Virus record (IMG/VR): IMGVR_UViG_3300028844_004840
Coordinates: 1-64,000 of that record
DNA: 64,000 nt
Direction: 5' to 3' (one strand)
Source of the DNA: a virus
Shown here: piece by piece, positions 1 through 64,000 of the stretch
Layout of the letters: each line of letters begins with the position of its first letter
Position numbering within the stretch: the stretch's first letter is position 1
Made by a program: the position numbers and the translations under genes
Notes under the pieces: generated by a model
What the model saw: only the letters and a program-made list of their open reading frames with translations
Told to the model about the DNA's origin: nothing
The model's database searches: none

Positions 1-157
1 ACACCGCTATACACGCAATACACTCCGCTTGACACAACCCGCGAATCATTCTAGGAGTAACGTAACGCGATCAAAACCCAGTCAAGAACTGCCCACCACA
101 AAAATAATACACCCATCCATTCCCGAAATAATCCACCAACCCATCCACTTAATAAGT

Positions 158-172
158 GCCCGCGTAGCGGGC
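158..172. repeat. GCCCGC-GTA-GCGGGC palindromic hairpin
   Basis: Perfect 6-bp inverted repeat directly upstream of the ribosome binding site of the next gene. The same 13-bp core, in either orientation, recurs at 6865-6877, 7119-7131, 7359-7371 and 11300-11312, so it is a dispersed element as well as a possible hairpin in the 5' leader. Confidence 0.6.
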
Positions 173-192
173 GATTCGAAGGAGACCGATTC

Positions 193-1137
193 ATGAATGA
201 TTTACAAAACACCCACCAACGTATCAATACAACCAACGCGGCATTAGAAACGCTTTCAGATTCTGTATCTGACCTTTTAGATACCGTAGAAGAGCTTGTC
301 CAGTATCGCGAAATTTTTGGTAAGGCACTAGACCTCCTCGCCCAAAAGCTTGACGAAGTTGGTCTTGTATCCTGTGACGGAGAAATCATCACAAACTTAA
401 ACGTCCTGACCGAAGATCTGGGCATGCTGGAACAGACCGTTACAGATATGATGCTTGACGGCATCGATGATGAAGCCCCCGACGATTATTTTGATGAACA
501 CGACGACGCCTACTATAGTGAATGCGATGATGACGCGTATGGGTTCACAGGCTCCGACGACACTTCCTCCGACGAAGGTGGTACAACATACACCTTCGAT
601 ATTGAAGCCACTTCAAATGGTATTCCTGTATTCACCTCTACGCGCACACCGGATATGACTATTGAACGCATCTTCGCTAACACCGCACCATCATACGTGG
701 ATCCAGAATTGGAAGCGATCCTTGCAGAACTTAACACACCGATGGTCACTGCGGAGCCTATTCCTACTGAAACCATTACGTCCAGTCCTATTGATGCACT
801 CCATTTTGACGTGGCGGCTGCGGGAGAATCCTCTTATGTGTTGGAGGCCAGTAAACAGCTACGGTACAACGCTGAGCAACTGCTAGAAGCTGGGCACTTG
901 ACCACTCCCGACGCAATGTCGTTGTTACATCTCTCTTACGGCGAATTGGATGAAAATTTTAAGCAGAGCGTAGATGTGTACAACGTGCTTAAAATCGTAG
1001 ATGGAGAGTATATAACACCTGAACACGTCCTACACGTACTCATTGGAACGTATCTTCGCGTTATATCGGACGGCTCAATGTCTGCATACAAATCCCTAGT
1101 AAATGACATGTATGGATGGAAATCTACGTCGCTCTGA
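193..1137 (+). CDS. Hypothetical acidic protein, 314 aa
   Basis: Not recognised. The ATG follows a good AAGGAG site. The N-terminal 60 residues are rich in regularly spaced Leu and look like a coiled coil. Residues about 90-130 are very rich in Asp and Glu, and the C-terminal 110 residues look globular and helical. It is followed by an intrinsic terminator, so it is probably transcribed separately from the terminase block. No catalytic motif is visible. It could be a structural or regulatory protein. Confidence 0.8.
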   Translation: MNDLQNTHQRINTTNAALETLSDSVSDLLDTVEELVQYREIFGKALDLLAQKLDEVGLVSCDGEIITNLNVLTEDLGMLEQTVTDMMLDGIDDEAPDDYFDEHDDAYYSECDDDAYGFTGSDDTSSDEGGTTYTFDIEATSNGIPVFTSTRTPDMTIERIFANTAPSYVDPELEAILAELNTPMVTAEPIPTETITSSPIDALHFDVAAAGESSYVLEASKQLRYNAEQLLEAGHLTTPDAMSLLHLSYGELDENFKQSVDVYNVLKIVDGEYITPEHVLHVLIGTYLRVISDGSMSAYKSLVNDMYGWKSTSL

Positions 1138-1150
1138 ACGAATCAGCACA

Positions 1151-1187
1151 GACGGCGGTCTTTTTTGACCGTTGTCAACCCTTTTTT
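1151..1187 (+). terminator. Intrinsic terminator after the first gene
   Basis: A 10-bp stem (1151-1160 with 1167-1176, including two G-U pairs) with a T6 loop is followed by a T-rich tract at 1181-1188. It sits 13 nt after the stop codon and just before the next promoter. Confidence 0.75.
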
Positions 1188-1188
1188 A

Positions 1189-1217
1189 TTGACATGTGCG
1201 AATTTATCCTACAGTAT
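1189..1217 (+). promoter_or_regulatory. Sigma70-like promoter before the terminase block
   Basis: TTGACA at 1189-1194, a 17-nt spacer and CAGTAT at 1212-1217. The spacer contains ATGTGCGAA, a string also seen at about 5233, 5362 and 41588. Confidence 0.6.
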
Positions 1218-1245
1218 GCACTATATAAACTTGCTGGGATAACAC

Positions 1246-1776
1246 ATGACTACACCAACGCGCCCTGCGTGGAACCACAAAGAAGTAATTGAAGCGGCTG
1301 CAGCTACCATTGTGGAACCTGTTCGAGAGTGGGCTAGTCTTAGTGGATGTTTGAACGACACTGAGAATGGCCCACAATTCCACGCTTTGGTGACTGTTGC
1401 AGTTCTGGAAAGCCCTGACGCGTACAGAGCAGGCCGTTACTTTGAAGATTTCTACGGATGGCCTGTTGATCGTCCGTTGATAACAATACTCGACAGCGCT
1501 TTCAGACAAATGAAGGAACTAGAATCCAAATTTGTCCATGCGTGGGTAATGAAGCACAACATCCGTATCAACGCCAAAACTGGACAAGGTGTCCGTGTAC
1601 GCATTGGCGACGCCGAATTCACCGCCGAAGTAGTTGGCTTGATAAAACGAGAGGCACGTGTTGTCATAGAAACAGTTGGCACAGAACCAAAAACAATGGT
1701 CATCCCTTCCGAAGAGATTGTGGAAGCTTGGGATATGGCCCCCAAACCTGAAAAAACAAAGAAAGATCCCGCATGA
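1246..1776 (+). CDS. Hypothetical protein, 176 aa
   Basis: Not recognised. It is the first gene of a compact operon that runs into the terminase genes and overlaps the RuvC-like gene by 4 nt (ATGA). The N-terminal 100 residues look helical and aromatic-rich. Residues about 118-158 alternate charged and hydrophobic residues, as in a small beta-barrel (VRVRIGDAEFTAEVV). The Lys-rich tail ends in KKDPA. The location suggests a role in DNA metabolism or packaging, but that is only an inference. Confidence 0.8.
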   Translation: MTTPTRPAWNHKEVIEAAAATIVEPVREWASLSGCLNDTENGPQFHALVTVAVLESPDAYRAGRYFEDFYGWPVDRPLITILDSAFRQMKELESKFVHAWVMKHNIRINAKTGQGVRVRIGDAEFTAEVVGLIKREARVVIETVGTEPKTMVIPSEEIVEAWDMAPKPEKTKKDPA

Positions 1777-2288
1777 TAGTTGTAGGCATTGACCCCGGAA
1801 ATGACGGCGCTCTAGCTTTCCTAGACACAGATGCGGGAACAATGCGTATTGTCGATATGCCGATATTTCAATGGGAAACAACAAAAACCAGAAAGAAGAT
1901 CGACGGGTACACGATAGCCGCTGAACTAGGTGCGCAGTCTGTGGACCACATTCTAATGGAAGAGGTTTGGTCTAGTCCGCAGATGGGAGTAGTGTCTGCT
2001 TTCTCGTTCGGCAATGGACGTGGAATAATTGAAGGGGTTGCGGCTGGTATGCAAATTCCTATGTCACAGGTAAAGCCTGCCAAGTGGAAGAAAGACATGA
2101 AAGTACCAGCGGATAAGAAGGCTGCAGTACAGCGCGCCACGCAATTGTTCCCAAAGATCGGGCACATGTTTAGAGGCCCGCGCGGTGGTATTATAGATGG
2201 GCGTGCAGAAGCTGCACTTCTCGCGTTTTATTGCACGTTGGATCTAAATGCCACACCACGTGGTACTATTGAATTGGTTACAGAATGA
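1773..2288 (+). CDS. RuvC-like Holliday junction resolvase/endonuclease
   Basis: RNase H-fold nuclease of the RuvC type, expected to cleave branched DNA with Mg2+. The first strand motif GIDPGNDGALA (residues 5-15, Asp7), the acidic pair MEEVW (62-66) and the C-terminal IDGRAEAALLA (141-151, Asp142 and Glu146) give the full set of acidic active-site residues. At 171 aa the length is normal for phage RuvC. The gene sits between an unknown gene and the terminase genes with 4-nt overlaps on both sides. Phage RuvC enzymes next to terminase commonly resolve replicative junctions before packaging; that role here is inferred. Confidence 0.88.
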   Translation: MIVVGIDPGNDGALAFLDTDAGTMRIVDMPIFQWETTKTRKKIDGYTIAAELGAQSVDHILMEEVWSSPQMGVVSAFSFGNGRGIIEGVAAGMQIPMSQVKPAKWKKDMKVPADKKAAVQRATQLFPKIGHMFRGPRGGIIDGRAEAALLAFYCTLDLNATPRGTIELVTE

Positions 2289-2464
2289 AATTAACTAATC
2301 CCCAACACGAGCAATTCAGCCAATGCTTGGCATTAGGTGCAAATTCTGCATCATCCTGCTACGCCAACGCTGGATATCAACAAGACCGTGTCGCCGCTGA
2401 ATACCTCGCGAAGACTAAAGTAATCGCCGCACGTGTATGTGAGATAAAGGAAGAAAATGCCTAA
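2285..2464 (+). CDS. Single-domain paralogue of the small terminase N-terminus, 59 aa
   Basis: Short ORF starting in an ATGA overlap with the RuvC gene and ending 8 nt inside the next gene. It aligns with the N-terminal DNA-binding region of the small terminase encoded next: both have LxNxxHxxFxxxLAxG, then Y..AGY, then a stretch ending in a VxEI(R/K) helix. It therefore looks like a tandem duplication of the helix-turn-helix domain alone, without the oligomerisation part. It may bind packaging-site DNA or modulate terminase. Confidence 0.75.
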   Translation: MKLTNPQHEQFSQCLALGANSASSCYANAGYQQDRVAAEYLAKTKVIAARVCEIKEENA

Positions 2465-3014
2465 ACTTTCTAATGAAAAGCACGACATGTTCGCACATGG
2501 ACTAGCTAAAGGCATGTCCAAAGTGGATGCTTACGTACATGCAGGTTACAATGATAGCCCTCCCAGCGCAACCCGATTATCACAAAAACCGGAGGTTGTG
2601 CAGCGTGTGCAGGAAATCCGTCAGGACATGATGGAAGTCGCGAAAGATTTAATTGAAGTACCCACCGAAGAAAATGCGGTAGCTTTCGCCGAGGCAGGTC
2701 TGACACTGGAATGGTGTGTGGAACAATTTAAAGACATTGCAGATAAGGCAAAAACTGCAGGACAGTTTGCACCAGCAAACGCCGCCATAAAAAACATCCA
2801 AGGCATCATCGAATTGAAAACTGCCAAAGACAGTGGCAAGGATTCTGATGATGCGGAACCACGTATCAAACTGTCCGACGCAACTGCATTTGCCAAGGCT
2901 CTTGCTGATCTACGCGACATACCGTCATTGGAGGGACCCACAACAATTGATGTAACCCCCCCGTCGGAATCTGCGTCATTTACGGAGAACACCAATGTTA
3001 ATCACACAGAATGA
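2457..3014 (+). CDS. terS: Terminase small subunit
   Basis: 185 aa. The N-terminal 60 residues carry the helix-turn-helix typical of small terminases (VDAYVHAGYNDSPPSATRLS), followed by helical residues 60-125 suited to ring assembly and a polar C-terminal tail. It overlaps the large subunit by 20 nt and follows its one-domain paralogue. In this family the subunit recognises the packaging site and feeds DNA to the large subunit. The assignment rests on motif and position. Confidence 0.85.
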   Translation: MPKLSNEKHDMFAHGLAKGMSKVDAYVHAGYNDSPPSATRLSQKPEVVQRVQEIRQDMMEVAKDLIEVPTEENAVAFAEAGLTLEWCVEQFKDIADKAKTAGQFAPANAAIKNIQGIIELKTAKDSGKDSDDAEPRIKLSDATAFAKALADLRDIPSLEGPTTIDVTPPSESASFTENTNVNHTE

Positions 3015-4641
3015 GCGTAAAGAGTATCGCACCGCCCTATCTGAAATGACTGTACTACGTGACCGTGTAGAGGCACACATCGCTGGGCGCGAACCACTCG
3101 ATCCACGTGTCCTCGCCCTCACAGAACAGATGACGGGAACGTCGGACGTACGCAACCAATTACGCGCACTTGATGCTACCTATGATGATTTCAACACACA
3201 GTATGATGAAAAGCTACGCTATGCGTCCCAATTCCGTTTTTCACCGTTTTGTGAATACATGTTCCGCGATGAAGTACCGGCACAACACCATGAATTTTTG
3301 ATTGATCACATGGAAGCAATTTATCATGGAGACATAACGCGTCTAGCTATCTCCATGCCTCCCGGAGCAGCAAAAAGCTCTTACGCTTCACACCGTTTTG
3401 GCGCTTGGTATCTAGGACAGCGTCCGGATCACCGTTGGTTGCAGGGTGCGCACACGATGACCTTTGCCAAAGATCGCTTAGGTAAAGTTGTGCGCGGGAT
3501 GATGAGCGAAGATCGCTACAAAAACATATTTCCAGATGTACGCCTGAGCGCATCATCAAGCGCTGCGGACTATTTTGAATTTGCAGGCTACCGTGGGTAC
3601 TACAAAGCAGTCGGTGTCGGTACGGGCATTGCTGGGTATCGCTTTGAAATTGGGGCTATTGATGACCCTATCGCATCGCGCGCCGATGCAGAAAGCCCTA
3701 CATTCCGCAAGACATTGCATAGCTGGTTTGACGATGACTTTGGTACACGTCCATCCAATCCGGATGCGCCGATATTTGTTGTGAACACACGCTGGCACGA
3801 AGACGATCTAGTAGGGCATGAGCTACAGAAAATGGCAGAAGGACGCGGCGATGAATGGGTAATTCTGAACATCCCAGCACTGGCAGAAGAGGATGATATC
3901 CTAGGACGCCAAGTAGGAGAGGGCTTGTGGCCTGAGTTGTTTGGAACAGCCCACTATGAAAAACGAAAGATGACTTTGACGGGGCGTTCATGGAATTCCT
4001 TGTATCAAGGACACCCAACCGATGAAGACGGGGGTGTACTCAAACGTGAAGACGTTACCACATATTCGAAGCTTCCACGAAACGGTGTAGACTCTGACGG
4101 GAACGTTGCGGAGCAAGTTATAAAACGTGTTACACTATCTGTTGACTGTGCTGAAAAAGCGACAGAACGTTCTGACTACACGGCAGCGACTGTGTGGGTA
4201 GAGACTAATGAGAAAAAGCACTACCTAGTGCATGCGTCTCGTATCAAAAAAGAATTCACTGAAATGGTTCAGTGGATCGAAGAAATGGCAACTGCTACTT
4301 ACTGTGACACAAAAGTCTCACAAATTCTTGTGGAAGATCGTGGCGCAGGTACACAGTATATCCAAATTAGAAAGACCTCACCCGGACGCGTGCCTGTCAT
4401 TCCTATTGCAACTAAACAGCAGTCTAAAGCTTTCCGTTTCGACGGTGTCACACCAATGTTTGCCGCAGGACAGGCACTACTACCGGAGAAAGGCGTAAGC
4501 TGGATTGCAGACGTAGAGGCGGAGCTTTATGCCTTCCCTCAAGGCCGTAATGATGACTATGTGGACACCGTATCACAGTATCTAGCATACTCTCGTGAGA
4601 ACAATATTCAACGCGGAATGCGAAAATTAATTACCCACTAG
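2995..4641 (+). CDS. terL: Terminase large subunit
   Basis: 548 aa, the ATP-driven packaging motor and headful or site nuclease. The Walker A-type loop PPGAAKSS is at residues 122-129. A C-terminal RNase H-like nuclease region starts with LSVDCAEK and contains SDYTAATVW, ILVEDRGAGTQ and DDYVDTVSQY, which supply the expected acidic residues. The start ATG at 2995 has GGAGAA upstream. The gene closes the operon and is followed by a strong bidirectional terminator. Confidence 0.95.
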   Translation: MLITQNERKEYRTALSEMTVLRDRVEAHIAGREPLDPRVLALTEQMTGTSDVRNQLRALDATYDDFNTQYDEKLRYASQFRFSPFCEYMFRDEVPAQHHEFLIDHMEAIYHGDITRLAISMPPGAAKSSYASHRFGAWYLGQRPDHRWLQGAHTMTFAKDRLGKVVRGMMSEDRYKNIFPDVRLSASSSAADYFEFAGYRGYYKAVGVGTGIAGYRFEIGAIDDPIASRADAESPTFRKTLHSWFDDDFGTRPSNPDAPIFVVNTRWHEDDLVGHELQKMAEGRGDEWVILNIPALAEEDDILGRQVGEGLWPELFGTAHYEKRKMTLTGRSWNSLYQGHPTDEDGGVLKREDVTTYSKLPRNGVDSDGNVAEQVIKRVTLSVDCAEKATERSDYTAATVWVETNEKKHYLVHASRIKKEFTEMVQWIEEMATATYCDTKVSQILVEDRGAGTQYIQIRKTSPGRVPVIPIATKQQSKAFRFDGVTPMFAAGQALLPEKGVSWIADVEAELYAFPQGRNDDYVDTVSQYLAYSRENNIQRGMRKLITH

Positions 4642-4658
4642 GGACCCAAAGAATTTCG

Positions 4659-4690
4659 AAAACGCCCCTGCATAAAACAGGGGCGTTTTT
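4659..4690. terminator. Bidirectional intrinsic terminator
   Basis: Stem ACGCCCCTG/CAGGGGCGT with flanking A4 and T5 runs and a 7-nt loop. It lies between convergent genes (terminase large subunit on +, 4700-4978 on -) and can serve both strands. Confidence 0.85.
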
Positions 4691-4699
4691 GTTACAGCG

Positions 4700-4978
4700 C
4701 TACGCTTCGTAGACACGAATTCTTACAGCTAAAAAGTCGCGCGGATCAAAATAAACATCATCAATATACATCGCGCATTCACTATCTTTATCTTTTGTAG
4801 CATCTCTGACAACTCCTGCCAAGGTGTCCTTATGGCGCGTGACAACCTCTAACAAATTATCAGATGGATCGTTAAGATCGCTGGTGCCAAATATAGTAGT
4901 GCCAATCGGTACCCAACTCCCTGTAGCTGCTACCATTCCATCAATACGTAGGACTACATCTCGTTGCTTATTAGTCAT
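4700..4978 (-). CDS. Hypothetical protein, 92 aa
   Basis: Not recognised. I chose the ATG at 4978 rather than the in-frame TTG 12 nt upstream because TTGGAGAACAAC places a GGAG site correctly before the ATG. The protein looks like a small alpha/beta fold with an acidic middle (ATKDKDSECAMYIDDVYFDP). It is one of only three minus-strand genes, so it is transcribed apart from the packaging genes, perhaps early or by the host. Confidence 0.7.
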   Translation of the reverse strand: MTNKQRDVVLRIDGMVAATGSWVPIGTTIFGTSDLNDPSDNLLEVVTRHKDTLAGVVRDATKDKDSECAMYIDDVYFDPRDFLAVRIRVYEA

Positions 4979-5474
4979 GTTGTTCTCCAATTCTGTTTCG
5001 TTTCGATGTATTATATTTATGCCAAGAAAGTATCCGCGTCAAGACATATTTTCAAGAAAAAATAATTCGAAGACACCCCCTCCCCTATATGCCAAAAGCA
5101 GCCGCCGAGGCGAATCGAAGTAATAATAAAAATATTGCTACAAATCGTTGACACGCCCCGAATCGAATCACGGCTTCGCCGTCAGAAATAACATCATACC
5201 AAATGGTATCATGTCCCTTATTTATGTGACAAATATGTCGATGTGCGAAATGATCCAGTCAGGTCTAAAAGTGTGCAAAAAGCACATCTGAAAACTCGAA
5301 AAAATACCGGTATCGTAAGTAGCTGTTTTTAAACGAATACTTTTCGCACAATTATCTACAGGATGTGCGAAATCCTCGAAATGCGAACAAATAGTCGCAT
5401 ATCGGACCTATTATTTTTAATATCTGACCCACTCACTGTTGATTCCGGATAAGGGTTGACTTACTGTATTTTTC
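4979..5474. other. Intergenic regulatory-looking stretch, no gene seen
   Basis: About 500 bp between divergent genes. It contains a TTGACA at 5149 followed by CGAATCGAATC, a CGGC-TTCG-type hairpin near 5172, the inverted repeat ATACCA-AA-TGGTAT near 5198-5211, and the direct repeat GATGTGCGAAAT at about 5231 and 5360. A TTGACT just before the next ATG suggests a promoter. I see no coding sequence. Confidence 0.5.
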
Positions 5475-6320
5475 ATGAAAACGGAATTTTGCCAAAAATG
5501 CGACCTCGAAACTCGTCGATATAAGAACGGGAATTGTGAGTGCTGTGCGTACATTTCTCGCTACAATGGTCAGTTGTTATCGGGTGGAATGTCTTACGCA
5601 GACGCTCGTAAAAAATCGCGTGCCGTGGGATTGGCTAGAGCGCGCGGAGAAGCGTTTCCCGCCCCCCTAGTTACACCAAAAGAAGTGCCCAAATCTAAAG
5701 AGTGGGAATGTAAAAACTGTGGCAACAAAACGGAGCGCAACTCCCGAGGATCGTGCCGACCATGTGACGTAGAACGCCGACTTAAACGCAAATACCCCGA
5801 CGCCTCTTGGGAAGAAATAGAATCGAAGATAGAGCGCTCCGAAAGACGTCGTAGAGGAGACCCGTGGGAGTGTAAAAATTGTGGTAACAAAACCGACCGA
5901 TGGAAAAGCGGCGCGTGCGCGCCGTGTGCTCGCCAGCGTAAAGTTGACAAGTATGTATCCGTAAAAGATTCAGACCCTGTAGTTCTCGAACAACGCCGCC
6001 AACTGGCGCGAGAGAATCGTGCTCGGCAGATGGAATTTGAGGATGACCCCCGTAAGCATTTTGAGGGGAAGAAAGAACACATAAAAGCTGCCACACCACC
6101 GTGGTTGGATGTGTTCCAGTTGGCAGATATTCAGGCCACATATTACAAAGCCCGCTGGCTCTCTAACAAGTCGGGAATCAAACATCACGTAGATCACACG
6201 GTACCGCTAAATCACCCCGATGTTTGTGGCTTACACGTGCCGTGGAATCTTCAAGTGATCACGTGGGAAGAGAACCAAGAAAAAAATTCCGCAAAATTTG
6301 AGGATGCAAATAGTTTTTGA
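5475..6320 (+). CDS. HNH-type endonuclease with three Cys4 zinc ribbons
   Basis: 281 aa. Three zinc-ribbon-like modules lie at residues 6-24, 79-97 and 133-151; the last two share CKNCGNKT and end in CxPC. Charged helices follow, then an HNH-like C-terminus with HHVDHTVPL (238-246), WNLQ and ENQEKN, which fits the His-Asp-His/Asn/Asn pattern. Such proteins nick or cut DNA and are often mobile in phages. No clear Shine-Dalgarno precedes the ATG, and TTGACT lies only 17 nt upstream, so the mRNA may have a very short leader. The stand-alone position supports a homing or nicking enzyme. Confidence 0.72.
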   Translation: MKTEFCQKCDLETRRYKNGNCECCAYISRYNGQLLSGGMSYADARKKSRAVGLARARGEAFPAPLVTPKEVPKSKEWECKNCGNKTERNSRGSCRPCDVERRLKRKYPDASWEEIESKIERSERRRRGDPWECKNCGNKTDRWKSGACAPCARQRKVDKYVSVKDSDPVVLEQRRQLARENRARQMEFEDDPRKHFEGKKEHIKAATPPWLDVFQLADIQATYYKARWLSNKSGIKHHVDHTVPLNHPDVCGLHVPWNLQVITWEENQEKNSAKFEDANSF

Positions 6321-6329
6321 AAAACTATC

Positions 6330-6359
6330 TTGACGTTCCCTCATTTTGTATTGTAGAAG
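6330..6359 (+). promoter_or_regulatory. Putative promoter of the two small genes
   Basis: TTGACG at 6330-6335, an 18-nt spacer and TAGAAG at 6354-6359, just before the first copy of a 26-bp repeated leader. Confidence 0.5.
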
Positions 6360-6361
6360 GG

Positions 6362-6387
6362 ACCCAGAGAAATTCAAAAGGAGGCCC
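6362..6387 (+). repeat. Repeated 26-bp translation leader, copy 1
   Basis: ACCCAGAGAAATTC followed by AAAAGGAGGCCC. It is identical at 6362-6387 and 6553-6578 and each copy ends in a strong AAGGAGG site before an ATG. The two small genes behind them therefore share a duplicated initiation region. Confidence 0.8.
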
Positions 6388-6389
6388 AT

Positions 6390-6548
6390 ATGTGTTGCGC
6401 ACCATCCGGATATAGTGAAGAAGAAATAAATGGCGAATGTCCCGACTGCGGGGAAGATACTGTGGACGGCGACGCGTACTATCATTGTTCGTATTCTCCC
6501 GAAAGCTGTACTACCTGCGGCACCCGCTACTGTGATCTATCTTGTTAA
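6390..6548 (+). CDS. Small Cys-rich protein, 52 aa
   Basis: Not recognised. A strong AAGGAGG site precedes the ATG. Nine cysteines, including CPDC at residues 17-20 and CTTC at 40-43, suggest one or two structural zinc sites. It is followed by a copy of the same leader and another small gene, so the two form a pair. It may be a host-takeover or adaptor peptide; the function is unknown. Confidence 0.75.
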   Translation: MCCAPSGYSEEEINGECPDCGEDTVDGDAYYHCSYSPESCTTCGTRYCDLSC

Positions 6549-6552
6549 GAGA

Positions 6553-6578
6553 ACCCAGAGAAATTCAAAAGGAGGCCC
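6553..6578 (+). repeat. Repeated 26-bp translation leader, copy 2
   Basis: Second perfect copy of the leader at 6362-6387, giving the next gene an identical Shine-Dalgarno context. Confidence 0.8.
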
Positions 6579-6579
6579 C

Positions 6580-6777
6580 ATGACCCCACGTTTAGATGTA
6601 TTCGGAAGACCTATCAGTGTTGGAGATGTTGTAGCGGCTGCAACTCCAAAGTATGGTGTGATGGTTGTCGGGTGTGTTGTTTCTTTCTCCCCCAAAATGG
6701 TGCAGATTGAATACGCAGACGGAACTAAAAAGATGTCACATTACGCCCACAGTATTGCGAAGAGGGACCCAACCTAA
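6580..6777 (+). CDS. Hypothetical protein, 65 aa
   Basis: Starts at the ATG behind the duplicated AAGGAGG leader, not at the longer in-frame start at 6430, which would overlap the Cys-rich gene. It looks like a small beta-barrel: MTPRLDVFGRPISVGDVV is typical of KOW- or SH3-like folds, followed by strands at GVMVVGCVVSFS and VQIEYADG. It may bind nucleic acid; no family is assigned. Confidence 0.75.
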   Translation: MTPRLDVFGRPISVGDVVAAATPKYGVMVVGCVVSFSPKMVQIEYADGTKKMSHYAHSIAKRDPT

Positions 6778-6864
6778 TTCGATGACGGGCACCCCCCCTG
6801 ATTTAGATCGATCAAGGACCCAGGCAAATTCGAAAACACCCCCTACCTAGAATCGGAAAACTCA

Positions 6865-6877
6865 CCCGCTACGCGGG
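6865..6877. repeat. CCCGCTACGCGGG dispersed palindrome
   Basis: Second exact copy of the dispersed palindrome, in an intergenic spacer just before operator-like repeats. A further copy at 7119-7131 lies inside a gene. Confidence 0.6.
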
Positions 6878-6886
6878 CGAAAACTC

Positions 6887-6943
6887 TTATCACGATATCT
6901 CATTTTTTCTGGCGACCGACTTATCTTGATCGCTCACTTTTTG
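6887..6943 (+). promoter_or_regulatory. Operator-like direct repeats, pair 1
   Basis: TTATCACGATATCTCATTTT at 6887 (running on to TTCTGGCG) and TTATCTTGATCGCTCACTTT at 6921. Two related copies lie at 7581-7605 and 7625-7652. The repeats flank the helix-turn-helix gene at 6962-7294, as regulator binding sites would. Confidence 0.55.
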
Positions 6944-6961
6944 TATGGTAATCATTCCAGC

Positions 6962-7294
6962 ATGGAAAAGAAGAAACGCATCCCACCGCCCAGCGATGTT
7001 GCCGCAGACCGCCGCACAATCATCGACTCATTCGGACGAAGAATCGGACACATGTGGCCCGAAGATCTAGAGGCTTATTTGAAGGCAACGTTCGGTGATG
7101 GATGGATTGCATCGTTCGCCCGCTACGCGGGTATGTCCCGTGACACGCTGGATCTGTATCGTAGAGGCCACCTACCCATCCCGAAACATATTGCGCAATT
7201 AGTTCTGCTAACACGCTGGTACAATCTTAACACACCAAAGTACAAAGCCCGTCGAAAGGTGGATCTACAAACGCCTTGGCTCGATGTGGAATAA
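6962..7294 (+). CDS. Probable helix-turn-helix DNA-binding protein, 110 aa
   Basis: I prefer the ATG at 6962; an in-frame TTG at 6926 would extend it by 12 residues, and neither start has a strong Shine-Dalgarno. Residues about 60-95 (SFARYAGMSRDTLDLYRRGH) read as a helix-turn-helix like those of Cro/CI or YdaS proteins, after a basic N-terminus (KKKRIPPP). It is bracketed by four copies of an operator-like repeat, which suggests it binds them and regulates its own and nearby promoters. Biochemical role inferred. Confidence 0.65.
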   Translation: MEKKKRIPPPSDVAADRRTIIDSFGRRIGHMWPEDLEAYLKATFGDGWIASFARYAGMSRDTLDLYRRGHLPIPKHIAQLVLLTRWYNLNTPKYKARRKVDLQTPWLDVE

Positions 7295-7358
7295 ACTTGG
7301 TGCGATGTGGTGACCGTCTCCGGTAGGAGCGGGCGCAGCGTGGTTGTGTTGGTGTAGG

Positions 7359-7371
7359 CCCGCGTAGCGGG
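7359..7371. repeat. CCCGCGTAGCGGG dispersed palindrome
   Basis: Exact copy of the dispersed palindrome between the regulator gene and the promoter at 7390. Confidence 0.6.
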
Positions 7372-7389
7372 AAATAAATAAAATAATAC

Positions 7390-7418
7390 TTGACGCCCAT
7401 CGATAGTTTATCTATACA
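7390..7418 (+). promoter_or_regulatory. Sigma70-like promoter for a non-coding transcript
   Basis: TTGACG at 7390-7395, exactly 17 nt, then TATACA at 7413-7418. No credible ORF follows; instead a run of hairpins starts at the expected +1. Confidence 0.7.
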
Positions 7419-7424
7419 AAGGTT

Positions 7425-7553
7425 ATGCAGGAAGTGCTTGATCGAGCCACTTCATGCTGCGAACGTTTTGAGTCGTTCAATGGTACACAAATAGGGCAGC
7501 TACGGGGCGGCGGAAATCTCGGTGCTGTCCTATTTGTGGTTTATCGTCAAACC
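7425..7553 (+). ncRNA. Candidate structured small RNA with four hairpins
   Basis: Downstream of the promoter, four stems follow in series: 7427-7436 with 7448-7457 (9 of 10 pairs), 7461-7465 with 7474-7478, 7487-7500 with 7524-7537 (14 pairs, one G-U), and 7538-7542 with 7549-7553 followed by AT-rich sequence. The third has a 23-nt G-rich loop. No ORF of note overlaps in a plausible way. It could be a regulatory RNA or an RNA decoy; the family is unknown to me. Confidence 0.55.
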
Positions 7554-7580
7554 TAAATTTGTCACAGTTCTCCATTTTTC

Positions 7581-7652
7581 TTATCATGATCGCTCATTTT
7601 TTTTCTCACTCTCGATAAATTTTTTTATCATAATCGGTCATTTTTTCTGGCG
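7581..7652 (+). promoter_or_regulatory. Operator-like direct repeats, pair 2
   Basis: Two further copies (7581-7605 and 7625-7652) of the TTATCAnnATCGnTCATTTTTT motif. The last one ends in CTGGCG exactly like the first copy at 6887. Confidence 0.55.
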
Positions 7653-7801
7653 CGCCCCTGCCGAGTTTTTCGCAGACGAAATTTTCGATGGGCAGATTCC
7701 GCACTCCTAAACCGTCCCATACTACAGCGATATCCGTCGCCGTTTCCTGACCTCATAAACAACATATAAGGGGCTGTGATGATTCGCAACCCCCTAATTT
7801 T

Positions 7802-7984
7802 TTATTGGATAAAAGAACTTGCGGTTTCTTCATAAGGCCGTACCTCGCCTTGTACGCCCATATTGTAACCATAGACGTGCAACCACTCCAAACGGTAACG
7901 GGTGTGGGATTTAATGAAGTAGATAACGTCCAACGCGGTACCCGTAAATAATACAGCCTGATCTATTTTGACCTGATAAATCAT
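7802..7984 (-). CDS. Hypothetical protein, 60 aa
   Basis: Not recognised. It is the second gene of a minus-strand pair; its ATG overlaps the upstream stop by 4 nt. The sequence MIYQVKIDQAVLFTGTALDV suggests a small mixed alpha/beta protein. Confidence 0.65.
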   Translation of the reverse strand: MIYQVKIDQAVLFTGTALDVIYFIKSHTRYRLEWLHVYGYNMGVQGEVRPYEETASSFIQ

Positions 7985-8271
7985 GCTATATGGACCAATT
8001 CAAAACGCGGCGTTTCCCGTATCGTTTTGGCTAGGTCGGATTCTAACCATTCGCAGATATACGAGTGATCACCGCAATGGGATGTTTCGCCAGCGTGTAA
8101 CCGCTGAAAAATCTTTGCAGTACCATAACCCAAACCTTTCCCTATCGCCGCGCGGCTTGTGCCTTCAATACATGGGTTGCGGTTGCCAACCATATCTGAT
8201 TCGTATACGTGAAACGCGCCTCCCTTTGTCCTAAGTACAAAGCGACCTTTACGTGGTGTTGGATGTGTCAT
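7981..8271 (-). CDS. Hypothetical protein, 96 aa
   Basis: Not recognised. An AAGGA site lies 8 nt before the ATG and a good promoter lies upstream, so this is a genuine minus-strand unit with the next gene. It is basic at the N-terminus (TPRKGRFVLRTKGG) and has three Cys and several His in the second half. The opposite orientation to its neighbours suggests a separately controlled early or host-interaction gene. Confidence 0.7.
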   Translation of the reverse strand: MTHPTPRKGRFVLRTKGGAFHVYESDMVGNRNPCIEGTSRAAIGKGLGYGTAKIFQRLHAGETSHCGDHSYICEWLESDLAKTIRETPRFELVHIA

Positions 8272-8302
8272 TGTGTGATTCCTTTATTTCGGTTGTGTTC
8301 CT

Positions 8303-8333
8303 TATATATGGGTCACAAGGAACAACGTGTCAA
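8303..8333 (-). promoter_or_regulatory. Promoter of the minus-strand gene pair
   Basis: Read on the minus strand: TTGACA (8333-8328), 18 nt, ATATAT (8309-8304). Confidence 0.6.
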
Positions 8334-8358
8334 CAAAAAATAATAATGAAAAAAGCTA

Positions 8359-8388
8359 TTGACGTATTACTGCGAATCAACCTATAAC
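8359..8388 (+). promoter_or_regulatory. Cassette promoter 1
   Basis: TTGACG, CGAATC inside an 18-nt spacer, then TATAAC at 8383-8388. TGAAAAAAGC lies just upstream of the -35, as in the other copies. Confidence 0.7.
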
Positions 8389-8425
8389 TAACTTATCGAA
8401 ACACAGGCCTTGAAAGGATGTAGAA

Positions 8426-8665
8426 ATGAAAGCCACTGCTTATCACACAATTGCCGCAACGGCGGAATTCACGATGCCGGATGGATACGCGGATTCAGAT
8501 ATTGAATCTGTATACGTTAAATGGGGAGACGTGTAATTGACAATGAAAGATGGCACCACGCACCACGTCGCGGAATGTGAAATTGAAATTGATTCGATTG
8601 ACCATAAACGCCCCGACTCTGTCAAAATTTCAGGGTGCGACGGAAATACTATTGTGACCAACTGA
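8426..8665 (+). pseudogene. Small gene split by an in-frame TAA
   Basis: An ATG behind AAGGATGTAGAA opens a frame of 36 codons that ends in TAA (8534-8536). The same frame continues at once as LTMKDGTTHHVAECEIEIDS to a TGA at 8663. The two halves read as one 79-residue beta-rich protein and the second half lacks its own Shine-Dalgarno. Either a nonsense mutation broke the gene, or the stop is sometimes read through; two separate peptides are the least likely option. Confidence 0.55.
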
Positions 8666-8674
8666 AAAAAGCGC

Positions 8675-8737
8675 TTGACGCCACCCACCGAATCAACCTA
8701 TAACTAACTTATCGAAACGCAAAAAGGAATTTGCACA
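8675..8737 (+). promoter_or_regulatory. Cassette promoter 2 (66-bp repeat, copy A)
   Basis: TTGACG 8675, CGAATC in the spacer, TATAAC 8699-8704, then a fixed leader with AAAAAGGAATTTGCACA and the ATG. Including the ATG the 66 bp are identical to 8944-9009 and 9393-9458. Confidence 0.85.
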
Positions 8738-8938
8738 ATGCTAACAGCGCAAGAGATTTTAGATAAATATAAATTCACTGATGGCGGAATTGAAGTATTT
8801 CCAAGACAAGAATCCGCCTTAACACCTACCCAAAGAACCAAACTATTTTGGCACTATGAACAGGTGGTCCAATTGAAAGAAGCACGCGCCACCCTAGCAC
8901 GCCTAGAATCGCTTAAAGAAAAAATTACATCTGAATAA
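8738..8938 (+). CDS. Hypothetical protein, 66 aa
   Basis: Not recognised. It sits behind the first of three identical promoter-leader cassettes. The C-terminal half is a predicted helix with a heptad-like pattern (LKEARATLARLESLKEKI), so it may form a coiled coil. Confidence 0.75.
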   Translation: MLTAQEILDKYKFTDGGIEVFPRQESALTPTQRTKLFWHYEQVVQLKEARATLARLESLKEKITSE

Positions 8939-8943
8939 ACCTA

Positions 8944-9006
8944 TTGACGCCACCCACCGAATCAACCTATAACTAACTTATCGAAACGCAAAAAGGAATT
9001 TGCACA
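8944..9006 (+). promoter_or_regulatory. Cassette promoter 3 (66-bp repeat, copy B)
   Basis: Perfect second copy of the 66-bp promoter and leader; it begins 6 nt after the previous stop codon. Confidence 0.85.
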
Positions 9007-9387
9007 ATGGAATATATCGAAACAACCGACGGTGAAATATTTGACAAAACGGAGTGCACCCCCCTATTTCATAGCGCAACGTCCACCGAAATGGGGGACA
9101 ATTTAGGCGGGTGGGAAATACCAGATGGGACTTCACGGTTTGTTTCGGACGTCCAATATATCAAGGTTTATGTGATACACGGAATCGAATTCGCTGAGGA
9201 AGATTCGATGTGGGCGGAAAAATACTTGACAGAATGTTTCTGGCAAATGTTTGACGAAACCCAGCGCGCTGAATTAGAATCCGACCGCATTGCAATGCGC
9301 GAATCGTTTGCTAATTGGACGGATTGTCTATGCAAAGATGGGGACATTTGTCAAGACAGTTACAACGATTTAGGTATTGTTGAATAA
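9007..9387 (+). CDS. Hypothetical acidic protein, 126 aa
   Basis: Not recognised. It has its own cassette promoter. It is acidic with a cluster of Cys near the C-terminus (CLCKDGDIC). The overall negative charge recalls DNA-mimic anti-restriction proteins, but no family motif is seen and this is speculation. Confidence 0.75.
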   Translation: MEYIETTDGEIFDKTECTPLFHSATSTEMGDNLGGWEIPDGTSRFVSDVQYIKVYVIHGIEFAEEDSMWAEKYLTECFWQMFDETQRAELESDRIAMRESFANWTDCLCKDGDICQDSYNDLGIVE

Positions 9388-9392
9388 ACCTC

Positions 9393-9455
9393 TTGACGCC
9401 ACCCACCGAATCAACCTATAACTAACTTATCGAAACGCAAAAAGGAATTTGCACA
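9393..9455 (+). promoter_or_regulatory. Cassette promoter 4 (66-bp repeat, copy C)
   Basis: Third perfect copy of the 66-bp promoter and leader. Confidence 0.85.
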
Positions 9456-9779
9456 ATGACTACTAAACGCGAAAAACCCGCTTTCACTGCCAACGGAAAA
9501 GCCATCTATCACTCTTATAAAGAGGATTCCCCCGCTTCTTATTGGTATAGGTTAACGCCAGATAAAAACGGGCGGAATAGCCGTTCCGAAGATTTAACAG
9601 GTGCGTTTGACGTGCGCAGTCTATCAGCACTAACACCCCCACCTTGTTATTCTGCGTTCATGACTGAATCCGGCGATGTAAATGAAGATTACGACAACTA
9701 TAAAACCGCGTTTATGTTGTGGGTAAAAGAGACTTGCGAATCCGATTTTAAATCAATCAAGAAAGTGACAATCAAATGA
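9456..9779 (+). CDS. Hypothetical protein, 107 aa
   Basis: Not recognised. It is the first gene of a cassette that also drives the next gene (ATGA overlap). Aromatic-rich in the middle (ASYWYRLTPDKNGRN); no motif seen. Confidence 0.75.
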   Translation: MTTKREKPAFTANGKAIYHSYKEDSPASYWYRLTPDKNGRNSRSEDLTGAFDVRSLSALTPPPCYSAFMTESGDVNEDYDNYKTAFMLWVKETCESDFKSIKKVTIK

Positions 9780-10576
9780 ACGTCAACGGATATGAAACCA
9801 AAGCAAGCGCATTGCGTGCATTAAGAGCCAAAGGCCATAAATTTGTAGGGCTACTAACAGCACCGGAAAGCAACCCCAAAGTATACAAAAACATGAAAAG
9901 CGGGGTTATGACTTCCCCCTTACATCTTGCCCCTGCAAGCGTTAGCGGTTGGAATGTATGCCCTCAAGCTAGTGAGGGATGTATAGCGGCGTGCCTACAT
10001 ACGGCAGGAAACCCCGCATATATGGCCCAAAAATTCAATTCGCGGAATGACAAAACGCGCGCCTATATCGAAAACCGCGCGGCGTTCATGGCTTTACTTG
10101 TGCTTGAGATTGCAGCGTTAGAGCGAAAAGCGGCTAAGATGGATATGGCTTGCGGCGTGCGATTGAATGCAACGTCTGATATTGCATGGGAGCGCGTGCC
10201 TGTAACAGTTGACGGCGTGAAATTTACCAACGTCATGACGGCTTTTCCTGAAATTACTTTTTACGACTACACAAAGGTGACTAAGCGCGCGATGGCATTT
10301 GCTAATAAATCCCCTCGCTGGCCCTCTAACTATCACATAACGTTTAGCAAGTCGGAAACAAACTATTCAGACGTCACAAAAGTTTTAAAGGCAGGCGGAA
10401 ACGTTGCAGCGGTTTTCGAGAAAGCTTTACCCGATACATGGCAAGGCGTGCCTGTAATCAATGGAGATGAAACCGATTTTAGACCCCACGACGGAATCGG
10501 CGTAATTGCAGGCTTGAAGGCAAAAGGCGACGCAAAGAGCGATGAATCCGGCTTTGTAATTCGAGGGGCTGTATAA
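9776..10576 (+). CDS. Phage GP88-like/DUF7227-type conserved protein
   Basis: 266 aa. It carries the hallmark I associate with this phage family: LAPASVSGWNVCPQASEGC then AACLHTAG, with Cys62, Cys69 and Cys73, followed by a region rich in Arg and His (DKTRAYIENR) and conserved NATSD and YDYTK. The cysteines suggest a metal site. Function is unknown in the family as far as I know. It is co-transcribed with the upstream gene and probably with a tiny downstream membrane peptide. Confidence 0.7.
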   Translation: MNVNGYETKASALRALRAKGHKFVGLLTAPESNPKVYKNMKSGVMTSPLHLAPASVSGWNVCPQASEGCIAACLHTAGNPAYMAQKFNSRNDKTRAYIENRAAFMALLVLEIAALERKAAKMDMACGVRLNATSDIAWERVPVTVDGVKFTNVMTAFPEITFYDYTKVTKRAMAFANKSPRWPSNYHITFSKSETNYSDVTKVLKAGGNVAAVFEKALPDTWQGVPVINGDETDFRPHDGIGVIAGLKAKGDAKSDESGFVIRGAV

Positions 10577-10632
10577 TGGCAGGGTGGTTTATTACAACCG
10601 GAATCGTACTTATTTTATACATTGTACTATAA
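10576..10632 (+). CDS. Possible 18-aa membrane peptide
   Basis: The ATG shares its A with the stop codon of the preceding gene (TAATG). The peptide is almost entirely hydrophobic (WFITTGIVLILYIVL). The coupling supports it but the small size leaves doubt. Confidence 0.35.
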   Translation: MAGWFITTGIVLILYIVL

Positions 10633-10651
10633 AATATAGTGACAAAACACC

Positions 10652-10681
10652 TTGACGAAATCAACCGAATCGCCCTAATGT
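10652..10681 (+). promoter_or_regulatory. Cassette promoter 5
   Basis: TTGACG, CGAATC in an 18-nt spacer, TAATGT at 10676-10681. Confidence 0.6.
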
Positions 10682-10708
10682 GGGTACAACCAAACAGAAA
10701 GAGAGACC

Positions 10709-10852
10709 ATGAAAACATCTGATAAAGAATACCGGACACAAGAAAGAAATGCAGCACAACGCGACGCGACACGTCAGCGGGGCGGATGGAAAGACGCGCG
10801 ACAAACAGCACGACGCGCAAAGAGTATCCGACGCAACGCAGAACGCGGATAA
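10709..10852 (+). CDS. Very basic peptide, 47 aa
   Basis: It has a cassette promoter and a GAGAGACC leader. The sequence is rich in Arg, Gln and Ala (e.g. AAQRDATRQRGGWKDARQ), predicted helical and strongly positive, so it may bind DNA or RNA. No family recognised. Confidence 0.65.
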   Translation: MKTSDKEYRTQERNAAQRDATRQRGGWKDARQTARRAKSIRRNAERG

Positions 10853-10865
10853 CTGAAAAAAGCCT

Positions 10866-10895
10866 TTGACAAGGCACCACGAATCGCCCTAATGT
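10866..10895 (+). promoter_or_regulatory. Cassette promoter 6
   Basis: TTGACA, CGAATC in an 18-nt spacer, TAATGT at 10890-10895; nearly identical leader to cassette 5. Confidence 0.6.
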
Positions 10896-10923
10896 AGGGC
10901 ATAACCAAACAGAAAGCGAAACC

Positions 10924-11271
10924 ATGACACACACACCAAACACACCCCGCCGGATTGATCCAGTATTATTGCAATTCCAAGGGCAAGCGGATGTGCAACG
11001 CGCTCTTGACGCGGTAGCAGGAACTAAGGTCACGAAAGTTTCTTTCATGACAAAAAGCGGCAAAGTATGCACCCGTGCCGGAATGTTAAATTGCCATTCG
11101 CGTCGCAAGGGTGGAAAAAAAGGGGCGATTGCATCAAAATCGTTAAAAGACGCAGGCAACATTTGGATGGACTACAGCAACAAAAACCGAAATGACGGCA
11201 AAAAAGGTTTTTCCTTCAATCTTGGGCGTGTCATCGCAATCGGGAACGAATTGGGAACGCATCCCGAATAA
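10924..11271 (+). CDS. Hypothetical protein, possible SH3-like fold, 115 aa
   Basis: Cassette promoter and ATG with a weak site. Residues 35-60 (VTKVSFMTKSGKVCTRAGML) and 85-105 (KKGFSFNLGRVIAI) alternate like the small SH3-type barrels found in phages and plasmids (DUF2693-like). A Lys-rich segment lies between them. The assignment to that family is tentative. Confidence 0.65.
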   Translation: MTHTPNTPRRIDPVLLQFQGQADVQRALDAVAGTKVTKVSFMTKSGKVCTRAGMLNCHSRRKGGKKGAIASKSLKDAGNIWMDYSNKNRNDGKKGFSFNLGRVIAIGNELGTHPE

Positions 11272-11298
11272 ACCACAGCCATAGCGCAAAAATGAATC

Positions 11299-11317
11299 GC
11301 CCGCTACGCGGGCTTTT
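11299..11317 (+). terminator. Hairpin terminator built on the dispersed palindrome
   Basis: GCCCGC-TAC-GCGGGC followed by TTTT. Here the dispersed CCCGCTACGCGGG element acts as the stem of an intrinsic terminator. Confidence 0.65.
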
Positions 11318-11451
11318 CACGCCACATGCCACTAAAAAAAAGAACGGATTCCGGCGACCCTCGCCTTCCATACTCTGGCGCACCCGCCGTTTCCTGACCT
11401 CACAATCTTTATAGGATGATTCGGGGTAAAACGTCAACATGAAAAAAGCTG

Positions 11452-11480
11452 TTGACGTCTTAGACGAATCAGTCCATAAC
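11452..11480 (+). promoter_or_regulatory. Cassette promoter 7
   Basis: TTGACG, CGAATC in the spacer, CATAAC as -10, then the ACTTATCGAAACGC leader shared with the other cassettes. It lies inside the longest ORF here, which rules out the upstream start. Confidence 0.65.
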
Positions 11481-11513
11481 AGACTTATCGAAACGCATAA
11501 AAGGATTAGGACT

Positions 11514-12125
11514 ATGGGCTGGACATTTCACGGCTACAACTCACCACAAACGCACCGCGAAGAAAAGGCAGAAATTGAAAAACTTTGCACGTGGGAATGT
11601 GACAAAGCCGTGCGCCGTCCTGTTCAAACGTCAAAAGTCGGTGGCGTCTGGTATGTGGCAATAAAGGTGGTTCCCAAGGTAGGGCAAGGGCCTACGGTAG
11701 ATGCAACATACGTGACAGACCCTGATGGATCATACACGTTCTGCGAAATTTTCTTGACGTCACGAAACGGGGGGAAATGGGGATATAAAGATATGACTGA
11801 ATCATGTGGACCTAACGAGGCAAAAGCACCGCTTTCCCTTATCAAACGGCTATCAAATATCCACGACGCCACAAGCTACGCTACACAATGGCGGGACGCG
11901 TGTAAGGCACATGCGCAATCAAAACCCCCTGCGTTGCGAGCTGGCGACGTCATAAAAACCCGCCCCATTGCATTGACCAACGGTAGCAGCGTGCAATCGT
12001 TTCGCGTGGATACCTACCGCCAAAAAAGACGCAACCACAAGGTGTTTTTCAGCCTAGAAAATGGGGGAACGTATCGGCTACAACGTCAACACCTTGTAGG
12101 GCTTGAAATTATTTCAAGGGCTTGA
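11514..12125 (+). CDS. Conserved phage protein starting MGW, 203 aa
   Basis: I place the start at the ATG after the cassette promoter, not at 11439, because the promoter would otherwise be inside the gene. The N-terminal MGWTFHGYNSPQTHREEKAE resembles a family of phage proteins that begin with MGW (DUF6927-like), followed by a beta-rich part (GGVWYVAIKVVPK) and a basic C-terminus. The function is unknown. Confidence 0.72.
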   Translation: MGWTFHGYNSPQTHREEKAEIEKLCTWECDKAVRRPVQTSKVGGVWYVAIKVVPKVGQGPTVDATYVTDPDGSYTFCEIFLTSRNGGKWGYKDMTESCGPNEAKAPLSLIKRLSNIHDATSYATQWRDACKAHAQSKPPALRAGDVIKTRPIALTNGSSVQSFRVDTYRQKRRNHKVFFSLENGGTYRLQRQHLVGLEIISRA

Positions 12126-12134
12126 AAAAATCTA

Positions 12135-12163
12135 TTGACGTCTAAGACGAATCAACCTATAAC
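12135..12163 (+). promoter_or_regulatory. Cassette promoter 8
   Basis: TTGACG, CGAATC in a 17-nt spacer, TATAAC at 12158-12163. Confidence 0.7.
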
Positions 12164-12195
12164 TAACTTATCGGAACGCAGCAAAGGTTAGACCC

Positions 12196-12426
12196 ATGAA
12201 CAACGCAGTATTCAACACCGTTATGACAAGCAAAACAATCGCCAAGTTTCGCAGTGAAAACCCTTTGGAGGTAGGTAGAGTGGGTGATTACACGTTTTAT
12301 GAATGCCCACGCCGAGGGGATGAAAGCCCCCTGTATGCCACAGACGGAAACGGCACGTGGGGAAAAACCCATCACTGGGAAGTCCCAAGCATTGAAGAAA
12401 TTGCAGCATTTGAGGTGGTGGCGTAA
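12196..12426 (+). CDS. Hypothetical protein, 76 aa
   Basis: Not recognised. First gene after cassette promoter 8, probably co-transcribed with the exported protein behind it. Mixed composition; a GDYTFYECPRRGDES stretch suggests a compact beta fold. Confidence 0.7.
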   Translation: MNNAVFNTVMTSKTIAKFRSENPLEVGRVGDYTFYECPRRGDESPLYATDGNGTWGKTHHWEVPSIEEIAAFEVVA

Positions 12427-12468
12427 AGCCCCACCCACCACAACCACCCAACAGAACGGAGAACGAAA

Positions 12469-12876
12469 ATGTCTAAACTAGCCATATTAGCCCTTACAGC
12501 CCTAACCACTTGCGGATCGATTGCAGCAGCAGACACCTGGCAAGGGGATGACTTCCACGCGCCTATAGAGGGCTTTGGAGGGATTGGATTGAATGATTTA
12601 CAAGCGTATGCACATGGGCTTGCAAATATCGTTATATGCGAAGCTGGCGAATCCACATGCGAACATGACTTATGGTCCTATGATATTAAGATGACTGCAA
12701 GTATTAGCGAATCATTGGGCAATGATAGTATCCTACATCCAGAGGTTTTAGAGGCATACGTATTGGCGATTACTAACATTGTATTATGCGAAAAACGCGC
12801 GGCGCAATGTGAATATGATATTTTGACGTTTGATCTAGAATTTGCTCATACTGTTCACGCGTTATTAGGTGAATAA
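12469..12876 (+). CDS. Exported protein with an internal tandem repeat, 135 aa
   Basis: GGAGAACGAAA precedes the ATG. Residues 1-21 form a classical signal peptide ending in SIAAA, so the product is probably periplasmic. The mature part contains two diverged copies of a 36-residue unit (about 44-79 and 94-129): LQAYAHGLANIVICE and LEAYVLAITNIVLCE, each with two cysteines seven residues apart (57/64 and 107/114), likely disulphides. It may act on the host envelope, for example in superinfection exclusion, but there is no direct evidence. Confidence 0.78.
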   Translation: MSKLAILALTALTTCGSIAAADTWQGDDFHAPIEGFGGIGLNDLQAYAHGLANIVICEAGESTCEHDLWSYDIKMTASISESLGNDSILHPEVLEAYVLAITNIVLCEKRAAQCEYDILTFDLEFAHTVHALLGE

Positions 12877-12881
12877 AGTTC

Positions 12882-12910
12882 TTGACGGAAAGCACCGAAT
12901 CGCCTAAAAA
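12882..12910 (+). promoter_or_regulatory. Cassette promoter 9
   Basis: TTGACG, CGAATC in a 17-nt spacer, TAAAAA as -10, then TTATATCGAAACAC. Confidence 0.55.
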
Positions 12911-12943
12911 GGTTATATCGAAACACAAACAAGGATTAAAACA

Positions 12944-13123
12944 ATGACATTCTCGAACGCAGTTAAAAAAGAACTCCGCACCGCATTTGGCCCAAAATGG
13001 GCGGCAAGCGCTGCGATGTGGGCTGTCATTGTTTCAGGTCTTTGTGTGGTAGGTGTAACAGGCGTTCAGGCGTTACAAGTTTCTGAAACGCTTGGAAACA
13101 CAATTGCAAATTCAATGTATTGA
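12944..13123 (+). CDS. Small membrane protein, 59 aa
   Basis: Has a cassette promoter and an AAGGATTAAAACA leader. A basic N-terminus is followed by one hydrophobic segment at about residues 20-44 (AASAAMWAVIVSGLCVVGV) and a short polar tail. Probably inserted in the inner membrane; function unknown. Confidence 0.7.
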   Translation: MTFSNAVKKELRTAFGPKWAASAAMWAVIVSGLCVVGVTGVQALQVSETLGNTIANSMY

Positions 13124-13132
13124 AAAAAGCCC

Positions 13133-13161
13133 TTGACGTAGAACGTCGAATCGGTTAAATT
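13133..13161 (+). promoter_or_regulatory. Cassette promoter 10
   Basis: TTGACG, CGAATC in a 17-nt spacer, TAAATT at 13156-13161. Confidence 0.55.
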
Positions 13162-13198
13162 AATTATATCGAAACACACAACTGAGAAAGACTAAGTT

Positions 13199-13345
13199 AT
13201 GAAAATTGTACCAGCAAACGCCACAATATTCCAAGGGTTCGAAACATGGGCAATCACAAACCCCCTTGAAGCCTTAGTTTTAGTACTTATTTCTTTCACT
13301 GTTTTCTGTTACGGAAACGCCTTAAAAGACGCATTTAGAGGGTAA
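13199..13345 (+). CDS. Small membrane protein, 48 aa
   Basis: Starts behind GAGAAAGACTAAGTT. One hydrophobic segment at about residues 22-38 (LEALVLVLISFTVFCYG) and a basic C-terminus. Followed after 4 nt by another small gene, so they share promoter 10. Confidence 0.65.
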   Translation: MKIVPANATIFQGFETWAITNPLEALVLVLISFTVFCYGNALKDAFRG

Positions 13346-13349
13346 TATA

Positions 13350-13616
13350 ATGGCCTACATTGAAACTACTATTTATGTGCAAACTAAATCCGGTACGGAG
13401 TACGAATTAGACGTATACGTAGAGGCGTGTGTAACTGAGGGCGGGGCGGATAGATACGGGTCAGATGATCCTTCATGGGTAGACGTGGAAGATGTGCGCG
13501 TGACCTCCCCCACAACAGGGCGGAATGTAGGTAGACACATCCTAGAAAGCCTAACCGCAACCCAACTGGCAGCGATAGACAGTGCCTTGATTGAGGCACA
13601 TCAAACACACTGGTAG
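13350..13616 (+). CDS. Hypothetical acidic protein, 88 aa
   Basis: Not recognised. Second gene of cassette 10. Acidic, with alternating strands at the N-terminus (AYIETTIYVQTKSGTEYELD) and a C-terminal helix. It ends right at the AC-rich non-coding tract. Confidence 0.72.
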   Translation: MAYIETTIYVQTKSGTEYELDVYVEACVTEGGADRYGSDDPSWVDVEDVRVTSPTTGRNVGRHILESLTATQLAAIDSALIEAHQTHW

Positions 13617-13641
13617 GCCACCACCCACCACCCACCACCAC

Positions 13642-13660
13642 ACGCCCCGCTCAATGCGGG
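13642..13660 (+). terminator. Stem-loop after cassette 10
   Basis: CCCCGC-TCAAT-GCGGGG shortly after the stop codon, without a T-run; probable RNA 3' end or processing hairpin. Confidence 0.45.
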
Positions 13661-13690
13661 GTGAAAGCGTTAGGGCACGTACACACACAC

Positions 13691-13734
13691 ACCAACCCAC
13701 CACACAACACACACCAACCCACCACACAACACAC
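13691..13734. repeat. 22-bp tandem repeat, two copies
   Basis: ACCAACCCACC followed by ACACAACACAC, repeated exactly twice (13691-13712 and 13713-13734), continuing into further CCCACCC units. Confidence 0.8.
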
Positions 13735-13908
13735 CCCCACCCACCCACCACAGCACCAAACGCGCCAACGTGTGACAACTATTCTAATTAGACACCCCCC
13801 ACCCCCCACCCCCTACCACAGGAACACACCAACAAGGGCGCACCCACCACACGCTGATCATATCCACACGCCACGGCGTGCCGTATGCGGTATGCAGGAT
13901 GTAGGACA

Positions 13909-13925
13909 GGGCAGGGCAGGGCAGG
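13909..13925 (+). other. G-tract array (possible G-quadruplex)
   Basis: GGGCAGGGCAGGGCAGG: three GGG and one GG with 2-nt loops, on the otherwise C-rich strand. Confidence 0.4.
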
Positions 13926-14449
13926 CACCGCCTTTATTGCACATACACGTGCCCCATACGCCCACACCCCCCACCACGGCAGCGCGAACAATACTAACCG
14001 ATGTAGAGAAGGCAGGGACAACCTAACGCGCATAGCGATGCATAGCGGTTTATATGTGGGGCAGGCGGGACACCACCCACCCACCCACCCACCACAGGGC
14101 GCAGGCACAACTACCTACCCACACATAGACTGAACTATGTGTAGGCATAGGGCAGGCGTGCCCCCCACCCCACACCACGAGAGCAAACACACAACTGATG
14201 CATGTATACAACGCATGTATATAAGAGACATAAAGGCGTTGACTTTTAAAAAGTAAGAGGGACCCAAAGGGGAATACCCCCTACCTGATTCGGGCCTGTA
14301 AGTAGCTGTGGGGGTGTACCGTGTTAACATTACATGTTCACCTTCCGTACTCATAGGTACTGCGGACCCGTGGTCACAATGTTTTTCTGTCAGATTAACA
14401 CCCCCTGCCTATTTTAAAAATATCGTCCAAAAATTTTTTCAAAAAATTC

Positions 14450-14478
14450 TTGCAAGGGCTTCACATTTTCGATAATAC
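14450..14478 (+). promoter_or_regulatory. Promoter of the 14.5-19.2 kb operon
   Basis: TTGCAA at 14450-14455, 17 nt, TAATAC at 14473-14478, followed within 25 nt by AAGGAG. Confidence 0.65.
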
Positions 14479-14509
14479 TAGGACAACTGATTCATATAAG
14501 GAGAGAACC

Positions 14510-14830
14510 ACGCCCGAAATTAGTCAACAAAAATTAGACGAAATGCACCGACAGATCGCAAAACTCAACGCGCTGGAAGCAGGCGGCGTGGATAACTGGC
14601 AGTGGTATGGTGATAGCCTGCGTGAGTGGCGCGAAAAGAACGAGTTGGACGAGGCCATTGACAGTGCTCTAGAAGGCATCGATGATGTTCTGACGGAAGC
14701 TGATGTGGATTACTTCGCAGGACAAGAAGCGGGACACAGTATAACATTTGATTATGCCGCCATGAAAAAAGTCTTGGAACTACTGGTTTCGGAAGTAGTG
14801 GACATCGAAGAATCCAAGGAGAAGATGTGA
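14510..14830 (+). CDS. Hypothetical protein with apparent ACG start, 106 aa
   Basis: Not recognised. The promoter at 14450-14478 rules out the longer ORF. An ideal AAGGAG lies 6 nt before ACG at 14510, where every other gene here has ATG; the first ATG (14543 region) lacks a site. The protein is acidic with an N-terminal helix (EISQQKLDEMHRQIAKLNAL) and overlaps the next gene (TGATG). Either ACG is used, or the start has mutated. Confidence 0.6.
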   Translation, partial: TPEISQQKLDEMHRQIAKLNALEAGGVDNWQWYGDSLREWREKNELDEAIDSALEGIDDVLTEADVDYFAGQEAGHSITFDYAAMKKVLELLVSEVVDIEESKEKM

Positions 14831-15153
14831 TGGAACACCTCCTAACAGAAACACAGCTTGCTGAACTCGAAATGAGTGCAACACAGGGAATCTGGGGACA
14901 GTTCTCGCTATCATACGGTCCGTGGCAAGTGGAGGCGAAAAAGCTGTGGAAGATGAATCGAAAAGCGGCAATCGCTTCGCAGGACACATCACACCACGTC
15001 TCCGCGCTACGCGCGCATAAACCAAATCGACTAGCGACATTCACACACGCAGATGACGCAGCATTCGCAGAAAGTTTGGTAAATCTATGGCTTGGTCTTC
15101 GACGCAAGTTGAAGCGTGCAGGGTTTCTAACTTATACAGGGAATAAGACATGA
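14830..15153 (+). CDS. Hypothetical protein, 107 aa
   Basis: Not recognised. AAGGAGAAGATGTG places the ATG at 14830 (TGATG overlap with the previous stop). The C-terminal half is basic (NLWLGLRRKLKRAGFLTYTG). Part of the overlapping operon. Confidence 0.75.
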   Translation: MEHLLTETQLAELEMSATQGIWGQFSLSYGPWQVEAKKLWKMNRKAAIASQDTSHHVSALRAHKPNRLATFTHADDAAFAESLVNLWLGLRRKLKRAGFLTYTGNKT

Positions 15154-15332
15154 AATATCAAGACGGAACAATATTTATGACCGAAGATGAGGTTAGTGAA
15201 GCCGTAGAAATGTACATACAGCACAAGCAAGGCGGGGAAGCTTACGGAGTAACCTCAGGAGATAAGTTGAAAATACTCCCCGCCCCCGTGGTGTTTGACC
15301 AGCGCTATGACTTTATGGTGTGTTCAAGATGA
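15150..15332 (+). CDS. Hypothetical protein, 60 aa
   Basis: Starts in an ATGA overlap. MKYQDGTIFMTEDEVSEAVE suggests a strand then a helix; function unknown. Confidence 0.65.
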   Translation: MKYQDGTIFMTEDEVSEAVEMYIQHKQGGEAYGVTSGDKLKILPAPVVFDQRYDFMVCSR

Positions 15333-15412
15333 AACTTAAAATCCTTTCTATCTTACAAACACTATTCATTGGAAAACATTTGTCACCTCCTCAGAATATA
15401 ATTATGCTATGA
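15329..15412 (+). CDS. Possible 27-aa peptide
   Basis: ATGA-coupled to the previous gene and overlapping the next start; the N-terminal half is hydrophobic (KLKILSILQTLFIG). Supported only by coupling. Confidence 0.3.
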   Translation: MKLKILSILQTLFIGKHLSPPQNIIML

Positions 15413-15570
15413 TGCAGCCAACAGGTATTGAACCGTCTTACTGTGGTCAGTGTGGTTCAACCTGTCGAGGATGTTTGAAAGCGCAATTACCCGACCACGA
15501 CTATAATAAGATTCCGTGGAAAGAACCGCTGCCTGCGCAGAAATTACCGCTTCCGCTCGCAACAATGTAA
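15409..15570 (+). CDS. Small Cys-rich protein, 53 aa
   Basis: Two adjacent ATGs (15409 and 15412). The motif CGQCGSTCRGC near residue 12 has four closely spaced cysteines, suggesting one metal site. Proline-rich C-terminus. Not recognised. Confidence 0.6.
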   Translation: MMQPTGIEPSYCGQCGSTCRGCLKAQLPDHDYNKIPWKEPLPAQKLPLPLATM

Positions 15571-15578
15571 CTTTTTCT

Positions 15579-15607
15579 TTGACAACTGACGCCGTAGGCG
15601 TTATTTG
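15579..15607 (+). promoter_or_regulatory. Putative promoter
   Basis: TTGACA at 15579-15584, 17 nt containing the palindrome GACGCC-GTA-GGCGTT, then TATTTG at 15602-15607. Confidence 0.5.
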
Positions 15608-15662
15608 GTTACGAAAGATCAACAAAGGATTCGTCTTACGATTCTGATATAAGGAGATTCAC

Positions 15663-15899
15663 ATGAAGGGCTGGCGGAAGAGCACACACGGCGGACAGGA
15701 ATACTTTTGGCGCGTGACAACAGATCGTATCGTTGTTCGTATCGAAAAAGGACCACAGGTAGTTAACGAGTGTCTGTACAAATTCTTGAACATGGCACCT
15801 GATGATCTTGAGCGCAGCCGTTGGAAGGGAAACCCTCACAAAGCGGTGAAGCCTTCCGATATTGTAACCATGTTAGATAAGGAGTTGGACCATGCTTGA
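15663..15899 (+). CDS. Hypothetical protein, 78 aa
   Basis: ATAAGGAGATTCACATG gives a strong start. Basic N-terminus (MKGWRKSTHGGQEYFWRV) and several Trp; possibly nucleic-acid binding. It overlaps the next gene by 8 nt. Confidence 0.75.
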   Translation: MKGWRKSTHGGQEYFWRVTTDRIVVRIEKGPQVVNECLYKFLNMAPDDLERSRWKGNPHKAVKPSDIVTMLDKELDHA

Positions 15900-16173
15900 T
15901 TGTACCGTGATCCTGCGTAGCGTGCGCAGCAACCAACGGCAAGAAATGCGTATCACCGCCGACCGATTGTTGGAAATGGGGATTGTGAAAGGACATGAGG
16001 ACATTGGTATTCACCGTGATCCTAGCGGACCAACGACACACACCTCGATCCACGTAAACGAAAACTACATCATTCGTGTGGGCAATATTTATAGCCTAAC
16101 GCGCGGGGTGGAAATAGCCGAAGCTGTTATGGACAGCGGCGTAAACGTGACCTCAGGGACGCTACATTTTTGA
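15892..16173 (+). CDS. Hypothetical protein, 93 aa
   Basis: Not recognised. AAGGAGTTGGACC precedes the ATG inside the upstream gene. Beta-rich with several His (IGIHRDPSGPTTHTSIHVNE). Confidence 0.75.
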   Translation: MLDCTVILRSVRSNQRQEMRITADRLLEMGIVKGHEDIGIHRDPSGPTTHTSIHVNENYIIRVGNIYSLTRGVEIAEAVMDSGVNVTSGTLHF

Positions 16174-16186
16174 AGGAGAATAACAC

Positions 16187-16306
16187 TTGACTGTATTTGA
16201 ATTAGCTGATGAAGAAATGCATTCAGCATTGTTGGATGATGAATTTGACGAAACATGTCTCGCTGATGAATTCGGGTGGACCATCGATACTGAGGATGAG
16301 TTATGA
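16187..16306 (+). CDS. Small acidic protein with TTG start, 39 aa
   Basis: AAGGAG lies 7 nt before a TTG at 16187. The peptide is strongly acidic (LADEEMHSALLDDEFDE). ATGA overlap with the following gene supports translation. Confidence 0.6.
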   Translation: MTVFELADEEMHSALLDDEFDETCLADEFGWTIDTEDEL

Positions 16307-16470
16307 GTGTTTGGTTTTGGAATATGTATAGGTGCTGCCGTGGAATTGGGTTTTCACATTACAAGTCATTTAAAATGGCGTGGGGAGCGAGGCGCGGTCC
16401 TGACCCTAAAGTAATTGAAGCAGCACGACAATATCGTCGCATTCAAGAACATAAGGAGAAGTCAGTATGA
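16303..16470 (+). CDS. Small basic protein, 55 aa
   Basis: ATGA overlap on both ends. Aromatic, Cys- and Arg-rich N-terminal half (MSVWFWNMYRCCRGIGFSHY) and a basic C-terminal helix. Unknown function. Confidence 0.6.
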   Translation: MSVWFWNMYRCCRGIGFSHYKSFKMAWGARRGPDPKVIEAARQYRRIQEHKEKSV

Positions 16471-16661
16471 CGGAAAAAGTAATCCGCCGAGATAGCGCAG
16501 AATCGACAGCGATTTCGGTAGCGCAACAACGTTTGGAAAAACTTGGATGGAGATATGCTGCGGAAGACATCGGTGAATACGCCGCAAAAATTCTGATAGG
16601 AATGGACAGCCTACTAGACAAAGAAGAACGACGTAAAACAGAAGAGCAAGCACGTGGGTGA
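16467..16661 (+). CDS. Hypothetical protein, 64 aa
   Basis: AAGGAGAAGTCAGTATGA gives a strong, coupled start. Mostly helical with a charged C-terminus (LLDKEERRKTEEQARG). Confidence 0.72.
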   Translation: MTEKVIRRDSAESTAISVAQQRLEKLGWRYAAEDIGEYAAKILIGMDSLLDKEERRKTEEQARG

Positions 16662-16863
16662 GAATCTTCCAGAGAAGTGGCATAGAATCGACAAACCCGA
16701 AGACGGTTTGTTTACGCTCATTATGTTGGCAGGACTAGAGACGCCTGACGGCGTCAGACAACCACCACTCTACGTCTGTATCAGTGATGAGGGATACCTC
16801 AGCGAGGCATTCCATTTCAACGATACTAGATGGCAACCATGTAATGGAGAGGACTTGGGATGA
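16654..16863 (+). CDS. Hypothetical protein with GTG start, 69 aa
   Basis: GTG at 16654 overlaps the previous stop. Beta-rich (GLFTLIMLAGLETPDGVRQP). ATGA-coupled to the next gene. Confidence 0.68.
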   Translation: MGENLPEKWHRIDKPEDGLFTLIMLAGLETPDGVRQPPLYVCISDEGYLSEAFHFNDTRWQPCNGEDLG

Positions 16864-17054
16864 CAACGAATAGTGTACTGGAAGCTCTTGAATGGTTCAT
16901 TGAATACGATGAAACCAATGATGTACCTCATAATGGATTTTGGATAAACGGGTTTGAAAAAGCTCGAAAAGCGGTCGCCGATGCAAAAGGGGAACCATAC
17001 GCACCGTTCCACTGGAACAACTGGACGCCTGACTGGGAGAATCGCGGTGAATGA
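16860..17054 (+). CDS. Hypothetical protein, 64 aa
   Basis: GGAGAGGACTTGGGATGA provides the site. N-terminal helix (SVLEALEWFIEYD) then an aromatic C-terminus (FHWNNWTPDWEN). Unknown. Confidence 0.7.
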   Translation: MTTNSVLEALEWFIEYDETNDVPHNGFWINGFEKARKAVADAKGEPYAPFHWNNWTPDWENRGE

Positions 17055-17376
17055 AGAACGACAATACATGATCCGCAAAAGTGGTTATTGGTATCGCCCA
17101 AATGCATCCGGATATACAAGCGTCCCCGCTGACGCGGGATTATTCAACATCGATGAAGTCTCTCTGTGCATAAAAGATAATAAAGAAGTTTCTTACATTG
17201 CACAGGCGGATTTTCTGAAAGAAGAGTTCTTACCCAGCCTCCAGCTTGCACAGGCAGCAAGTTGTACATGCCAAACGATGTCTCCGGAGATTACATATCA
17301 CAGCCCTGCGTGTATGTACCGTCTTCTAGAGGAAAGTCATCGCATTATCGAAAAAGGTCTGGTACAAGACAAGTAA
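17047..17376 (+). CDS. Hypothetical protein, about 109 aa
   Basis: I chose GTG at 17047 (GGGAGAATC upstream, overlap with the previous stop); ATG at 17068 is the alternative and gives MIRKSGYWYRPNASGYTS. That segment resembles small phage proteins with a YYRPN.RGYT pattern. Later CTCQ, HSPAC and a C-terminal helix are seen. Not assigned. Confidence 0.68.
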   Translation: MNEERQYMIRKSGYWYRPNASGYTSVPADAGLFNIDEVSLCIKDNKEVSYIAQADFLKEEFLPSLQLAQAASCTCQTMSPEITYHSPACMYRLLEESHRIIEKGLVQDK

Positions 17377-17399
17377 TATGATTCGAAAAGGAGATTAAA

Positions 17400-17652
17400 A
17401 TGGAATTGTGGATATTAAAACCTGAGCGGGGCCTTGGCGCTAATAGCCCGTGGGAACCTTGGTATGACAAAGCGTTCGGAATGGTTGCACGTGCCCCCTG
17501 ATGAAGAAACTGCGCGAGCCATCGCGGCAGATAACGCAGGACGTGAGAAATTGAAAACGAATCCGTGGCTTGACCCTACGTTGTCAACATGTACAGCACT
17601 GGCCAAAGAAGGCGCGGCTGGATTGGTATTATGCGATTTTGCGTCTGCTTGA
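17400..17652 (+). CDS. Conserved phage protein requiring a +1 frameshift (CCC TGA)
   Basis: AAGGAGATTAAA precedes the ATG. Frame 0 encodes MELWILKPERGLGANSPWEP and on to MVARAP, then stops at tandem TGA TGA (17499-17504). Frame +1 continues seamlessly with DEETARAIAADNAGREK and later NPWLDPTLSTC and DFASA. Together they form one about 83-aa protein of a common phage family (WEPWYDKAFG, then AADNAG, then WLDP.ysTC, then DFASA). The junction GCC CCC TGA is a typical +1 shift site; a one-base insertion in a C-run or a read error would look the same. Confidence 0.65.
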
Positions 17653-17805
17653 AAATAGCAGCAGATACTTGAAATGCTGATACGCGTCAAAAACAAATGG
17701 ATACTCAGAATTGTCTGGCGACGTTGGGATGTTCCTAGCGACGTCACTGCCAATCACGGCTTGTGGATAAACTGGGTGTTCGAAATTAAAATAAAAGAGG
17801 AAACA

Positions 17806-18072
17806 ATGTTACGTAAAATTCATAAAACATTAAAGTATAATATGATGTACGGGATGTGGCGTATATTATCGGTTTTAGTATTCGTCTGCATGTTACCATT
17901 AATGGTTATTCTAATTATAAGTGGGATATGTGGTGTGGTGCTTAGTATTATAGGAGTCATTCTGTACGCCGTAGGGGAGCTTGGTCTAAGAAGTATGCAC
18001 ACCCCGCTGTATTGGCTTCAAAGCAAACTAAAAAAGACACGCGAAAAAATTCATGGAGATAATAATGCCTAA
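17806..18072 (+). CDS. Membrane protein with two TM helices, 88 aa
   Basis: I start at the ATG preceded by AAAGAGGAAACA. In-frame ATG at 17674 would add 44 residues (IRVKNKWILRIVWRRWDVP) but has no site; that upstream piece may be a remnant. Hydrophobic stretch about residues 20-62 (LSVLVFVCMLPLMVILIISG) spans the membrane once or twice, followed by a basic tail. Could be a holin-like or host-membrane protein; undecided. Confidence 0.65.
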   Translation: MLRKIHKTLKYNMMYGMWRILSVLVFVCMLPLMVILIISGICGVVLSIIGVILYAVGELGLRSMHTPLYWLQSKLKKTREKIHGDNNA

Positions 18073-18568
18073 TTGGAGTAAAGTAGCACGAAATCGTGCG
18101 GAGAACGCCCGTAAAGCCATGGAATTGTTGGAAAATACAGCCAATAGTACCTATGAATTCACCCCAGAAGAAGGTTTAGAGCTAATTTCAGGGCTTCAAG
18201 ACGCGCTTGATAACTTAAAACTGGCATATAAAGATCGCTTGCCCGAAAATTCGGGTTTCGCTACCGCTGGGGACACGCTGAACAAAGATGAACTGATGGC
18301 ACTGGCTTCTCCTGTCATCGCTGTCGAAGCGGGCAAAGAGCCGCGCTATCCGGAAGACCCAGAAGTTCTTGCTATTACAAATTCACGAAATCCCGCCTCC
18401 GCTGGCGGACATGTCGTAAATACACGCTCCGACGAGCAACTGGTCATCCCGATGTGGACGCAGATCAAAGAATTCGTCGCTGCAGTACCGAATAACCAAC
18501 TCCCGGCTTATATTCTCCATATCGGGGGCCGTATGTACGAAGATGCCTACGAAATGGTAAAAAAATAG
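18065..18568 (+). CDS. Hypothetical protein, 167 aa
   Basis: GGAGATAAT precedes the ATG at 18065 inside the upstream gene. N-terminal half helical and charged (RNRAENARKAMELLENTANS), C-terminal half mixed. No motif recognised. Confidence 0.75.
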   Translation: MPNWSKVARNRAENARKAMELLENTANSTYEFTPEEGLELISGLQDALDNLKLAYKDRLPENSGFATAGDTLNKDELMALASPVIAVEAGKEPRYPEDPEVLAITNSRNPASAGGHVVNTRSDEQLVIPMWTQIKEFVAAVPNNQLPAYILHIGGRMYEDAYEMVKK

Positions 18569-18589
18569 CGTTTTTCATGTATTTTGGTA

Positions 18590-18618
18590 TTGACGACTGT
18601 GAATTGTTCCTTTATGAG
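18590..18618 (+). promoter_or_regulatory. Promoter upstream of a structured leader
   Basis: TTGACG at 18590-18595, 17 nt, TATGAG at 18613-18618. Confidence 0.55.
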
Positions 18619-18624
18619 TGATTT

Positions 18625-18700
18625 TGTCCACTAAACGGACAGAAAATTGGGGTCGGGTCAGTGACCACCGTAAGGTCGTCGTATTCCCGATCCCACGTTA
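18625..18700 (+). promoter_or_regulatory. Structured 5' leader
   Basis: A stem TGGGGTCGGG (18648-18657) with CCCGATCCCA (18686-18695), 10 pairs including one G-U, encloses GACC/GGTC (18663-18666 and 18674-18677). A small GTCC/GGAC stem precedes it. It lies between a promoter and a weakly initiated gene, so it could be a regulatory leader. Confidence 0.45.
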
Positions 18701-18715
18701 CTGAAAGAGGTTAAT

Positions 18716-18850
18716 GTGATAGGATTAAATGATATATTGGCTGCAGCAGTCCTAGCCACTGGAATAATGTTATACATGGACCACAGTGCTGTAATTGGCA
18801 CGTTGGAAGACATGGCTAAGCAATTAACTTTTGAATTGGCAATAGAATGA
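18716..18850 (+). CDS. Small membrane-associated protein, 44 aa
   Basis: AAAGAGG lies 5 nt before a GTG. A hydrophobic N-terminus (IGLNDILAAAVLATGIMLYM) is followed by a short amphipathic helix. ATGA overlap with the next gene. Confidence 0.55.
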   Translation: MIGLNDILAAAVLATGIMLYMDHSAVIGTLEDMAKQLTFELAIE

Positions 18851-19248
18851 CTAATATAATCGAGTGCTTTAAGGTGCGGGTGTTTCCTGACGGAGACTCT
18901 CCTGACGATGACAAATTGTTTGTTATGGCGCTGTTTGACCCCGATGAAGATGAAATCATTCATCTGACGGTAGGCGATAGTAAGGAAGAATTCGATAAAG
19001 GTCTCCTGATGCTGCAGAACTGGATGGATGAGCACATTCGCCTACCTATGGACCCAGATCTTTCCAAAAAATCTATTTTGGAAACGGTTCAGAGCCGAAG
19101 CCTTGATGGAAAACACGTTGTGCAGTATATGCAGCAACGCGGATGGCTCACTGACGAACAGTTCAAGGGGTATCTGATGATGCTAGAGGGGAACCACCCA
19201 GTATCGACAGAAACAGCCTTCGGCGAAGAAAAAGTACCCTTTCGATAA
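18847..19248 (+). CDS. Hypothetical acidic protein, 133 aa
   Basis: Not recognised. ATGA-coupled start. Acidic N-terminal beta part (VRVFPDGDSPDDDKLFVMAL) and helical C-terminus. Last gene of the small-gene operon. Confidence 0.75.
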   Translation: MTNIIECFKVRVFPDGDSPDDDKLFVMALFDPDEDEIIHLTVGDSKEEFDKGLLMLQNWMDEHIRLPMDPDLSKKSILETVQSRSLDGKHVVQYMQQRGWLTDEQFKGYLMMLEGNHPVSTETAFGEEKVPFR

Positions 19249-19256
19249 AAAATCTA

Positions 19257-19285
19257 TTGACAACTTAAACACAACCACGTATATA
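19257..19285 (+). promoter_or_regulatory. Consensus sigma70-like promoter at the head of the tRNA island
   Basis: TTGACA at 19257-19262, 17 nt, TATATA at 19280-19285. It drives a 63-aa ORF and probably the first tRNA. Confidence 0.75.
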
Positions 19286-19325
19286 GAAGCACATTAGCGA
19301 CAAATAGTAAAAGGAGGTCGTACAG

Positions 19326-19517
19326 ATGACATTTTCACGCTCACATGCGACCCATAGTCGCTGGAAGCAGCTAGCCAGCGCCCCTACTACACCAAATTCA
19401 GTAGGGAACATCTGGCGAGAACACTTTCCCACCGACAAGCGATATCGCGGCGGTGAGAATGAGATCACAGACAGTATTATAACCTGTCGAATGCCCTCAA
19501 CATCAGTTCTCAACTAA
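19326..19517 (+). CDS. Hypothetical basic protein, 63 aa
   Basis: An excellent AAAGGAGG lies 9 nt before the ATG. Composition is Ser/Thr/Arg-rich (TFSRSHATHSRWKQLASAPT). No family seen. It lies between the promoter and tRNA-Glu. Confidence 0.6.
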   Translation: MTFSRSHATHSRWKQLASAPTTPNSVGNIWREHFPTDKRYRGGENEITDSIITCRMPSTSVLN

Positions 19518-19566
19518 GCGTTACCGTTTGAAGGTCTACCAAAGTAAGGCGAAAGCTTTATGACAC

Positions 19567-19643
19567 GGAGCCTTCGTCTAAACGGACTAGGACGCTTCCC
19601 TTTCAAGGAAAAAATGCGGGTTCAAGTCCCGTAGGCTCTTCCA
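19567..19643 (+). tRNA. tRNA-Glu(TTC)
   Basis: Acceptor GGAGCCT/AGGCTCT, anticodon loop CTTTCAA, T-arm GCGGG-TTCAAGT-CCCGT, encoded CCA. One mismatch at the base of the anticodon stem. Confidence 0.88.
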
Positions 19644-19721
19644 AATTAACAGATAATAATTCGTAGTTGTACAGACACATATTTAATGTAGATTAAACAA
19701 CTGGAAGATTTCTAATTAAAG

Positions 19722-19889
19722 GTGTTGCCATACGCCTGATACGAGATTAAAACCGAGGTACTGCCAAGAGGGCAAATTTGGGTACACCCTGACGGGTTAG
19801 AAACTCTAAATGATGCACTTGACAGAGACATGGAGCACCTGCTAGATATTGGTGCTCTAAAACGAGACGAACCGGAAGCTGCGAACTAA
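19722..19889 (+). pseudogene. Small ORF with an in-frame TGA
   Basis: From TGA (19737-19739) to TAA (19887-19889) the frame encodes a protein-like 49-aa stretch (RGQIWVHPDGLETLNDALDR and on to KRDEPEAAN). The only upstream starts, GTG 19722 and TTG 19725, lie before the TGA in the same frame. It may be a broken gene, or one that needs stop readthrough or a non-standard start. Confidence 0.45.
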
Positions 19890-19927
19890 TGTAGCAACCA
19901 CGATCTTTGATATTGCTGGTTATTCGA

Positions 19928-19971
19928 TCACGCGCCTTGGTAGAGGCCTGTTTAGGCAGAAACAGCGTGGC
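19928..19971 (+). ncRNA. Compact three-way-junction RNA element
   Basis: Nested stems with almost no unpaired bases: CACG/CGTG closing GCCT-tggtag-AGGC and CTGTTT-aggcag-AAACAG. It is not a tRNA. It is one of several folded spacers in this island. Confidence 0.45.
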
Positions 19972-20021
19972 ACATGTAGGAACGTGGTATTACGCCCATG
20001 AACCGATTATCTGTGTATTAT

Positions 20022-20098
20022 GGGGAGGTGCGCTAAGAGGAAACGCGGCGGGAATTAAGTCCTGTGTATGGAACCTTCGAAGGTTTCCCTCCCCACCA
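20022..20098 (+). tRNA. Atypical tRNA, possible Leu(TAA), 6-nt anticodon loop
   Basis: Perfect 7-bp acceptor GGGGAGG/CCTCCCC, A73 and encoded CCA. D-stem CGC/GCG, T-arm GAACC-TTCGAAG-GTTTC with one mismatch. The anticodon stem CGGGA/TCCTG closes a 6-nt loop, ATTAAG, where 7 are normal; with T33 the anticodon reads TAA. There is no long variable arm as a bacterial tRNA-Leu would have. May be degenerate. Confidence 0.55.
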
Positions 20099-20115
20099 TT
20101 TAATTAAATTAAATG

Positions 20116-20144
20116 TTGACGAACCTTATCAGGTTGGTTATACA
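20116..20144 (+). promoter_or_regulatory. Promoter of a structured RNA
   Basis: TTGACG at 20116-20121, exactly 17 nt, TATACA at 20139-20144. The expected +1 (about 20151) coincides with the 5' arm of a 24-bp helix. Confidence 0.75.
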
Positions 20145-20150
20145 TATTTC

Positions 20151-20350
20151 AAGGAAGATTTGAAGTGCAACATCGCTCTACCTGAACGGCTCCTCCAGCA
20201 CGTTCGAAGGTGATTAGTGGGTTGGCAACAATACAAATGAGCAGCGTTTCGATAAAATATTGCTCGCGATGTTGTACTTCTAATCTTTCTATGGCGAAAG
20301 CCTCCCCCGCTGAACATCTCAGGATTAAGACAAGGGGACGCTAGCCGTAG
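20151..20350 (+). ncRNA. Large structured RNA, unknown family
   Basis: The arm 20153-20176 pairs with 20266-20289 in 23 of 24 positions (two G-U, one T-T). Inside, GAACG 20184-20188 pairs with 20201-20205, and GAGCA 20239-20243 with 20261-20265, the latter abutting the long helix. A following helix CTATGGC/GCCGTAG (20289-20295 with 20344-20350) contains a GGC-GAAA-GCC hairpin. It has its own promoter, no ORF, and leads into tRNA-like elements. Large RNAs such as GOLLD and ROOL occur in phage tRNA arrays, but I cannot assign it to either. Confidence 0.65.
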
Positions 20351-20360
20351 TTAGATTTAT

Positions 20361-20434
20361 GTCCAAGTACGCTAATTGAACGCGGGCGGCTTCATCGTCG
20401 CTGTTTGTAGGTTAAACCCCTTCCTTGGACACCA
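20361..20434 (+). tRNA. Atypical tRNA, identity unclear (possible CAT)
   Basis: Perfect acceptor GTCCAAG/CTTGGAC, A73, encoded CCA, D-stem CGC/GCG, T-arm GTAGG-TTAAACC-CCTTC with one mismatch. The stem GCGGC/GTCGC closes a 6-nt loop TTCATC. Position 56 is A instead of C. It may be degenerate or specialised. Confidence 0.5.
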
Positions 20435-20467
20435 TTAAATTTATGTTCCTTTAGGAACTGTAGTTAT

Positions 20468-20575
20468 GCAGAGGTACGCGAATTAGCGGATCGACAATTG
20501 CTTCCAAATATTCGGAGATATCTGATGGAGCAAGGGTACGATTGTATGTAGGTTGAAATCCTACTCTCTGCACCA
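20468..20575 (+). tRNA. Oversized tRNA-like element, 108 nt
   Basis: Acceptor GCAGAGG/TCTCTGC with A73 and CCA, T-arm GTAGG-TTGAAAT-CCTAC (perfect stem), D-like CGC/GCG. Where a 7-nt anticodon loop should be, ACAAT/ATTGT closes a 42-nt loop with an inner stem TTGC-TCC/GGA-GCAA. This is about 35 nt more than a normal arm, as if a short insertion sits in the anticodon loop. No anticodon can be assigned. Confidence 0.45.
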
Positions 20576-20626
20576 AATAAACACCAGTTTCCATTGGTGT
20601 AAGATAACGGAGGGTCGCTACCTCCT

Positions 20627-20715
20627 AGGCGTATAGCTCAGTAGCATGTCTTGTGGGACAAAGAGCAGCCCGTTAAGGGGGTTGGTCGCGGTTGGAATGT
20701 CGAGCCGCTACGCTG
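20627..20715 (+). other. Degenerate tRNA-like element
   Basis: Acceptor-like AGGCGTA/TACGCTG, D-stem GCTC/GAGC with a 23-nt loop, an arm AGCCC-GTTAAGG-GGGTT, and GCGG/CCGC with a 13-nt loop in place of the T-arm. There is no CCA. It is either a decayed tRNA or part of a folded spacer RNA. Confidence 0.4.
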
Positions 20716-20727
20716 TTTAATTATTTT

Positions 20728-20802
20728 AGCATTGGAGCGGTAGGTGCTCAGTATCCTCTCATAAGGGATAACCGCCGAGTTCGACCCTCGGTGATGCTAC
20801 CA
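20728..20802 (+). tRNA. tRNA-Met(CAT)
   Basis: Acceptor AGCATTG/TGATGCT, D-arm GAGC/GCTC, anticodon loop CTCATAA, T-arm CCGAG-TTCGACC-CTCGG, encoded CCA. CAT could also be Ile2 after lysidine modification. Confidence 0.85.
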
Positions 20803-21012
20803 AACAACAGGCGTTGGATTACCTCCGTAAATCGCGTGAAATATAGACCGTCGAGAACGACCGTCTGTTCCTATGTACCGTTTCCATTCTAATCAGATGG
20901 AGTAGCTATGTGATAGGCCACTGCTCGTGGACTTAGAGCAAGGTTTAACCGTACCGTACGGGGTAGGGCTGCTACGGTCCTAGTGCAAGGTTGATTACCG
21001 TAGAGAAACAAT
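20803..21012 (+). other. Folded spacer between tRNA-Met and tRNA-Cys
   Basis: No gene. Contains TCCAT/ATGGA, CCAC-TGCTC-GTGG, CCGTAC/GTACGG, and a perfect CTACGGT/ACCGTAG stem with an 18-nt loop just before tRNA-Cys. Probably part of the primary transcript, possibly functional RNA. Confidence 0.4.
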
Positions 21013-21088
21013 GACACGAAGTCTGAACGGTTAGGTCCCAGATTGCAAACCTGCGGTAAGGCGGGTTCAACTCCCCCTCGTGTCTCCA
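21013..21088 (+). tRNA. tRNA-Cys(GCA)
   Basis: Acceptor GACACGA/TCGTGTC, T73 as in known tRNA-Cys, anticodon loop TTGCAAA, T-loop TTCAACT, CCA encoded. The anticodon stem has two mismatches, so it is less regular than usual. Confidence 0.8.
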
Positions 21089-21264
21089 AACAGCGGTTGA
21101 GAACAACATACACCAGTGGTGAGTTGGTATCCCTATCAAGCCGTGTGGCAAAAAGACTACACCGCCTCTGGAAAACGTGGAAACCCGGCAAGTAATAACA
21201 CAAAATGCATTGTTGCGACAGTCGGAAAAGACCGACAACAAATTTTCGGTGTGTAACACCGTTT

Positions 21265-21340
21265 CAGGGTGTAGCTCAGTAGGTAGAGTGCTTGATTTGG
21301 AATCAAGAAGCCGCTGGTTCGAGTCCAGTCACCCTGACCA
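21265..21340 (+). tRNA. tRNA-Pro(TGG)
   Basis: Acceptor CAGGGTG/CACCCTG (C1-G72 typical of Pro), anticodon loop TTTGGAA, T-arm regular, CCA encoded. Canonical cloverleaf. Confidence 0.92.
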
Positions 21341-21343
21341 ATA

Positions 21344-21400
21344 CATCCGACGCAGGCTATGCCAAGCGGGTAATAAGTTCACCGTAAGGGGACTCGGATG
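21344..21400 (+). other. tRNA-sized folded spacer closed by a 7-bp stem
   Basis: CATCCGA (21344-21350) pairs perfectly with TCGGATG (21394-21400) and encloses GGC-TAT-GCC. It has an acceptor-like stem but no T-arm, anticodon or CCA. Confidence 0.4.
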
Positions 21401-21409
21401 ACACTCTTT

Positions 21410-21487
21410 TGCGGGGGGTGGAGAAGTAGTTAACTCGCCAGCCCCATACGCTGGAGAACAGAGGTGCAAATCCTCTCCCCGCAACCA
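21410..21487 (+). tRNA. tRNA-Met(CAT) with C33
   Basis: Acceptor TGCGGGG/CCCCGCA, A73, CCA encoded. Stem CCAGC/GCTGG with loop CCCATAC, so position 33 is C rather than the near-universal T. The T-loop is TGCAAAT. It could be a variant elongator or initiator. Confidence 0.8.
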
Positions 21488-21496
21488 AATAATCCC

Positions 21497-21525
21497 TTGA
21501 CGCGTGTTAATACATAGCGTACAAG
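21497..21525 (+). promoter_or_regulatory. tmRNA promoter
   Basis: TTGACG at 21497-21502, 17 nt, TACAAG at 21520-21525, about 20 nt before the first tmRNA helix. Confidence 0.65.
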
Positions 21526-21531
21526 GGTAGT

Positions 21532-21862
21532 ACGAAACACACGTATATCTTCAAGTTTGAAGACATTTAGGACCTCGGGGCAGTACCGAGCAGGTCCACC
21601 ACATATTCACTGGTAGTGAATATTTGAGGGGCCTGAAATAGGATCGACTAGGTGGATTAGAATAAGCGGCGTGTCGGGTTGGCCTAAACGTTATCTGGGC
21701 AATTGGTCTTAGGACTGAGGAAACAACTAAATGCAGCAAATGATAATGCAGCACCTACTGAAATGGCAATCGCAGCCTAAGCCTCTGGCTTAGATGCAAC
21801 CGCCGATCAGTTCGGGGGTCCGGTGGCACCTAGCAACAGAAGCCACCAACTAATTCTGTTGA
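21532..21862 (+). ncRNA. ssrA: tmRNA, circularly permuted two-piece type
   Basis: The acceptor piece comes first: T-arm-like CTCGG/CCGAG, then CAGGTCC-A-CCA (21591-21601). A spacer with ATATTCACT/AGTGAATAT follows, then the coding piece starts with GGGCCTG (21629), which pairs with CAGGTCC. GGATCGAC follows as in tmRNA 5' ends. The tag reading frame GCA AAT GAT AAT to GCC TAA (21736-21780; a GCA also precedes) encodes ANDNAAPTEMAIAA. The stop lies in a TAAGCC-TCT-GGCTTA hairpin. Downstream an H-type pseudoknot is perfect: 21822-21827 with 21842-21847, and 21834-21841 with 21854-21861. It would tag proteins from stalled ribosomes for proteolysis. The T-loop (GGCAGTA) is unusual. Confidence 0.9.
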
Positions 21863-21870
21863 GATAATTC

Positions 21871-21900
21871 TTGACACACCACTATTATGACGCGTAGTAT
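21871..21900 (+). promoter_or_regulatory. Promoter of the methyltransferase operon
   Basis: TTGACA at 21871-21876, 18 nt, TAGTAT at 21895-21900. Confidence 0.6.
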
Positions 21901-21904
21901 ACCA

Positions 21905-22035
21905 CTACGTAGGGTGTCTGTCCCTAACTTGACAGAATGGTGGAGACAAATAAGCAATTACTTATTTCGTCCTTTCGATGACTTAGGTCAGATCGCATGC
22001 TGGGTACCCAAGTAAAAAGGCCCTTTTAAAAATAT
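21905..22035 (+). promoter_or_regulatory. Structured 5' leader of the cytosine methyltransferase
   Basis: About 140 nt of leader with CTGTC/GACAG and a perfect AAATAAG-CAATTA-CTTATTT hairpin before the AGGAGG site. It could regulate translation; no riboswitch family recognised. Confidence 0.4.
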
Positions 22036-22048
22036 TTAGGAGGGTACG

Positions 22049-22966
22049 ATGACAAAACTAAAAGTATTGGACCTGTTCAGCGGCATCGGTGGTTTCACCG
22101 AAGGATTGCAACGGACAGGGCATTTCGAAACCTCCGCATTCTGTGAGATTGAGGAACCTTGCCAAAAAGTCTTGAAAAAGAATTGGCCTGATGTGCCGAT
22201 CTACACGGATATCACAAAATTAACAGCAAAAACACTGAATGATGATGGCATCTATCCAGATGTTATTACAGGCGGGTTCCCCTGCCAAGACATCAGCATT
22301 GGAAGTAAATCAGCGGAGGGTTTAAATGGAGAACGATCAGGACTGTGGTTCGAATACAAACGACTTATTGATGCGGTCGGACCCCGATTTGCCATTGTGG
22401 AGAACGTGTTCACCCTCCAATCGCGAGGACTGGACAGAATACTCTGGGACTTGGCCGAAATCGGGTACGATGCGACTTGGACCATGTTCGACAGCCAATA
22501 TTTCGACTACCCGCAACGACGACGTCGTATTTACATTTTGGCAGCACGCGATGGAATTCCCGCTGGTGTTGAAGTCTTCGACGCTGACAAGCGTACTGGA
22601 CTCGACGCCCCCGAAGGGTTCGCCGATTTCGAGCAAAGCCGCATACGGGCAATTGCGACGGGGGCTGGTGAGCAAGAAGGCATTGCCTACTTTACTCGAC
22701 AACGCTCTGATGAGTATGCTAACAACGGAGTTGCAAGCACAATTACTAAGCGAGACTACAAGCAATTCACAGACCTCGTAGTACATCCAGACGGCACTGT
22801 TCGTCGTATCATGCCACATGAGCGCTTGCGTGTTCATGGATTTCCTGATACGCACTTCGAGAACACTGGATTAACTAAGTCTCAACAGTTTGAGTGGAAC
22901 GGAATGTCCACACAGGTTATTGAACACATTGGAGGACAATTGTATGGAAAACTCGTTCACGTTTAA
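22049..22966 (+). CDS. DNA (cytosine-5-)-methyltransferase
   Basis: 305 aa, type II C5 methylase. Motif I DLFSGIGGF (8-16), motif IV GGFPCQDIS with catalytic Cys79, motif VI ENV, motif VIII QRRRRIYI and C-terminal motifs LRVHGFPDTHFE and NGMSTQV are all present in order. The start follows AGGAGGGTACG. It most likely protects phage DNA from host restriction. No cognate nuclease is adjacent; the target-recognition part between motifs VIII and IX is short. It overlaps the next gene by 23 nt. Confidence 0.95.
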   Translation: MTKLKVLDLFSGIGGFTEGLQRTGHFETSAFCEIEEPCQKVLKKNWPDVPIYTDITKLTAKTLNDDGIYPDVITGGFPCQDISIGSKSAEGLNGERSGLWFEYKRLIDAVGPRFAIVENVFTLQSRGLDRILWDLAEIGYDATWTMFDSQYFDYPQRRRRIYILAARDGIPAGVEVFDADKRTGLDAPEGFADFEQSRIRAIATGAGEQEGIAYFTRQRSDEYANNGVASTITKRDYKQFTDLVVHPDGTVRRIMPHERLRVHGFPDTHFENTGLTKSQQFEWNGMSTQVIEHIGGQLYGKLVHV

Positions 22967-23579
22967 AGATTTCGATGGATTCGATGATCACATAAACAAC
23001 TCCATCCCGACGCTTTCCCAGTTGGACGTAATCGTCCAACGGGTTTGCTACGACATGGCGCAAGAGTACACGCATGTTGTGGACCTTGGATGCAGCACTG
23101 GACGTGTTCTACGCAGTCTAGACAAACGCGCAGATGTTTCATATTTAGGCATTGATCGCGACATGGTGATAACACCAGAGCAAGGTGTTACGTTTTTGTC
23201 GGGGGACATTACCGACATCGAGATACCTTACAGTAGTGTGATCATTTGTATGTTCACGCTTCAATTTCTTCCTCCGCATCAGCGCCAGACTATGTTGGAC
23301 AAGATGCATGCGTCTTTGGTACGCGGCGGGGTTCTTATATTGGCGGAGAAGACGCACGCGGACAATCCGCGCATCGACGTCATTAACCAGACGGCCCTTA
23401 TGCAGCACAAAGCGGCGAGTTTTACCGCAGAAGAAATTGTAGCGAAACAAATAGGCATTTCTCCAATTATGCACTTGCGTACCGAGTCAGAACTGTTTAA
23501 AGAGTTGGATCAGTACCAAAGCGTCACAACGATATGGGCGTGGGGAGGATTTAGAGCGCTAGTCGCAGTGAAGGAGTGA
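22944..23579 (+). CDS. CmoA-like SAM-dependent (carboxy-SAM synthase-like) protein
   Basis: 211 aa, class I SAM fold. VVDLGCSTGRVLRSL is the SAM-binding loop, YLGIDRDMV follows, and FTLQFLPPHQRQ plus LAEKTH match the region that in CmoA follows the SAM site. In bacteria CmoA makes carboxy-SAM, which CmoB uses for the cmo5U34 wobble modification. The phage encodes tRNAs for exactly the usual cmo5U boxes (Ala TGC, Pro TGG, Ser TGA, Thr TGT, Val TAC). No CmoB is in this window. I could not locate the CmoA arginine that binds the carboxyl group, so a plain methyltransferase remains possible. Confidence 0.65.
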   Translation: MENSFTFKDFDGFDDHINNSIPTLSQLDVIVQRVCYDMAQEYTHVVDLGCSTGRVLRSLDKRADVSYLGIDRDMVITPEQGVTFLSGDITDIEIPYSSVIICMFTLQFLPPHQRQTMLDKMHASLVRGGVLILAEKTHADNPRIDVINQTALMQHKAASFTAEEIVAKQIGISPIMHLRTESELFKELDQYQSVTTIWAWGGFRALVAVKE

Positions 23580-23582
23580 ACC

Positions 23583-24533
23583 ATGACCGAGATTATGAGA
23601 ACAATTGCAGGTTCGCGCCTATACGGAACGAACAATGCGGATTCCGACACGGACTACAAAGCGGTTCACCTTCCAAGCTCTCGTGACATTCTTCTGCGCC
23701 CAAAGCGTCAGATGGTTCGCTCCACATCGAGTGGTGGAACCGAAACGAACGGCGCGGACGACGTAGACATGGAGAGCTTCGAATTACAGCGCTACCTGAA
23801 ATTGGCGAGCGACATGCAGACCATTCCGGTGGAGCTTCTGTTCGCTCCTACGCTGTCCAAATCATGGACGTGGGACCGCATCGTTGAGAACAAGAATCGC
23901 ATCCTGAACCGAAATACAAACGCCTTCGTGGGCTACTGTAAAGGACAGGCAGTGCGCTACTCGATGCGCGGCACACGCCTCAACACCTATATGGAAGTTG
24001 TGGCTGTACTGGGCCAATATGCGGGTACAGGAGAAAAGGCACAAACCATAAAGGACGAACTTATCGCTATTGAGGGTGTCAAAGTCATCCCCAAAGAAGA
24101 AGGGGGAGGCCCCATCGATTATCTGGACGTTTACGGACGCCAAACGCCAATGACGGTGCGCATTGGTGAAGCTCTAAAGATTTACCAGAAGCCTGTCAAT
24201 GAAGCAGGTAAACGAGCCAATAACGCACAACAAGCGAATGGCGCGGATTGGAAAGCCCTTTACCACGCGGTTCGAATTGCAGAGCAAGGCGTAGCGTTGT
24301 TCAAGACAGGGGTAATCAGTTTTCCTTCACAAAACGTGCCACTGCTGATGCGTATTCGAAATGGCGAAATGGACATGAACGAGGTCCTAGATTACTTCGA
24401 TGAACAGGCAGCAGAATTGCAAATGATCGGAGCTAATTCTCCTTTACCGGAGAAACCTGATTACGAGTGGATTGACGCATTCGTATGCCAAGTACATGCG
24501 AAAATCGTAAGAAAAAGTGGGTGGGGCGCATAG
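23583..24533 (+). CDS. Nucleotidyltransferase-fold protein, 316 aa
   Basis: The N-terminus AGSRLYGTNNADSDTDYKAV has the GS...DxD signature of the pol-beta-like nucleotidyltransferase superfamily (residues about 9-28). Helical C-terminal two-thirds. It is in one operon with the two methyltransferases and directly precedes tRNA-His. Related phage proteins are of unknown substrate; the tRNA context suggests RNA, for example 3'-end addition or repair, but that is inference. Confidence 0.75.
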   Translation: MTEIMRTIAGSRLYGTNNADSDTDYKAVHLPSSRDILLRPKRQMVRSTSSGGTETNGADDVDMESFELQRYLKLASDMQTIPVELLFAPTLSKSWTWDRIVENKNRILNRNTNAFVGYCKGQAVRYSMRGTRLNTYMEVVAVLGQYAGTGEKAQTIKDELIAIEGVKVIPKEEGGGPIDYLDVYGRQTPMTVRIGEALKIYQKPVNEAGKRANNAQQANGADWKALYHAVRIAEQGVALFKTGVISFPSQNVPLLMRIRNGEMDMNEVLDYFDEQAAELQMIGANSPLPEKPDYEWIDAFVCQVHAKIVRKSGWGA

Positions 24534-24543
24534 TCCCATTTAT

Positions 24544-24619
24544 ACTGAGTTAGTGATAGCGGTAGCACATCTGGTTGTGGACCAGATAGGGGCGGGTTCG
24601 ATTCCCCCACTCAGGACCA
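24544..24619 (+). tRNA. tRNA-His(GTG)
   Basis: Stem TCTGG/CCAGA with loop TTGTGGA, T-loop TTCGATT, CCA encoded. No G-1 is encoded and A73 is present, as in many alphaproteobacterial tRNA-His. Position 1-72 is an A-G mismatch. Confidence 0.85.
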
Positions 24620-24659
24620 GAAAAGTTGTGCGTACTTGCAAATACAAGGGTGTGTATAC

Positions 24660-24728
24660 AAGCAGCGAGGTTGTAACCCTCGCCCCGTAACGGTTAACAC
24701 GAAGGTTCGAATCCATTCCGAGCCACCA
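24660..24728 (+). tRNA. tRNA-Tyr(GTA), 3' part only
   Basis: Anticodon arm CGAGG-TTGTAAC-CCTCG, a variable arm CCG-TAA-CGG, T-arm GAAGG-TTCGAAT and an acceptor 3' strand CCGAGCC followed by ACCA are clear. No GGCTCGG 5' acceptor strand or regular D-arm is found in the 60 nt upstream. Truncated gene, or one with a displaced 5' half. Confidence 0.55.
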
Positions 24729-24742
24729 TATTACAATAAAAC

Positions 24743-24771
24743 TTGCAATTTTATTTAAGATGTGGCACTGT
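24743..24771 (+). promoter_or_regulatory. Promoter with GATGTGGCACTGTT element
   Basis: TTGCAA, 17 nt, CACTGT at 24766-24771. GATGTGG-nACTGTT is shared with the promoter at 35892. The expected +1 falls almost on the ATG at 24779, which lacks a Shine-Dalgarno, so the mRNA may be leaderless. Confidence 0.5.
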
Positions 24772-24778
24772 TCTAAAC

Positions 24779-25135
24779 ATGACTGTTGAAGTACGTGAAA
24801 ATTTTTATTACTTGATGGAAGGTCCGGCAGTAAATCCGGATCTTGTTGCTGTTGCACTTGATATTCAGTATTATGCCGTGTCTGGGTCGTTCATAGGAAC
24901 GCAGCTCCCCGCTGGTAATGCGTACATCAATGAGGAAAGATATTACACAATTTCTGGCGGGGTCTCTCTCCAGACAGATAAAGCCCACGTCAATGAAACA
25001 AAATATTACCTGATAGATGGGAATCCATCCGAGCGTATAGGGGCTGATCGCGTATCCCTTTGGCAGATAGAGGGTAATCCGCAAGATCGTGTGAAAGCGG
25101 GAACAGCAGTTTTGTACATAATAACATCTAACTAA
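24779..25135 (+). CDS. Repeat protein with YYxIxG units, 118 aa
   Basis: Not recognised. Four or five repeats of about 24 residues, each with a Tyr-Tyr strand and Gly turn: YYLMEGPAVN, YYAVSGSF, YYTISGGVS, YYLIDGNPS, LWQIEGNPQ. Such repeats suggest an elongated beta structure, plausibly a virion surface or fibre element. It precedes another structural-looking gene. Confidence 0.7.
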   Translation: MTVEVRENFYYLMEGPAVNPDLVAVALDIQYYAVSGSFIGTQLPAGNAYINEERYYTISGGVSLQTDKAHVNETKYYLIDGNPSERIGADRVSLWQIEGNPQDRVKAGTAVLYIITSN

Positions 25136-25150
25136 TTAAGGAAAAGTCTT

Positions 25151-26110
25151 ATGACAATTCTACGTGTATTCGCAAATGAAGTCGATCTATCCATCCCAGG
25201 AGCAGTCTCAACAGTAGACCCCGCATTCTTCGATGATTCCCGCGTTACACAGGCATTCAGTTTCATTGATGGTCAAACATCCTCTGTGGACAGCGAACCT
25301 GCAGCAGGAGCGGACACGTGGTACCATTTTCGCATGGTACACGGCTCGACGGCCTCCAGTTGGGATGGGATCACGATGCAAATTAAAGACCCATCGGGAA
25401 ACATCGTGGCACTGATGACCGTGTCCAATGGATCCCCTAATTTTTCTGCGGTAGGAGATACCACAGCAACCACCCTAACTCAGGTCATATCTTCCAACAC
25501 GCAGTATTCTATAGATGTAAAGGTGTCCGTAACACCTGCTAATGTTTCCATGAGTGCCTATATTAATAACAACCTCATAGGAACACAAACGGTATCAAAC
25601 ACTTCTGGGAACCGAACAAATCCAACGCGTGTTACGTTTGCAAATCCTGATAATGTGGGACCCTTATACATATCCGAAGGAATAATTGCGGATGAGGATA
25701 CCCGAGGATTTCGAGTGCGCGAATTACGTCCTCAGTCTTTTGGAGTTGACCAAGCGTGGGCTGGATCCGCAAACGACGTCGTTGACAATGATCTGGCTAC
25801 AGGAATTTCTACACCAACAACAGGTGCCCGCACATCTTTCGGCGTGTCCAACTTGCAGAACATAACAGCAGGCGACATTGTAAATCGAGTCGTTGCCCAA
25901 ACATACGCACAACGTGGTGCCACAGGGTTAACCAGAATAAACCACTATTTTAGATATCCAGACACGACAAGACAAGACGGCCCAGACATCACGATAGACA
26001 CCACGGGATCGTGGTATTTGACAGAGTTTTTAAATAATCCAAGCACATCTGCACCATGGGATCCTGCGGATTTGATTGGAATTCAGATAGGGGTTCGCGC
26101 CCAAACATAG
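25151..26110 (+). CDS. Virion-associated protein, LamG/ConA-like, 319 aa
   Basis: AAGGAAAAGTCTT precedes the ATG. The first 175 residues alternate strands (DTWYHFRMVHGSTASSWDG, ITMQIKDPSGNIVALMTVSN) as in lectin-like LamG domains; the rest is Thr/Gly-rich. Similar domains occur in the tail proteins at 47.9-51.8 kb. It may be a tail decoration or receptor-binding accessory. No enzyme motif. Confidence 0.6.
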   Translation: MTILRVFANEVDLSIPGAVSTVDPAFFDDSRVTQAFSFIDGQTSSVDSEPAAGADTWYHFRMVHGSTASSWDGITMQIKDPSGNIVALMTVSNGSPNFSAVGDTTATTLTQVISSNTQYSIDVKVSVTPANVSMSAYINNNLIGTQTVSNTSGNRTNPTRVTFANPDNVGPLYISEGIIADEDTRGFRVRELRPQSFGVDQAWAGSANDVVDNDLATGISTPTTGARTSFGVSNLQNITAGDIVNRVVAQTYAQRGATGLTRINHYFRYPDTTRQDGPDITIDTTGSWYLTEFLNNPSTSAPWDPADLIGIQIGVRAQT

Positions 26111-26134
26111 TGCGACCCTTTTAGGACCCAAAAC

Positions 26135-26209
26135 GGACAGGTAGCTCAGGGGTAGAGCGGGAGGTTGAAGACCTCCGCGCCGGAGGTTCAATTCCTCCTC
26201 TGTCCACCA
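26135..26209 (+). tRNA. tRNA-Phe(GAA)
   Basis: Acceptor GGACAGG/TCTGTCC, anticodon arm GGAGG-TTGAAGA-CCTCC, T-loop TTCAATT, CCA encoded. Confidence 0.92.
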
Positions 26210-26231
26210 ATTATTGTAAGGAAACAACAAA

Positions 26232-26441
26232 ATGCCAGTATTCAAAGATGGTATGACTGTCACTGATTTTAAAAAAATTCTTGATGGAGAAGGCGTCCAA
26301 GGGGATGATCTTTTTTACGTGAATGGTGAATATGGAAAGACGCCTGTATATTCTATCCGTAGATCCGTACCAATTCCCATGGGAGATCCAGACGAAGGCC
26401 GTGTGGAAGGAGAAGACCCTTATATCATTCTTAACGGTTGA
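26232..26441 (+). CDS. Hypothetical protein, 69 aa
   Basis: Not recognised. AAGGAAACAACAA precedes the ATG. Acidic, with FKDGMTVTDFKKILDGEG at the N-terminus; probably a small alpha/beta protein. Confidence 0.7.
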   Translation: MPVFKDGMTVTDFKKILDGEGVQGDDLFYVNGEYGKTPVYSIRRSVPIPMGDPDEGRVEGEDPYIILNG

Positions 26442-26472
26442 CGTCAGGGTGTAAACCTGTTACGAGTGTCTT

Positions 26473-27087
26473 ATGACAAAATATAGTAACTTTGAAAAAA
26501 TACCGCAAGATCAGTATTTCACGCCGTTAAAGGCTGTGGAGCCTCTAGCGAAGTTTCTACCCCCGAACGCGACTTTTTATGAGCCGTGCGCGGGGGACGG
26601 ACGATTGGTTCAACACGTCGAAAACCTTGGCATGGGAATAACGTGCGCGGGGTATTCTGACCTCGATCCAGTATCTGCACGCCAGACCGCCGACGATCAT
26701 TTCAATGGTGCGGCAAAGACTGACGTAAATCAACTTGATGCACTGGCCCTGACCCGTGAAGATTTAAACGGGGCACAGATGATCATCACTAATCCGCCTT
26801 GGACACGCACCAAAGCATCCGGATACATCCTGCACAAGATGATCGAGCACTTCTCGAACCTTGCGCCGACATGGCTTCTGTTTGATGCCTCATGGGCGAA
26901 CACGTCTCAGGCTGTTCCTTACATGAACCGCTGTACCGATATCGCCGCCATCGGGCGCGTCAAGTGGTTTCCGAATACAAACCAGTCCGGCAAAAAAGAC
27001 GCCTGCTGGTACCGATTTACACATCCAGATCTACGAACACGCCCAGCGCCGCTGTTTCATGGACGTGGAATGGGTATGTCCGGTTAA
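26473..27087 (+). CDS. N6-adenine-type DNA methyltransferase
   Basis: 204 aa. FYEPCAGDGRLVQHV (about 35-49) is the SAM-binding motif and ITNPPWTRT (about 109-117) the NPPW catalytic motif of amino-methyltransferases. The compact length leaves little room for a target domain, as in many phage Dam-like enzymes. Its stop codon TAA lies inside the following tRNA-Val gene. It probably protects phage DNA. Confidence 0.85.
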   Translation: MTKYSNFEKIPQDQYFTPLKAVEPLAKFLPPNATFYEPCAGDGRLVQHVENLGMGITCAGYSDLDPVSARQTADDHFNGAAKTDVNQLDALALTREDLNGAQMIITNPPWTRTKASGYILHKMIEHFSNLAPTWLLFDASWANTSQAVPYMNRCTDIAAIGRVKWFPNTNQSGKKDACWYRFTHPDLRTRPAPLFHGRGMGMSG

Positions 27088-27152
27088 CTCAGTGGTAGAG
27101 TGCCTCCCTTACATGGAGGAAGCCAGAGGTTCGATCCCTCTACTGGACACCA
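27078..27152 (+). tRNA. tRNA-Val(TAC)
   Basis: Acceptor GTCCGGT/ACTGGAC, anticodon arm CCTCC-CTTACAT-GGAGG, T-loop TTCGATC, CCA encoded. The first 10 nt are also the last codons and stop of the methyltransferase gene. Confidence 0.92.
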
Positions 27153-27240
27153 ATTTAGTTTCGATCAAAGAGAGGGTTGTCCTCATACTGGATCGTAAGG
27201 GCAGCGCCGGGGGCAGCGCCTTGTAAATCCCGGACAAACT
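27153..27240 (+). other. Folded spacer between two tRNA-Val genes
   Basis: TTGTCC/GGACAA encloses two direct copies of GGGCAGCGCC. No gene. Confidence 0.35.
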
Positions 27241-27315
27241 GCGTCCTTAGCTCATCGGTAGAGCGGTTCCTCGACATGGAAAAGGTCACAGGTTCAAATC
27301 CTGTAGGACGCACCA
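27241..27315 (+). tRNA. tRNA-Val(GAC) with C33
   Basis: Acceptor GCGTCCT/AGGACGC, D-arm regular, T-arm ACAGG-TTCAAAT-CCTGT, CCA encoded. Loop TCGACAT gives GAC only if position 33 is C. Confidence 0.8.
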
Positions 27316-27329
27316 CAACGGAGGGTTAA

Positions 27330-27563
27330 ATGTTACGACCACACAAAGTACACGTCACAAGTCACCTACCTATTGAGCAACGGAGCCACGGACCTCTCGC
27401 AGATGAGGGGCAGTATGCTATTCATTTAAAAAATGGGTACGCCCATGGACTAGTATTTGGCACTGTAGCGACAATAGGGCAAGGGGAACGACGTATCGCG
27501 GAGGAGAAGGTAGTGCTTCTATCCGACGCAGAGATATTAGAAACGGCTGACGCCGATTTATAA
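27330..27563 (+). CDS. Hypothetical protein, 77 aa
   Basis: GGAGGGTTAA precedes the ATG. His-rich N-terminus (RPHKVHVTSHLPIEQRSH), acidic C-terminus. Not recognised. Confidence 0.7.
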   Translation: MLRPHKVHVTSHLPIEQRSHGPLADEGQYAIHLKNGYAHGLVFGTVATIGQGERRIAEEKVVLLSDAEILETADADL

Positions 27564-27570
27564 AAAACAC

Positions 27571-27599
27571 TTGCAATATACGAACAAGTCGTGTATTGC
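27571..27599 (+). promoter_or_regulatory. Promoter of tRNA-Ala and a folded RNA
   Basis: TTGCAA at 27571-27576, 17 nt, TATTGC at 27594-27599; no ORF follows. Confidence 0.55.
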
Positions 27600-27612
27600 T
27601 AGTAAAAGATAC

Positions 27613-27684
27613 GGGGCTGCTGTATGGGACAGACTCGACATTTGCAATGTTGATGGCGGGGATCGTTACCCCGTAGCTCCACCA
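27613..27684 (+). tRNA. tRNA-Ala(TGC), compact form
   Basis: Acceptor GGGGCTG/TAGCTCC, D-stem CTGT/ACAG with a 5-nt loop, anticodon arm CGACA-TTTGCAA-TGTTG, T-arm CGGGG-ATCGTTA-CCCCG, CCA encoded. Only 72 nt: there is no 8-9 linker and the T-loop begins with A. Confidence 0.72.
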
Positions 27685-27699
27685 ATATATCGGCTCTGT

Positions 27700-27880
27700 A
27701 ATCAATCGCGGATAACCGATCCCAAACCTTGGTGTCAGCAAGGCCAATGGGTGATAGGTGGCAGCTTCCTACAAATGCCTGCTCCTGGCACGTGTACCGA
27801 TTGATTAAACGGGTGATACGAAAATTCATCTCCGGAACCGTAACCGGAAACAGTTTGACCATGGACACCAAACATGGTAC
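27700..27880 (+). ncRNA. Folded RNA between tRNA-Ala and tRNA-Asn
   Basis: A perfect 9-bp long-range helix (AATCAATCG 27700-27708 with CGATTGATT 27798-27806) encloses hairpins such as CCTTG/CAAGG. TCCGG/CCGGA and ACCATG/CATGGT follow. No ORF. It shares the promoter at 27571. Confidence 0.45.
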
Positions 27881-27894
27881 GAGATAAGAATTGT

Positions 27895-27972
27895 TCGGGA
27901 GTAGCTCAGATGGTAGAGCCGTTGACTGTTAATCAATGCGTGTCGGGGGTTCGAGACCCTCCTCCCGAGCCA
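27895..27972 (+). tRNA. tRNA-Asn(GTT)
   Basis: Acceptor TCGGGAG/CTCCCGA, G73, anticodon arm GTTGA-CTGTTAA-TCAAT, CCA encoded. Confidence 0.92.
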
Positions 27973-27992
27973 AATAATTTAGGAGAGATAAA

Positions 27993-28067
27993 ATGCAGAA
28001 ACCAATTTGTAAAGAAGGCTACGGCGTTATCTATCCAAAAGAAGGATGGGTAAACCCCGAGAACTAA
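27993..28067 (+). CDS. Possible 24-aa peptide
   Basis: AGGAGAGATAAAATG is a strong start. MQKPICKEGYGVIYPKEGWV reads like a short, complete peptide, but it could be a remnant of a longer gene. Confidence 0.4.
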   Translation: MQKPICKEGYGVIYPKEGWVNPEN

Positions 28068-28108
28068 TCTGCTATAACGATATTTGTGCCTGCAAAGCAC
28101 ATCTGAAA

Positions 28109-28150
28109 GAGGGCAGAATGGCGGAGCCAATATTCTGCCCTCAAGTATTT
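28109..28150 (+). terminator. Strong stem-loop before tRNA-Lys
   Basis: Perfect 11-bp stem GAGGGCAGAAT/ATTCTGCCCTC (28109-28119 with 28132-28142), followed by AAGTATTTT. Confidence 0.6.
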
Positions 28151-28159
28151 TAAGGCAAT

Positions 28160-28234
28160 GCGTCGGTAGCTCAGTGGTAGAGCAGGGGACTTTTAATCTC
28201 AAGGTCGTGGGTTCAATCCCCACCCGACACACCA
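28160..28234 (+). tRNA. tRNA-Lys(TTT)
   Basis: Anticodon loop CTTTTAA, D-arm GCTC/GAGC, T-arm GTGGG-TTCAATC-CCCAC, CCA encoded. The acceptor has one C-A mismatch (2-71). Confidence 0.87.
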
Positions 28235-28252
28235 AAACGAAAGGACTACCAG

Positions 28253-28555
28253 ATGGCCTTCATACCTGTAATTGCTTTATGCACGGCACTGAATGGTGAA
28301 ACGGATGTAAATCGTTGCGTCTTTATAGATGATCAAACATATCCGTTTCAGACAGAGACTGCATGCGCAATCCGAGCGACAGACATTAAGGACAGTCTGT
28401 ACGTCCAACAAAGCGCAGCCTATGCGCTATACATCCAGTATGGCTACAGTGGTTCAATGAATTTCAGCCTGTGGTGTATTGATGAGCACAATTTACGCGA
28501 CTTCTATAACGAAAAGGGGGTTGTAGGATTGGAAGATATCCCACAAGACGCGTAA
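28253..28555 (+). CDS. Hypothetical protein, 100 aa
   Basis: AAAGGACTACCAG precedes the ATG. A weakly hydrophobic N-terminus (FIPVIALCTALNGE) is not a convincing signal peptide. Several Tyr and Cys; no family seen. Confidence 0.65.
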   Translation: MAFIPVIALCTALNGETDVNRCVFIDDQTYPFQTETACAIRATDIKDSLYVQQSAAYALYIQYGYSGSMNFSLWCIDEHNLRDFYNEKGVVGLEDIPQDA

Positions 28556-28563
28556 CAAAATAA

Positions 28564-28638
28564 GGACGTGTATCTAATTAGGAAATAGACCCCGTTGTCT
28601 GCGGGAGAAAGCGGGTTCGAGTCCCGTTACGTTCGCCA
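28564..28638 (+). tRNA. tRNA-Asp(GTC)
   Basis: Acceptor GGACGTG/TACGTTC, G73 typical of Asp, T-arm GCGGG-TTCGAGT-CCCGT, CCA encoded. The loop TTGTCTG has T at position 37 where a purine is usual. Confidence 0.8.
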
Positions 28639-28641
28639 ATA

Positions 28642-28729
28642 TATGGTCTCCCCAGACCGCAAGGACGGGGCAACACGTTACTCTTTTGAAGAGAAAACAC
28701 CGACAAGTAAGCGTGCGGTGACGGCCATA
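28642..28729 (+). other. tRNA-sized folded spacer closed by a 7-bp stem
   Basis: TATGGTC/GGCCATA closes a structure with GGTCT-CCCC-AGACC, CTCTT-TTG-AAGAG and CACCG/CGGTG. No anticodon, T-loop or CCA. Confidence 0.4.
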
Positions 28730-28746
28730 AACGACGGGAGATAGTT

Positions 28747-29150
28747 ATGAAAGTACTTGTATGCGGCGGACGAGAATACGATAATTATGAGAATATATGC
28801 CGAACGCTCGATAAACTACACGAAGAACATCAATTCACAGTTGTGATACACGGCGACGCTGGAGCGTACAAGCAAGGCTACAGGGGGGTAGCCCTGTGGC
28901 GTACAAAGGCGCAGATGCGCTTGCCGGACGATGGGCAGAAGAACGGGGCATTCAGCAAGTAAAGATACCAGCCAATTGGTCGGGTAAGGATACTGCTGCA
29001 GGGATGCTACGAAACAAGTTCATGCTGGAATTCGCAGAACCACACCTGTGCGTCGGGTTTCCTGGCGGCGTGGGAACCAACGCGATGATGTACCTCGCGT
29101 TCAAATCAAAAGTACCCGTCATTGACACAGATGACGTAACGCATCCGTAG
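28747..29150 (+). CDS. SLOG/DUF2493-type nucleotide-binding protein with a 35-nt insert
   Basis: MKVLVCGGREYDNYENICRT followed by VVIHGDAG is the N-terminal half of a SLOG (DUF2493/YspA-like) protein in one frame. KGADALAGRWAEERGI, then FPGGVGTNAMMYLA is the C-terminal half in another frame. Between them GCGTACAA occurs twice (28864-28871 and 28899-28906), 35 nt apart, and the intervening DNA holds a perfect hairpin GGCTAC-AGGGGG-GTAGCC (28876-28893). Removing one repeat unit restores one open frame of about 122 residues. Either the gene is inactivated by a small insertion, or the segment is skipped. The stop TAG is inside tRNA-Arg. Confidence 0.7.
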
Positions 29151-29217
29151 CTCAACTGGATAGAGCACTTGATTACGAATCAAGAGGTTGTGGGTTCGAA
29201 TCCTACCGGATGCACCA
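29141..29217 (+). tRNA. tRNA-Arg(ACG)
   Basis: Acceptor GCATCCG/CGGATGC, anticodon arm CTTGA-TTACGAA-TCAAG, T-loop TTCGAAT, CCA encoded. Canonical. Its first 10 nt overlap the end of the SLOG gene. Confidence 0.93.
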
Positions 29218-29233
29218 ATAATGGAGACTGAAC

Positions 29234-29392
29234 ATGCTTTTTGTAACATGGATTGCCGCAAACACTGCCACAGTATGGGCGTGGGGCAAATGGACAGACA
29301 ATCGCAACGAAGATCCCGTCAGAGATTCATTTCTGGGCCTTGCTGCGATGATTGTCTTGAACCTAGTATTTTTAGGTATTTGGATTTTCTGA
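29234..29392 (+). CDS. Small membrane protein, 52 aa
   Basis: GGAG lies 8 nt before the ATG. Two hydrophobic segments (LFVTWIAANTATVWAW and LAAMIVLNLVFLGIWIF) flank a charged turn, giving a two-helix membrane hairpin. Unknown function. Confidence 0.68.
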   Translation: MLFVTWIAANTATVWAWGKWTDNRNEDPVRDSFLGLAAMIVLNLVFLGIWIF

Positions 29393-29403
29393 CTTTTACG
29401 TGC

Positions 29404-29432
29404 TTGACATGCGCGTAGGGTAGAGGTAGGTT
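29404..29432 (+). promoter_or_regulatory. Promoter before the suppressor-like tRNA
   Basis: TTGACA at 29404-29409, 17 nt, TAGGTT at 29427-29432. Confidence 0.55.
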
Positions 29433-29447
29433 GAGTACATTGAATAC

Positions 29448-29523
29448 GGCGATGTAGCTCAACGGTTAGAGCAGGGGCCTCTAAAACCCTTGGTTGTGGG
29501 TTCAAATCCCACCAACGCCACCA
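29448..29523 (+). tRNA. tRNA with anticodon CTA (candidate amber suppressor)
   Basis: Acceptor GGCGATG/CAACGCC (one mismatch), regular D-arm, perfect T-arm GTGGG-TTCAAAT-CCCAC, CCA encoded. The anticodon arm GGGGC-CTCTAAA-ACCCT gives CTA with T33 and A37, if the C31-A39 mismatch is accepted; otherwise the loop is 9 nt. Loop CTCTAAA is what a tRNA-Trp-type amber suppressor would have. Normal TAG stops are used elsewhere, so it is not evidence of full recoding. Confidence 0.7.
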
Positions 29524-29544
29524 AGACAACAGAAGGAGACAAGC

Positions 29545-29574
29545 CATGAAGAGCTAGATCAGACCGCCACCCTG
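29545..29574 (+). other. Tiny ORF with in-frame TAG after the CTA tRNA
   Basis: GAAGGAGACAAGCC precedes ATG AAG AGC TAG, and the frame then continues five codons to TGA. The DNA also forms GATCAG/CTGATC. It may be a leader peptide or chance. Confidence 0.25.
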
Positions 29575-29623
29575 ATCCTTAGATGAATTCACTTAATACG
29601 AAAGCAATCTAAGGAGACATAAA

Positions 29624-29992
29624 ATGTCACATGAACTAAAGATCAAAGCAAAATCCCTCGCAGCCGAATCACAGATGATCCGTCAAGAGGAACTGAAACT
29701 CAAGCGCAGCGCACAGTGGAACCGAGAGCACCAGAACACCGTAGAAGCGGAAGAGTTCAACAGTATTCGACAGTCACTATACGAACATCGAACTTGGGAC
29801 GTACGCCGCGAATCACGCGCAACAAACATCGCCCGTGCATACATCACTGGTAAGCCGTATCACACAGTAGAACAAACCACACGCGCCAACGCGATGGAAA
29901 TGGGATACATGCAGGGTCGCGTACAGAAGTTGGTCAAGAAGTACGGTGAAGGAGCATCTGGCGAAGAAATCGCTGCATGGCTTGCAGAATGA
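29624..29992 (+). CDS. Conserved hypothetical helical protein, 122 aa
   Basis: AAGGAGACATAAA precedes the ATG. Highly charged helices (KIKAKSLAAESQMIRQEELK) followed by YEHRTWDVRRESRATNIARA and GKPYHTVEQTT. Similar proteins with an R..aR..hla..fl.GkpY pattern occur in phages, without known function. TGA overlaps the next ATG. Confidence 0.75.
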   Translation: MSHELKIKAKSLAAESQMIRQEELKLKRSAQWNREHQNTVEAEEFNSIRQSLYEHRTWDVRRESRATNIARAYITGKPYHTVEQTTRANAMEMGYMQGRVQKLVKKYGEGASGEEIAAWLAE

Positions 29993-30240
29993 ATTGGATC
30001 GCGGTCACAGACCGCTTTCCACCCCACGGTGAAGTGGTTCTGGCTTGGTCCTCATGGGACGAGGCCACCGCCATCTACATGGACGGAACATGGTATCGTG
30101 CCGAAGAAGGTATGGTGATGCGTCGCGAAGTTTACAAACGATGCAGAATGGGATGTTGCGGCGAGTGGGAGAACGAAGACGTGGAAGTATGGCAAACACC
30201 GACACACTGGTGTGAAATTGTACCTCCGGACATAGAATAA
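29989..30240 (+). CDS. DUF551-like protein, 83 aa
   Basis: MNWIAVTDRFPPHGEVVLAW matches the W..v.dR.P..g..Vl pattern of DUF551 phage proteins; THWCEIVPP at the end fits too. Role unknown. ATGA-coupled to the previous gene and followed by tRNA-Gly. Confidence 0.75.
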   Translation: MNWIAVTDRFPPHGEVVLAWSSWDEATAIYMDGTWYRAEEGMVMRREVYKRCRMGCCGEWENEDVEVWQTPTHWCEIVPPDIE

Positions 30241-30244
30241 GATT

Positions 30245-30319
30245 GCGGGTGTAGCTCAGTGGTAGAGCTTCTGATTTCCAATCAGAATGTCGTGAGTTCG
30301 AATCTCATCACCCGCTCCA
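30245..30319 (+). tRNA. tRNA-Gly(TCC)
   Basis: Acceptor GCGGGTG/CACCCGC, T73 typical of Gly, anticodon arm TCTGA-TTTCCAA-TCAGA, CCA encoded. Confidence 0.93.
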
Positions 30320-30327
30320 AAAAGTAG

Positions 30328-30394
30328 CACGGGGAATCCTCTGACACGAAGATTGGTTTAACCAACTGGATCTGATGACTGTCATGAACCCGTG
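30328..30394 (+). other. tRNA-sized folded spacer 1 between tRNA-Gly genes
   Basis: CACGGG/CCCGTG closes about 55 nt containing TTGGTT-T-AACCAA. Not a tRNA. Confidence 0.35.
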
Positions 30395-30476
30395 GGCTTG
30401 CGCAGTATGGTGTGGTGCCGAACTACGTCCTAGGAAGCCGCTGGTTATCTAATAGGTGCCAGTATAGGGAGACACG

Positions 30477-30520
30477 CTGATGAGGCATTTGGCACAGCTA
30501 CGGCGCTGCCGTAGTCTCCC
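30477..30520 (+). other. Folded spacer 2 between tRNA-Gly genes
   Basis: GGGAGAC (30477-30483) pairs with GTCTCCC (30514-30520). Inside, CTACGGC-GCT-GCCGTAG (30498-30514) is an alternative perfect hairpin. Confidence 0.4.
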
Positions 30521-30524
30521 GTAT

Positions 30525-30598
30525 GCGGGTGTAGCATAAAGGTAATGCACTTGGTTGCCAATCAAGATAAGAGGGATCGTTACCCTTCACCCGCTCCA
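30525..30598 (+). tRNA. tRNA-Gly(GCC)
   Basis: Same acceptor as tRNA-Gly(TCC), T73, anticodon arm CTTGG-TTGCCAA-TCAAG, T-arm GAGGG-ATCGTTA-CCCTT with the same unusual T-loop as tRNA-Ala, CCA encoded. Confidence 0.88.
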
Positions 30599-30606
30599 TT
30601 AATTCT

Positions 30607-30681
30607 TGTCCCGTAGCTCAGTGGTAGAGCATCCGCCCGATAAGCGGGGTGTCGCTGGTTCGATCCCAGTCGGGACAACCA
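30607..30681 (+). tRNA. tRNA-Ile(GAT) with C33
   Basis: Acceptor TGTCCCG/CGGGACA, anticodon arm TCCGC-CCGATAA-GCGGG, T-loop TTCGATC, CCA encoded. Position 33 is C. Confidence 0.87.
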
Positions 30682-30753
30682 AATATATTCCTTGACATTA
30701 TAGAAATAAAAATGCATCACTCCAGCATCTTAAATCAAATGGAGGAATATACC

Positions 30754-31323
30754 ATGTCAGCAATCAAAGACGCAGTTACCACAGTGAAAGAGAAAGAAGC
30801 CGAGCTTCTGAAAATTCTCAGCGAGGCGGTCAGTCCGGTACTCGATGCCATCGCCGCTACAGGCGAAGCCGATATGATTTACATCTATGGCTACACGCCC
30901 GGTTTCAACGACGGAGATCCGTGTGAACACGGGGCAACTGTTCTGGTGAATCTCGAAGAAGTGTTCTACGAAGAAAAAACCGAAGAATACTTCCTAAAAA
31001 ACGAATTCGGTATGGAATCGGAAGAAATTGCAGAACTTCTTGAAGGACTGGACAACATTCCGTACGTTTCCCGATATTCTGACGGTGTTACCGACGAAGA
31101 CATCGCCGAGCATGCCGCAAAGAAGAAAGTGTTTCACGACGCCCTTTCAAAAGAAATCGGAATTCGTTGGGACAAACCTACCGACGCGGACATCACAACA
31201 GCCATCGAAACGATTGTAGTTCCAGCACTCGACCGAGAATTCGGCACCAACTATCAAGTACTGTATCGCCTGAAAGATGGCAAGTTCGTGCGTACCCACA
31301 GCGAATACGAGTGCGGCTGGTAA
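30754..31323 (+). CDS. Hypothetical acidic protein, 189 aa
   Basis: I start at the ATG after GGAGGAATATACC; TTGACATT lies upstream as a possible -35. Helical N-terminus (VTTVKEKEAELLKILSEAVS), then a mixed part with very acidic stretches (EEVFYEEKTEEYF). Not recognised. Coupled (TAATG) to the next gene. Confidence 0.78.
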   Translation: MSAIKDAVTTVKEKEAELLKILSEAVSPVLDAIAATGEADMIYIYGYTPGFNDGDPCEHGATVLVNLEEVFYEEKTEEYFLKNEFGMESEEIAELLEGLDNIPYVSRYSDGVTDEDIAEHAAKKKVFHDALSKEIGIRWDKPTDADITTAIETIVVPALDREFGTNYQVLYRLKDGKFVRTHSEYECGW

Positions 31324-31913
31324 TGCCAGTCCTCGCATTCAACTCGGAGGCTCCCGCTTACGCGGGGGTCATCCTACCAGAGCATATTCACTTCCATAAG
31401 GAAGACTGGAAGTATGCGGACATAGAATACTTGTTCCCGCGCTTACCAAGCACACTACAACATGTCGTGGAGCAAGCACCTTTGAAAGGCGGGTACAAAC
31501 GGACGCTACTAGATATCAAAGTGCAGCTATTGGTGCCTGAGAAAACCTCATGCATTCCTGGTTGGCATCTCGATGGGCCAGAAAATCCATTACACGATTC
31601 TCAACCGGAGGTGCATCACCTATTCGTTCGAGGTGGGGGACCCACAGAATTTATCGACCAAGAACTTACGCTACAAGTCCAGCCGGACATGAACCAGCGT
31701 GAGCTGGTTGCACAAATACCAGACGAGGTTTCGATCAAACCGATAGGTCTAAACGCTTTTCACAGTTTCACGCGTTTCGATTTTCATAGAGGCGTAAATG
31801 TAGCAAAGCCATTGACACGACTTTTGATCCGTGTTACTGAAACAGATACAATATTAGCCCGTAACAAGCCTTTCACACAGGCAGTAGGAGGACGCAATGG
31901 AGTTAAATTTTAA
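31323..31913 (+). CDS. Possible 2OG-Fe(II) oxygenase-like protein, 196 aa
   Basis: Start ATG overlaps the previous stop. The motif CIPGWHLDGPENP (His-x-Asp) and a later FDFHRGVNVAK followed by RLLIRVTETD fit the HxD...H...R layout of double-stranded beta-helix oxygenases, with jelly-roll-like strands between. Fe(II)/2-oxoglutarate enzymes are common in phages and may hydroxylate DNA, RNA or protein. Substrate and activity are not shown. Confidence 0.5.
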   Translation: MPVLAFNSEAPAYAGVILPEHIHFHKEDWKYADIEYLFPRLPSTLQHVVEQAPLKGGYKRTLLDIKVQLLVPEKTSCIPGWHLDGPENPLHDSQPEVHHLFVRGGGPTEFIDQELTLQVQPDMNQRELVAQIPDEVSIKPIGLNAFHSFTRFDFHRGVNVAKPLTRLLIRVTETDTILARNKPFTQAVGGRNGVKF

Positions 31914-32091
31914 AGATGATGCGGAGTTTGTAAGTTCTGGCGAAACACACTATGACTTGTTCGACAGTGGCTACATCAGTCCTAGCAAACTCCTCGAACC
32001 AGAAGACGCCGAACGCGTCAACAGCGCAGTGGCGTTGATACATCAATTTCTAGAAGAAGCCAGAGACAATGGCTTGTTGGAGGTATTCTGA
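31897..32091 (+). CDS. Hypothetical acidic protein, 64 aa
   Basis: TAGGAGGACGCA precedes the ATG inside the previous gene. Acidic (MELNFKDDAEFVSSGE) with a C-terminal helix. Unknown. Confidence 0.7.
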   Translation: MELNFKDDAEFVSSGETHYDLFDSGYISPSKLLEPEDAERVNSAVALIHQFLEEARDNGLLEVF

Positions 32092-32423
32092 TGCATTTCT
32101 GTGATAATTGGGTTATTATAAAAATCAACGGAGACGATCCACACTATCGCGTTTTGACTGGAACATCTGGGGGGTTCGGGACGGGAGATAGCTGGCGCAT
32201 GAACAGTGGAATTACCGCTGTTCGAGAAGATGCTGACTATTTTTACTTCGCTGGATCATCCGGATCCGAGTATGAGTGCCACAAAGATTCTTATTGCCTA
32301 CGAATGAACAACGCCCATATCTGGACACAGATGCAGAAAAAGAACAAAGAGAAGGGTGAAGAAATTTACGAAATGATGCCCGAAGACGTCGACTGGACAG
32401 CAGTAGACTGGTTAATAACATGA
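32091..32423 (+). CDS. Hypothetical protein, 110 aa
   Basis: Coupled start (TGATG). Beta-rich N-terminal part (NWVIIKINGDDPHYRVLTG, then GDSWRMNSGI and FYFAGSSGSEY) resembles small phage proteins of unknown function. C-terminus charged then DVDWTAVDWL. Confidence 0.7.
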   Translation: MHFCDNWVIIKINGDDPHYRVLTGTSGGFGTGDSWRMNSGITAVREDADYFYFAGSSGSEYECHKDSYCLRMNNAHIWTQMQKKNKEKGEEIYEMMPEDVDWTAVDWLIT

Positions 32424-32487
32424 AACACGGTTTATAAAAAATCCAGTTATACCGAGATTGGTTAATTACAAGAAGGATCATCCAAAT

Positions 32488-32789
32488 ATGCCGATGTTTA
32501 GAAAAACCCGTTGAAATTGAGGCCGTTCAGCTGACGGCAGACACGGTGCGCGAAGCCTACTAATTTATGCACGGTAGACAGGATATATCAGGACTGACCG
32601 CTGAATATTGGTATTACTACTGCGTTTCCGTTTGCGATACGGGAATGAATGTCACGACCCTAGAAGATGGCCCAGACGCGCGCCAAGCATGTGGCTTCAA
32701 TTGGAGATTGGATCATTAAAGGGATCAAGGGAGAGTTCTACCCTTGTAAGCCTGATATTTTCGAAGCCACGTACGAACCCTGTAAATAA
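32488..32789 (+). pseudogene. Decayed phage FRKKPVEIEA-type protein gene
   Basis: The family reads M.fRKkPVeIeAvq...[25 protein letters not shown]. Here MPMFRKT shifts frame at the A/C run near 32507, PVEIEAVQLTADTVREAY meets TAA, the frame then continues to about 32700, and a second shift is needed to reach [20 protein letters not shown]. At least three lesions make it a pseudogene. Confidence 0.8.
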
Positions 32790-32808
32790 AAACGTTTAAC
32801 ACTATCAT

Positions 32809-32887
32809 GCCCTCACGATGTAATAGGAATAGCATACCGGACTTAAAATCGGGGTTTTGTGGGTTCGAGTCCCACTGGGGGGTACCA
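32809..32887 (+). tRNA. tRNA-Leu(TAA), short variable loop
   Basis: Acceptor GCCCTCA/GGGGGGT (one mismatch, one G-T and one T-G pair), anticodon arm CCGGA-CTTAAAA-TCGGG (one mismatch), T-arm GTGGG-TTCGAGT-CCCAC, CCA encoded. Bacterial Leu tRNAs have a long variable arm; this one has about 5 nt. Confidence 0.75.
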
Positions 32888-32950
32888 AACACTTGACATG
32901 TACATATTATGCAATTAGTGATGTATACAGAATTTAAAAGGAGAACCAGC

Positions 32951-33172
32951 ATGGTAAAACGCGCCGTTCAGTATATTCGGAATAAGTTAACAACTATCGG
33001 GGAACACATCCGCCGAAACAAAGCTGAATTGATTCGTGGATCAGTTCTTGATCCAATTAATCACCCATCGTATTCTACAGACAAAATGCTGCAAGTCTAC
33101 CGCGCGGCTAATCACCGAGACCGTACAATAAAGACTGCAAACGGTAGATACGAAAACGCGGTAAACATTTAG
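32951..33172 (+). CDS. Hypothetical basic protein, 73 aa
   Basis: AAAAGGAGAACCAGC precedes the ATG; TTGACA at 32893 is a possible -35. Basic helical protein (VKRAVQYIRNKLTTIGEHIR). Ends 3 nt before tRNA-Ser(CGA). May bind RNA; not recognised. Confidence 0.7.
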   Translation: MVKRAVQYIRNKLTTIGEHIRRNKAELIRGSVLDPINHPSYSTDKMLQVYRAANHRDRTIKTANGRYENAVNI

Positions 33173-33175
33173 TAC

Positions 33176-33270
33176 GGACGGCCATCTGGACAGGCGAACC
33201 AGTCCCGTTTCGAAAGCGGTGAGTACTTGTTAATAGCAAGTATGGGGATCGAGACCTCGGCCTTCCGCCA
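33176..33270 (+). tRNA. tRNA-Ser(CGA)
   Basis: 95 nt with long variable arm, anticodon loop TTCGAAA, G73, CCA encoded. Acceptor GGACGGC/GCCTTCC has one mismatch. Confidence 0.87.
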
Positions 33271-33278
33271 AAAATAAC

Positions 33279-33363
33279 GCTTCGGTAGCTTAACGGTAAA
33301 GCTCCTCGCTCATAACGGGTGTTCGAAAGAACTATGTAGGTTCGAATCCTACCCGAAGCACCA
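33279..33363 (+). tRNA. tRNA with anticodon CAT and type-II variable arm
   Basis: Acceptor GCTTCGG/CCGAAGC, D-arm GCTT/AAGC, anticodon loop CTCATAA, T-arm GTAGG-TTCGAAT-CCTAC all regular, CCA encoded. The variable region is about 15 nt and forms GTTC-GAAA-GAAC. Met and Ile2 tRNAs do not have a long variable arm, so amino-acid identity is open (Ile2, Met, or a Leu/Ser-like charge). Confidence 0.85.
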
Positions 33364-33364
33364 C

Positions 33365-33459
33365 GGATAATCAACTGGACAGGCGCGCCAGACCCGCTTT
33401 GAAAGCGGTGTGCACGGGTTAACAGCTCGTGCGGGGATCGAGACCTCGATTATCTACCA
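33365..33459 (+). tRNA. tRNA-Ser(TGA)
   Basis: 95 nt, acceptor GGATAAT/ATTATCT, anticodon loop TTTGAAA, long variable arm, CCA encoded. A73 instead of the usual G. Confidence 0.86.
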
Positions 33460-33467
33460 ATTAGCCC

Positions 33468-33496
33468 TTGCACAATCACGCGTGATGTGCTTAAAT
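33468..33496 (+). promoter_or_regulatory. Promoter before tRNA-Gln
   Basis: TTGCAC at 33468-33473, 17 nt, TTAAAT at 33491-33496. Confidence 0.5.
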
Positions 33497-33507
33497 GGGC
33501 ACAACAT

Positions 33508-33582
33508 TGCGGAGTAGCCAAGTGGTAAGGCGTCGGGTTTTGATCTCGATATGCGTAGGTTCGAATCCTACCTCCGCAGCCA
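33508..33582 (+). tRNA. tRNA-Gln(TTG)
   Basis: Acceptor TGCGGAG/CTCCGCA, G73, anticodon arm TCGGG-TTTTGAT-CTCGA, T-loop TTCGAAT, CCA encoded. Confidence 0.92.
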
Positions 33583-33617
33583 GAACACCGATATTTTGGT
33601 AAACTAAGGTCACTGCA

Positions 33618-33693
33618 GGGGTGAAGCTCAATAGGAAGTAGCGTCGGATTCCAAACCCGAAGGCTGTCGGTTCGACTCCGACTACCCTTGCCA
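33618..33693 (+). tRNA. tRNA-Trp(CCA)
   Basis: Acceptor AGGGGTG/TACCCTT, G73, anticodon arm TCGGA-TTCCAAA-CCCGA, T-loop TTCGACT, CCA encoded. Confidence 0.9.
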
Positions 33694-33711
33694 AATTTAA
33701 GGAGACACGAC

Positions 33712-34035
33712 ATGTCGACCAAGAAAGACAATAAACGCCACGTCGTTCGTCGCGTCCGCCGCGCCTTGAACCTTGCTGAAACACCTATTATGTCTGTGGG
33801 AAATATTCTTATCCGTAGTGGGCATGGAAAAGGCGCAGGACTAAAACAGGTCGACGCTCGTGATAGAATCGACATTTACGATTATAGAAATTTGTTTTAT
33901 TTCGAAGATCTCACTTGTGATGAATGCGATTGCTACAACTGCATGCACGTAGTGGATGCTACAGCGGGCAATGGGTGGTCTTTTGAATCAGAAAATGACA
34001 ACAACCCTAAATTAGGTGAATTAATCGCCGTGTAA
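33712..34035 (+). CDS. Hypothetical protein with Cys cluster, 107 aa
   Basis: AAGGAGACACGAC precedes the ATG. Very basic first 25 residues (STKKDNKRHVVRRVRRALNL), then CDECDCYNC (four cysteines in nine residues) near residue 73, suggesting a metal site. It may be an RNA-binding protein; not recognised. Confidence 0.72.
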   Translation: MSTKKDNKRHVVRRVRRALNLAETPIMSVGNILIRSGHGKGAGLKQVDARDRIDIYDYRNLFYFEDLTCDECDCYNCMHVVDATAGNGWSFESENDNNPKLGELIAV

Positions 34036-34055
34036 CAGATTAACGCGCATCAAGT

Positions 34056-34151
34056 GGATGGTGAAGCAGACAGGCGTGCTGCACCTGCTTGGAAAGCAGT
34101 GTGTGCCTCGACAAACCGAGGTACGGGGATCAAGACCTCCGCCATCCGCCA
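34056..34151 (+). tRNA. tRNA-Ser(GGA)
   Basis: 96 nt, acceptor GGATGGT/GCCATCC, anticodon arm CCTGC-TTGGAAA-GCAGT, variable arm CCTCG/CGAGG, G73, CCA encoded. Confidence 0.91.
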
Positions 34152-34267
34152 CGTATATCGAATAACAGTAAGCATCAAATTTAAACTTAGATGAATCTAT
34201 TTTACATGTTTACATTACAGCCTCATCTCGTTATGAGTACTTTGTAACCCAAAAAAGGAGTGTGAAT

Positions 34268-34645
34268 ATGGCACCAATTTTATACATCTTAATGCGTACA
34301 GACCTTGCCTCCATGAATTCGGGCAAAGGGATGGCACAAGCCTGCCACGCCGCAAATCAGTTTGCGCACAAATACGCTGGGACGGATTTCCTAGAACAGT
34401 GGGAAGCCGAAACAGGAATGGGATTTGGAACTACAATTGTATTAGCCGTTGAAGATTGGTACGCACTAGCTTATTATACTTCTTATGCGGAAGATGTGGG
34501 TATACCAAGCGGGGTCACTCACGATCCGTCTTACCCGATTCGAGATGGAAAGGTAACGCACACAGTATCTTTAAGTACGTGTGGGTATATTTTCAGCGAA
34601 GACGGTCCTCTGGATATTCTGAGCAAACTAAATCTACACCCGTAA
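34268..34645 (+). CDS. Peptidyl-tRNA hydrolase, PTH2 type
   Basis: 125 aa. LYILMRTDLASMNSGKGMAQACHAANQF matches the N-terminal signature of PTH2 enzymes (RxDL..GKxxAQxxHAa), including the basic and His residues of the active site. The C-terminus (HTVSLSTCGYIFSEDGPLDI) matches too. PTH2 releases peptides from dropped-off peptidyl-tRNA. Bacteria usually rely on PTH1, so this is a phage-supplied activity. I chose ATG 34268 (AAAAAAGGAGTGTGAAT) over GTG 34262. Confidence 0.85.
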   Translation: MAPILYILMRTDLASMNSGKGMAQACHAANQFAHKYAGTDFLEQWEAETGMGFGTTIVLAVEDWYALAYYTSYAEDVGIPSGVTHDPSYPIRDGKVTHTVSLSTCGYIFSEDGPLDILSKLNLHP

Positions 34646-34681
34646 TCACACCAAAAATGGTTAAAAATAAGGAAATACACC

Positions 34682-35194
34682 ATGTTTAGCGATGAAAAAT
34701 TGCAAGAGGTGATAACGTACTTAGCTCTGTGCGATGAAAAAACCAACGTATTTATTGGGTGTGACAGTAAACGCAGCCACGACAAGCAGGGTAACTGGAC
34801 GGCAGCTTACACAAGCGTGGTCGTTATTCACCTGAAAAACGATAGCGGACGGGGATGTGGTGGCGTCGTCTTTTCTGATACCACGCATATGCCTGATTAT
34901 GATCAGAAATTCAACAGACCGTTCATGCGTATGATGAATGAAGCATATAAAGCGACCGAATTGTACCAACAGCTTGAGGATGTGCTGATAAACTTTGACG
35001 TAGAATTACATCTGGACATAAACAAAGACGCGCGACACGGATCTAACGTCGCCCATAACGCTGCTGTTGGGTACGCCACAGGAATAACGGGGCGTCCAGT
35101 GAAGACAAAACCCGACGCGTGGGCTGCAACTCATGTTGCCGACCACGGTGTACACGGTGGCTTCGATGCCAAAGTTACGCGCACGGTGCATTGA
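34682..35194 (+). CDS. DUF458/YkuK-like RNase H-fold protein, 170 aa
   Basis: NVFIGCDSKRSH (first Asp), YTSVVVIHLKNDSGRGCGG, ELHLDINKDARHGSN (second acidic cluster) and KPDAWAATHVADH near the end match the YkuK/DUF458 family, predicted to have an RNase H fold. Activity not established for the family as far as I know. It lies between tRNA-Ser genes next to the PTH2 gene, suggesting RNA metabolism. Confidence 0.78.
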   Translation: MFSDEKLQEVITYLALCDEKTNVFIGCDSKRSHDKQGNWTAAYTSVVVIHLKNDSGRGCGGVVFSDTTHMPDYDQKFNRPFMRMMNEAYKATELYQQLEDVLINFDVELHLDINKDARHGSNVAHNAAVGYATGITGRPVKTKPDAWAATHVADHGVHGGFDAKVTRTVH

Positions 35195-35239
35195 ACCACT
35201 GGTGGTTACATTTTAGAATGTAACCATCTACACTTACAC

Positions 35240-35334
35240 GGATGGTGAACCGGACAGGTGCGCCGGAACCGATTGCTAATCGAGTTGTGCCCGTTAATAG
35301 CGGGCATGGGGATCAAGACCTCCGCCATCCGCCA
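35240..35334 (+). tRNA. tRNA-Ser(GCT)
   Basis: 95 nt, acceptor GGATGGT/GCCATCC identical to tRNA-Ser(GGA), loop TTGCTAA, variable arm GCCCG/CGGGC, G73, CCA encoded. The lower anticodon stem is partly mismatched. Confidence 0.88.
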
Positions 35335-35408
35335 TGTAGTCTATTTCTTATCGCTGTACACGTGGATGGAATGCACAGACCGCATGGCGGGTATTCCTGC
35401 ATAAGGCA

Positions 35409-35436
35409 TTGTACAGACGTAGTGATCGTGTAAAAT
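35409..35436 (+). promoter_or_regulatory. Promoter of the DUF1127 pair
   Basis: TTGTAC at 35409-35414, 16 nt, TAAAAT at 35431-35436. Confidence 0.45.
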
Positions 35437-35468
35437 ATCTCCTGTAGAAACAGCACATGGAGATATTT
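35433..35468 (+). promoter_or_regulatory. Perfect hairpin sequestering a Shine-Dalgarno
   Basis: AAATATCTCC (35433-35442) pairs in all 10 positions with GGAGATATTT (35459-35468), which holds the only ribosome binding site of the next gene. The loop has CTGT-AGAA-ACAG. The stem could block initiation until opened by temperature, a protein or another RNA. Confidence 0.6.
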
Positions 35469-35471
35469 AAT

Positions 35472-35609
35472 ATGTTTAAACGATTCACAAAATCTTTAGT
35501 AGTGGCGCGCACTGTGTCAGCACTATCGTATCTTTCCGACAAACAATTGGATGATATTGGAATAACTCGCGCCGATATCCGTAAACACGCGGAGAAAATC
35601 AATGCTTAA
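35472..35609 (+). CDS. DUF1127-type small protein, 45 aa
   Basis: Arg-rich N-terminal half and LSYLSDKQLDDIGITRADI are hallmarks of DUF1127 peptides, which are abundant in alphaproteobacteria and some of which bind RNA or control small-RNA turnover. Its Shine-Dalgarno is within a perfect hairpin. It overlaps a paralogue by 8 nt. Confidence 0.82.
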   Translation: MFKRFTKSLVVARTVSALSYLSDKQLDDIGITRADIRKHAEKINA

Positions 35610-35733
35610 AGCTTTCGCACGCTGGCGCACAGAAACAACAGTACAACGAGAGCTTTCTGCACTGACAGATCGTGAGTTGGCCGATATAGGTATTTCTCGT
35701 GGAGAAATAATCTATATTTCAAAAATGAAATAG
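35602..35733 (+). CDS. DUF1127-type small protein, paralogue, 43 aa
   Basis: FARWRTETTVQRELSALTDRELADIGISRGEI is a second DUF1127 sequence. GGAGAAAATCA inside the first gene is its ribosome site. The pair probably arose by duplication and is translationally coupled. Confidence 0.82.
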   Translation: MLKAFARWRTETTVQRELSALTDRELADIGISRGEIIYISKMK

Positions 35734-35735
35734 AC

Positions 35736-35806
35736 ACCCTCACCGCTGGGACGGGCATGGTTTTCTAGGCCGGAGATGGTGAGTTCGATTCTCACTGGGG
35801 GTTCCA
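35736..35806 (+). tRNA. tRNA-Arg(TCT), short
   Basis: Acceptor ACCCTCA/TGGGGGT, T73, T-arm GTGAG-TTCGATT-CTCAC perfect, CCA encoded. Anticodon arm ATGGT-TTTCTAG-GCCGG (four of five pairs) gives TCT. D-arm reduced; total only 71 nt. Confidence 0.72.
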
Positions 35807-35811
35807 AAAAC

Positions 35812-35886
35812 GCCGATATAGCTGATCTGGCTTAGCAACTGCCTTGTAAGCAGTAGAAGGGGGTTCGAGACCCTCTATCGGCACCA
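35812..35886 (+). tRNA. tRNA-Thr(TGT)
   Basis: Acceptor GCCGATA/TATCGGC, anticodon arm ACTGC-CTTGTAA-GCAGT, T-loop TTCGAGA, CCA encoded. Last tRNA of the island. Confidence 0.92.
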
Positions 35887-35891
35887 AAAAC

Positions 35892-35920
35892 TTGTGTTAT
35901 GCTGCGGGATGTGGTACTGT
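35892..35920 (+). promoter_or_regulatory. Promoter with GATGTGGTACTGTT element
   Basis: TTGTGT, 17 nt, TACTGT at 35915-35920; the element before and including the -10 matches 24760-24772. An ACTGTT-TTTAG-AACAGT hairpin overlaps the start of the transcript. Confidence 0.5.
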
Positions 35921-35961
35921 TTTTAGAACAGTATTTTTGGCCTTTATAATGGAGAAAAGCC

Positions 35962-36261
35962 ATGACCATGCACGTAGTAAGTGACTTGACTATCGGGAAC
36001 TCATCCGTAGTATCTATAAAAGAATCTGGTAAGTATTTTATTGCCGTTACTGGGGAATTTCATGGAGCCACCGCGAGTGTGTTCGTCAATATCGGAGAAA
36101 CCGCCGATTGTATTGTAACGGATTCTTCTTTCACAGAAGACGGTACTAAGGTTATGTGGCTACCCACGTGCACACTATACGTCGGTGTCGCTGGCGAAGG
36201 GGCGGCAACTTCCGTAAATGCATCTATTGCGTTGTTGGAAGAAAACTATGACCGCGTTTAG
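35962..36261 (+). CDS. Small beta-rich structural-type protein, 99 aa
   Basis: GGAGAAAAGCC precedes the ATG. Repeated short strands (SSVVSIKESGKYFIAVTGEF, ASVFVNIGETADCIVTDS) resemble small capsid or tail decoration proteins. It overlaps the tail spike start by 14 nt, so it is probably a virion accessory. Not assigned to a family. Confidence 0.7.
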   Translation: MTMHVVSDLTIGNSSVVSIKESGKYFIAVTGEFHGATASVFVNIGETADCIVTDSSFTEDGTKVMWLPTCTLYVGVAGEGAATSVNASIALLEENYDRV

Positions 36262-39200
36262 TAATCCGGTATATCCGGTTGTAAGTTACCCAATATTGGC
36301 GGCTGTATTTGGTTCTGTGACAGGTGGTACACCCATAACAAACCTACCTGATTCTGTTTTAGCCCCCTTTACTACTGCTGTATGGGGGCAGTCAGAACAT
36401 CAGCACATCCTTAATGAGTTTGATGATCGCTTAGACCCAGAATCACTCGTGGATCAAGATCGTGTAACATTTTGGTGGCACGACCGCACGAACAATGACG
36501 CTGCGGGAGTACAGTCCGTTACCCTGAATGACGCAACTGTTGCTACAAGCACAGTTACAGCAGCTATGGTCGCAATGGGAAACACCTTTATGCGTCAAAT
36601 ACCTGATCGCGACATTAAAATTGTGATGCATACACAATCAGGCACATCACCAAGTGAAATAATGGACAACAGTGCTATTCCAGAGACACCTGATGGAGAA
36701 GAGGATAACGCCCCGCGCCGTTGGCAAGACGACTGGGCGCTAAATGCAGCGGCAACGGCTGACGGACATCTAATCGACCACCCGTGGCATTCGTGGTTTG
36801 CCGCACCAGGATCTTACGCCGACGACTACGGTCAAAACATGTTTACATTTATAAAAGGCCGCGACCACGAGACAGGCGCGGAACTTGTTTATTCGGACAC
36901 CGACCCCCTCGATGTGAACGGCATTCAAGTGTCGCGAACACTGCGCGATGTATATACACACGAACCTGCTTGGGTGGTTCCGTCCAGCAGCCATGTATTT
37001 ATCCCAACGGACGACCTGAATAACGCAACCACGTTATCTGCGGGCGGTATAGATTTCTCGCTGCTCAACAAACAACGATCAACAGAAAGCTGGCGCACGG
37101 TTATTCGAAACGAAGCGCTGTCTGCGCATTTCTCGAATGAGGTACCACATCTTAACGGATACGCCAACGGTGAAGACCAAGGAGGCGAGTGGCGCGACCA
37201 AGCACACCCTACGGGGATAATCGATGCAGGAATTAACCGCATGGCACGCCAGATCGCGCATACGATTATGCGTGGGGCGGATGTTACCTCATGGGATGTT
37301 CCATCAATCACAGACGCAGAATGGCAAGATGACGGTTCCTATATGGAAATGTGGTCTAGTGCTGGTCCCGTAACAAGCGCACGAGCTGCTAAGGCTGGGG
37401 AGTTTCTAGCCTCACTAGGTGTGGCCCAAGTTGAAGCGATGAACGACGCCGTTAAAGACGGTCGTGTCCACACGGGGCACCGCGTAGCCAACTTTGAAAG
37501 CGCGGCTGACTGGTCCGCTCGAACAGGTATTTCACTACCCAATATTGAAGCAGATGTACATATTGAAGGTGTGGACTTCACAGGGCTGAATATTCGTATT
37601 GAGGGGGATAATACCGTCACATTTACTGATTGTCTTTTCAATCACAGTGATGGCCCTAATCTTCTCGACGTATTCAAAAACGCTACTGCTATCGCTGAGT
37701 ATTGCACATTCTCGTGTGATGGGGACGGAACAGGCCCCGGTACTCTGGCGCGACGTAGATATGAAGCAGACGGCACGGGCCATTTCGCAACGATACTTTG
37801 CCGTGCAGAAGGGTATCCGAGCGATTCCATTAAGCCGACTGATAGCGATATTGCGCTGTTTAACTACTGCGACACGCCTCTAAACAGCACGGTCAACCCT
37901 ATCGTTTACGTGTCTGGAACGTATGACGTTGGTGTTAAAGTAACTGCAGATAATATTCGCAATCCTTTCGTTTGGGTAAACACCGTTACGGGAAACACAG
38001 ATGCACCAGACTTTAGCGCATCTACAGGAACCACCATCAATGGTTGGGAGGCAACCAACATCCATGCGGATAACATGACGCTCGTAAATGGCGCTAATGC
38101 TATCATCTTCGGTAACGTCTTAAACATGGACCCTAACCGCCGACAGTTTCCGCGCGACAATCCAAACACGAGCAATTTCGTCATCGGGCCTAACGCGAAC
38201 CTATGGAGCGAAGGGGTAAACGCGCCGAACGCCATAATTGCAGGAAACCTATGCCTGCGTGATCCGGACGAAATTGGTGGTCAGCCAATGGCAGGCTTTA
38301 ACGGAGCGTCGTACCTATTGAACCGCATTGAAAGCTTCTCACATGAAGGTGTCAGATATGTTCGTGACATGACTGCGGACCAATCCGCCACATTTGAGGG
38401 CAATATAGACCCAACCACTGGGCAGCCTATCGTACTGCCTACAGGCGGTGTGGACGGTGTTGTGGATCGTACTTTGCTGGAGCCTGTATTGGTTCACGGA
38501 CGTACAGCTACCTCTCGCGCGCAACGCAACAGCGCAGCCGTGGTGCTTGATCATTGGACTGATGTTATGGGCGTTGAGATTGATGGTCAGCCAGCACACC
38601 GTGCGGAGATTCAGTCGAATGGTCGTGTGCGTGTCTATCCTAATTCGGGCGCGTTCACTAACACCTCGCTAATCTCATTTGCAGGTGGGGGTTCATCAGG
38701 CTTTGTGGATCACAACGCGGACGCCTTCGCGGGTTTGTGGGATGATTTCCCAATTGTGGACGTAGGTTTGGGGGATCTTGCAGGTGTTCCGTTGAGTGTT
38801 CTTCCTGACCCTGCAATTTTGGAAAGCACCATTGTGGGCGCAGCGTCGTTCAGCACGACAATTGATGGCCCTCTTTTCTACGATACAGCCAGAATTCCAG
38901 CTAACACGTTCGAGCTTACCGCGCTGTTCAGAGGCTCTGTGTCCACTGAACAAGGAGGCACAGCCCGTCTTTTAAACATTAGCGGATCGCAAATGAGTCT
39001 TGAAGCGCTGTCTAATGGTAATCTGAGATTATCGCTTCGTGATGGGGCTAACGTCAAGGTTGTAGATCTTGTGACGGCAGATCAGGGGTATACTAAAGGT
39101 GTCGTATTTGAAGTCATCATCAGTGTTGATATGGCCAACGGATACGCACGTATGTGGCTCGACGGCACACAAGTGCTTGACGCGACATTTGCAGCAACAG

Positions 39201-39409
39201 TAGCCCTTTCAGCCAGCCGAAATGTTAGCTTGCTAGCGTCAACTAACAGTGGGACGAATCAGACCGTGGGCACGGTGGAACGTTTGGCGGTGTGGTTTGA
39301 AGCAGCACCTGACGGAACGCTTCCATTGGGAATACCGCACAAAGATATTTCCGGCGGACCATCCACTGTCAATGCAGATACGTGGAAACTAGGGGCGGAC
39401 GCAACCTAA
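36248..39409 (+). CDS. Putative tail spike with SGNH-like esterase and beta-helix, 1053 aa
   Basis: Start ATG 36248 inside the previous gene (GGAAGAAAACT). Residues 1-340 resemble an SGNH hydrolase: VWGQSEHQH (46-53) as block I and DQAHPTG (317-323) as the terminal Asp-His block. Residues about 400-720 look like a right-handed beta-helix (VDFTGLNIRIEGDNTVTFTD). The last 200 residues are LamG-like (FELTALFRGSVSTEQGGT, ARMWLDGTQVLDATF). Such proteins bind and deacetylate or cut surface glycans. Enzyme activity is inferred. Confidence 0.65.
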   Translation: MTAFSNPVYPVVSYPILAAVFGSVTGGTPITNLPDSVLAPFTTAVWGQSEHQHILNEFDDRLDPESLVDQDRVTFWWHDRTNNDAAGVQSVTLNDATVATSTVTAAMVAMGNTFMRQIPDRDIKIVMHTQSGTSPSEIMDNSAIPETPDGEEDNAPRRWQDDWALNAAATADGHLIDHPWHSWFAAPGSYADDYGQNMFTFIKGRDHETGAELVYSDTDPLDVNGIQVSRTLRDVYTHEPAWVVPSSSHVFIPTDDLNNATTLSAGGIDFSLLNKQRSTESWRTVIRNEALSAHFSNEVPHLNGYANGEDQGGEWRDQAHPTGIIDAGINRMARQIAHTIMRGADVTSWDVPSITDAEWQDDGSYMEMWSSAGPVTSARAAKAGEFLASLGVAQVEAMNDAVKDGRVHTGHRVANFESAADWSARTGISLPNIEADVHIEGVDFTGLNIRIEGDNTVTFTDCLFNHSDGPNLLDVFKNATAIAEYCTFSCDGDGTGPGTLARRRYEADGTGHFATILCRAEGYPSDSIKPTDSDIALFNYCDTPLNSTVNPIVYVSGTYDVGVKVTADNIRNPFVWVNTVTGNTDAPDFSASTGTTINGWEATNIHADNMTLVNGANAIIFGNVLNMDPNRRQFPRDNPNTSNFVIGPNANLWSEGVNAPNAIIAGNLCLRDPDEIGGQPMAGFNGASYLLNRIESFSHEGVRYVRDMTADQSATFEGNIDPTTGQPIVLPTGGVDGVVDRTLLEPVLVHGRTATSRAQRNSAAVVLDHWTDVMGVEIDGQPAHRAEIQSNGRVRVYPNSGAFTNTSLISFAGGGSSGFVDHNADAFAGLWDDFPIVDVGLGDLAGVPLSVLPDPAILESTIVGAASFSTTIDGPLFYDTARIPANTFELTALFRGSVSTEQGGTARLLNISGSQMSLEALSNGNLRLSLRDGANVKVVDLVTADQGYTKGVVFEVIISVDMANGYARMWLDGTQVLDATFAATVALSASRNVSLLASTNSGTNQTVGTVERLAVWFEAAPDGTLPLGIPHKDISGGPSTVNADTWKLGADAT

Positions 39410-39422
39410 CACGCAAAACAAA

Positions 39423-39452
39423 AGAGTAAGCCCCGCTAAGTGGGCTTACTCT
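39423..39452 (+). terminator. Stem-loop after the tail spike
   Basis: Perfect 11-bp stem AGAGTAAGCCC/GGGCTTACTCT (39423-39433 with 39442-39452) with an 8-nt loop; no T-run follows. Confidence 0.6.
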
Positions 39453-39549
39453 CCCCGCCAGCAATGGTTAATTTACCCAATTAATTCCTCAAACCAACCC
39501 TCCCCTCAAATACCCTGTCAGAAACAGAAACCAAATCAACCCACATATG

Positions 39550-39578
39550 TTGACTTGTGCTTAGCAATTCTGTTAAGG
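39550..39578 (+). promoter_or_regulatory. Late-type promoter of the head genes
   Basis: TTGACT at 39550-39555, 17 nt, TTAAGG at 39573-39578. TTGACT-17 promoters also precede the scaffold (41544) and tail tube (55797) genes. Confidence 0.5.
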
Positions 39579-39585
39579 TGAAAAC

Positions 39586-41229
39586 ATGAATGCACAAGTA
39601 CCCAACCCCGAAGCTAGATCAATTCTATCTATACCATTCCGCGCAGCCCTTTCAGTGCACCCAGATTACACATACTGGGCACCGCACTGGGAGACAATTC
39701 GTGACGCGGAAATAGGTGAAGTTGAAGTAAAGCGCAAGGCAGATAAGTACCTTCCTAAGCTGTCTAGTCAAGACGCCAGCGAATATCAATCATACCTGCG
39801 CCGAGCCGTGTTTTTCAACATGACCTCACGCACGCTTAACTCTTTATATGGGACTGTGTTCCGCCGCGCCCCTAAAGTTTCAGGGCTACAGGCGAAAACG
39901 CTGGAAGCAGCAAAATCCATAACCAAAGATGGTACAAGCCTTCATTTGATGGCAAAAACTACTGTTAAAGAAGTTCTAGCCGTTGGACGCTATGGTCTGA
40001 TGGTCGACGCCGAGCAGGACGGGCGTGGAGGAGCACACGTGGCGTGCTACACCGCAGAGAACATCATCGATTGGGATATGGCAGAAGTTGGAGGCAAGTG
40101 GCAACTTGTGCGTGTTGTGCTGCGTGAAATATTTTACGACAGAGATGAGGCGTGGGGACCGTACCAGTACAAGGCACGTTTTCGTGTACTAGTTCTAGAT
40201 GAATCTACAGGCAGTCCGGTATACAAGCAATTTGTGTTTATCAATGAAATTGGAACAAATGTTCCTGACGTCGACGCGCTTGACGGTGCCACAGAAATTG
40301 TACCAAAAGTGCGCGGGGCGGAGTTGGATTATATTCCGTTTATAATCGTAGGACCGTTTACAAACCATCCTGATGTGCAAAAGCCGCCCATGCTCGATAT
40401 TGTAACATTAAATTATTCTCACTATCTATCTTACGCGGACATGGAATCCGCACGTTTTTTGACGGCGTCACCTGTTTACAAGGTCAATCTAACGAACGCA
40501 GATTCTGCACCAGATTTTAAAGTTGGACCCAATGTTGTGTGGCAATTTGGTCCGGGCGAAGATGGGGGAATTATCGAGTTCACGGGACACGGTTTACGCT
40601 TCTTAGAAAATGCCATGAAAGACAAAGAGGCACAAATTTCTGCCATTGGTGGACGCCTGATGCCAGGCGCATCGAGAGGTGCGGCGGAGAGCGATAACGC
40701 ATTAGCGCTGAAAGAGCAGAACGAACAAACGATGTTACTGAATCTCGCTGATACTGTCGATGAAGCCACTACAAAAATACTCCGTTGGTGGGCTGACTGG
40801 AACAACGTTAGTAAGGATGCTGTAGAGAAAATTGTTTTTGAAATAAATAGAGATTTCTTGATCAGTGATGGAGGCGCACGCGAGTTTCGCGCAATTCAAC
40901 AAATGTACGAAGCTGGTATCATCCCAGTCGATGTTGTGTATTCGTACCTGCGTAAGAATGACGTAATTCCGGAATGGATGTCCGAGGAAGAATTTGCTAG
41001 CAGATTGAACGATAGTAAGCAGTTCCCCAATATGGTCGACGTACTTGCGCGTATGAAGAATTTCCCCGATGCGAATGCTTTTCATGAATTTGAAATGCAG
41101 AAAAAAATGATGAACAACGCTGAAACAGTCGCGCCAGGACCAAACGATCCCGATAATCCGCCAGTACAGCCTGAACAGGTTAGAGGCGGGCGCGCATCAG
41201 AATCCTCTGGAAATGCAAAAATACAATAA
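39586..41229 (+). CDS. Portal protein (DUF4055-like)
   Basis: 547 aa, expected to form the dodecameric portal. The sequence LRRAVFFNMTSRTLNSLYGTV then VKEVLAVGRYGLMVDAEQ and the later LENAMKDKEAQISAIGGRLM are typical of DUF4055 phage portals. The Pro/Asn-rich C-terminal tail (PGPNDPDNPPVQPEQV) is also common. Position before scaffold and capsid supports the call. Confidence 0.88.
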   Translation: MNAQVPNPEARSILSIPFRAALSVHPDYTYWAPHWETIRDAEIGEVEVKRKADKYLPKLSSQDASEYQSYLRRAVFFNMTSRTLNSLYGTVFRRAPKVSGLQAKTLEAAKSITKDGTSLHLMAKTTVKEVLAVGRYGLMVDAEQDGRGGAHVACYTAENIIDWDMAEVGGKWQLVRVVLREIFYDRDEAWGPYQYKARFRVLVLDESTGSPVYKQFVFINEIGTNVPDVDALDGATEIVPKVRGAELDYIPFIIVGPFTNHPDVQKPPMLDIVTLNYSHYLSYADMESARFLTASPVYKVNLTNADSAPDFKVGPNVVWQFGPGEDGGIIEFTGHGLRFLENAMKDKEAQISAIGGRLMPGASRGAAESDNALALKEQNEQTMLLNLADTVDEATTKILRWWADWNNVSKDAVEKIVFEINRDFLISDGGAREFRAIQQMYEAGIIPVDVVYSYLRKNDVIPEWMSEEEFASRLNDSKQFPNMVDVLARMKNFPDANAFHEFEMQKKMMNNAETVAPGPNDPDNPPVQPEQVRGGRASESSGNAKIQ

Positions 41230-41279
41230 TACACGTAAAGGCTCGGATACTGTTACGCAGAATCTGGTGAAGGAAACTA

Positions 41280-41504
41280 ATGACTAAAAAAATTGTAGGG
41301 GTAAATCCTGAGTATGCCGACCACGACGAAATTGATTACGACGTCGAAGATTTAATTGCTGAATTTGAGCATGGCGTTGTAACATTTGATGAATTGAAGT
41401 GCATAGTGGGAACTGAGACCGCGCGCTCAGTCCAAAATCGCGTCCATGGGGAGGGGGATCCAAGTGACCCTGAAACGTATTTCGATGACCCTTCCGCGTA
41501 TTAA
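41280..41504 (+). CDS. Hypothetical acidic protein, 74 aa
   Basis: GAAGGAAACTA precedes the ATG. Strongly acidic (DYDVEDLIAEFEHGVVTFDE). Between portal and scaffold; perhaps a head-assembly accessory. Confidence 0.72.
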   Translation: MTKKIVGVNPEYADHDEIDYDVEDLIAEFEHGVVTFDELKCIVGTETARSVQNRVHGEGDPSDPETYFDDPSAY

Positions 41505-41543
41505 CTCTAAAAAGTACCAGCCTGACCCTTTTATGCACTTTTC

Positions 41544-41572
41544 TTGACTTTTAACGTGTAGTCAGGTAGAAA
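41544..41572 (+). promoter_or_regulatory. Late-type promoter of scaffold and capsid
   Basis: TTGACT at 41544-41549, 17 nt, TAGAAA at 41567-41572. Confidence 0.55.
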
Positions 41573-41579
41573 TATCCTC

Positions 41580-41712
41580 ACAGCCTTATGTGCGAAATTG
41601 TACAGCAATCAGCACATGGCTGCATCTACTACTGGAGACACCCATGTCTCCACCCGTCGCGGAGCGATGGTCCAAACAAACACAAGGGTCCATCGCGGGG
41701 CGGTGGGAAAAA
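41580..41712 (+). promoter_or_regulatory. Structured leader of the scaffold gene
   Basis: TGGAGACA-CCCA-TGTCTCCA is followed by a second structure in which CCACC/GGTGG and GCGATGG/CCATCGC are nested; the last strand covers the region just before the start codon. It may control scaffold synthesis. Confidence 0.45.
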
Positions 41713-41715
41713 TAA

Positions 41716-42522
41716 ATGGCAACAACTATTCCATTCGCACAACTGTCTGATATTCCGGAGGGACTCCGTGAACACGCAGTTGAGACAGACGGCACTTACA
41801 CTGTTAGTGTAGAATTCTCAGGACGAGTAAAAGAGTTTCGAGACAACAATGTTGAAGTTTCCAAAGAACGTGACGGACTAAAATCTGTGTTATCTCAATA
41901 CGAGCAAGCCACTGGTGTTACCATGGAAGCGCTCGAAGAAGGTAAACTTGATGACTTTGTGTCGACGTTTACGACACTAAAAGATACCAAGCAGCGTGTA
42001 GACGACGGAAAACTTGTCGAGGAGACTTCACTAGAAGAAGCGTCCGCATCCCGCGTTTCTGAGGTACACAACTCGTATCGAGGACAGCTAGCAGACAGTG
42101 CTAAAGAACGTGACGCGCATAAAGCCCGTGCAGATGCTGCGGAAAAACGCGCGAATTCCATGGTACTGGAAAATGCAGTACGTATCGCGGCAGGAGATGT
42201 CGATGTTGGAATGCTGGAAAACGCCGTCCAGATGATTTTACCGCAGGCGCACGGAATATTCCGTGTTGACGATAAAGGTGGAATTACACCGAAAGACGCG
42301 GACGGAACAGTGATTTACGGGGGCGATGGAATGTCGCCAATGTCGATTAAAGAATGGTTGCTAAAGCAGCGTGAGACGAACGACTTCTTATTCAAAGGAG
42401 CTACTGGCGGAGGGGCACACGGCTCCAACAACAACGACAGTGGTAAAATGACTTTTGATCAGATGCAGAAGGCCAACATTCGTCCCGAAGAGCGTATGCG
42501 CCTAGCGCGCGCAGGCAAATAA
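41716..42522 (+). CDS. Capsid scaffolding protein
   Basis: 268 aa. Helical, Lys/Glu-rich central part with coiled-coil pattern (residues about 35-150; GRVKEFRDNNVEVSKERDGL, ERDAHKARADAAEKRANS), then a C-terminus ending in the charged helix PEERMRLARAGK. This layout and the place directly before the capsid gene are typical of internal scaffolds. Confidence 0.8.
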   Translation: MATTIPFAQLSDIPEGLREHAVETDGTYTVSVEFSGRVKEFRDNNVEVSKERDGLKSVLSQYEQATGVTMEALEEGKLDDFVSTFTTLKDTKQRVDDGKLVEETSLEEASASRVSEVHNSYRGQLADSAKERDAHKARADAAEKRANSMVLENAVRIAAGDVDVGMLENAVQMILPQAHGIFRVDDKGGITPKDADGTVIYGGDGMSPMSIKEWLLKQRETNDFLFKGATGGGAHGSNNNDSGKMTFDQMQKANIRPEERMRLARAGK

Positions 42523-42529
42523 ATTTTTC

Positions 42530-42715
42530 CCGTGGAGGGCGTTACAGCGCCCTTCACTCCCACACTAATTACTAATTTCACACCACGGGGTGGTACTGAG
42601 ATTTCACGAAATACCTTCGACACAACTTGGGCTAGTCGAAGGGTATTAACAACAGGCTCGGGGAGCCTGCTTCCACAGCCCGAAGTAACCCTACTTGGAT
42701 AGCAAGCAACCTGAA
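42530..42715 (+). other. Hairpin-rich spacer between scaffold and capsid genes
   Basis: Four stem-loops in 190 bp: GGGCG/CGCCC, ACCAC/GGTGGT, CCTTCGAC/GTCGAAGG and CAGGCT/AGCCTG. Probably mRNA processing or stabilising structures that raise capsid over scaffold synthesis. Confidence 0.5.
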
Positions 42716-42729
42716 CTTAGGAGATTAAA

Positions 42730-43656
42730 GTGCTTACTCTTTTTGAAGCTGCAAAGCTTAATTCCGGTGACGTCGTACGTGCGACAATCATCGAGCACTT
42801 CGCCCGTTCGTCTGAACTATTGCGCGCAGCGCAATTTATCGACGTACAAGGCGGAGCATATGTCTACAACATGGAAGGCCAACTTGGCGCTTCTGCGTTC
42901 CGTGGTGTTGGTCAAGGATACACGCCTAGCGCTGGTATTGTCAACCCAGAAACCGAGCGCTTGCGCATCATCGGTGGAGAATTGGACGTAGACTTAGCAA
43001 CACTGAAAATTCATGGCGAAAATGTTCGTTCTCAGTACGAACTCATGAAGGTTAAATCAATCTCACTCGCCATCGGCGCTGCGATGATTAACGGTAACTC
43101 TGTAAACAACCCACTAGAATTTGACGGCCTACGTCAGCGTATTGGTGGATCACAGTTGATTGAAGCGGGCGCTACAGACGGTGGAGATCCTCTTTCCATC
43201 CAAAAACTGTACGAACTAATCGATGCTGTCGATAATCCAACTCACCTGATCATGTCGAAAAAAATGCGCGCACTTCTTTCCGGCGCAGCGCACGACATCA
43301 ACGTGGGGGGCTTCATCAGTTATACCGACGACGAATTTGGCCGCAAGGTTATGATGTTCGACGGCCTACCGATTTTGATCACAGACTACGACAACTTCGG
43401 CAACCAGATCATCGACTTCAATGAAGTTGGCGGAACTGGATCGACAGCTACTGCCACGTCAGTATATGCCGCAAGCATGGGTCCTGGCGGCGTCATCGGA
43501 CTGCAAAACGGTACGATGGAAGTTCGCGATCTCGGTGAATTGCAGACACAGCCAGTTATGCGTACGCGCGTCGAGTGGCTTGTCGGTATGGCAGTGGAAG
43601 GACAGCGTTCTGCTGGACGTCTACGCGGTATCAGCAACGCAGCCGTAACAAAGTAA
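42730..43656 (+). CDS. Major capsid protein
   Basis: 308 aa with a GTG start behind TAGGAGATTAAA. It begins at an amphipathic helix (LTLFEAAKLNSGDVVRATII) and has HK97-like features: a long helix region (VRSQYELMKVKSISLAIGAA), DNPTHLIMSKKMRALLSGAA as the P-domain spine, and C-terminal VMRTRVEWLVGMAVEGQRSA. Position and size support the call. Confidence 0.88.
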   Translation: MLTLFEAAKLNSGDVVRATIIEHFARSSELLRAAQFIDVQGGAYVYNMEGQLGASAFRGVGQGYTPSAGIVNPETERLRIIGGELDVDLATLKIHGENVRSQYELMKVKSISLAIGAAMINGNSVNNPLEFDGLRQRIGGSQLIEAGATDGGDPLSIQKLYELIDAVDNPTHLIMSKKMRALLSGAAHDINVGGFISYTDDEFGRKVMMFDGLPILITDYDNFGNQIIDFNEVGGTGSTATATSVYAASMGPGGVIGLQNGTMEVRDLGELQTQPVMRTRVEWLVGMAVEGQRSAGRLRGISNAAVTK

Positions 43657-43720
43657 AAGTGTTCTGAGGGGCTTAGGTCCCTCACCATACCCCCTCAGAA
43701 ATCTTAGGAGAAAACTGAAA

Positions 43721-44188
43721 ATGGCACGTTCCAACGTAAACTACCTGTTTGACGCAAGCACCGCGTTTGTACAAGCAGGAACTGGGCAAACAATCACTGC
43801 ATCTGAAAATCTCGCGTCTCGTGTGAATTTGGATAAGATGGTTAACGCCCGTGCAGACGGCGAGCTGCGCAACAAACTAGGCGCAGAAGGCTACGCAATC
43901 GTAATCGCGATTTCGGCAGCGAAAGCAAGTGCTGGTGATGAATCATACAGCTTTGTTGTACAAGCAACTGACGCAGCAGGCGGAAACGCTGCTGACGTAG
44001 GTAGCTTGACAATTCCAGCCACAGCAGCAGCCGCTGGACAGTGGGTTGTACACGTAGATGCTGACACTGTTGAGCGTCTCGGCGCTCCAAATAATGTGCA
44101 GTTAAATGTTGCAGCCAATGTATCCGGCACGTCACCTTCCGTAACGGTAGCTGCAGCATGGCTGGCGTACAACCGCGTAAACGGTTAA
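43721..44188 (+). CDS. Capsid cement/decoration protein (Bbp16-like)
   Basis: 155 aa. YLFDASTAFVQAGTGQTITA and later EGYAIVIAISAAKASAGDES resemble Bbp16-type capsid-stabilising proteins, which are encoded directly after the capsid gene as here. TTAGGAGAAAACTGAAA precedes the ATG. Ala-rich, beta-rich. Confidence 0.68.
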   Translation: MARSNVNYLFDASTAFVQAGTGQTITASENLASRVNLDKMVNARADGELRNKLGAEGYAIVIAISAAKASAGDESYSFVVQATDAAGGNAADVGSLTIPATAAAAGQWVVHVDADTVERLGAPNNVQLNVAANVSGTSPSVTVAAAWLAYNRVNG

Positions 44189-44198
44189 ACAAATACAG

Positions 44199-44221
44199 AG
44201 AGGGCGCAAAACGCGCCCTCT
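44199..44221 (+). terminator. Stem-loop after the cement gene
   Basis: AGAGGGCGC/GCGCCCTCT, 9 bp with a 5-nt loop, followed by TTAACT. Confidence 0.6.
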
Positions 44222-44260
44222 TAACTCCTCATATACCCTCTAGCCGAAGGACCCGACATA

Positions 44261-44587
44261 ATGGCCCAACTTGAATTCACCCCCGCAAACCCAAATGACG
44301 TTGTAGAAGTACACTCACCAGAAGGTGAAATTGTTAAGTGCTCCATAGCCAACGCCAGTGATCTTGTTCGTCTAAACGGATATTTCTGGAAAGCCGAAGA
44401 AGCCGTTGCAGTTGCTGCAGCCAAGGCATCCGAAGCAGAAGAAAAAGCAGCCAAGGCTACCGAAGAAAAAGCAGCCAAGGCTACCGAAGCAGGTGCAGAA
44501 GCAGGTGCAGAAGCAAATGCAGAAGCAACCAAAGCCGAAATTACAGATGTAAAGGCGAAGAGCAAGACACGCAAAACAGGATCCTAA
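44261..44587 (+). CDS. Small head protein with Ala/Glu/Lys repeats, 108 aa
   Basis: N-terminal 50 residues look like a small beta fold (VVEVHSPEGEIVKCSIANAS). Residues 55-95 consist of tandem units (EEKAAKATEEKAAKATEAG, GAEAGAEANAEA) encoded by near-perfect 24-bp and 12-bp DNA repeats. The helical tail resembles head-decoration or connector accessories. Confidence 0.7.
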   Translation: MAQLEFTPANPNDVVEVHSPEGEIVKCSIANASDLVRLNGYFWKAEEAVAVAAAKASEAEEKAAKATEEKAAKATEAGAEAGAEANAEATKAEITDVKAKSKTRKTGS

Positions 44588-44622
44588 TCCTGCAGACGCT
44601 CTAATTTTAAAGGAGACCTGAC

Positions 44623-44925
44623 GTGTCCAGCACAACTGCACATCAATACAGAACTACAACCACTGCCACGGTAACCCCCGTAGCAGCGGTTTCCCTTACG
44701 ATTGCACCTAATGACACTCCGCGCACAGTCAGATTTGTTTCTGACGTGGCTGTACACTTGAAGTGGGCAGTACGTGACGAAGATGCCAGTGTATCCACAC
44801 TCGACGGGTATGTTCCGGCAAACTGTGTTGAATACATAACAATAGGACCGAACAATCAGGTTGAAATTATCGGGGCACAAGGCGTTACAACAGGAAACGC
44901 TTGGTTCACCGAAGTTTCAGGATGA
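44623..44925 (+). CDS. Small beta-rich virion protein, 100 aa
   Basis: GTG start behind AAAGGAGACCTGAC. TTATVTPVAAVSLTIAPNDT and VEYITIGPNNQVEIIGAQGV suggest a beta-sandwich; likely a head or tail decoration. Not assigned. Confidence 0.7.
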   Translation: MSSTTAHQYRTTTTATVTPVAAVSLTIAPNDTPRTVRFVSDVAVHLKWAVRDEDASVSTLDGYVPANCVEYITIGPNNQVEIIGAQGVTTGNAWFTEVSG

Positions 44926-44931
44926 TCCGAA

Positions 44932-45708
44932 ATGCAGATGACACAACCACTACGTTCTGGAGTTGCGGGATGGTTACGCGGAACAACGTTTAACCCTCTC
45001 GCAGGTGTAGTTCAACTGGCCTTATCTACCACGGATCCAACTTATGACGCATCGGGGGTCTCTGAGCCTTCGGGAGGCGGCTACGCCCGTAAAGATGTTT
45101 TGTTCGGGGATCCAACACAGATCGCAAATGTTCAATCACGTTCCAGTATATCTCAAGTAATATTCGAAGCGACTGCTGACTGGGGAACGATAACCCATGC
45201 TGTGTTGTACCGAGGTACTGAGGCGTACTGGCAGGGGACCCTGAACGCCCAAAAACTGGTAAATAGTGGGGACTCCTTGAGTTTTGCTGTGGGAGACATC
45301 GAGCTGACGGCAGGCCTTCGTTGGTCAACGTATTCCCGTGATCTTATTTTAAACACCGTAACAGGTGGTGCGCTACAGGGATTAGGGCAACTGTACCTGG
45401 CACTTTCAACCGCCGACCCTACGGAAACTGGTGCAGGTATTTCAGAACCTTCTGGGATGTACGCTCGCCAAGGAATATCCCTAAATGAAACGGCAAATGA
45501 ACCCACGGGAATAGTCGTGAGCAACCCAAATGCTGTTGTATACGGCCCCGCCACAGGAAATTGGGGCAACATAAGCCACATGGCTATATATGACGCTGTG
45601 ACAGGAGGGAATATGGTAGCATATGGCCCTGTCGCCGTTCAGCGTAACGTCGTATCCGGAGACGCGTACGCCGTTTCCACAAACTCTCTGGCCTTAACGA
45701 TCCGATAA
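44932..45708 (+). CDS. Tail fibre-type protein with a duplicated domain, 258 aa
   Basis: Two copies of one domain (about 8-125 and 135-258): both begin FNPLAGVVQLALST or LQGLGQLYLALST, continue DPT....G.SEPSG..YAR, have DWGTITHAVLY or NWGNISHMAIY and end with V.SGD. The copy pattern is typical of phage tail fibre domains. AATG start with weak site. Confidence 0.75.
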   Translation: MQMTQPLRSGVAGWLRGTTFNPLAGVVQLALSTTDPTYDASGVSEPSGGGYARKDVLFGDPTQIANVQSRSSISQVIFEATADWGTITHAVLYRGTEAYWQGTLNAQKLVNSGDSLSFAVGDIELTAGLRWSTYSRDLILNTVTGGALQGLGQLYLALSTADPTETGAGISEPSGMYARQGISLNETANEPTGIVVSNPNAVVYGPATGNWGNISHMAIYDAVTGGNMVAYGPVAVQRNVVSGDAYAVSTNSLALTIR

Positions 45709-45718
45709 GGAGTATGGC

Positions 45719-46387
45719 ATGTCCGCGTCTAGCACAGGTCCACTCCCTTCGTTCGGTGTTTTTGGCTGCCTCGGTTGGAGTAGTTCGGGGACCATCGACC
45801 GCCCCGCAACGATAAGCACCACAGGAACGCTCCAAACAGCATTAAGTGTTATTTCCCCTATCCATGCTGCTGCACCCGTGCGATGGGATACAGGCACAAA
45901 TTTACGTATTAACTCGGCGACAGATTCCACTATAAGAATGTCCGCAGAGTTGATGGGGTCCGAGGACCCAAGAACACCTACTGACACGCCTTATTTTGTA
46001 AACAATATCGCAATTGTTACAGGTGGAAATTCTGGCGGAGGTGGAAGTGTTTCTATATATGATGAAGGCGGACTTGTGCGTGCCAATACACAAGAGATTG
46101 ATGTAATAGGGGCAGAGGTCGCCGCCACGATTTCCGCACAAGGTTCCAACAGAGTCGCGCTTACAGTGACTTCGGAGGGATCCACTGGATATCCATTTCC
46201 AGACATATTAGACGAATCTGATCCTGTTTATTTCTATTTTGGATGGGATTTCACAGGAAGTGATTGGGCTATTCAACGTCAAGAACGCAGCACGTCCCAA
46301 ACCACTATAGCAGTGTTCTCCGCCAACACGACGCACGCCACCTTGGACAGTGCGTGGGAAGACCGAATAGTTTTGACTTACACGTAA
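45719..46387 (+). CDS. Hypothetical virion protein, 222 aa
   Basis: AAGGAGTATGGC precedes the ATG. Thr/Ser/Gly-rich beta protein (GTLQTALSVISPIHAAAPVR; GWDFTGSDWAIQRQERSTSQ). Position in the tail cluster suggests a tail tip or fibre accessory. Confidence 0.7.
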   Translation: MSASSTGPLPSFGVFGCLGWSSSGTIDRPATISTTGTLQTALSVISPIHAAAPVRWDTGTNLRINSATDSTIRMSAELMGSEDPRTPTDTPYFVNNIAIVTGGNSGGGGSVSIYDEGGLVRANTQEIDVIGAEVAATISAQGSNRVALTVTSEGSTGYPFPDILDESDPVYFYFGWDFTGSDWAIQRQERSTSQTTIAVFSANTTHATLDSAWEDRIVLTYT

Positions 46388-46436
46388 TTTCGTGGTACAT
46401 TTTTTCTGAAATTCTAATACAAGAGAGATGTATAAA

Positions 46437-47813
46437 ATGGTTCTAATCACTGATCCAGATGGTCTAAACCAAGCCGTTGAGGTGGATTTTGATCCAGTTT
46501 TAAAGACCATAACTCTGAATATTGCCGGAAACCTATCGGCAGACGGTGTCACACTAAAAACGCTATACTCGTTCACCAAAGAGGAATGGCGTACTGATAT
46601 TGATTTAATTAAGTATGAGTTCCCTTTTACACCGATTACTGACGAATTTTTTGAGCTAAAGGACGGTTGGGACTTCGCTTCGGCTACGTCTGAAAACTTG
46701 ATTCGACGTTCGGGGTGGCTCGTACGCGACGGATCCAATAATGTTGTAAAGCATTTCTGTGGTGTAGCGATTCTTGGTGCCGAAAATGATGATCAGATTT
46801 ACTATCAATTAGACGGAGACGAGTCTCCCTCTGATTTTGTATTCCTAGGAAATACCGCAGAAGCTGTTCAGATTATCGATGACCCCGATGGAGACGGCAC
46901 ATACGCAGACGGATTCAATAAGTCTTCTAGTATTAATGTTTTCAACCGTGAGCAGGGGCAATTATATTCCTCCGGATCCACGACCGCTAACGGTGAAGCC
47001 AGTTTACTCGCGCCTAAACTGTTCTCGCTAACACTGAATACCGGGACCGATCTAAAAGTTTCATCGAGCGACTCTGCCATCGATACTACGGCACCGTACA
47101 CAGGAATGTCGATAACGTACTACGCCACGCCGCAGTCACGCACAATCGGCGCGGCAGGACGCGATTTTGGAATTATAATTGACGGCAATAACGGCACTGC
47201 TGAACAAATTTATGAATACGTACAAAGACAACTGCGCTTAGCAACAGATATTGATGCTGATTCTACTTCTCAAATCGGTAAACTTTCTGATGAACTTCTA
47301 CTCTTCGTGGGGGATAATCTTGAAACACTGAGTTCTACCAACCCTGACGGGGGCGGTACAGGTGTGTATATTGATAATTTCCAAGCGGCAGACACCAACC
47401 GAATCTCTTTCCGAGATAATGCCCAAACGTCCCGCGCATTCCCGTTTGTTTCTGTGGTAACTCTGTCGTTCAGCCAGACTTTGGAGAAAGACACGGATGC
47501 TATTTATCGTGTGTTTTTCACGAACGCTAACGGCAATAATTTTGGAGATTCCGATGCTATTCTCGTTGAGGATAATGGCGGAAGTGTTGTTTCAGGCAGC
47601 ATTTCGGGGGTCCCTTCGATTCAATTCGACTTTGATTACGACGGAAATGTACAAGGCGGGCGTACACCAGCAACTGACGCGGATATCACTGTGGTGGCAC
47701 TCGGCTTAGACACTGGGCAGTATGTTGTGGCTACCGGAACCATTGCACGATCAACCGCTAACAGTGTTTCTCTTGTTGCACCGACTGAGCGTCAATATGA
47801 AAATGCCGTCTGA
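46437..47813 (+). CDS. Tail/adsorption structural protein, 458 aa
   Basis: I prefer ATG 46437, 8 nt after AGAGAG; ATG 46428 is too close to it. Begins MVLITDPDGLNQAVEVDFDP and contains long stretches of strands with a DGxGTYADGFN region. Similar proteins are found among structural genes of marine alphaproteobacterial phages by my recollection. No enzyme motif. Confidence 0.68.
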   Translation: MVLITDPDGLNQAVEVDFDPVLKTITLNIAGNLSADGVTLKTLYSFTKEEWRTDIDLIKYEFPFTPITDEFFELKDGWDFASATSENLIRRSGWLVRDGSNNVVKHFCGVAILGAENDDQIYYQLDGDESPSDFVFLGNTAEAVQIIDDPDGDGTYADGFNKSSSINVFNREQGQLYSSGSTTANGEASLLAPKLFSLTLNTGTDLKVSSSDSAIDTTAPYTGMSITYYATPQSRTIGAAGRDFGIIIDGNNGTAEQIYEYVQRQLRLATDIDADSTSQIGKLSDELLLFVGDNLETLSSTNPDGGGTGVYIDNFQAADTNRISFRDNAQTSRAFPFVSVVTLSFSQTLEKDTDAIYRVFFTNANGNNFGDSDAILVEDNGGSVVSGSISGVPSIQFDFDYDGNVQGGRTPATDADITVVALGLDTGQYVVATGTIARSTANSVSLVAPTERQYENAV

Positions 47814-47862
47814 TAAACTTACTTGGTAGGCGCTATCCTACCCCGACAGGCGGAGGATACCC

Positions 47863-49116
47863 ATGGCATATCGCGACGATATAATTGGTCTAGGGGCAAA
47901 CCATCTATTCCCTTTTGATGGTGATGCAACAGACCTTGTAGGAAATTTATCTACAACCCCCGTAGGAATAACTTACGGGGGTCCTTCCATATGCGAAGAC
48001 GCCTCCCAGAGTTTACTGATCAGCTCCGTGACTAATAGACTAACCTTAGATGCCACACCCAATATAGAAGATGCAAATCAGCGTTTCGCGGTAGCAGGAT
48101 GGTTTATGGTGGATTCCATTCAACTCCCTCCCAAGAGTATGTACGCAGATGGTGGGTCATTAAATTCGATGAAGATAATATTCGGATTCGGCAACAATTT
48201 AATGCTTGAAGTGCTCAGCTCCTCTGCCCAAAATCCGTTTCTAGTACAGGTGTACGGGCCGATTCTCCAGCCCAATAGAATTTATCACATATGCGCGGTG
48301 TTTGAAGGACCTGCCTATGGCAACGAAGCGCGCTTATACGTGGATGGAGTGAAGTATACACAGGCAAGCCCCGTCGGAGGCGCACCTAACGACGTACTAG
48401 CCGCTGGACGCGATACAGGAGTATTCGGGGTTCCAATCACGTCCGAAATAGGAAACGACAGCGTGGTACAAAACGCTGCGGTGGATTCTAGATTAGGTTT
48501 CTGGGCATTCTGGGGAAACAACAGCTCCGCAGCACTGACTGACCAACAAGTACGCCGCGATCTTTTCGAAAAAGGGGCACCACCTAGTATCACAATCGAA
48601 TCGAATACGCAAGAAAGTATGCAGGCAACTTTAAATACACTTGCTAACACAGTACGCCCCGATCAACCACTAAACATACGTGTTGAACCCGTTCTAGGTG
48701 GCGGGGATTTCCAGCTAGTTGCTGATAATATAAGACACGACGCACTGGCGAGCACGCACCTACAGTACACAGGCACGGACACACTTACATGGATCAATGA
48801 TAATGGAAGCAACACATCGATAGTAAGTGTACCCAATTTGGGTGCTGTGGATATAATTACGCCTGCTACGCTAACCATTTCCTCCCTGATTCCAGATACA
48901 GAAATACGAATTCTAGTGTCAGGGACAACTGATGAAATTGTCGGGGTAGAAAGTTCTGGAACATCCTTTCAAGTTATGCTACAAGCAAGTGTTGTGGATG
49001 TAGTTATACATAAAGAAGACTACGAAAATCTTTTTATAAAAAATGTATCCATGATGGACGGAAACGTCGAATTATCGATTGATCAGATATTTGATAGACA
49101 GTACGGGAGTGGATAA
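47863..49116 (+). CDS. LamG-domain tail protein, 417 aa
   Basis: CGGAGGATACCC precedes the ATG. Residues about 10-225 form a LamG/ConA-like domain (FPFDGDATDLVGN, FAVAGWFMVDS, ARLYVDGVKYTQ, RLGFWAFWGNNS). Residues about 235-417 form a second module that recurs at the C-terminus of the next protein (DIRHDALASTHLQYTGTDTL; SIDQIFDRQYGSG). Likely adsorption apparatus. Confidence 0.78.
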   Translation: MAYRDDIIGLGANHLFPFDGDATDLVGNLSTTPVGITYGGPSICEDASQSLLISSVTNRLTLDATPNIEDANQRFAVAGWFMVDSIQLPPKSMYADGGSLNSMKIIFGFGNNLMLEVLSSSAQNPFLVQVYGPILQPNRIYHICAVFEGPAYGNEARLYVDGVKYTQASPVGGAPNDVLAAGRDTGVFGVPITSEIGNDSVVQNAAVDSRLGFWAFWGNNSSAALTDQQVRRDLFEKGAPPSITIESNTQESMQATLNTLANTVRPDQPLNIRVEPVLGGGDFQLVADNIRHDALASTHLQYTGTDTLTWINDNGSNTSIVSVPNLGAVDIITPATLTISSLIPDTEIRILVSGTTDEIVGVESSGTSFQVMLQASVVDVVIHKEDYENLFIKNVSMMDGNVELSIDQIFDRQYGSG

Positions 49117-51777
49117 ATGGGTGTAATTAAAGTTGAGTCTTTTGACGTTTCCCCCACAAACGACGGAGACATGCACACACTGACCAACGACGTGGGAAAC
49201 CTGTCGAGCGCGTTCGTAAAAATAAACGGGGCGTCTGATAAAGGTTCAGGACGTGTTGGGAACACAGGCAACATTGGGCCAAGAGACACCCATATGGGCG
49301 CACGGCTCACTGGTACAGGCGAGGTAACGTTCCATAAAGGCGGAACGCTACAGATGCGTAAAATGGGAGAAGTGTGGCGCTATACGGGGCTTCCGGGTGG
49401 CCCCGACGAATTTATTGTGCGCGGACATCTTGTAGTTACCCTGCCCGCAGGAACCTCTTCTGGCAGCGCACCTGTGCCTTCCCTGATCAATAAAAACGAC
49501 GTGGTGCCATTTCTAACGGGGCTTAGTTCTACGTCAACAAGTGTGTCCGACTTCGACGCTGCCACAGTTGCCACGCACATAGACACTAATGGGGACTTAG
49601 TTGTGAGTCGCCGATCCACTGGTATCGCAATTACGGTATATGTGTCGGTAGTGGAGTTCACTGGAACAAATTGGACCATTGGTCACGCTATCTCGGCTAA
49701 CCACGACACCGCACAAGAGATTGTAGAAATAAATAGTGATAGCACCGGAACGGGTGGGACAGCATTCAGTGTCGGCGATTGGGAACACGCCTTCATAGAG
49801 GGATCTATGCAGGGAGACACCAGTGAAACAGGTCTCTCCGATAATCTAATTGTCATGGAACCTGGAGGGACACCAACACAAATACGCTTCTTCCTACACC
49901 AAGACGCTAATGCGCGCAACGACGGCGTGGCGTACGCACATGTTTTAAGTAATCCAGCTATCTCCGTAGCACGTGAATCTGATACTGATTTCGCGGAGAC
50001 CAATGGTACCGTTGGAACCATGGGTTTTCCATCGGGGGCACCGACGAACACCCCTATAGATGAGTTGTCTTTGGAATGGTTTTCGGATACGAGCGGCGTA
50101 GGAACGGCGCACGCCCGTGGACGCGTAATAGCTAGAATCACAGATTCCTCCGGAACAATCGAGCACTGGGTACATCGAACCGGAAATACTGTATCTGTTT
50201 ACTGGGGTGTGATAGATTTATCCAACGTTATAGGCGTGGCGCGTCCTGTGATCGACTCCACTAATGATGTTGTCTACGACGGCGGCTCCAATATCACGGT
50301 CACTGGAAGCAACTATCAAACTGTACAAGGTTCAGGAAAACTTGAAATATGGGGGGATCTGGAGGGCACGCTGCGCGTAGAGCAGGCCGTGACTACGTGG
50401 ACTGACGTTTCCATATCGTACAATTTTGTTAGAGGGGGGCTACCGGACGGTGTCGGATATTTGGTAGTGACCAATGCAGACAGCGTCGCGAGCGCCCTGT
50501 TCATTATAGATGTAGGGTTTCCGGACTATCTAACCGTTGTAAACCGCGTGAACCCCGATCACATGTGGGTTTTGGACGGGAACTACGATGATACGGGATC
50601 CTTTCCCACCTCTCCGATGACAAGTAGTGTAACAGGAACACAAAATTTTATCAACGATCCGCTGTGTGAGAATGTTGTACAAACGGTACAGTTCACTGGA
50701 ATCAATTCGAAGAGAGAAGCCGCCGACAACACTGAAATGAACTTAGGAGTGCACACTGCACGCACTATGTGGGGGTGGATTAAAGTTTCTGACATACAGG
50801 AACAGCTTTCTCTAATTTATAAAGAAGGCGGCACCATAAACAATATTATGTTTGCACGTGGTTATGGCAACAAAATTATGGCACAACTGGCAGACACTGG
50901 AGATGACAACGTACAAGCGTATTCTGATAGATCAATAATTCCCGAACGAGCGTACTTAATAGCATTTCGATACGACTATAGCGACACAACCCCCGCATTC
51001 GAATTTTGGATTGATGGAATATTGCAATCACGTTCTACCGGAAACCCGCTAACGGCTTCGTCGCTAGATTCCCACTCAGGGGATATCTTGTGGAATGACA
51101 GCGATTCCAGTCTTGAAGTAGGGGGAACCGACGTCACGTTTCGCGGAAACAATGACATTAAATACAATGTATGGGGATCCACAACTGTTAAATTGACAGA
51201 CGAACAGATGCGTTTTGAATTATTTGAGTATGGCGCGTTGCCCGATTTCAGTATAACGTCAGATACGCCAGCAAACATGCAGGCGCAACTGGATTCTATA
51301 GCCAACACGCACCGCGCGGACAGCCCCTTAGCTATTCGCGTGGAGAAACCTGTTGGAACCACGGATATGACGCTAATCGCTAATAATATTACATTTGATC
51401 CACACTGTTCTATAGACGTCCAATGGGCAGGGACCGGAACGCTGTCATGGATAAATCTGAACGGATCGAATACGGAAAAAACCTCTGAAAAATTTGGGGG
51501 AAATATGATCATTGTCAATCCAGCCACGCTAACTCTTACTGGATTGCAAAATCCAACAGAAGTACGTATATATGATACGGGAACCACTACCGAAGTTGCT
51601 GGACAAGAGGATGTAACATCTGGTACATTCTCTACAGACATACTAGTAGAGGCTGTTGACGTGGTGATACATTCTCTAGGATTTCAGTATAAACGTCTAA
51701 CAAATATAAATACTTCTGGAGGAGACGTCAATCTTCCGATACAGCAACGCATCGACCGACAGTATCTTAACGCATAG
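49117..51777 (+). CDS. Large LamG-domain tail protein, 886 aa
   Basis: Starts at once after the previous stop. An N-terminal unique part (1-470), a LamG-like domain (about 475-700: HMWVLDGNYDDTGSFPTSPM; FEFWIDGILQSRST) and a C-terminal module homologous to the 417-aa neighbour (MQAQLDSIANTHRADSPLAI; QQRIDRQYLNA). The pair arose by duplication plus N-terminal extension. Probably receptor-binding or tail-tip. Confidence 0.78.
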   Translation: MGVIKVESFDVSPTNDGDMHTLTNDVGNLSSAFVKINGASDKGSGRVGNTGNIGPRDTHMGARLTGTGEVTFHKGGTLQMRKMGEVWRYTGLPGGPDEFIVRGHLVVTLPAGTSSGSAPVPSLINKNDVVPFLTGLSSTSTSVSDFDAATVATHIDTNGDLVVSRRSTGIAITVYVSVVEFTGTNWTIGHAISANHDTAQEIVEINSDSTGTGGTAFSVGDWEHAFIEGSMQGDTSETGLSDNLIVMEPGGTPTQIRFFLHQDANARNDGVAYAHVLSNPAISVARESDTDFAETNGTVGTMGFPSGAPTNTPIDELSLEWFSDTSGVGTAHARGRVIARITDSSGTIEHWVHRTGNTVSVYWGVIDLSNVIGVARPVIDSTNDVVYDGGSNITVTGSNYQTVQGSGKLEIWGDLEGTLRVEQAVTTWTDVSISYNFVRGGLPDGVGYLVVTNADSVASALFIIDVGFPDYLTVVNRVNPDHMWVLDGNYDDTGSFPTSPMTSSVTGTQNFINDPLCENVVQTVQFTGINSKREAADNTEMNLGVHTARTMWGWIKVSDIQEQLSLIYKEGGTINNIMFARGYGNKIMAQLADTGDDNVQAYSDRSIIPERAYLIAFRYDYSDTTPAFEFWIDGILQSRSTGNPLTASSLDSHSGDILWNDSDSSLEVGGTDVTFRGNNDIKYNVWGSTTVKLTDEQMRFELFEYGALPDFSITSDTPANMQAQLDSIANTHRADSPLAIRVEKPVGTTDMTLIANNITFDPHCSIDVQWAGTGTLSWINLNGSNTEKTSEKFGGNMIIVNPATLTLTGLQNPTEVRIYDTGTTTEVAGQEDVTSGTFSTDILVEAVDVVIHSLGFQYKRLTNINTSGGDVNLPIQQRIDRQYLNA

Positions 51778-51788
51778 GAGGTTAGGAC

Positions 51789-52262
51789 ATGACCGACTTC
51801 CTTTTTAATGGGGTCACTAAATTAATAACAGAACCTTCGGGCGCTGGGGATAGTTTATTCACCGTGAAGCGTGACGTGTATTCTGCGTGGAAACGCTGGG
51901 TACAGCGTGGGGATGGTGCTCCTTTTCTGCGTCCATTCGATCTGGAGGGCGGGAGACCTATTGGGACTACTGGGTTATTTACGGGGGTAACATATATTTT
52001 AATAAATGGGTGGAAAATACGCGGCGCGGATCGCGATCACCAATTATTTTTAGACGGAAATATATATGCAGAAGACGGCAAAGTAACTTCGCCTAACCCA
52101 AATTTCAACGTAGAAGTTTTCATAAACTCTTCCACACAAGCACAAGGCATCAGTACTACAGGCACACAAGGTGGGTTCACGGAAAACGACCGAACTGATT
52201 TACAACTGACAAGAGACCACGCACGTGCCGCAAATCAGCAAACTAAAATGGAAAATCCGTAA
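51789..52262 (+). CDS. Minor tail-type protein, 157 aa
   Basis: GGAGGTTAGGAC precedes the ATG. FLFNGVTKLITEPSGAGDSL and DVYSAWKRWVQRGDGAPFLR resemble small proteins found next to tail-fibre genes in phages. C-terminal helix RTDLQLTRDHARAANQQTKM may oligomerise. Confidence 0.72.
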   Translation: MTDFLFNGVTKLITEPSGAGDSLFTVKRDVYSAWKRWVQRGDGAPFLRPFDLEGGRPIGTTGLFTGVTYILINGWKIRGADRDHQLFLDGNIYAEDGKVTSPNPNFNVEVFINSSTQAQGISTTGTQGGFTENDRTDLQLTRDHARAANQQTKMENP

Positions 52263-52334
52263 CCGTGGTATATCGACAAAATAGCGTCGTCGTGATATAA
52301 GTATCCCACCAAGCGGTTAGCGGGAGAATATGAA

Positions 52335-52583
52335 ATGTATAAAAAAGTTTACGCGCCAGACGGTTCGATGTTTGAGGTACCTCAGCACGTTTTTGAGGAT
52401 GTCATCCTTAATCTCGGTTGGACGCAAACAAAACCTGACGACAAACCTGTGGATAAACCCTCAGATAGTTATGTAGGTAAACTGCCTGATGAAACGGTAC
52501 GTTCTCCTAAAAAATCTGAAAAATCTGCACGACGTGGCTCCACAAAAGTATCTAAAAGTACTTCAAAGAAAACAACAGATTAA
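52335..52583 (+). CDS. Hypothetical protein with basic tail, 82 aa
   Basis: GCGGGAGAATATGAA precedes the ATG. A folded N-terminal half (KKVYAPDGSMFEVPQHVFED) and a Ser/Lys/Arg-rich disordered tail. Unknown. Confidence 0.7.
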   Translation: MYKKVYAPDGSMFEVPQHVFEDVILNLGWTQTKPDDKPVDKPSDSYVGKLPDETVRSPKKSEKSARRGSTKVSKSTSKKTTD

Positions 52584-52585
52584 AC

Positions 52586-53029
52586 GTGACGGGAAACAGT
52601 CTTATGGGCCTTTTCACAGGAAGTAAAAATGAAAACTCCGGTGAAGCGGTAGGTGTAGCTCTGATGCTGGGCGAGATTCGCGATTTACGCGGAACAATAG
52701 ATAAACACGACGAACGTCTTCGCGGCGAAATTGGGGGAGTGAAGCAATCTGTTTCTGACCTATCCCAAGCCGTACTTAGATCGCAAGGAGACGTAGGGGC
52801 CATCCGCACAGATATTGACCGTATGTCAGATAATTTTGATTCTATGCAGAAGGATTTGACAGGAGTACAATCCGAAGTCAATGAATTAAAGAACGCCCGT
52901 GACATCGATGATGCCGGATGGGTAGGCCCCAAGAAATTGGCACGCAGCGTAATTCTAGTAGGAAGTTTTCTAGCCGCTGTGGCTATTCTAGTAAAGTTTG
53001 GCCCCGGAATATGGGCAGCTTTTATATAA
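52586..53029 (+). CDS. Coiled-coil protein with C-terminal TM helix, possible holin/lysis accessory
   Basis: GTG at 52586 gives 147 aa but has no good site; ATG at 52604 (GGGAAACAG upstream) gives 141 aa. Residues 40-105 form a coiled coil (LRGTIDKHDERLRGEIGG). One hydrophobic helix (SVILVGSFLAAVAILVKFGP) sits at the C-terminus. This layout occurs in phage holin-like or t-SNARE-like proteins, but no endolysin is adjacent, so the role is open. Confidence 0.62.
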   Translation: MTGNSLMGLFTGSKNENSGEAVGVALMLGEIRDLRGTIDKHDERLRGEIGGVKQSVSDLSQAVLRSQGDVGAIRTDIDRMSDNFDSMQKDLTGVQSEVNELKNARDIDDAGWVGPKKLARSVILVGSFLAAVAILVKFGPGIWAAFI

Positions 53030-53117
53030 CGATATACACATATGGGGAGTAAAAACACACGTTCGCGTGAACAATGAATGACGCCTAATACCTTTTACCA
53101 CGTCGGAGAAATATCGT

Positions 53118-53930
53118 ATGAACGAGACCAAGCAATCCGAGATGTTCGAAATTAGTGCGAAAGCACAACGCCGCCATGCACGTAAAGCCGAAAAAGAAAT
53201 GAAGCAGGCCAAGCGAAATCCCAAGCCAATTGAAGCGCGTAATACACGCCAGCAGTTTTATATTGATAGCCTACACAACAATGAACTAACATTTGGAGTA
53301 GGGCCAGCGGGTGTAGGAAAAACATACGTACCAGCGCGTATATATGGAGCCATGCTTGCTTCTGGAGAAATAACTAAGTTGTATGTCGCGCGTCCAAACG
53401 TCGCTAAAAAACAACATCAAAATGGATTTCTACCCGGAACGTTAGAAGAAAAAACCGCACCGTGGCTCGTCCCGATATTTGAAGGCATCAAAGACAGTAT
53501 GAGTCCTGCCGAATTTGAGCGCCTAAAACGTGAGAAAAGAATAGAAGAAGTACCGTACGAGTACATCCAAGGACGCACATTTAAGAATGCGGCGTGCATC
53601 ATTGATGAAGCTGAAAATCTGGATCTAGATGATCTGTATATCACATTGACTCGCCAAGGTGAAGGCCTAAGTATGGTTCTATGCGGCGATATCTACCAAT
53701 CGCGCATCCCTAATAGCGGTTTGAAAACTGTTGTAGATATGGCACAGTCCTCTCATATGGAATCTATCGGAATTATTGAATTCCAAGACGAGGACGTGGT
53801 TCGCTCACGCCAAGCGCGTCAGTGGGCAAAGGCATTCCGAGACCACCACTCCTTGAAAAATGCACCGGATTATGATAGTGACCAAGGGGTATTAGACTTG
53901 CCCGATTTCATAACCAAGGATAAAATTTAA
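53118..53930 (+). CDS. phoH: PhoH-like ATPase
   Basis: 270 aa. Walker A GPAGVGKT (62-69), Walker B region ACIIDEAENLDLDDLY, and sensor GDIYQSRIPNSG are typical of PhoH, with a charged helical N-terminus. CGGAGAAATATCGT precedes the ATG. PhoH is common in marine phages; its role is uncertain (RNA or phosphate metabolism proposed). Located among structural genes. Confidence 0.93.
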   Translation: MNETKQSEMFEISAKAQRRHARKAEKEMKQAKRNPKPIEARNTRQQFYIDSLHNNELTFGVGPAGVGKTYVPARIYGAMLASGEITKLYVARPNVAKKQHQNGFLPGTLEEKTAPWLVPIFEGIKDSMSPAEFERLKREKRIEEVPYEYIQGRTFKNAACIIDEAENLDLDDLYITLTRQGEGLSMVLCGDIYQSRIPNSGLKTVVDMAQSSHMESIGIIEFQDEDVVRSRQARQWAKAFRDHHSLKNAPDYDSDQGVLDLPDFITKDKI

Positions 53931-54448
53931 TGGCTTTCGTTTTCACAGTAGAGACAGGCGCAGGGACAGACCCTCTAGCCAACTCTTATGTCTCCGTTGT
54001 GGAAGCGGACGACATCATTACAACAAACATCCATGCAGCGCTTGAATGGGACATGTTGGCGGTAGAACAAAAAGAGAGATTACTGGTATGGGCATCTCGA
54101 TATCTCGATGAGCACACCACGTGGAAAGGCGAGAAAACCATTTCTACAAGTCCACGCCGCTGGCCCCGTTCAGGAGTATGCGACCGCGATAACACCCATA
54201 TTGGACCTAATGAAATCCCTGTCCAATTGAAAGTGGCCACCGCCGAAATGGCTCGATATTTAGTGGCGCAAGATCGTACTGTTGAACGCGATAGTGATGG
54301 ACTCGAACGTGTCAAAGCAGACGTTGTAGAAATCGAGTTCCTTCCGGGCTACCGCCTCCCATCTGTACCATCCAATATGCAGTATCTTGTACAAGGTCTT
54401 GGAGCCATTTTTGGTGGCGGATTTCGCTATGGAAAGGTGACACGTTAG
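53930..54448 (+). CDS. Head-tail connector (DnaT-like/Ad1-type)
   Basis: 172 aa. VETGAGTDPLANSYVSVVEAD at the N-terminus and RYLDEHTTWKGEKTISTSPR, RRWPRSG then VATAEMARYLVAQDRT match phage connector proteins often labelled DnaT-like. Position after head genes and before HK97 gp10-like protein fits an adaptor. Coupled start (TAATG). Confidence 0.78.
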   Translation: MAFVFTVETGAGTDPLANSYVSVVEADDIITTNIHAALEWDMLAVEQKERLLVWASRYLDEHTTWKGEKTISTSPRRWPRSGVCDRDNTHIGPNEIPVQLKVATAEMARYLVAQDRTVERDSDGLERVKADVVEIEFLPGYRLPSVPSNMQYLVQGLGAIFGGGFRYGKVTR

Positions 54449-54852
54449 TGGGCTTTAAATCTCTTCTTGATAATCAGGTGCAAGGTCTAATGAAGACCCT
54501 AGGCCAAGCCGATGGCCTAGCACCGAATCATACGTACAATCAGGTCACCGCTAACGCGTATGACCCTGCAACAATGACTAATGCTGCAACCGAAGTTCCC
54601 TATACTGATGTTCCAATGGTTATGGCAAGATTTAAAATTGAAGAAATAGACGGGGAAAAAGTTGTCGCCACCGATTTAAAGGCAATCATTGCCTCTCTTG
54701 ATTTGGCTGTACAACCTTCTGAGCAAGATATTATTGTCATACAAACTGCAGGTACTGTAGCCGGACCTGTCGGAACCCGCTATCAGGTAGAAAAAGTAAT
54801 GGGAGTTCCGGGCAACAGTGTGCACATTCTTCAAATTAGAAAGACTACGTAA
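54448..54852 (+). CDS. Head-tail stopper-type protein, 134 aa
   Basis: GTG start overlapping the previous stop. MGFKSLLDNQVQGLMKTLGQ then beta-rich YQVEKVMGVPGNSVHILQIR, as in stopper/joining proteins. Assignment is by size and position. Confidence 0.65.
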   Translation: MGFKSLLDNQVQGLMKTLGQADGLAPNHTYNQVTANAYDPATMTNAATEVPYTDVPMVMARFKIEEIDGEKVVATDLKAIIASLDLAVQPSEQDIIVIQTAGTVAGPVGTRYQVEKVMGVPGNSVHILQIRKTT

Positions 54853-55337
54853 TGCCGCGCGGGAGTACTGTAATAAACGCTGTTGGCTTCAATAGTAGCC
54901 TTGATCGCACAATCACCCGCTTAGAAAAGAAGTGGATGAAACGTAACCAGACATTGGTTAACACGGCGATGAAGAAGTTGATAGCACGTACACCCGTACA
55001 TACAGGGCAGACCGTACGCAATTACATCGCCTCGAACGGTAACCCCGCCTCCGGCGGTGTTATAGCAGGTGAAGCTCCTGTTGAGCGCACAAACTCAAAG
55101 TCTCTAGGAACTGAGCGCCTGCGTGGAGGGGCGGAAGCACAGGCTTTAGCAACTCTCGCAACCGTGGATTTTTCAGATCCATACGATACATTCTTTATAA
55201 CTAACAGATCCCCCGCCGTAGGCGGGTTGGAGATTGGGGCATTACCCAAAGAGCCGTTCACGCCTAGATCCCCCGCAGGTATGTTTGGAATAACGCTGCA
55301 GGATATATCAGCTATCGCAGACCGAGGAATATTTTAA
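54852..55337 (+). CDS. HK97 gp10-like neck protein
   Basis: 161 aa. The N-terminal helix (LDRTITRLEKKWMKRNQTLV) followed by KKLIARTPVHTGQTVRNYIA is the typical gp10-like pattern (arTPvdTG). ATGA-coupled genes on both sides form the connector operon. Confidence 0.85.
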   Translation: MPRGSTVINAVGFNSSLDRTITRLEKKWMKRNQTLVNTAMKKLIARTPVHTGQTVRNYIASNGNPASGGVIAGEAPVERTNSKSLGTERLRGGAEAQALATLATVDFSDPYDTFFITNRSPAVGGLEIGALPKEPFTPRSPAGMFGITLQDISAIADRGIF

Positions 55338-55750
55338 TGACACCTGATATGGTATCAGACGCCCAAGTTCTTTTTTCAACACGACTACATGAACTGTATC
55401 CGGATATGCCCGTGTTTTTCTCGAATACAGATGTAACCGACCAGATCGGATATTATGCGGTGTTTCACGTTTTACCGGGGGATACGCTGCCGATAAATCT
55501 AGGCATAACCGCGAAATCTCGTAACGTTGGTTTGATTCAGATTGATGTTATTGGTCCGTTAGACGTGGGCCGTGGAGAAGCTTTTAAACGCGCGTTTTCC
55601 CTTGGTAAGGTATTTCGCCGCCAAGTACGTACCGTAACCACTGAGGGACAGGTTACTTACAAAGATCCGAGCGTTGCAGACGCGGGGGAAGTTCGCGGAA
55701 AGCACATGGAGATGGTGCGAATTCCGTATAGATACGACTTTGTGGGTTGA
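55337..55750 (+). CDS. Tail terminator-type protein
   Basis: 137 aa. AQVLFSTRLHELYPDMPVFF then IQIDVIGPLDVGRGEAFKRA matches the helix-strand pattern of phage tail terminators (DUF4128-like). Coupled to the gp10-like gene and directly before the tail tube gene. Confidence 0.75.
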   Translation: MTPDMVSDAQVLFSTRLHELYPDMPVFFSNTDVTDQIGYYAVFHVLPGDTLPINLGITAKSRNVGLIQIDVIGPLDVGRGEAFKRAFSLGKVFRRQVRTVTTEGQVTYKDPSVADAGEVRGKHMEMVRIPYRYDFVG

Positions 55751-55796
55751 CAGTATCCCCGTTGTCAGCTATTCTGGCCCGTTACTCCGACCAATC

Positions 55797-55825
55797 TTGA
55801 CTTTCATGTAGATATTGGGTAGTCT
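55797..55825 (+). promoter_or_regulatory. Late-type promoter of the tail tube gene
   Basis: TTGACT at 55797-55802, 17 nt, TAGTCT at 55820-55825, with about 100 nt of leader before AAGGAGG. Confidence 0.55.
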
Positions 55826-55931
55826 CCCCAGTACGTAGAGAACGCTCAGCGCACTCTATCTGATCAGATTTAGAACGTAGGGGTGGCACGGCTACCCTCC
55901 TATACCCGCCCATTATAAGGAGGCATGCATA

Positions 55932-58034
55932 GTGACCTTTGCTGACGCAAACCGCGCACAAATTCGTACTTTAGAAGAAGTTACTTGGGGGATCACTCCC
56001 ACGGTAGGATCTTCTCGCGAAATGCGCTTAACATCTTCATCTCTGTCCGCGACAAAAGAGACGGCGGTCTCCGACGAACTTCGTGCGGATCGTATGGTTC
56101 CTGATATTGTCGAAGTCGCAGCGCACTCTAGTGGTGAAATTAACTTTGAATGGTCTTCTGGCCCGCAGGACGAATTCCTTGCCGGATTCCTTCTATCCAC
56201 TTGGACGCGCCCGATGAACATGGATTTCTGGAAAGGATCCATTGTAACCGTATCTGCGGCTAATACCTTCACATTAGTAGGCGTCGACGCTACGCCGTAT
56301 ATTGAAGCAGGCCGTGTCATCAAGATTGTTGGGTTAGAAGCCGCTGCAAATAATGGCTACTTCACAGTGGCTACTGTAGCTGTAAACGGATCCAATACTG
56401 ATATAACCGTAGCAGCATCCAATTTGGTTGTAGAAGCAGGCGGGAACGCGGCGCGTCTATATGACGCCAATGACGTCATCATTAACGGTAATGAAACCAT
56501 CTCAGCAACCGCATCTGGTTTTGCGGGAACAGGTGTGTTTGCTTCTGCGATTGCTGCTGGACAGCTACAAGTAGGACAGCAAGTTACAGTAGAAGGCATG
56601 GGATACGGTACAGCGGTCGTGACCTTTACAACTGCTGCTGCGTCCACATTTGCTATGGTACTCAGCGACGGTACAAACGAATTAACCATCACAACTACGA
56701 CTGATTTTGACCCAGGCGTGGATCACATTGCATCTGCCGCAGCGCTTGCGGCATTCATCAACACAAACGCCCGTACAGGTGCCACAGCGCTTAACGTTAA
56801 GGCTTCCGACGACGGTGCAGGGGTTGTTACAGTAACCAACCTTAATACCTTTGTGACTGATCCTGTAACACTGGTTCGCACTGCCTCAACTGGCGGCGGA
56901 CAAGCGTACGTAACAGTGCCTGATGCAAACGTTGTTGTTACATCCTTTTCTGCAGCAACGATCACAGTGGCAGGGGACATTACAACATCTGTTCTAACAC
57001 TCGATAACGGTAATGACACGATCACAGCATTAACAGCAGGCACAAGCTATCCGGTAACGGGAGCAGGCGCAGCGGCGGACGGCGCGGCGCTGGCGGCGGC
57101 AATCAATGCTCTGGAAGGCTGGACGGCTGTTGATGATTCTGCTGGAATTCTGACGGTATATCCAAAGCACGCGAATGCTACAATCAACGTTACTACAGTT
57201 GATGCAACGGTTGTCCTAACAACTCCCGTGGAGTACACAGGCAGCACTGAATCGCGCGGCGTATTCAGAATTACAGGCGTAGCTGACGACTTGTTGAGCG
57301 TCACACCTGCACCGCAAATCACACCTGCTGGGCAAGCTGTTGTTATTAAAGGGTCACACCTACGTAACTCTGGAAATGTAAACGCGATTGCGCAGCGTTC
57401 GTGGAGCATTGAAACGGCTTACACCGACATCGATCAGTACATGGAACAGGATGGCATGGTCGTAGGTACCATGGGCTTAGAGATTGCTTCTGGGTCTATC
57501 CTAACGGGTACACTCGGTTTCGAAGGACGTGCTACGTCATTGCGCCAGTCCACGCTACTTGGATCGCCACTGTATGTGCAGCAAGTCGCCCAATCAGGTG
57601 AAGTGTCCAACGCAACCACAGACGTGGGTAATATCGAAAAAGATGGTGAACTTCTTCCAGCATGTATCCAATCGTTGTCTATTTCTGGGGAAGCCGGACT
57701 GCGTATGCAAAATTGCGTCGGATCTAAGTTCCCACGCGGTATTGGTACAGGACGATTCAACTTGTCTGGATCCGCAACGATCTACTTTGAAAATCAGACA
57801 CTGTTCAACGACTTCATCTCCCATAGCACACTTTCGCTAGGGTGGTCAGTGGCTGACGCTGAAAATATCGCCTATTATTTCCGCATTCCTGCAGCGAAAT
57901 TCTCTGCAGATGAGATTGCACCGGGTGGTATCGACCAAGACGTGTTTGAAAATATCGAGTGGACAGCGTTCCGCGATGCGGCGACGAATACCATGCTTAT
58001 GTTGGATCGATTCTCTAACGACACAGCAGTGTAA
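55932..58034 (+). CDS. Tail tube protein with very large insertion, 700 aa
   Basis: GTG start 9 nt after AAGGAGG. Residues 1-95 (ANRAQIRTLEEVTWGITPTV, EINFEWSSGPQDEFLAGFLL) and about 480-700 (SWSIETAYTDIDQYMEQDGM, GTLGFEGRATSLRQ, ACIQSLSISGEAGLRMQNCV) form a tail tube fold of usual size. Between them about 350 residues of Thr/Ala/Val-rich Ig-like strands with repeated TAAASTFAMVLSDGTNELT and TTSVLTLDNGNDTITALTAG units are inserted. These probably project from the tube surface. Confidence 0.8.
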   Translation: MTFADANRAQIRTLEEVTWGITPTVGSSREMRLTSSSLSATKETAVSDELRADRMVPDIVEVAAHSSGEINFEWSSGPQDEFLAGFLLSTWTRPMNMDFWKGSIVTVSAANTFTLVGVDATPYIEAGRVIKIVGLEAAANNGYFTVATVAVNGSNTDITVAASNLVVEAGGNAARLYDANDVIINGNETISATASGFAGTGVFASAIAAGQLQVGQQVTVEGMGYGTAVVTFTTAAASTFAMVLSDGTNELTITTTTDFDPGVDHIASAAALAAFINTNARTGATALNVKASDDGAGVVTVTNLNTFVTDPVTLVRTASTGGGQAYVTVPDANVVVTSFSAATITVAGDITTSVLTLDNGNDTITALTAGTSYPVTGAGAAADGAALAAAINALEGWTAVDDSAGILTVYPKHANATINVTTVDATVVLTTPVEYTGSTESRGVFRITGVADDLLSVTPAPQITPAGQAVVIKGSHLRNSGNVNAIAQRSWSIETAYTDIDQYMEQDGMVVGTMGLEIASGSILTGTLGFEGRATSLRQSTLLGSPLYVQQVAQSGEVSNATTDVGNIEKDGELLPACIQSLSISGEAGLRMQNCVGSKFPRGIGTGRFNLSGSATIYFENQTLFNDFISHSTLSLGWSVADAENIAYYFRIPAAKFSADEIAPGGIDQDVFENIEWTAFRDAATNTMLMLDRFSNDTAV

Positions 58035-58043
58035 ACTAATAAC

Positions 58044-58077
58044 AAAGAGGGCAGACCCCGAAATCTGCCCTTTTTAT
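58044..58077 (+). terminator. Intrinsic terminator after the tail tube gene
   Basis: GGGCAGA/TCTGCCC stem with CCCCGAAA loop followed by TTTTTATTTT. Confidence 0.85.
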
Positions 58078-58085
58078 TTTCTATC

Positions 58086-58161
58086 CCCGACATTCAGTTT
58101 CTGAATAGCCATGGCTCGCGGAGCGTGGAAGGTTGTCGGGGCCGTTATAACCACGCTCCGC
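58086..58161 (+). promoter_or_regulatory. Interleaved helices forming a possible pseudoknot leader
   Basis: CCCCGACA (58086-58093) pairs with TGTCGGGG (58134-58141), and GCGGAGCGTGG (58118-58128) with CCACGCTCCGC (58151-58161). The two perfect stems are interleaved, so they make an H-type pseudoknot or alternate with each other. They lie 30 nt before the tail chaperone start. Confidence 0.6.
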
Positions 58162-58191
58162 ACCTAAACACAACCCGACGAGGAAGCAACA

Positions 58192-58653
58192 ATGACTACA
58201 CTAAATAGCACAAATCTTCACGCAATCTTTGCAACAGATCGATCCAAAGAAGAAGACGGATCGTGGGTGGATATCAACCAATTCCAAGGATTGAAGATTA
58301 AAATTCGTCGCCTACGCTCGGACGCGGCGGCAAAAGAATTTGAAACTAAACTGGCTGCACGCTACGGTGAAGGCAAGCTGCGCGAAATGCAGAAAAATTC
58401 TACAGGCGGAGACACCAACGAAGGTGCTGAGATCCTGAAATTACAACTGTCTTGTGTTTTGGTTGATTGGAAAGGGTTGGTAGATACTTCTGCAGAGGCT
58501 GACGAAGACGGCATTCTACCTGAAATTCCGTATTCAGCCGAACTGGCCACAGAACTTTTAGAACTACGTGATTTCCGTGAATTCGTATTCCAAGCGGCGA
58601 ATGAACGAGACGCCTTTCGCGAAACGTCAAACAAAGACGCAGTAAAAAACTAA
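58192..58653 (+). CDS. Tail assembly chaperone, short form (gpG-like)
   Basis: 153 aa. WVDINQFQGLKIKIRRLRSD and AAKEFETKLAARYGEGKLRE then ILKLQLSCVLVDWKGLVDTS are typical of tail chaperones. GAGGAAGCAACA precedes the ATG. It ends GTA AAA AAC TAA, containing a classical A AAA AAC slippery heptamer. Confidence 0.82.
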   Translation: MTTLNSTNLHAIFATDRSKEEDGSWVDINQFQGLKIKIRRLRSDAAAKEFETKLAARYGEGKLREMQKNSTGGDTNEGAEILKLQLSCVLVDWKGLVDTSAEADEDGILPEIPYSAELATELLELRDFREFVFQAANERDAFRETSNKDAVKN

Positions 58654-59105
58654 CTAGCTTCCTTCGCTGGACTTTGGATCAATCCCCAACGTCCAGCAAG
58701 GAAGCCAGCAAAGAAAAATTTAAGGCGGCATTGGCGGCGAAGGGTAGTAAGAAGATCACAGCGGTCTCCAAAACCCCGCCCGCACAAAAGGCAGTAAAAG
58801 AAGAAGTTCCTATCCTGTTTCCAGATTTATTCTGGGTATGGGGTGCGTACTGTTTTTTGAACGAGCGCCGCCAAGTGGGACCAAATGGACCACAGCCTAT
58901 TTCGGTTGAAGCGATGCAGGCGTACTCGCAGCTAACCAACCGCATCGAAACCACCTATCGTGAACAACTACTTCTTTTCATTCCAGAACTAGATCGACTG
59001 TTTCTACATGATTTCTACGCGAAACAACAGGAACAACATGAAGAAATGCAGAAGAAGCAAGACCAATCCGCGCGCCGCGCAAAAAACACAGGACGAAGTC
59101 GATAA
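58192..59105 (+). CDS. Tail assembly chaperone, frameshift fusion (gpG-T-like)
   Basis: A -1 shift at A_AAA_AAC (58644-58650) would continue as CTA ACT AGC and so on without a stop into the ORF that ends at 59105, giving about 304 aa. The second ORF has no start of its own with a ribosome site. Its sequence (ILFPDLFWVWGAYCFLNERR, then a charged C-terminal helix) fits the T part, which contacts the tape measure. This arrangement is nearly universal in siphoviruses directly before the tape measure gene. Confidence 0.8.
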
Positions 59106-62100
59106 ATGGAATCCAATGAACTCCGCCTGATTATCAACGCTGCCGCTGCGAAAACTGGCGGCAAGCAATTTGTTGCGGCTATACGACAAGTACAGCAATC
59201 AGTAATGGATCTTGATCGAGATTCTGCGGGATCGTTCACCAAACTAAAAGCCGAAGCTAAAGCGGCAGGAACTGCAGCACGCGCAGCGGGTAAGGAAATC
59301 GGTGCGGCAGGTAAATCCGCCAAAGCAGGCTCGGATGAAGCTGTCGCAGGCCTTTCAAAACAAACCACTGCAGCACAACGCGCCGCCGCCGCGCAGGCCC
59401 AATTCACTGCATCTATGGGCGCAGCACAGCTTGCGTCTGAACGATTACGTGCGCGATTACTCCGTTCGGGAGACGCTGCGGGGGCTGAATTAGTTACAGC
59501 GGCGTACGATAAGTTAAAAGTGTCTACAACAGGTCTGGCAGGGAACACAGAACGTGCTCGCGCTTCGCTGGCGACGTTCAGAGGCACGCTTACGCAGATA
59601 CAAGTAAAAGCGCTAGAAACCGCCAATAGCTTTGGGCGCACATCCGCACAGGCGCAGGCACTAACGGGCGCTGTTGGTCGTGTATCCGGTGCAAGTAATA
59701 ACGCTGCAGGCGGTATCCGCAATGCAGGCGGAGCTGCGCGACAAGCATCCCGCGATTTCCAAACAGCGGCTGGAAGCATGCGTGGATTTGAAAACGCACT
59801 GAACGGCACATTTCAAGCGTCATCACTACTGCGAAATGCTTTCGGAGCGATCACCATCGGCGCATTCACCTCTAGTGTATTTCAAGCTGGCGACGCCCTT
59901 GAGCAATTTAAAACTACGATGGAAGTGGCGAGCGGATCCGTTGCTGCCGCAAGCAGCGACCTAGAGTTTATTGATGGAATGGCAAGCCGTCTCGGTACAA
60001 ACCTTGGCGCGTCCCGCGATGCGTTCTCAAAGTTCGCCGTTTCGGCACAAATTGCAGGCGTTGAAACTGGCCAAACCCGTGAAATATTCGAATCCGTATC
60101 GACCGCCATGGCTGTTCTTGGTAAAGGTACTGAGGATCAGCGTCTAGCTTTCTTAGCCCTAGAGCAAATGATGTCAAAAGGGGTGATCTCCGCCGAAGAG
60201 CTGCGTCGTCAGCTCGGTGAACGCTTACCTGGCGCCGTATCTATCATGGCGAATGCCCTAGGCGTGGGCGTAGGTGAATTACAGGATATGCTTAAAGCGG
60301 GGGAGCTTGTATCCTCAGAGGTTCTGCCCAAATTCGCCCGTGAATTAGATAAGGTTGTCGGATCGCAGTTGGAGCGTACGTTCAACCGAGCCGGATCCAA
60401 CTTAGGCCGTCTACAAGTTGAATTTGCTAAATTGCTGGAAGTAGTGTCGAGTAGCGGATTCTTAGATGAATTATCCTCACAATTTAAAGACCTAACAACA
60501 CTGTTGCGCTCATCTGAGGCAGAGGAAGTCGCCCGCCGCATCGGTCAAGGGATGGCAGATATGGCACGCATGGTCGGAGACGCCGCCCAGTTTATCGTGC
60601 AACATTTAGATACCATCGCCACTGTAGCTAAAACCGTGTTCGGGGGTATCCTTGTACGTCAAATTGGCTTAGCAATTACCGCAATTACCGCGATGGGATC
60701 AGCCTCGAAGGTTTCGGTAGCCGCACACCTATTATTTGGACGCTCCGCCGCTGCTGTCGGAACGCAAATGGCCACTACTACAGGTAAACTGACTGCAGGG
60801 GCAGCAGCTACTACATTGTTTGGCAGCGCATCCGCAGGCGCGGCAGGTAAAGTTAGACTTCTAGGTGCAGGTATGGGACTCCTGCGCGGATCTTTCGCGT
60901 TTCTAACTGGACCAGTCGGGCTGGCACTTACCGCCTTAACGCTTCTTCCTGCCATTTTCAGTGATGCAGGTAATGCTGCTGAAAATACATCCGCGCAGTA
61001 TGAAAAAGCTATGCAGCGCATGAATACAGCAAGCTTCGATTTCTTGGATACTGCTCGTCAGATCGGAGAGCTTACACCGTTTGATCGATTAAATCAAACC
61101 CTTGGCGCGCTATCCGAAGGACGCGTTATAATTGAGGAGCTGGCTTCTTCCGGAACGTTTTTGACTAATCTCGCTGACAATATGCGCGATCTAACAGAAG
61201 CAACGCAGGGAACGGGAGCGGCTGCAGAGGTTTCTGGATTAACAACGCTTGTAGAAGACCTTCTGGCTATGAACCTGACTGCCCCAGAAGCGGCTGACAA
61301 GGTTAATGAAATCTCGGATGCGATGAACGCGTTGAACGGTTCTGGAGAATTGGGGGACAACTTTTCCGAGCTGAAAACATTGGGCGACACCTTGAATCCG
61401 CTGGGACAGGCCATCCTAACGTTCAGTGGATCAATGAAGGAAGCCGACACAATCGCTGGAGATCTGGGTGGCACACTTTCAGATCTCAATGTAAAACAGG
61501 GAGAGCTTTTTGCGGCGCAAGAACTGCTGATCACCGGGCAGGGCAATTTAAATAACATGTCAGCCGAGACAGCCGCTGCATTTGATGGGCTGGCGAACGG
61601 TCCTATCGTTGGTTTAGTCAGCCAAATGAGCCAGCTTGAACAGCGTATGCAGCGTATTTCTAACTTAAATGGTTCTGGTGTACGCGTAAATGAACTTGTA
61701 ACTAATTTACAACTACTGAGACTGACGTTCGACGGCACGCAAGAATCCATCGATGAGTATGCAGCCCACTTGGAAGAGGCACGCGCTAAGGCACAGCAAG
61801 TCGCTGATAATGATTCGCTTTCTCGCCGTCTCAGAGAAGATGCAGCAGCCGCCTTAGAGGCAATCAGTGAAGCGGAAGCGTACGTAAATTCCTTATTGAA
61901 TCTACAGGCGCAGGGAGATACAACTGCTGCGGCGCAGGAGAATTTACGCAATAACGTAAACGGAGCGAGCGGTGCCATGAGCAACGCCTCCGCAGTCGCA
62001 TACGAATATGCAGGGGCGCTTGCGGTGGTTGCGTCGGCGCAGGCAAACGTTTCAGACATTTCAACTGATTTCCGAGAACAAAACCGTCTTCGCGTAGAAT

Positions 62101-63752
62101 TATCCACGCTTGAAGGCGAGGCGCGTGCAGTATTCCAAGATCAAAACTTCGGTAACACTGCGCGCGAAGTCGCGGCAGTAAATAAAGAAATAGCAGCAGC
62201 CGAGGACACAATACGAAGCCTATCTACAACAGGTGACGCAATGGGTGCGGAACTCGCCCCCATCAACGCAGAGATTGTGAAATTGTACGATGAACGTGCC
62301 CAAATCATGGCAGAGGGAGAAGCCGCAACAACGTCGATTTTTCAGAACAATGAAGCCCGCGCAGCGGCGCGTCGTGAAAGCCCGCGTAGCAAACGCGGTG
62401 GTGGAGGCGGTAGTAAAGGCGGTAAATCAGATGCTGCTAAAGCGCTAGAAGCAGAACAGAAAGCATACGAACAAGCCGAAAAAGCGCTTAAAGACTACGT
62501 CTTAGGGCTGCAGGATGAGTCAATCGCACTGTCACTCGTTACAACTGGACGAGCGTCTTCCACCGAAGCCGCTAGTCTTTTAATTGAAGCGCAGCGTTTA
62601 GGTGTAATTACTTCCGACGAGCAAGCAGACGCATTCCTGCGTCAGGCACGCGCTGCGGAAGAACTCAAGAGAGAAATGGAAGCGCTTGCAAATGACCCTG
62701 TAAAGCAGTGGCTTGCGAGTGTCCCTGCATGGCGCGAAGCTGGGCAGCAAATCGAAGTAGGCGTGTTCGAATCACTCAGTGATTCTATTTCAAACTTTAT
62801 CAAAACAGGTCAATTTAGTTTCGAAGCTTTAGGAGAGTCAATTTTGAGCACGGTATCCGATATTGTTGCGGATAAAGCCGTTAAGGAGTTGGCAACACTA
62901 TTTGGCGGAGGTGAAAATGGTTTTGATCTGGGTGGGATACTGAGCGGAGCCTTTGCTTCTACGGGTGATGACACGGGCGGAATAGATATTGCATCGGCAG
63001 ACCAGTCGGCTGTTATCCAAAATGCCCACAACCTTGGAGGACAGCAGGTTGCTAACGCAATCCAGCAAGCGTTCACAGGAGTGTCTGGACAACTACGCAC
63101 CGACATAAAAAGCGGTGGCTCAGAAGCTGCGGCGAAATTAAAGACAGGCTTACAGACGGGCGGAACAGTCGCGTCGACTCAAATGGGAACACAGGTTAGA
63201 ACTGCTGCAACGTCTGGGGCAGGTAATATGCACAACAAAATTGTTACAGCGTCACGTACAGGGGCATCTGCGATGGGATCAGCAATTGCATCCAGTTCAG
63301 GTGCGCCCGGTGGAGGGGGTTTATTAGGACTCTTCGGAGGCGGCGAAGGCGGTGGCTTATTCGGCGGCGGAGGCGGTGGTGGAAGTTTAGACTCTATACT
63401 ATCCTTTGCCACGGGGTTCTTCTCGGAAGGAGGGATGTCTACAAGTCCAGTTGCAACTCAATCCGTACCCGCATCTGCATTCAAAAACGCACCACACTTT
63501 AGTCGCGGCACCGCGAACACTTCGGGAATACCTGCAATGCTGCACGACAATGAAGCAGTTGTACCGTTGTCAGGGGGTCGAAAGATTCCTGTTGACTTGG
63601 GGGATGCAGGTGGTGTAGGAGGTGGTTCTACTGTAATAAATCAATCGTTCAATATCACGACACCAGACTCTGACAGCTTCCGACGCTCTCAATCACAAAC
63701 CGCCGCTGACGCGGCTGGTGCTGCTAATCGTGCTCTTAGAGCGAATACATGA
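59106..63752 (+). CDS. Tape measure protein
   Basis: 1548 aa, sets tail length. N-terminal Ala/Lys-rich helices (1-210), a tape measure core domain (about 245-430: DALEQFKTTMEVASGSVAAA, AFLALEQMMSKGVISAEELR, RRQLGERLPGAVSIM), hydrophobic segments near 520-620 and a Gly-rich C-terminus (GGGEGGGLFGGGGGGGS) followed by SRGTANTSGIPAMLHDNEAV, a motif seen at tape measure ends. It follows the chaperone genes by one base. Confidence 0.95.
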   Translation: MESNELRLIINAAAAKTGGKQFVAAIRQVQQSVMDLDRDSAGSFTKLKAEAKAAGTAARAAGKEIGAAGKSAKAGSDEAVAGLSKQTTAAQRAAAAQAQFTASMGAAQLASERLRARLLRSGDAAGAELVTAAYDKLKVSTTGLAGNTERARASLATFRGTLTQIQVKALETANSFGRTSAQAQALTGAVGRVSGASNNAAGGIRNAGGAARQASRDFQTAAGSMRGFENALNGTFQASSLLRNAFGAITIGAFTSSVFQAGDALEQFKTTMEVASGSVAAASSDLEFIDGMASRLGTNLGASRDAFSKFAVSAQIAGVETGQTREIFESVSTAMAVLGKGTEDQRLAFLALEQMMSKGVISAEELRRQLGERLPGAVSIMANALGVGVGELQDMLKAGELVSSEVLPKFARELDKVVGSQLERTFNRAGSNLGRLQVEFAKLLEVVSSSGFLDELSSQFKDLTTLLRSSEAEEVARRIGQGMADMARMVGDAAQFIVQHLDTIATVAKTVFGGILVRQIGLAITAITAMGSASKVSVAAHLLFGRSAAAVGTQMATTTGKLTAGAAATTLFGSASAGAAGKVRLLGAGMGLLRGSFAFLTGPVGLALTALTLLPAIFSDAGNAAENTSAQYEKAMQRMNTASFDFLDTARQIGELTPFDRLNQTLGALSEGRVIIEELASSGTFLTNLADNMRDLTEATQGTGAAAEVSGLTTLVEDLLAMNLTAPEAADKVNEISDAMNALNGSGELGDNFSELKTLGDTLNPLGQAILTFSGSMKEADTIAGDLGGTLSDLNVKQGELFAAQELLITGQGNLNNMSAETAAAFDGLANGPIVGLVSQMSQLEQRMQRISNLNGSGVRVNELVTNLQLLRLTFDGTQESIDEYAAHLEEARAKAQQVADNDSLSRRLREDAAAALEAISEAEAYVNSLLNLQAQGDTTAAAQENLRNNVNGASGAMSNASAVAYEYAGALAVVASAQANVSDISTDFREQNRLRVELSTLEGEARAVFQDQNFGNTAREVAAVNKEIAAAEDTIRSLSTTGDAMGAELAPINAEIVKLYDERAQIMAEGEAATTSIFQNNEARAAARRESPRSKRGGGGGSKGGKSDAAKALEAEQKAYEQAEKALKDYVLGLQDESIALSLVTTGRASSTEAASLLIEAQRLGVITSDEQADAFLRQARAAEELKREMEALANDPVKQWLASVPAWREAGQQIEVGVFESLSDSISNFIKTGQFSFEALGESILSTVSDIVADKAVKELATLFGGGENGFDLGGILSGAFASTGDDTGGIDIASADQSAVIQNAHNLGGQQVANAIQQAFTGVSGQLRTDIKSGGSEAAAKLKTGLQTGGTVASTQMGTQVRTAATSGAGNMHNKIVTASRTGASAMGSAIASSSGAPGGGGLLGLFGGGEGGGLFGGGGGGGSLDSILSFATGFFSEGGMSTSPVATQSVPASAFKNAPHFSRGTANTSGIPAMLHDNEAVVPLSGGRKIPVDLGDAGGVGGGSTVINQSFNITTPDSDSFRRSQSQTAADAAGAANRALRANT

Positions 63753-63791
63753 TCCCTTGACAGGGGCGATATAAATTGCTAAGGCGTAAAC

Positions 63792-64000
63792 ATGGCACTA
63801 GGTTTTCATAATGTTAGATTCCCCACTGATGTAAGCTTTGGATCGCAGGGCGGACCAGAATTCAAGACGCAGGTATTCACCTCACACAGAGGGTACGAAA
63901 AACGCAACATTGAATGGTCTCAACCGATGATGCGATTCAACGTTGCCTACGGAATAAAAACCGACGAACAGATGATGCAGGTTCTTGAGTTTTTTAACGC
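63792..64000 (+). CDS. DUF2460-like tail protein, partial
   Basis: The window ends inside the gene. MALGFHNVRFPTDVSFGSQG followed by EFKTQVFTSHRGYEKRNIEW resembles DUF2460 proteins, which follow the tape measure in alphaproteobacterial phages and the Rhodobacter gene transfer agent (ORF12 position). CTAAGGCGTAAAC precedes the ATG. Confidence 0.82.
   Translation, partial: MALGFHNVRFPTDVSFGSQGGPEFKTQVFTSHRGYEKRNIEWSQPMMRFNVAYGIKTDEQMMQVLEFFN

Follow-up and report, generated by a model that had tools for sequence, protein, structure and literature searches.

A complete, circularly permuted tmRNA gene in the tRNA cluster of a roseophage-related virus

Does a phage tRNA cluster in which the parts of a tmRNA stand in permuted order hold a working gene, and what could the phage gain from it? 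The locus comes from an IMG/VR virus record of 139,562 bp (IMGVR_UViG_3300028844_004840), whose first 64 kb are called the window below. That phages can encode a tmRNA is not a recent finding (PMC4131195). Of 18,146 phage genomes surveyed, 402 had a tmRNA and 53 of the 133 unique structures were of the two-piece type, 50 of these 53 from marine or aquatic phages (PMC9004378); phages account for 79 of the 97,179 unique sequences that the tmRNA database listed in 2025 (PMC11915505). A limited literature search, with most subscription papers outside it, found no paper with a functional test of a phage two-piece tmRNA.

Results

Identification of the tmRNA gene

Window positions 21493–21871 on the plus strand hold a complete circularly permuted tmRNA (ssrA) gene. 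Using the curated Rfam gathering cut-off over the full model length as the threshold for membership, we obtained full-length matches to alpha_tmRNA (RF01849; 21493–21851, 104.2 bits, E=2.2e-27, cut-off 50) and to tmRNA_permuted (RF04321; 21539–21780, 98.3 bits, E=6.7e-18, cut-off 47), both E-values for the 64 kb searched. ARAGORN called a tmRNA* at 21509–21871 with the tag AANDNAAPTEMAIAA. Two of the checks proposed in the first-pass annotation, a search with the alphaproteobacterial model and ARAGORN, thus return a permuted tmRNA, in support of its reading as a phage-encoded, circularly permuted tmRNA of the two-piece type in a tRNA array. The gene lies where it had been placed (21532–21862), but its true extent is larger, as the Rfam and ARAGORN bounds indicate.

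The permuted order was confirmed, with the T-arm, the acceptor 3′ strand and CCA upstream of the acceptor 5′ strand and the tag frame. The elements described earlier (T-arm, CAGGUCC-ACCA, hairpin spacer, pairing GGGCCUG, GGATCGAC, tag frame and pseudoknot) are present, with small corrections (Table 1). Because its score of 104 bits is far below the 257–321 bits of Rhodobacteraceae tmRNAs, we regard the window tmRNA as strongly diverged; some pairs of the Rfam model are broken in its tRNA-like domain. The bare signature of T-arm, CCA and acceptor arises by chance about 0.5 times per shuffled 64 kb. The two helices by themselves would therefore not have sufficed, and the case rests on the Rfam scores and the covariation. 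Chance resemblance is ruled out by the Rfam E-values and the covariation.

Table 1 Features of the tmRNA locus, in window coordinates.
Feature	Position	Strand	Details	Basis
tRNA cluster	19567–21487	+	Upstream; Glu, Met, Pro, Met, order as in relatives
Permuted tmRNA (ssrA) gene	21493–21871	+	Outer bounds	Rfam alpha_tmRNA (21493–21851) and ARAGORN (21509–21871)
5′ hairpin	21548–21563	+	TCTTCA-AGTT-TGAAGA; precursor/acceptor piece	Fold, alignment
T-arm	21574–21590	+	Stem CUCGG/CCGAG, loop GGCAGUA
Acceptor 3′ strand and ACCA	21591–21601	+	CAGGUCC (21591–21597), then discriminator A and genomically encoded CCA (21598–21601)
Intervening spacer	21602–21628	+	27 nt; hairpin 21603–21623	Fold
Acceptor 5′ strand	21629–21635	+	GGGCCUG; bears the G3-U70 alanine identity pair
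D-arm region of tRNA-like domain	21641–21648	+	Conserved GGATCGAC
Tag reading frame	21733–21780	+	Resume codon GCA at 21733; tag AANDNAAPTEMAIAA; stop UAA 21778–21780
3′ H-type pseudoknot	21816–21847	+	S1 GGGU/ACCU, S2 GGUGGC/GCCACC, L3 AGCAACAGAA	Covariation
RlaP/nucleotidyltransferase-family protein	23583–24533	+	Relative of the gene after the tmRNA: MAL1 43% identity, DSS3P8 39%

The acceptor strands pair at seven of seven positions, G3-U70 included, and a hairpin resembling the 5′ hairpin was found in five roseophages in the alignment. The acceptor piece is predicted to end at 21601 and RNase P to cut just before 21629; the spacer between them would be removed during processing. Its length of 27 nt compares with mostly 22–25 nt in sampled bacteria and 30–111 nt in close phage relatives.

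Covariation and the T-loop

For the covariation test, 23 phage and bacterial tmRNAs were aligned and 22 pairs from the T-stem, acceptor stem and pseudoknot were evaluated. The alignment consists of blocks excised by pairing rules. In it, 98.0% of the cells were paired, but because pairing of T-stem and acceptor had been demanded when loci were picked, it is the co-changing pairs that are informative there, not this percentage. Both sides had changed in 93 cells, compared to 25.4 in shuffles, and none of 500 shuffles reached 93. With the partner slid by one to three columns as a control, pairing went down to 42–58%.

Measured against the bacterial norm, the window carries compensated pairs in the acceptor stem (pair 4 C-G for G-C, pair 6 U-A for C-G) and in the T-stem (pair 2 U-A for C-G, pair 3 C-G for G-C). 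The 3′ pseudoknot has the bacterial topology, its S2 compensated in the window's own way. The G3-U70 pair is invariant (124 of 124 bacterial loci, nine of nine phages); in the window tmRNA it is present together with the CCA end, the other alanine identity element.

It had been considered that the T-loop GGCAGTA might be non-functional. This loop occurs in four of the 124 sampled bacterial loci and its one-base variant GGCGGTA in 114, which removes the ground for this doubt; judged by these loci, there is nothing unusual about GGCAGTA as the T-loop of an alphaproteobacterial tmRNA. In the permuted tmRNA of the roseophage RpAliso the T-loop is TTCGACT (region L023, 2568–2584), unlike the GGCGGTA or GGCAGTA of its relatives.

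The tag peptide

The start of the tag was recognisable in 109 sampled bacterial tmRNA loci, most of them alphaproteobacterial, and all 109 have A at position −4 and T at position −1. Two GCA codons come into question in the window; the first, at 21733, fits both positions and the second fits neither. The resume codon is therefore the first GCA, and the encoded tag is AANDNAAPTEMAIAA. The frame had been recognised correctly, but the tag given for it, ANDNAAPTEMAIAA, misses the first encoded Ala.

The tags of the relatives are ANTNAAPMEMAIAA (MAL1, MD18), ANINNAPMEMAIAA (DSS3P8, V10), ANENFAPMEMRLAA (RcXuper) and ANENFAPVEMAVAA (RpAliso). Tags of the phage clade have 14–15 amino acids and mostly end in EMA[I/V]AA, that of RcXuper in RLAA. 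Sampled Rhodobacteraceae tags have 12–13 amino acids, typically ANDNRAPVALAA or ANDNRAPVAVAA, and in differing from these the phage-clade tags appear mildly new. Here, the first bacterial tag sample was biased by its search pattern; a second, less biased one yielded a tag from 25 of 33 loci, the 30 loci used being the best-scoring of 61 genomes. We also searched a sample of 393 genomes from the order for a DNA pattern that encodes EMA[I/V]AA and a stop, and none had it; with some codon positions fixed in the pattern, this limit applies to the one coding form alone. The exact tag pattern had no match in genome contigs.

Phage relatives and gene neighbourhood

The closest capsid and terminase proteins come from six roseophages, DSS3P8, V10, MAL1, MD18, RpAliso and RcXuper (67–71% for the major capsid protein, 63–67% for the large terminase subunit). 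With a related terminase and capsid and a tRNA cluster that includes a permuted tmRNA, the phage belongs to the DSS3P8/MAL1-like roseophages. All six cultured relatives have a permuted tmRNA in their tRNA cluster, following a Met/Pro/Met tRNA run that is often led by tRNA-Glu. It is annotated as ssrA in MAL1, and the regions examined from the other five lack a tmRNA annotation. The rarity implied by the first-pass annotation is not borne out, given these six, one of them annotated, and the 53 two-piece phage tmRNAs reported by 2021 (PMC9004378). With a permuted tmRNA present in the same neighbourhood of at least six cultured relatives, the window tmRNA is real, probably working, and not new in kind.

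In the window, the order is Glu, Met, Pro, Met, tmRNA, two methyltransferase-family genes and the nucleotidyltransferase gene. The phage record has roughly 20 tRNAs, a CCA-adding-enzyme-family protein and a tyrosine-recombinase-family protein (98495–99085); no SmpB was detectable in it and no RtcB ligase was found. A nucleotide tree separated phage from bacterial tmRNAs with a support of 0.97; the place of the window within it has a support of 0.44, and long branches may attract. When IMG/VR was searched for further relatives, a single short contig came up by its terminase, and a pattern built on the tmRNA had no match.

Several other RNA features were noticed. In four roseophages a GOLLD RNA (Rfam RF02032) lies directly upstream of the tmRNA (regions L018, 2279–2742; L020, 2122–2589; L021, 1908–2341; L022, 1908–2341), overlapping tRNA-Arg in MAL1 and MD18; a search of the window did not detect it, with E-values up to 0.5 allowed. 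Two possible extra tRNAs lie at window positions 20361–20431 and about 21010–21087, one a weak Rfam tRNA match absent from the ARAGORN list, the other seen by eye, with a possible GCA anticodon, and reported by neither program. A tRNA with a CUA (amber) anticodon at 29448–29523 was labeled tRNA-Pyl by ARAGORN. TAG recoding, suspected from this tRNA, is unsupported, with TAG ending 15 of 59 long plus-strand ORFs. For two TAG-ended ORFs of at least 150 amino acids, read-through would continue for at least 150 codons, in one case into an apparent separate neighbouring gene and in the other through a serine-rich frame that looks non-coding.

Permuted tmRNAs without tmRNA annotation in the records examined were also seen in Caulobacter phage CcrSC (L026, 1944–2376; 21-amino-acid tag), Rhodobacter phage RcRudolph (L027, 1941–2355; overlapping an annotated hypothetical ORF) and Mesorhizobium phage Cp1R7A-A1 (L024, 2319–2728; near a tRNA splicing ligase gene).

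Discussion

A probable addition to ribosome recycling

We consider it likely, with a probability of about 0.85, that the locus encodes a functional two-piece tmRNA of the alphaproteobacterial type, carried by a DSS3P8/MAL1-like lineage of tailed phages and most likely topping up ribosome recycling. Its anatomy, the covariation and the conserved place in the phage clade are observed directly. For processing, charging, tagging and the benefit to the phage we infer a course whose biochemical steps are taken from established tmRNA biology. From a single precursor transcript, tRNA-processing enzymes of the host would release an acceptor piece that ends with the CCA at 21601 and a tag-coding piece that starts at 21629 after an RNase P cut, and the 7 bp of the acceptor helix would keep the two together. 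The RNA would be charged by host alanyl-tRNA synthetase via G3-U70 and carried by host SmpB to ribosomes that have stalled on a truncated mRNA. Translation would resume at the GCA at 21733 and append (A)AANDNAAPTEMAIAA, and the tagged product would be degraded by host proteases. Because the phage record has no SmpB, the tmRNA must rely on SmpB, AlaRS and proteases of the host; going by its gene content, the phage would contribute at most the RNA half and borrow the remainder. The simplest gain would be extra ribosome recycling during infection, in a setting of phage tRNAs, the CCA-adding-enzyme-family protein and the RNA-repair-family nucleotidyltransferase.

A phage might instead keep its tmRNA for another fate of the product, through a different protease or adaptor or through slower decay, and not for extra rescue capacity. 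The length and mostly EMA[I/V]AA ending of the clade's tags, set against the shorter tags of sampled Rhodobacteraceae, and the absence of that coding pattern from the 393 genomes of the order would suit such a purpose. However, A[I/V]AA is a conservative change from ALAA or AVAA, so that recognition by ClpXP is probably kept, the RcXuper tag ends in RLAA, and the divergence could be drift. That the clade's own tag acts as a phage-specific degradation label, giving a different proteolytic fate in infected cells, is therefore unlikely in our estimate, as is the wider idea of a tmRNA retained for such a fate.

Quite improbable is a decoy RNA that ties up host SmpB or ribosomes and so reduces host trans-translation. 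There is a reported precedent in the tmRNA of mycobacteriophage DS6A, which consists of the tRNA-like domain only (PMC4131195, PMC11915505), and a phage without its own SmpB sets its RNA in competition with that of the host for host SmpB, but the tag frame, resume context, stop codon and pseudoknot, all unnecessary for a decoy, are kept here. We give even less credence to a decaying remnant or a copy of a host ssrA attachment site acquired by integration. The tyrosine-recombinase-family protein and the low Rfam score relative to bacterial hosts could be read in this way, but the gene is complete and not a 3′ fragment, and its compensated helices, like the neighbourhood shared by seven phages, point to selection. 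No exact match to the sampled bacterial tmRNAs, among which that of the true host may not be included, exceeds the longest one of 17 nt; an attachment-site copy of the genomic island type, expected as a near-identical 3′ fragment, is disfavoured among these bacteria.

Complete phage tmRNAs under selection, permuted like those of their alphaproteobacterial hosts, have been little studied, and the window tmRNA is a divergent addition to them. Since cultured relatives on laboratory strains of Ruegeria, Phaeobacter and Rhodobacter share the place of the tmRNA, what the phage gains from it is directly testable.

Comparison with known systems

The nearest systems are those of the roseophages DSS3_MAL1 (MAL1), Phaeobacter phage MD18, DSS3P8, vB_RpoS-V10, RcXuper and RpAliso, with the same permuted order and place in the tRNA cluster and a related capsid and terminase. 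MAL1 and MD18 have a similar tag, NAAPxEMAIAA, and MAL1 and DSS3P8 a related nucleotidyltransferase gene downstream. The window differs in its sequence (about 55–59% identity to the six tmRNAs), in its 27-nt spacer (30 nt in RpAliso, about 98–111 nt in the others), in an additional GCA codon of the tag, and in a C5-methyltransferase gene and a second methyltransferase-family gene between the tmRNA and the nucleotidyltransferase gene.

With the alphaproteobacterial two-piece tmRNA (RF01849; RF04321) it shares the acceptor and T-arm architecture, T-loop, G3-U70, GGATCGAC, resume context and pseudoknot with its AACAGAA loop, whereas its tag is longer (15 versus 12–13 amino acids), its score lower than in Rhodobacteraceae, and its location a phage. 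The tmRNAs of methylophage Melnitz and the pelagimyophages (PMC9004378) are likewise phage-borne and of the alphaproteobacterial two-piece type, but there the phage is a T4-like myophage, a glutamine riboswitch is attached and the neighbourhood is another. The mycobacteriophage Bxz1 group and Bacillus phage G (PMC4131195) also encode a tmRNA, but in one piece and not permuted.
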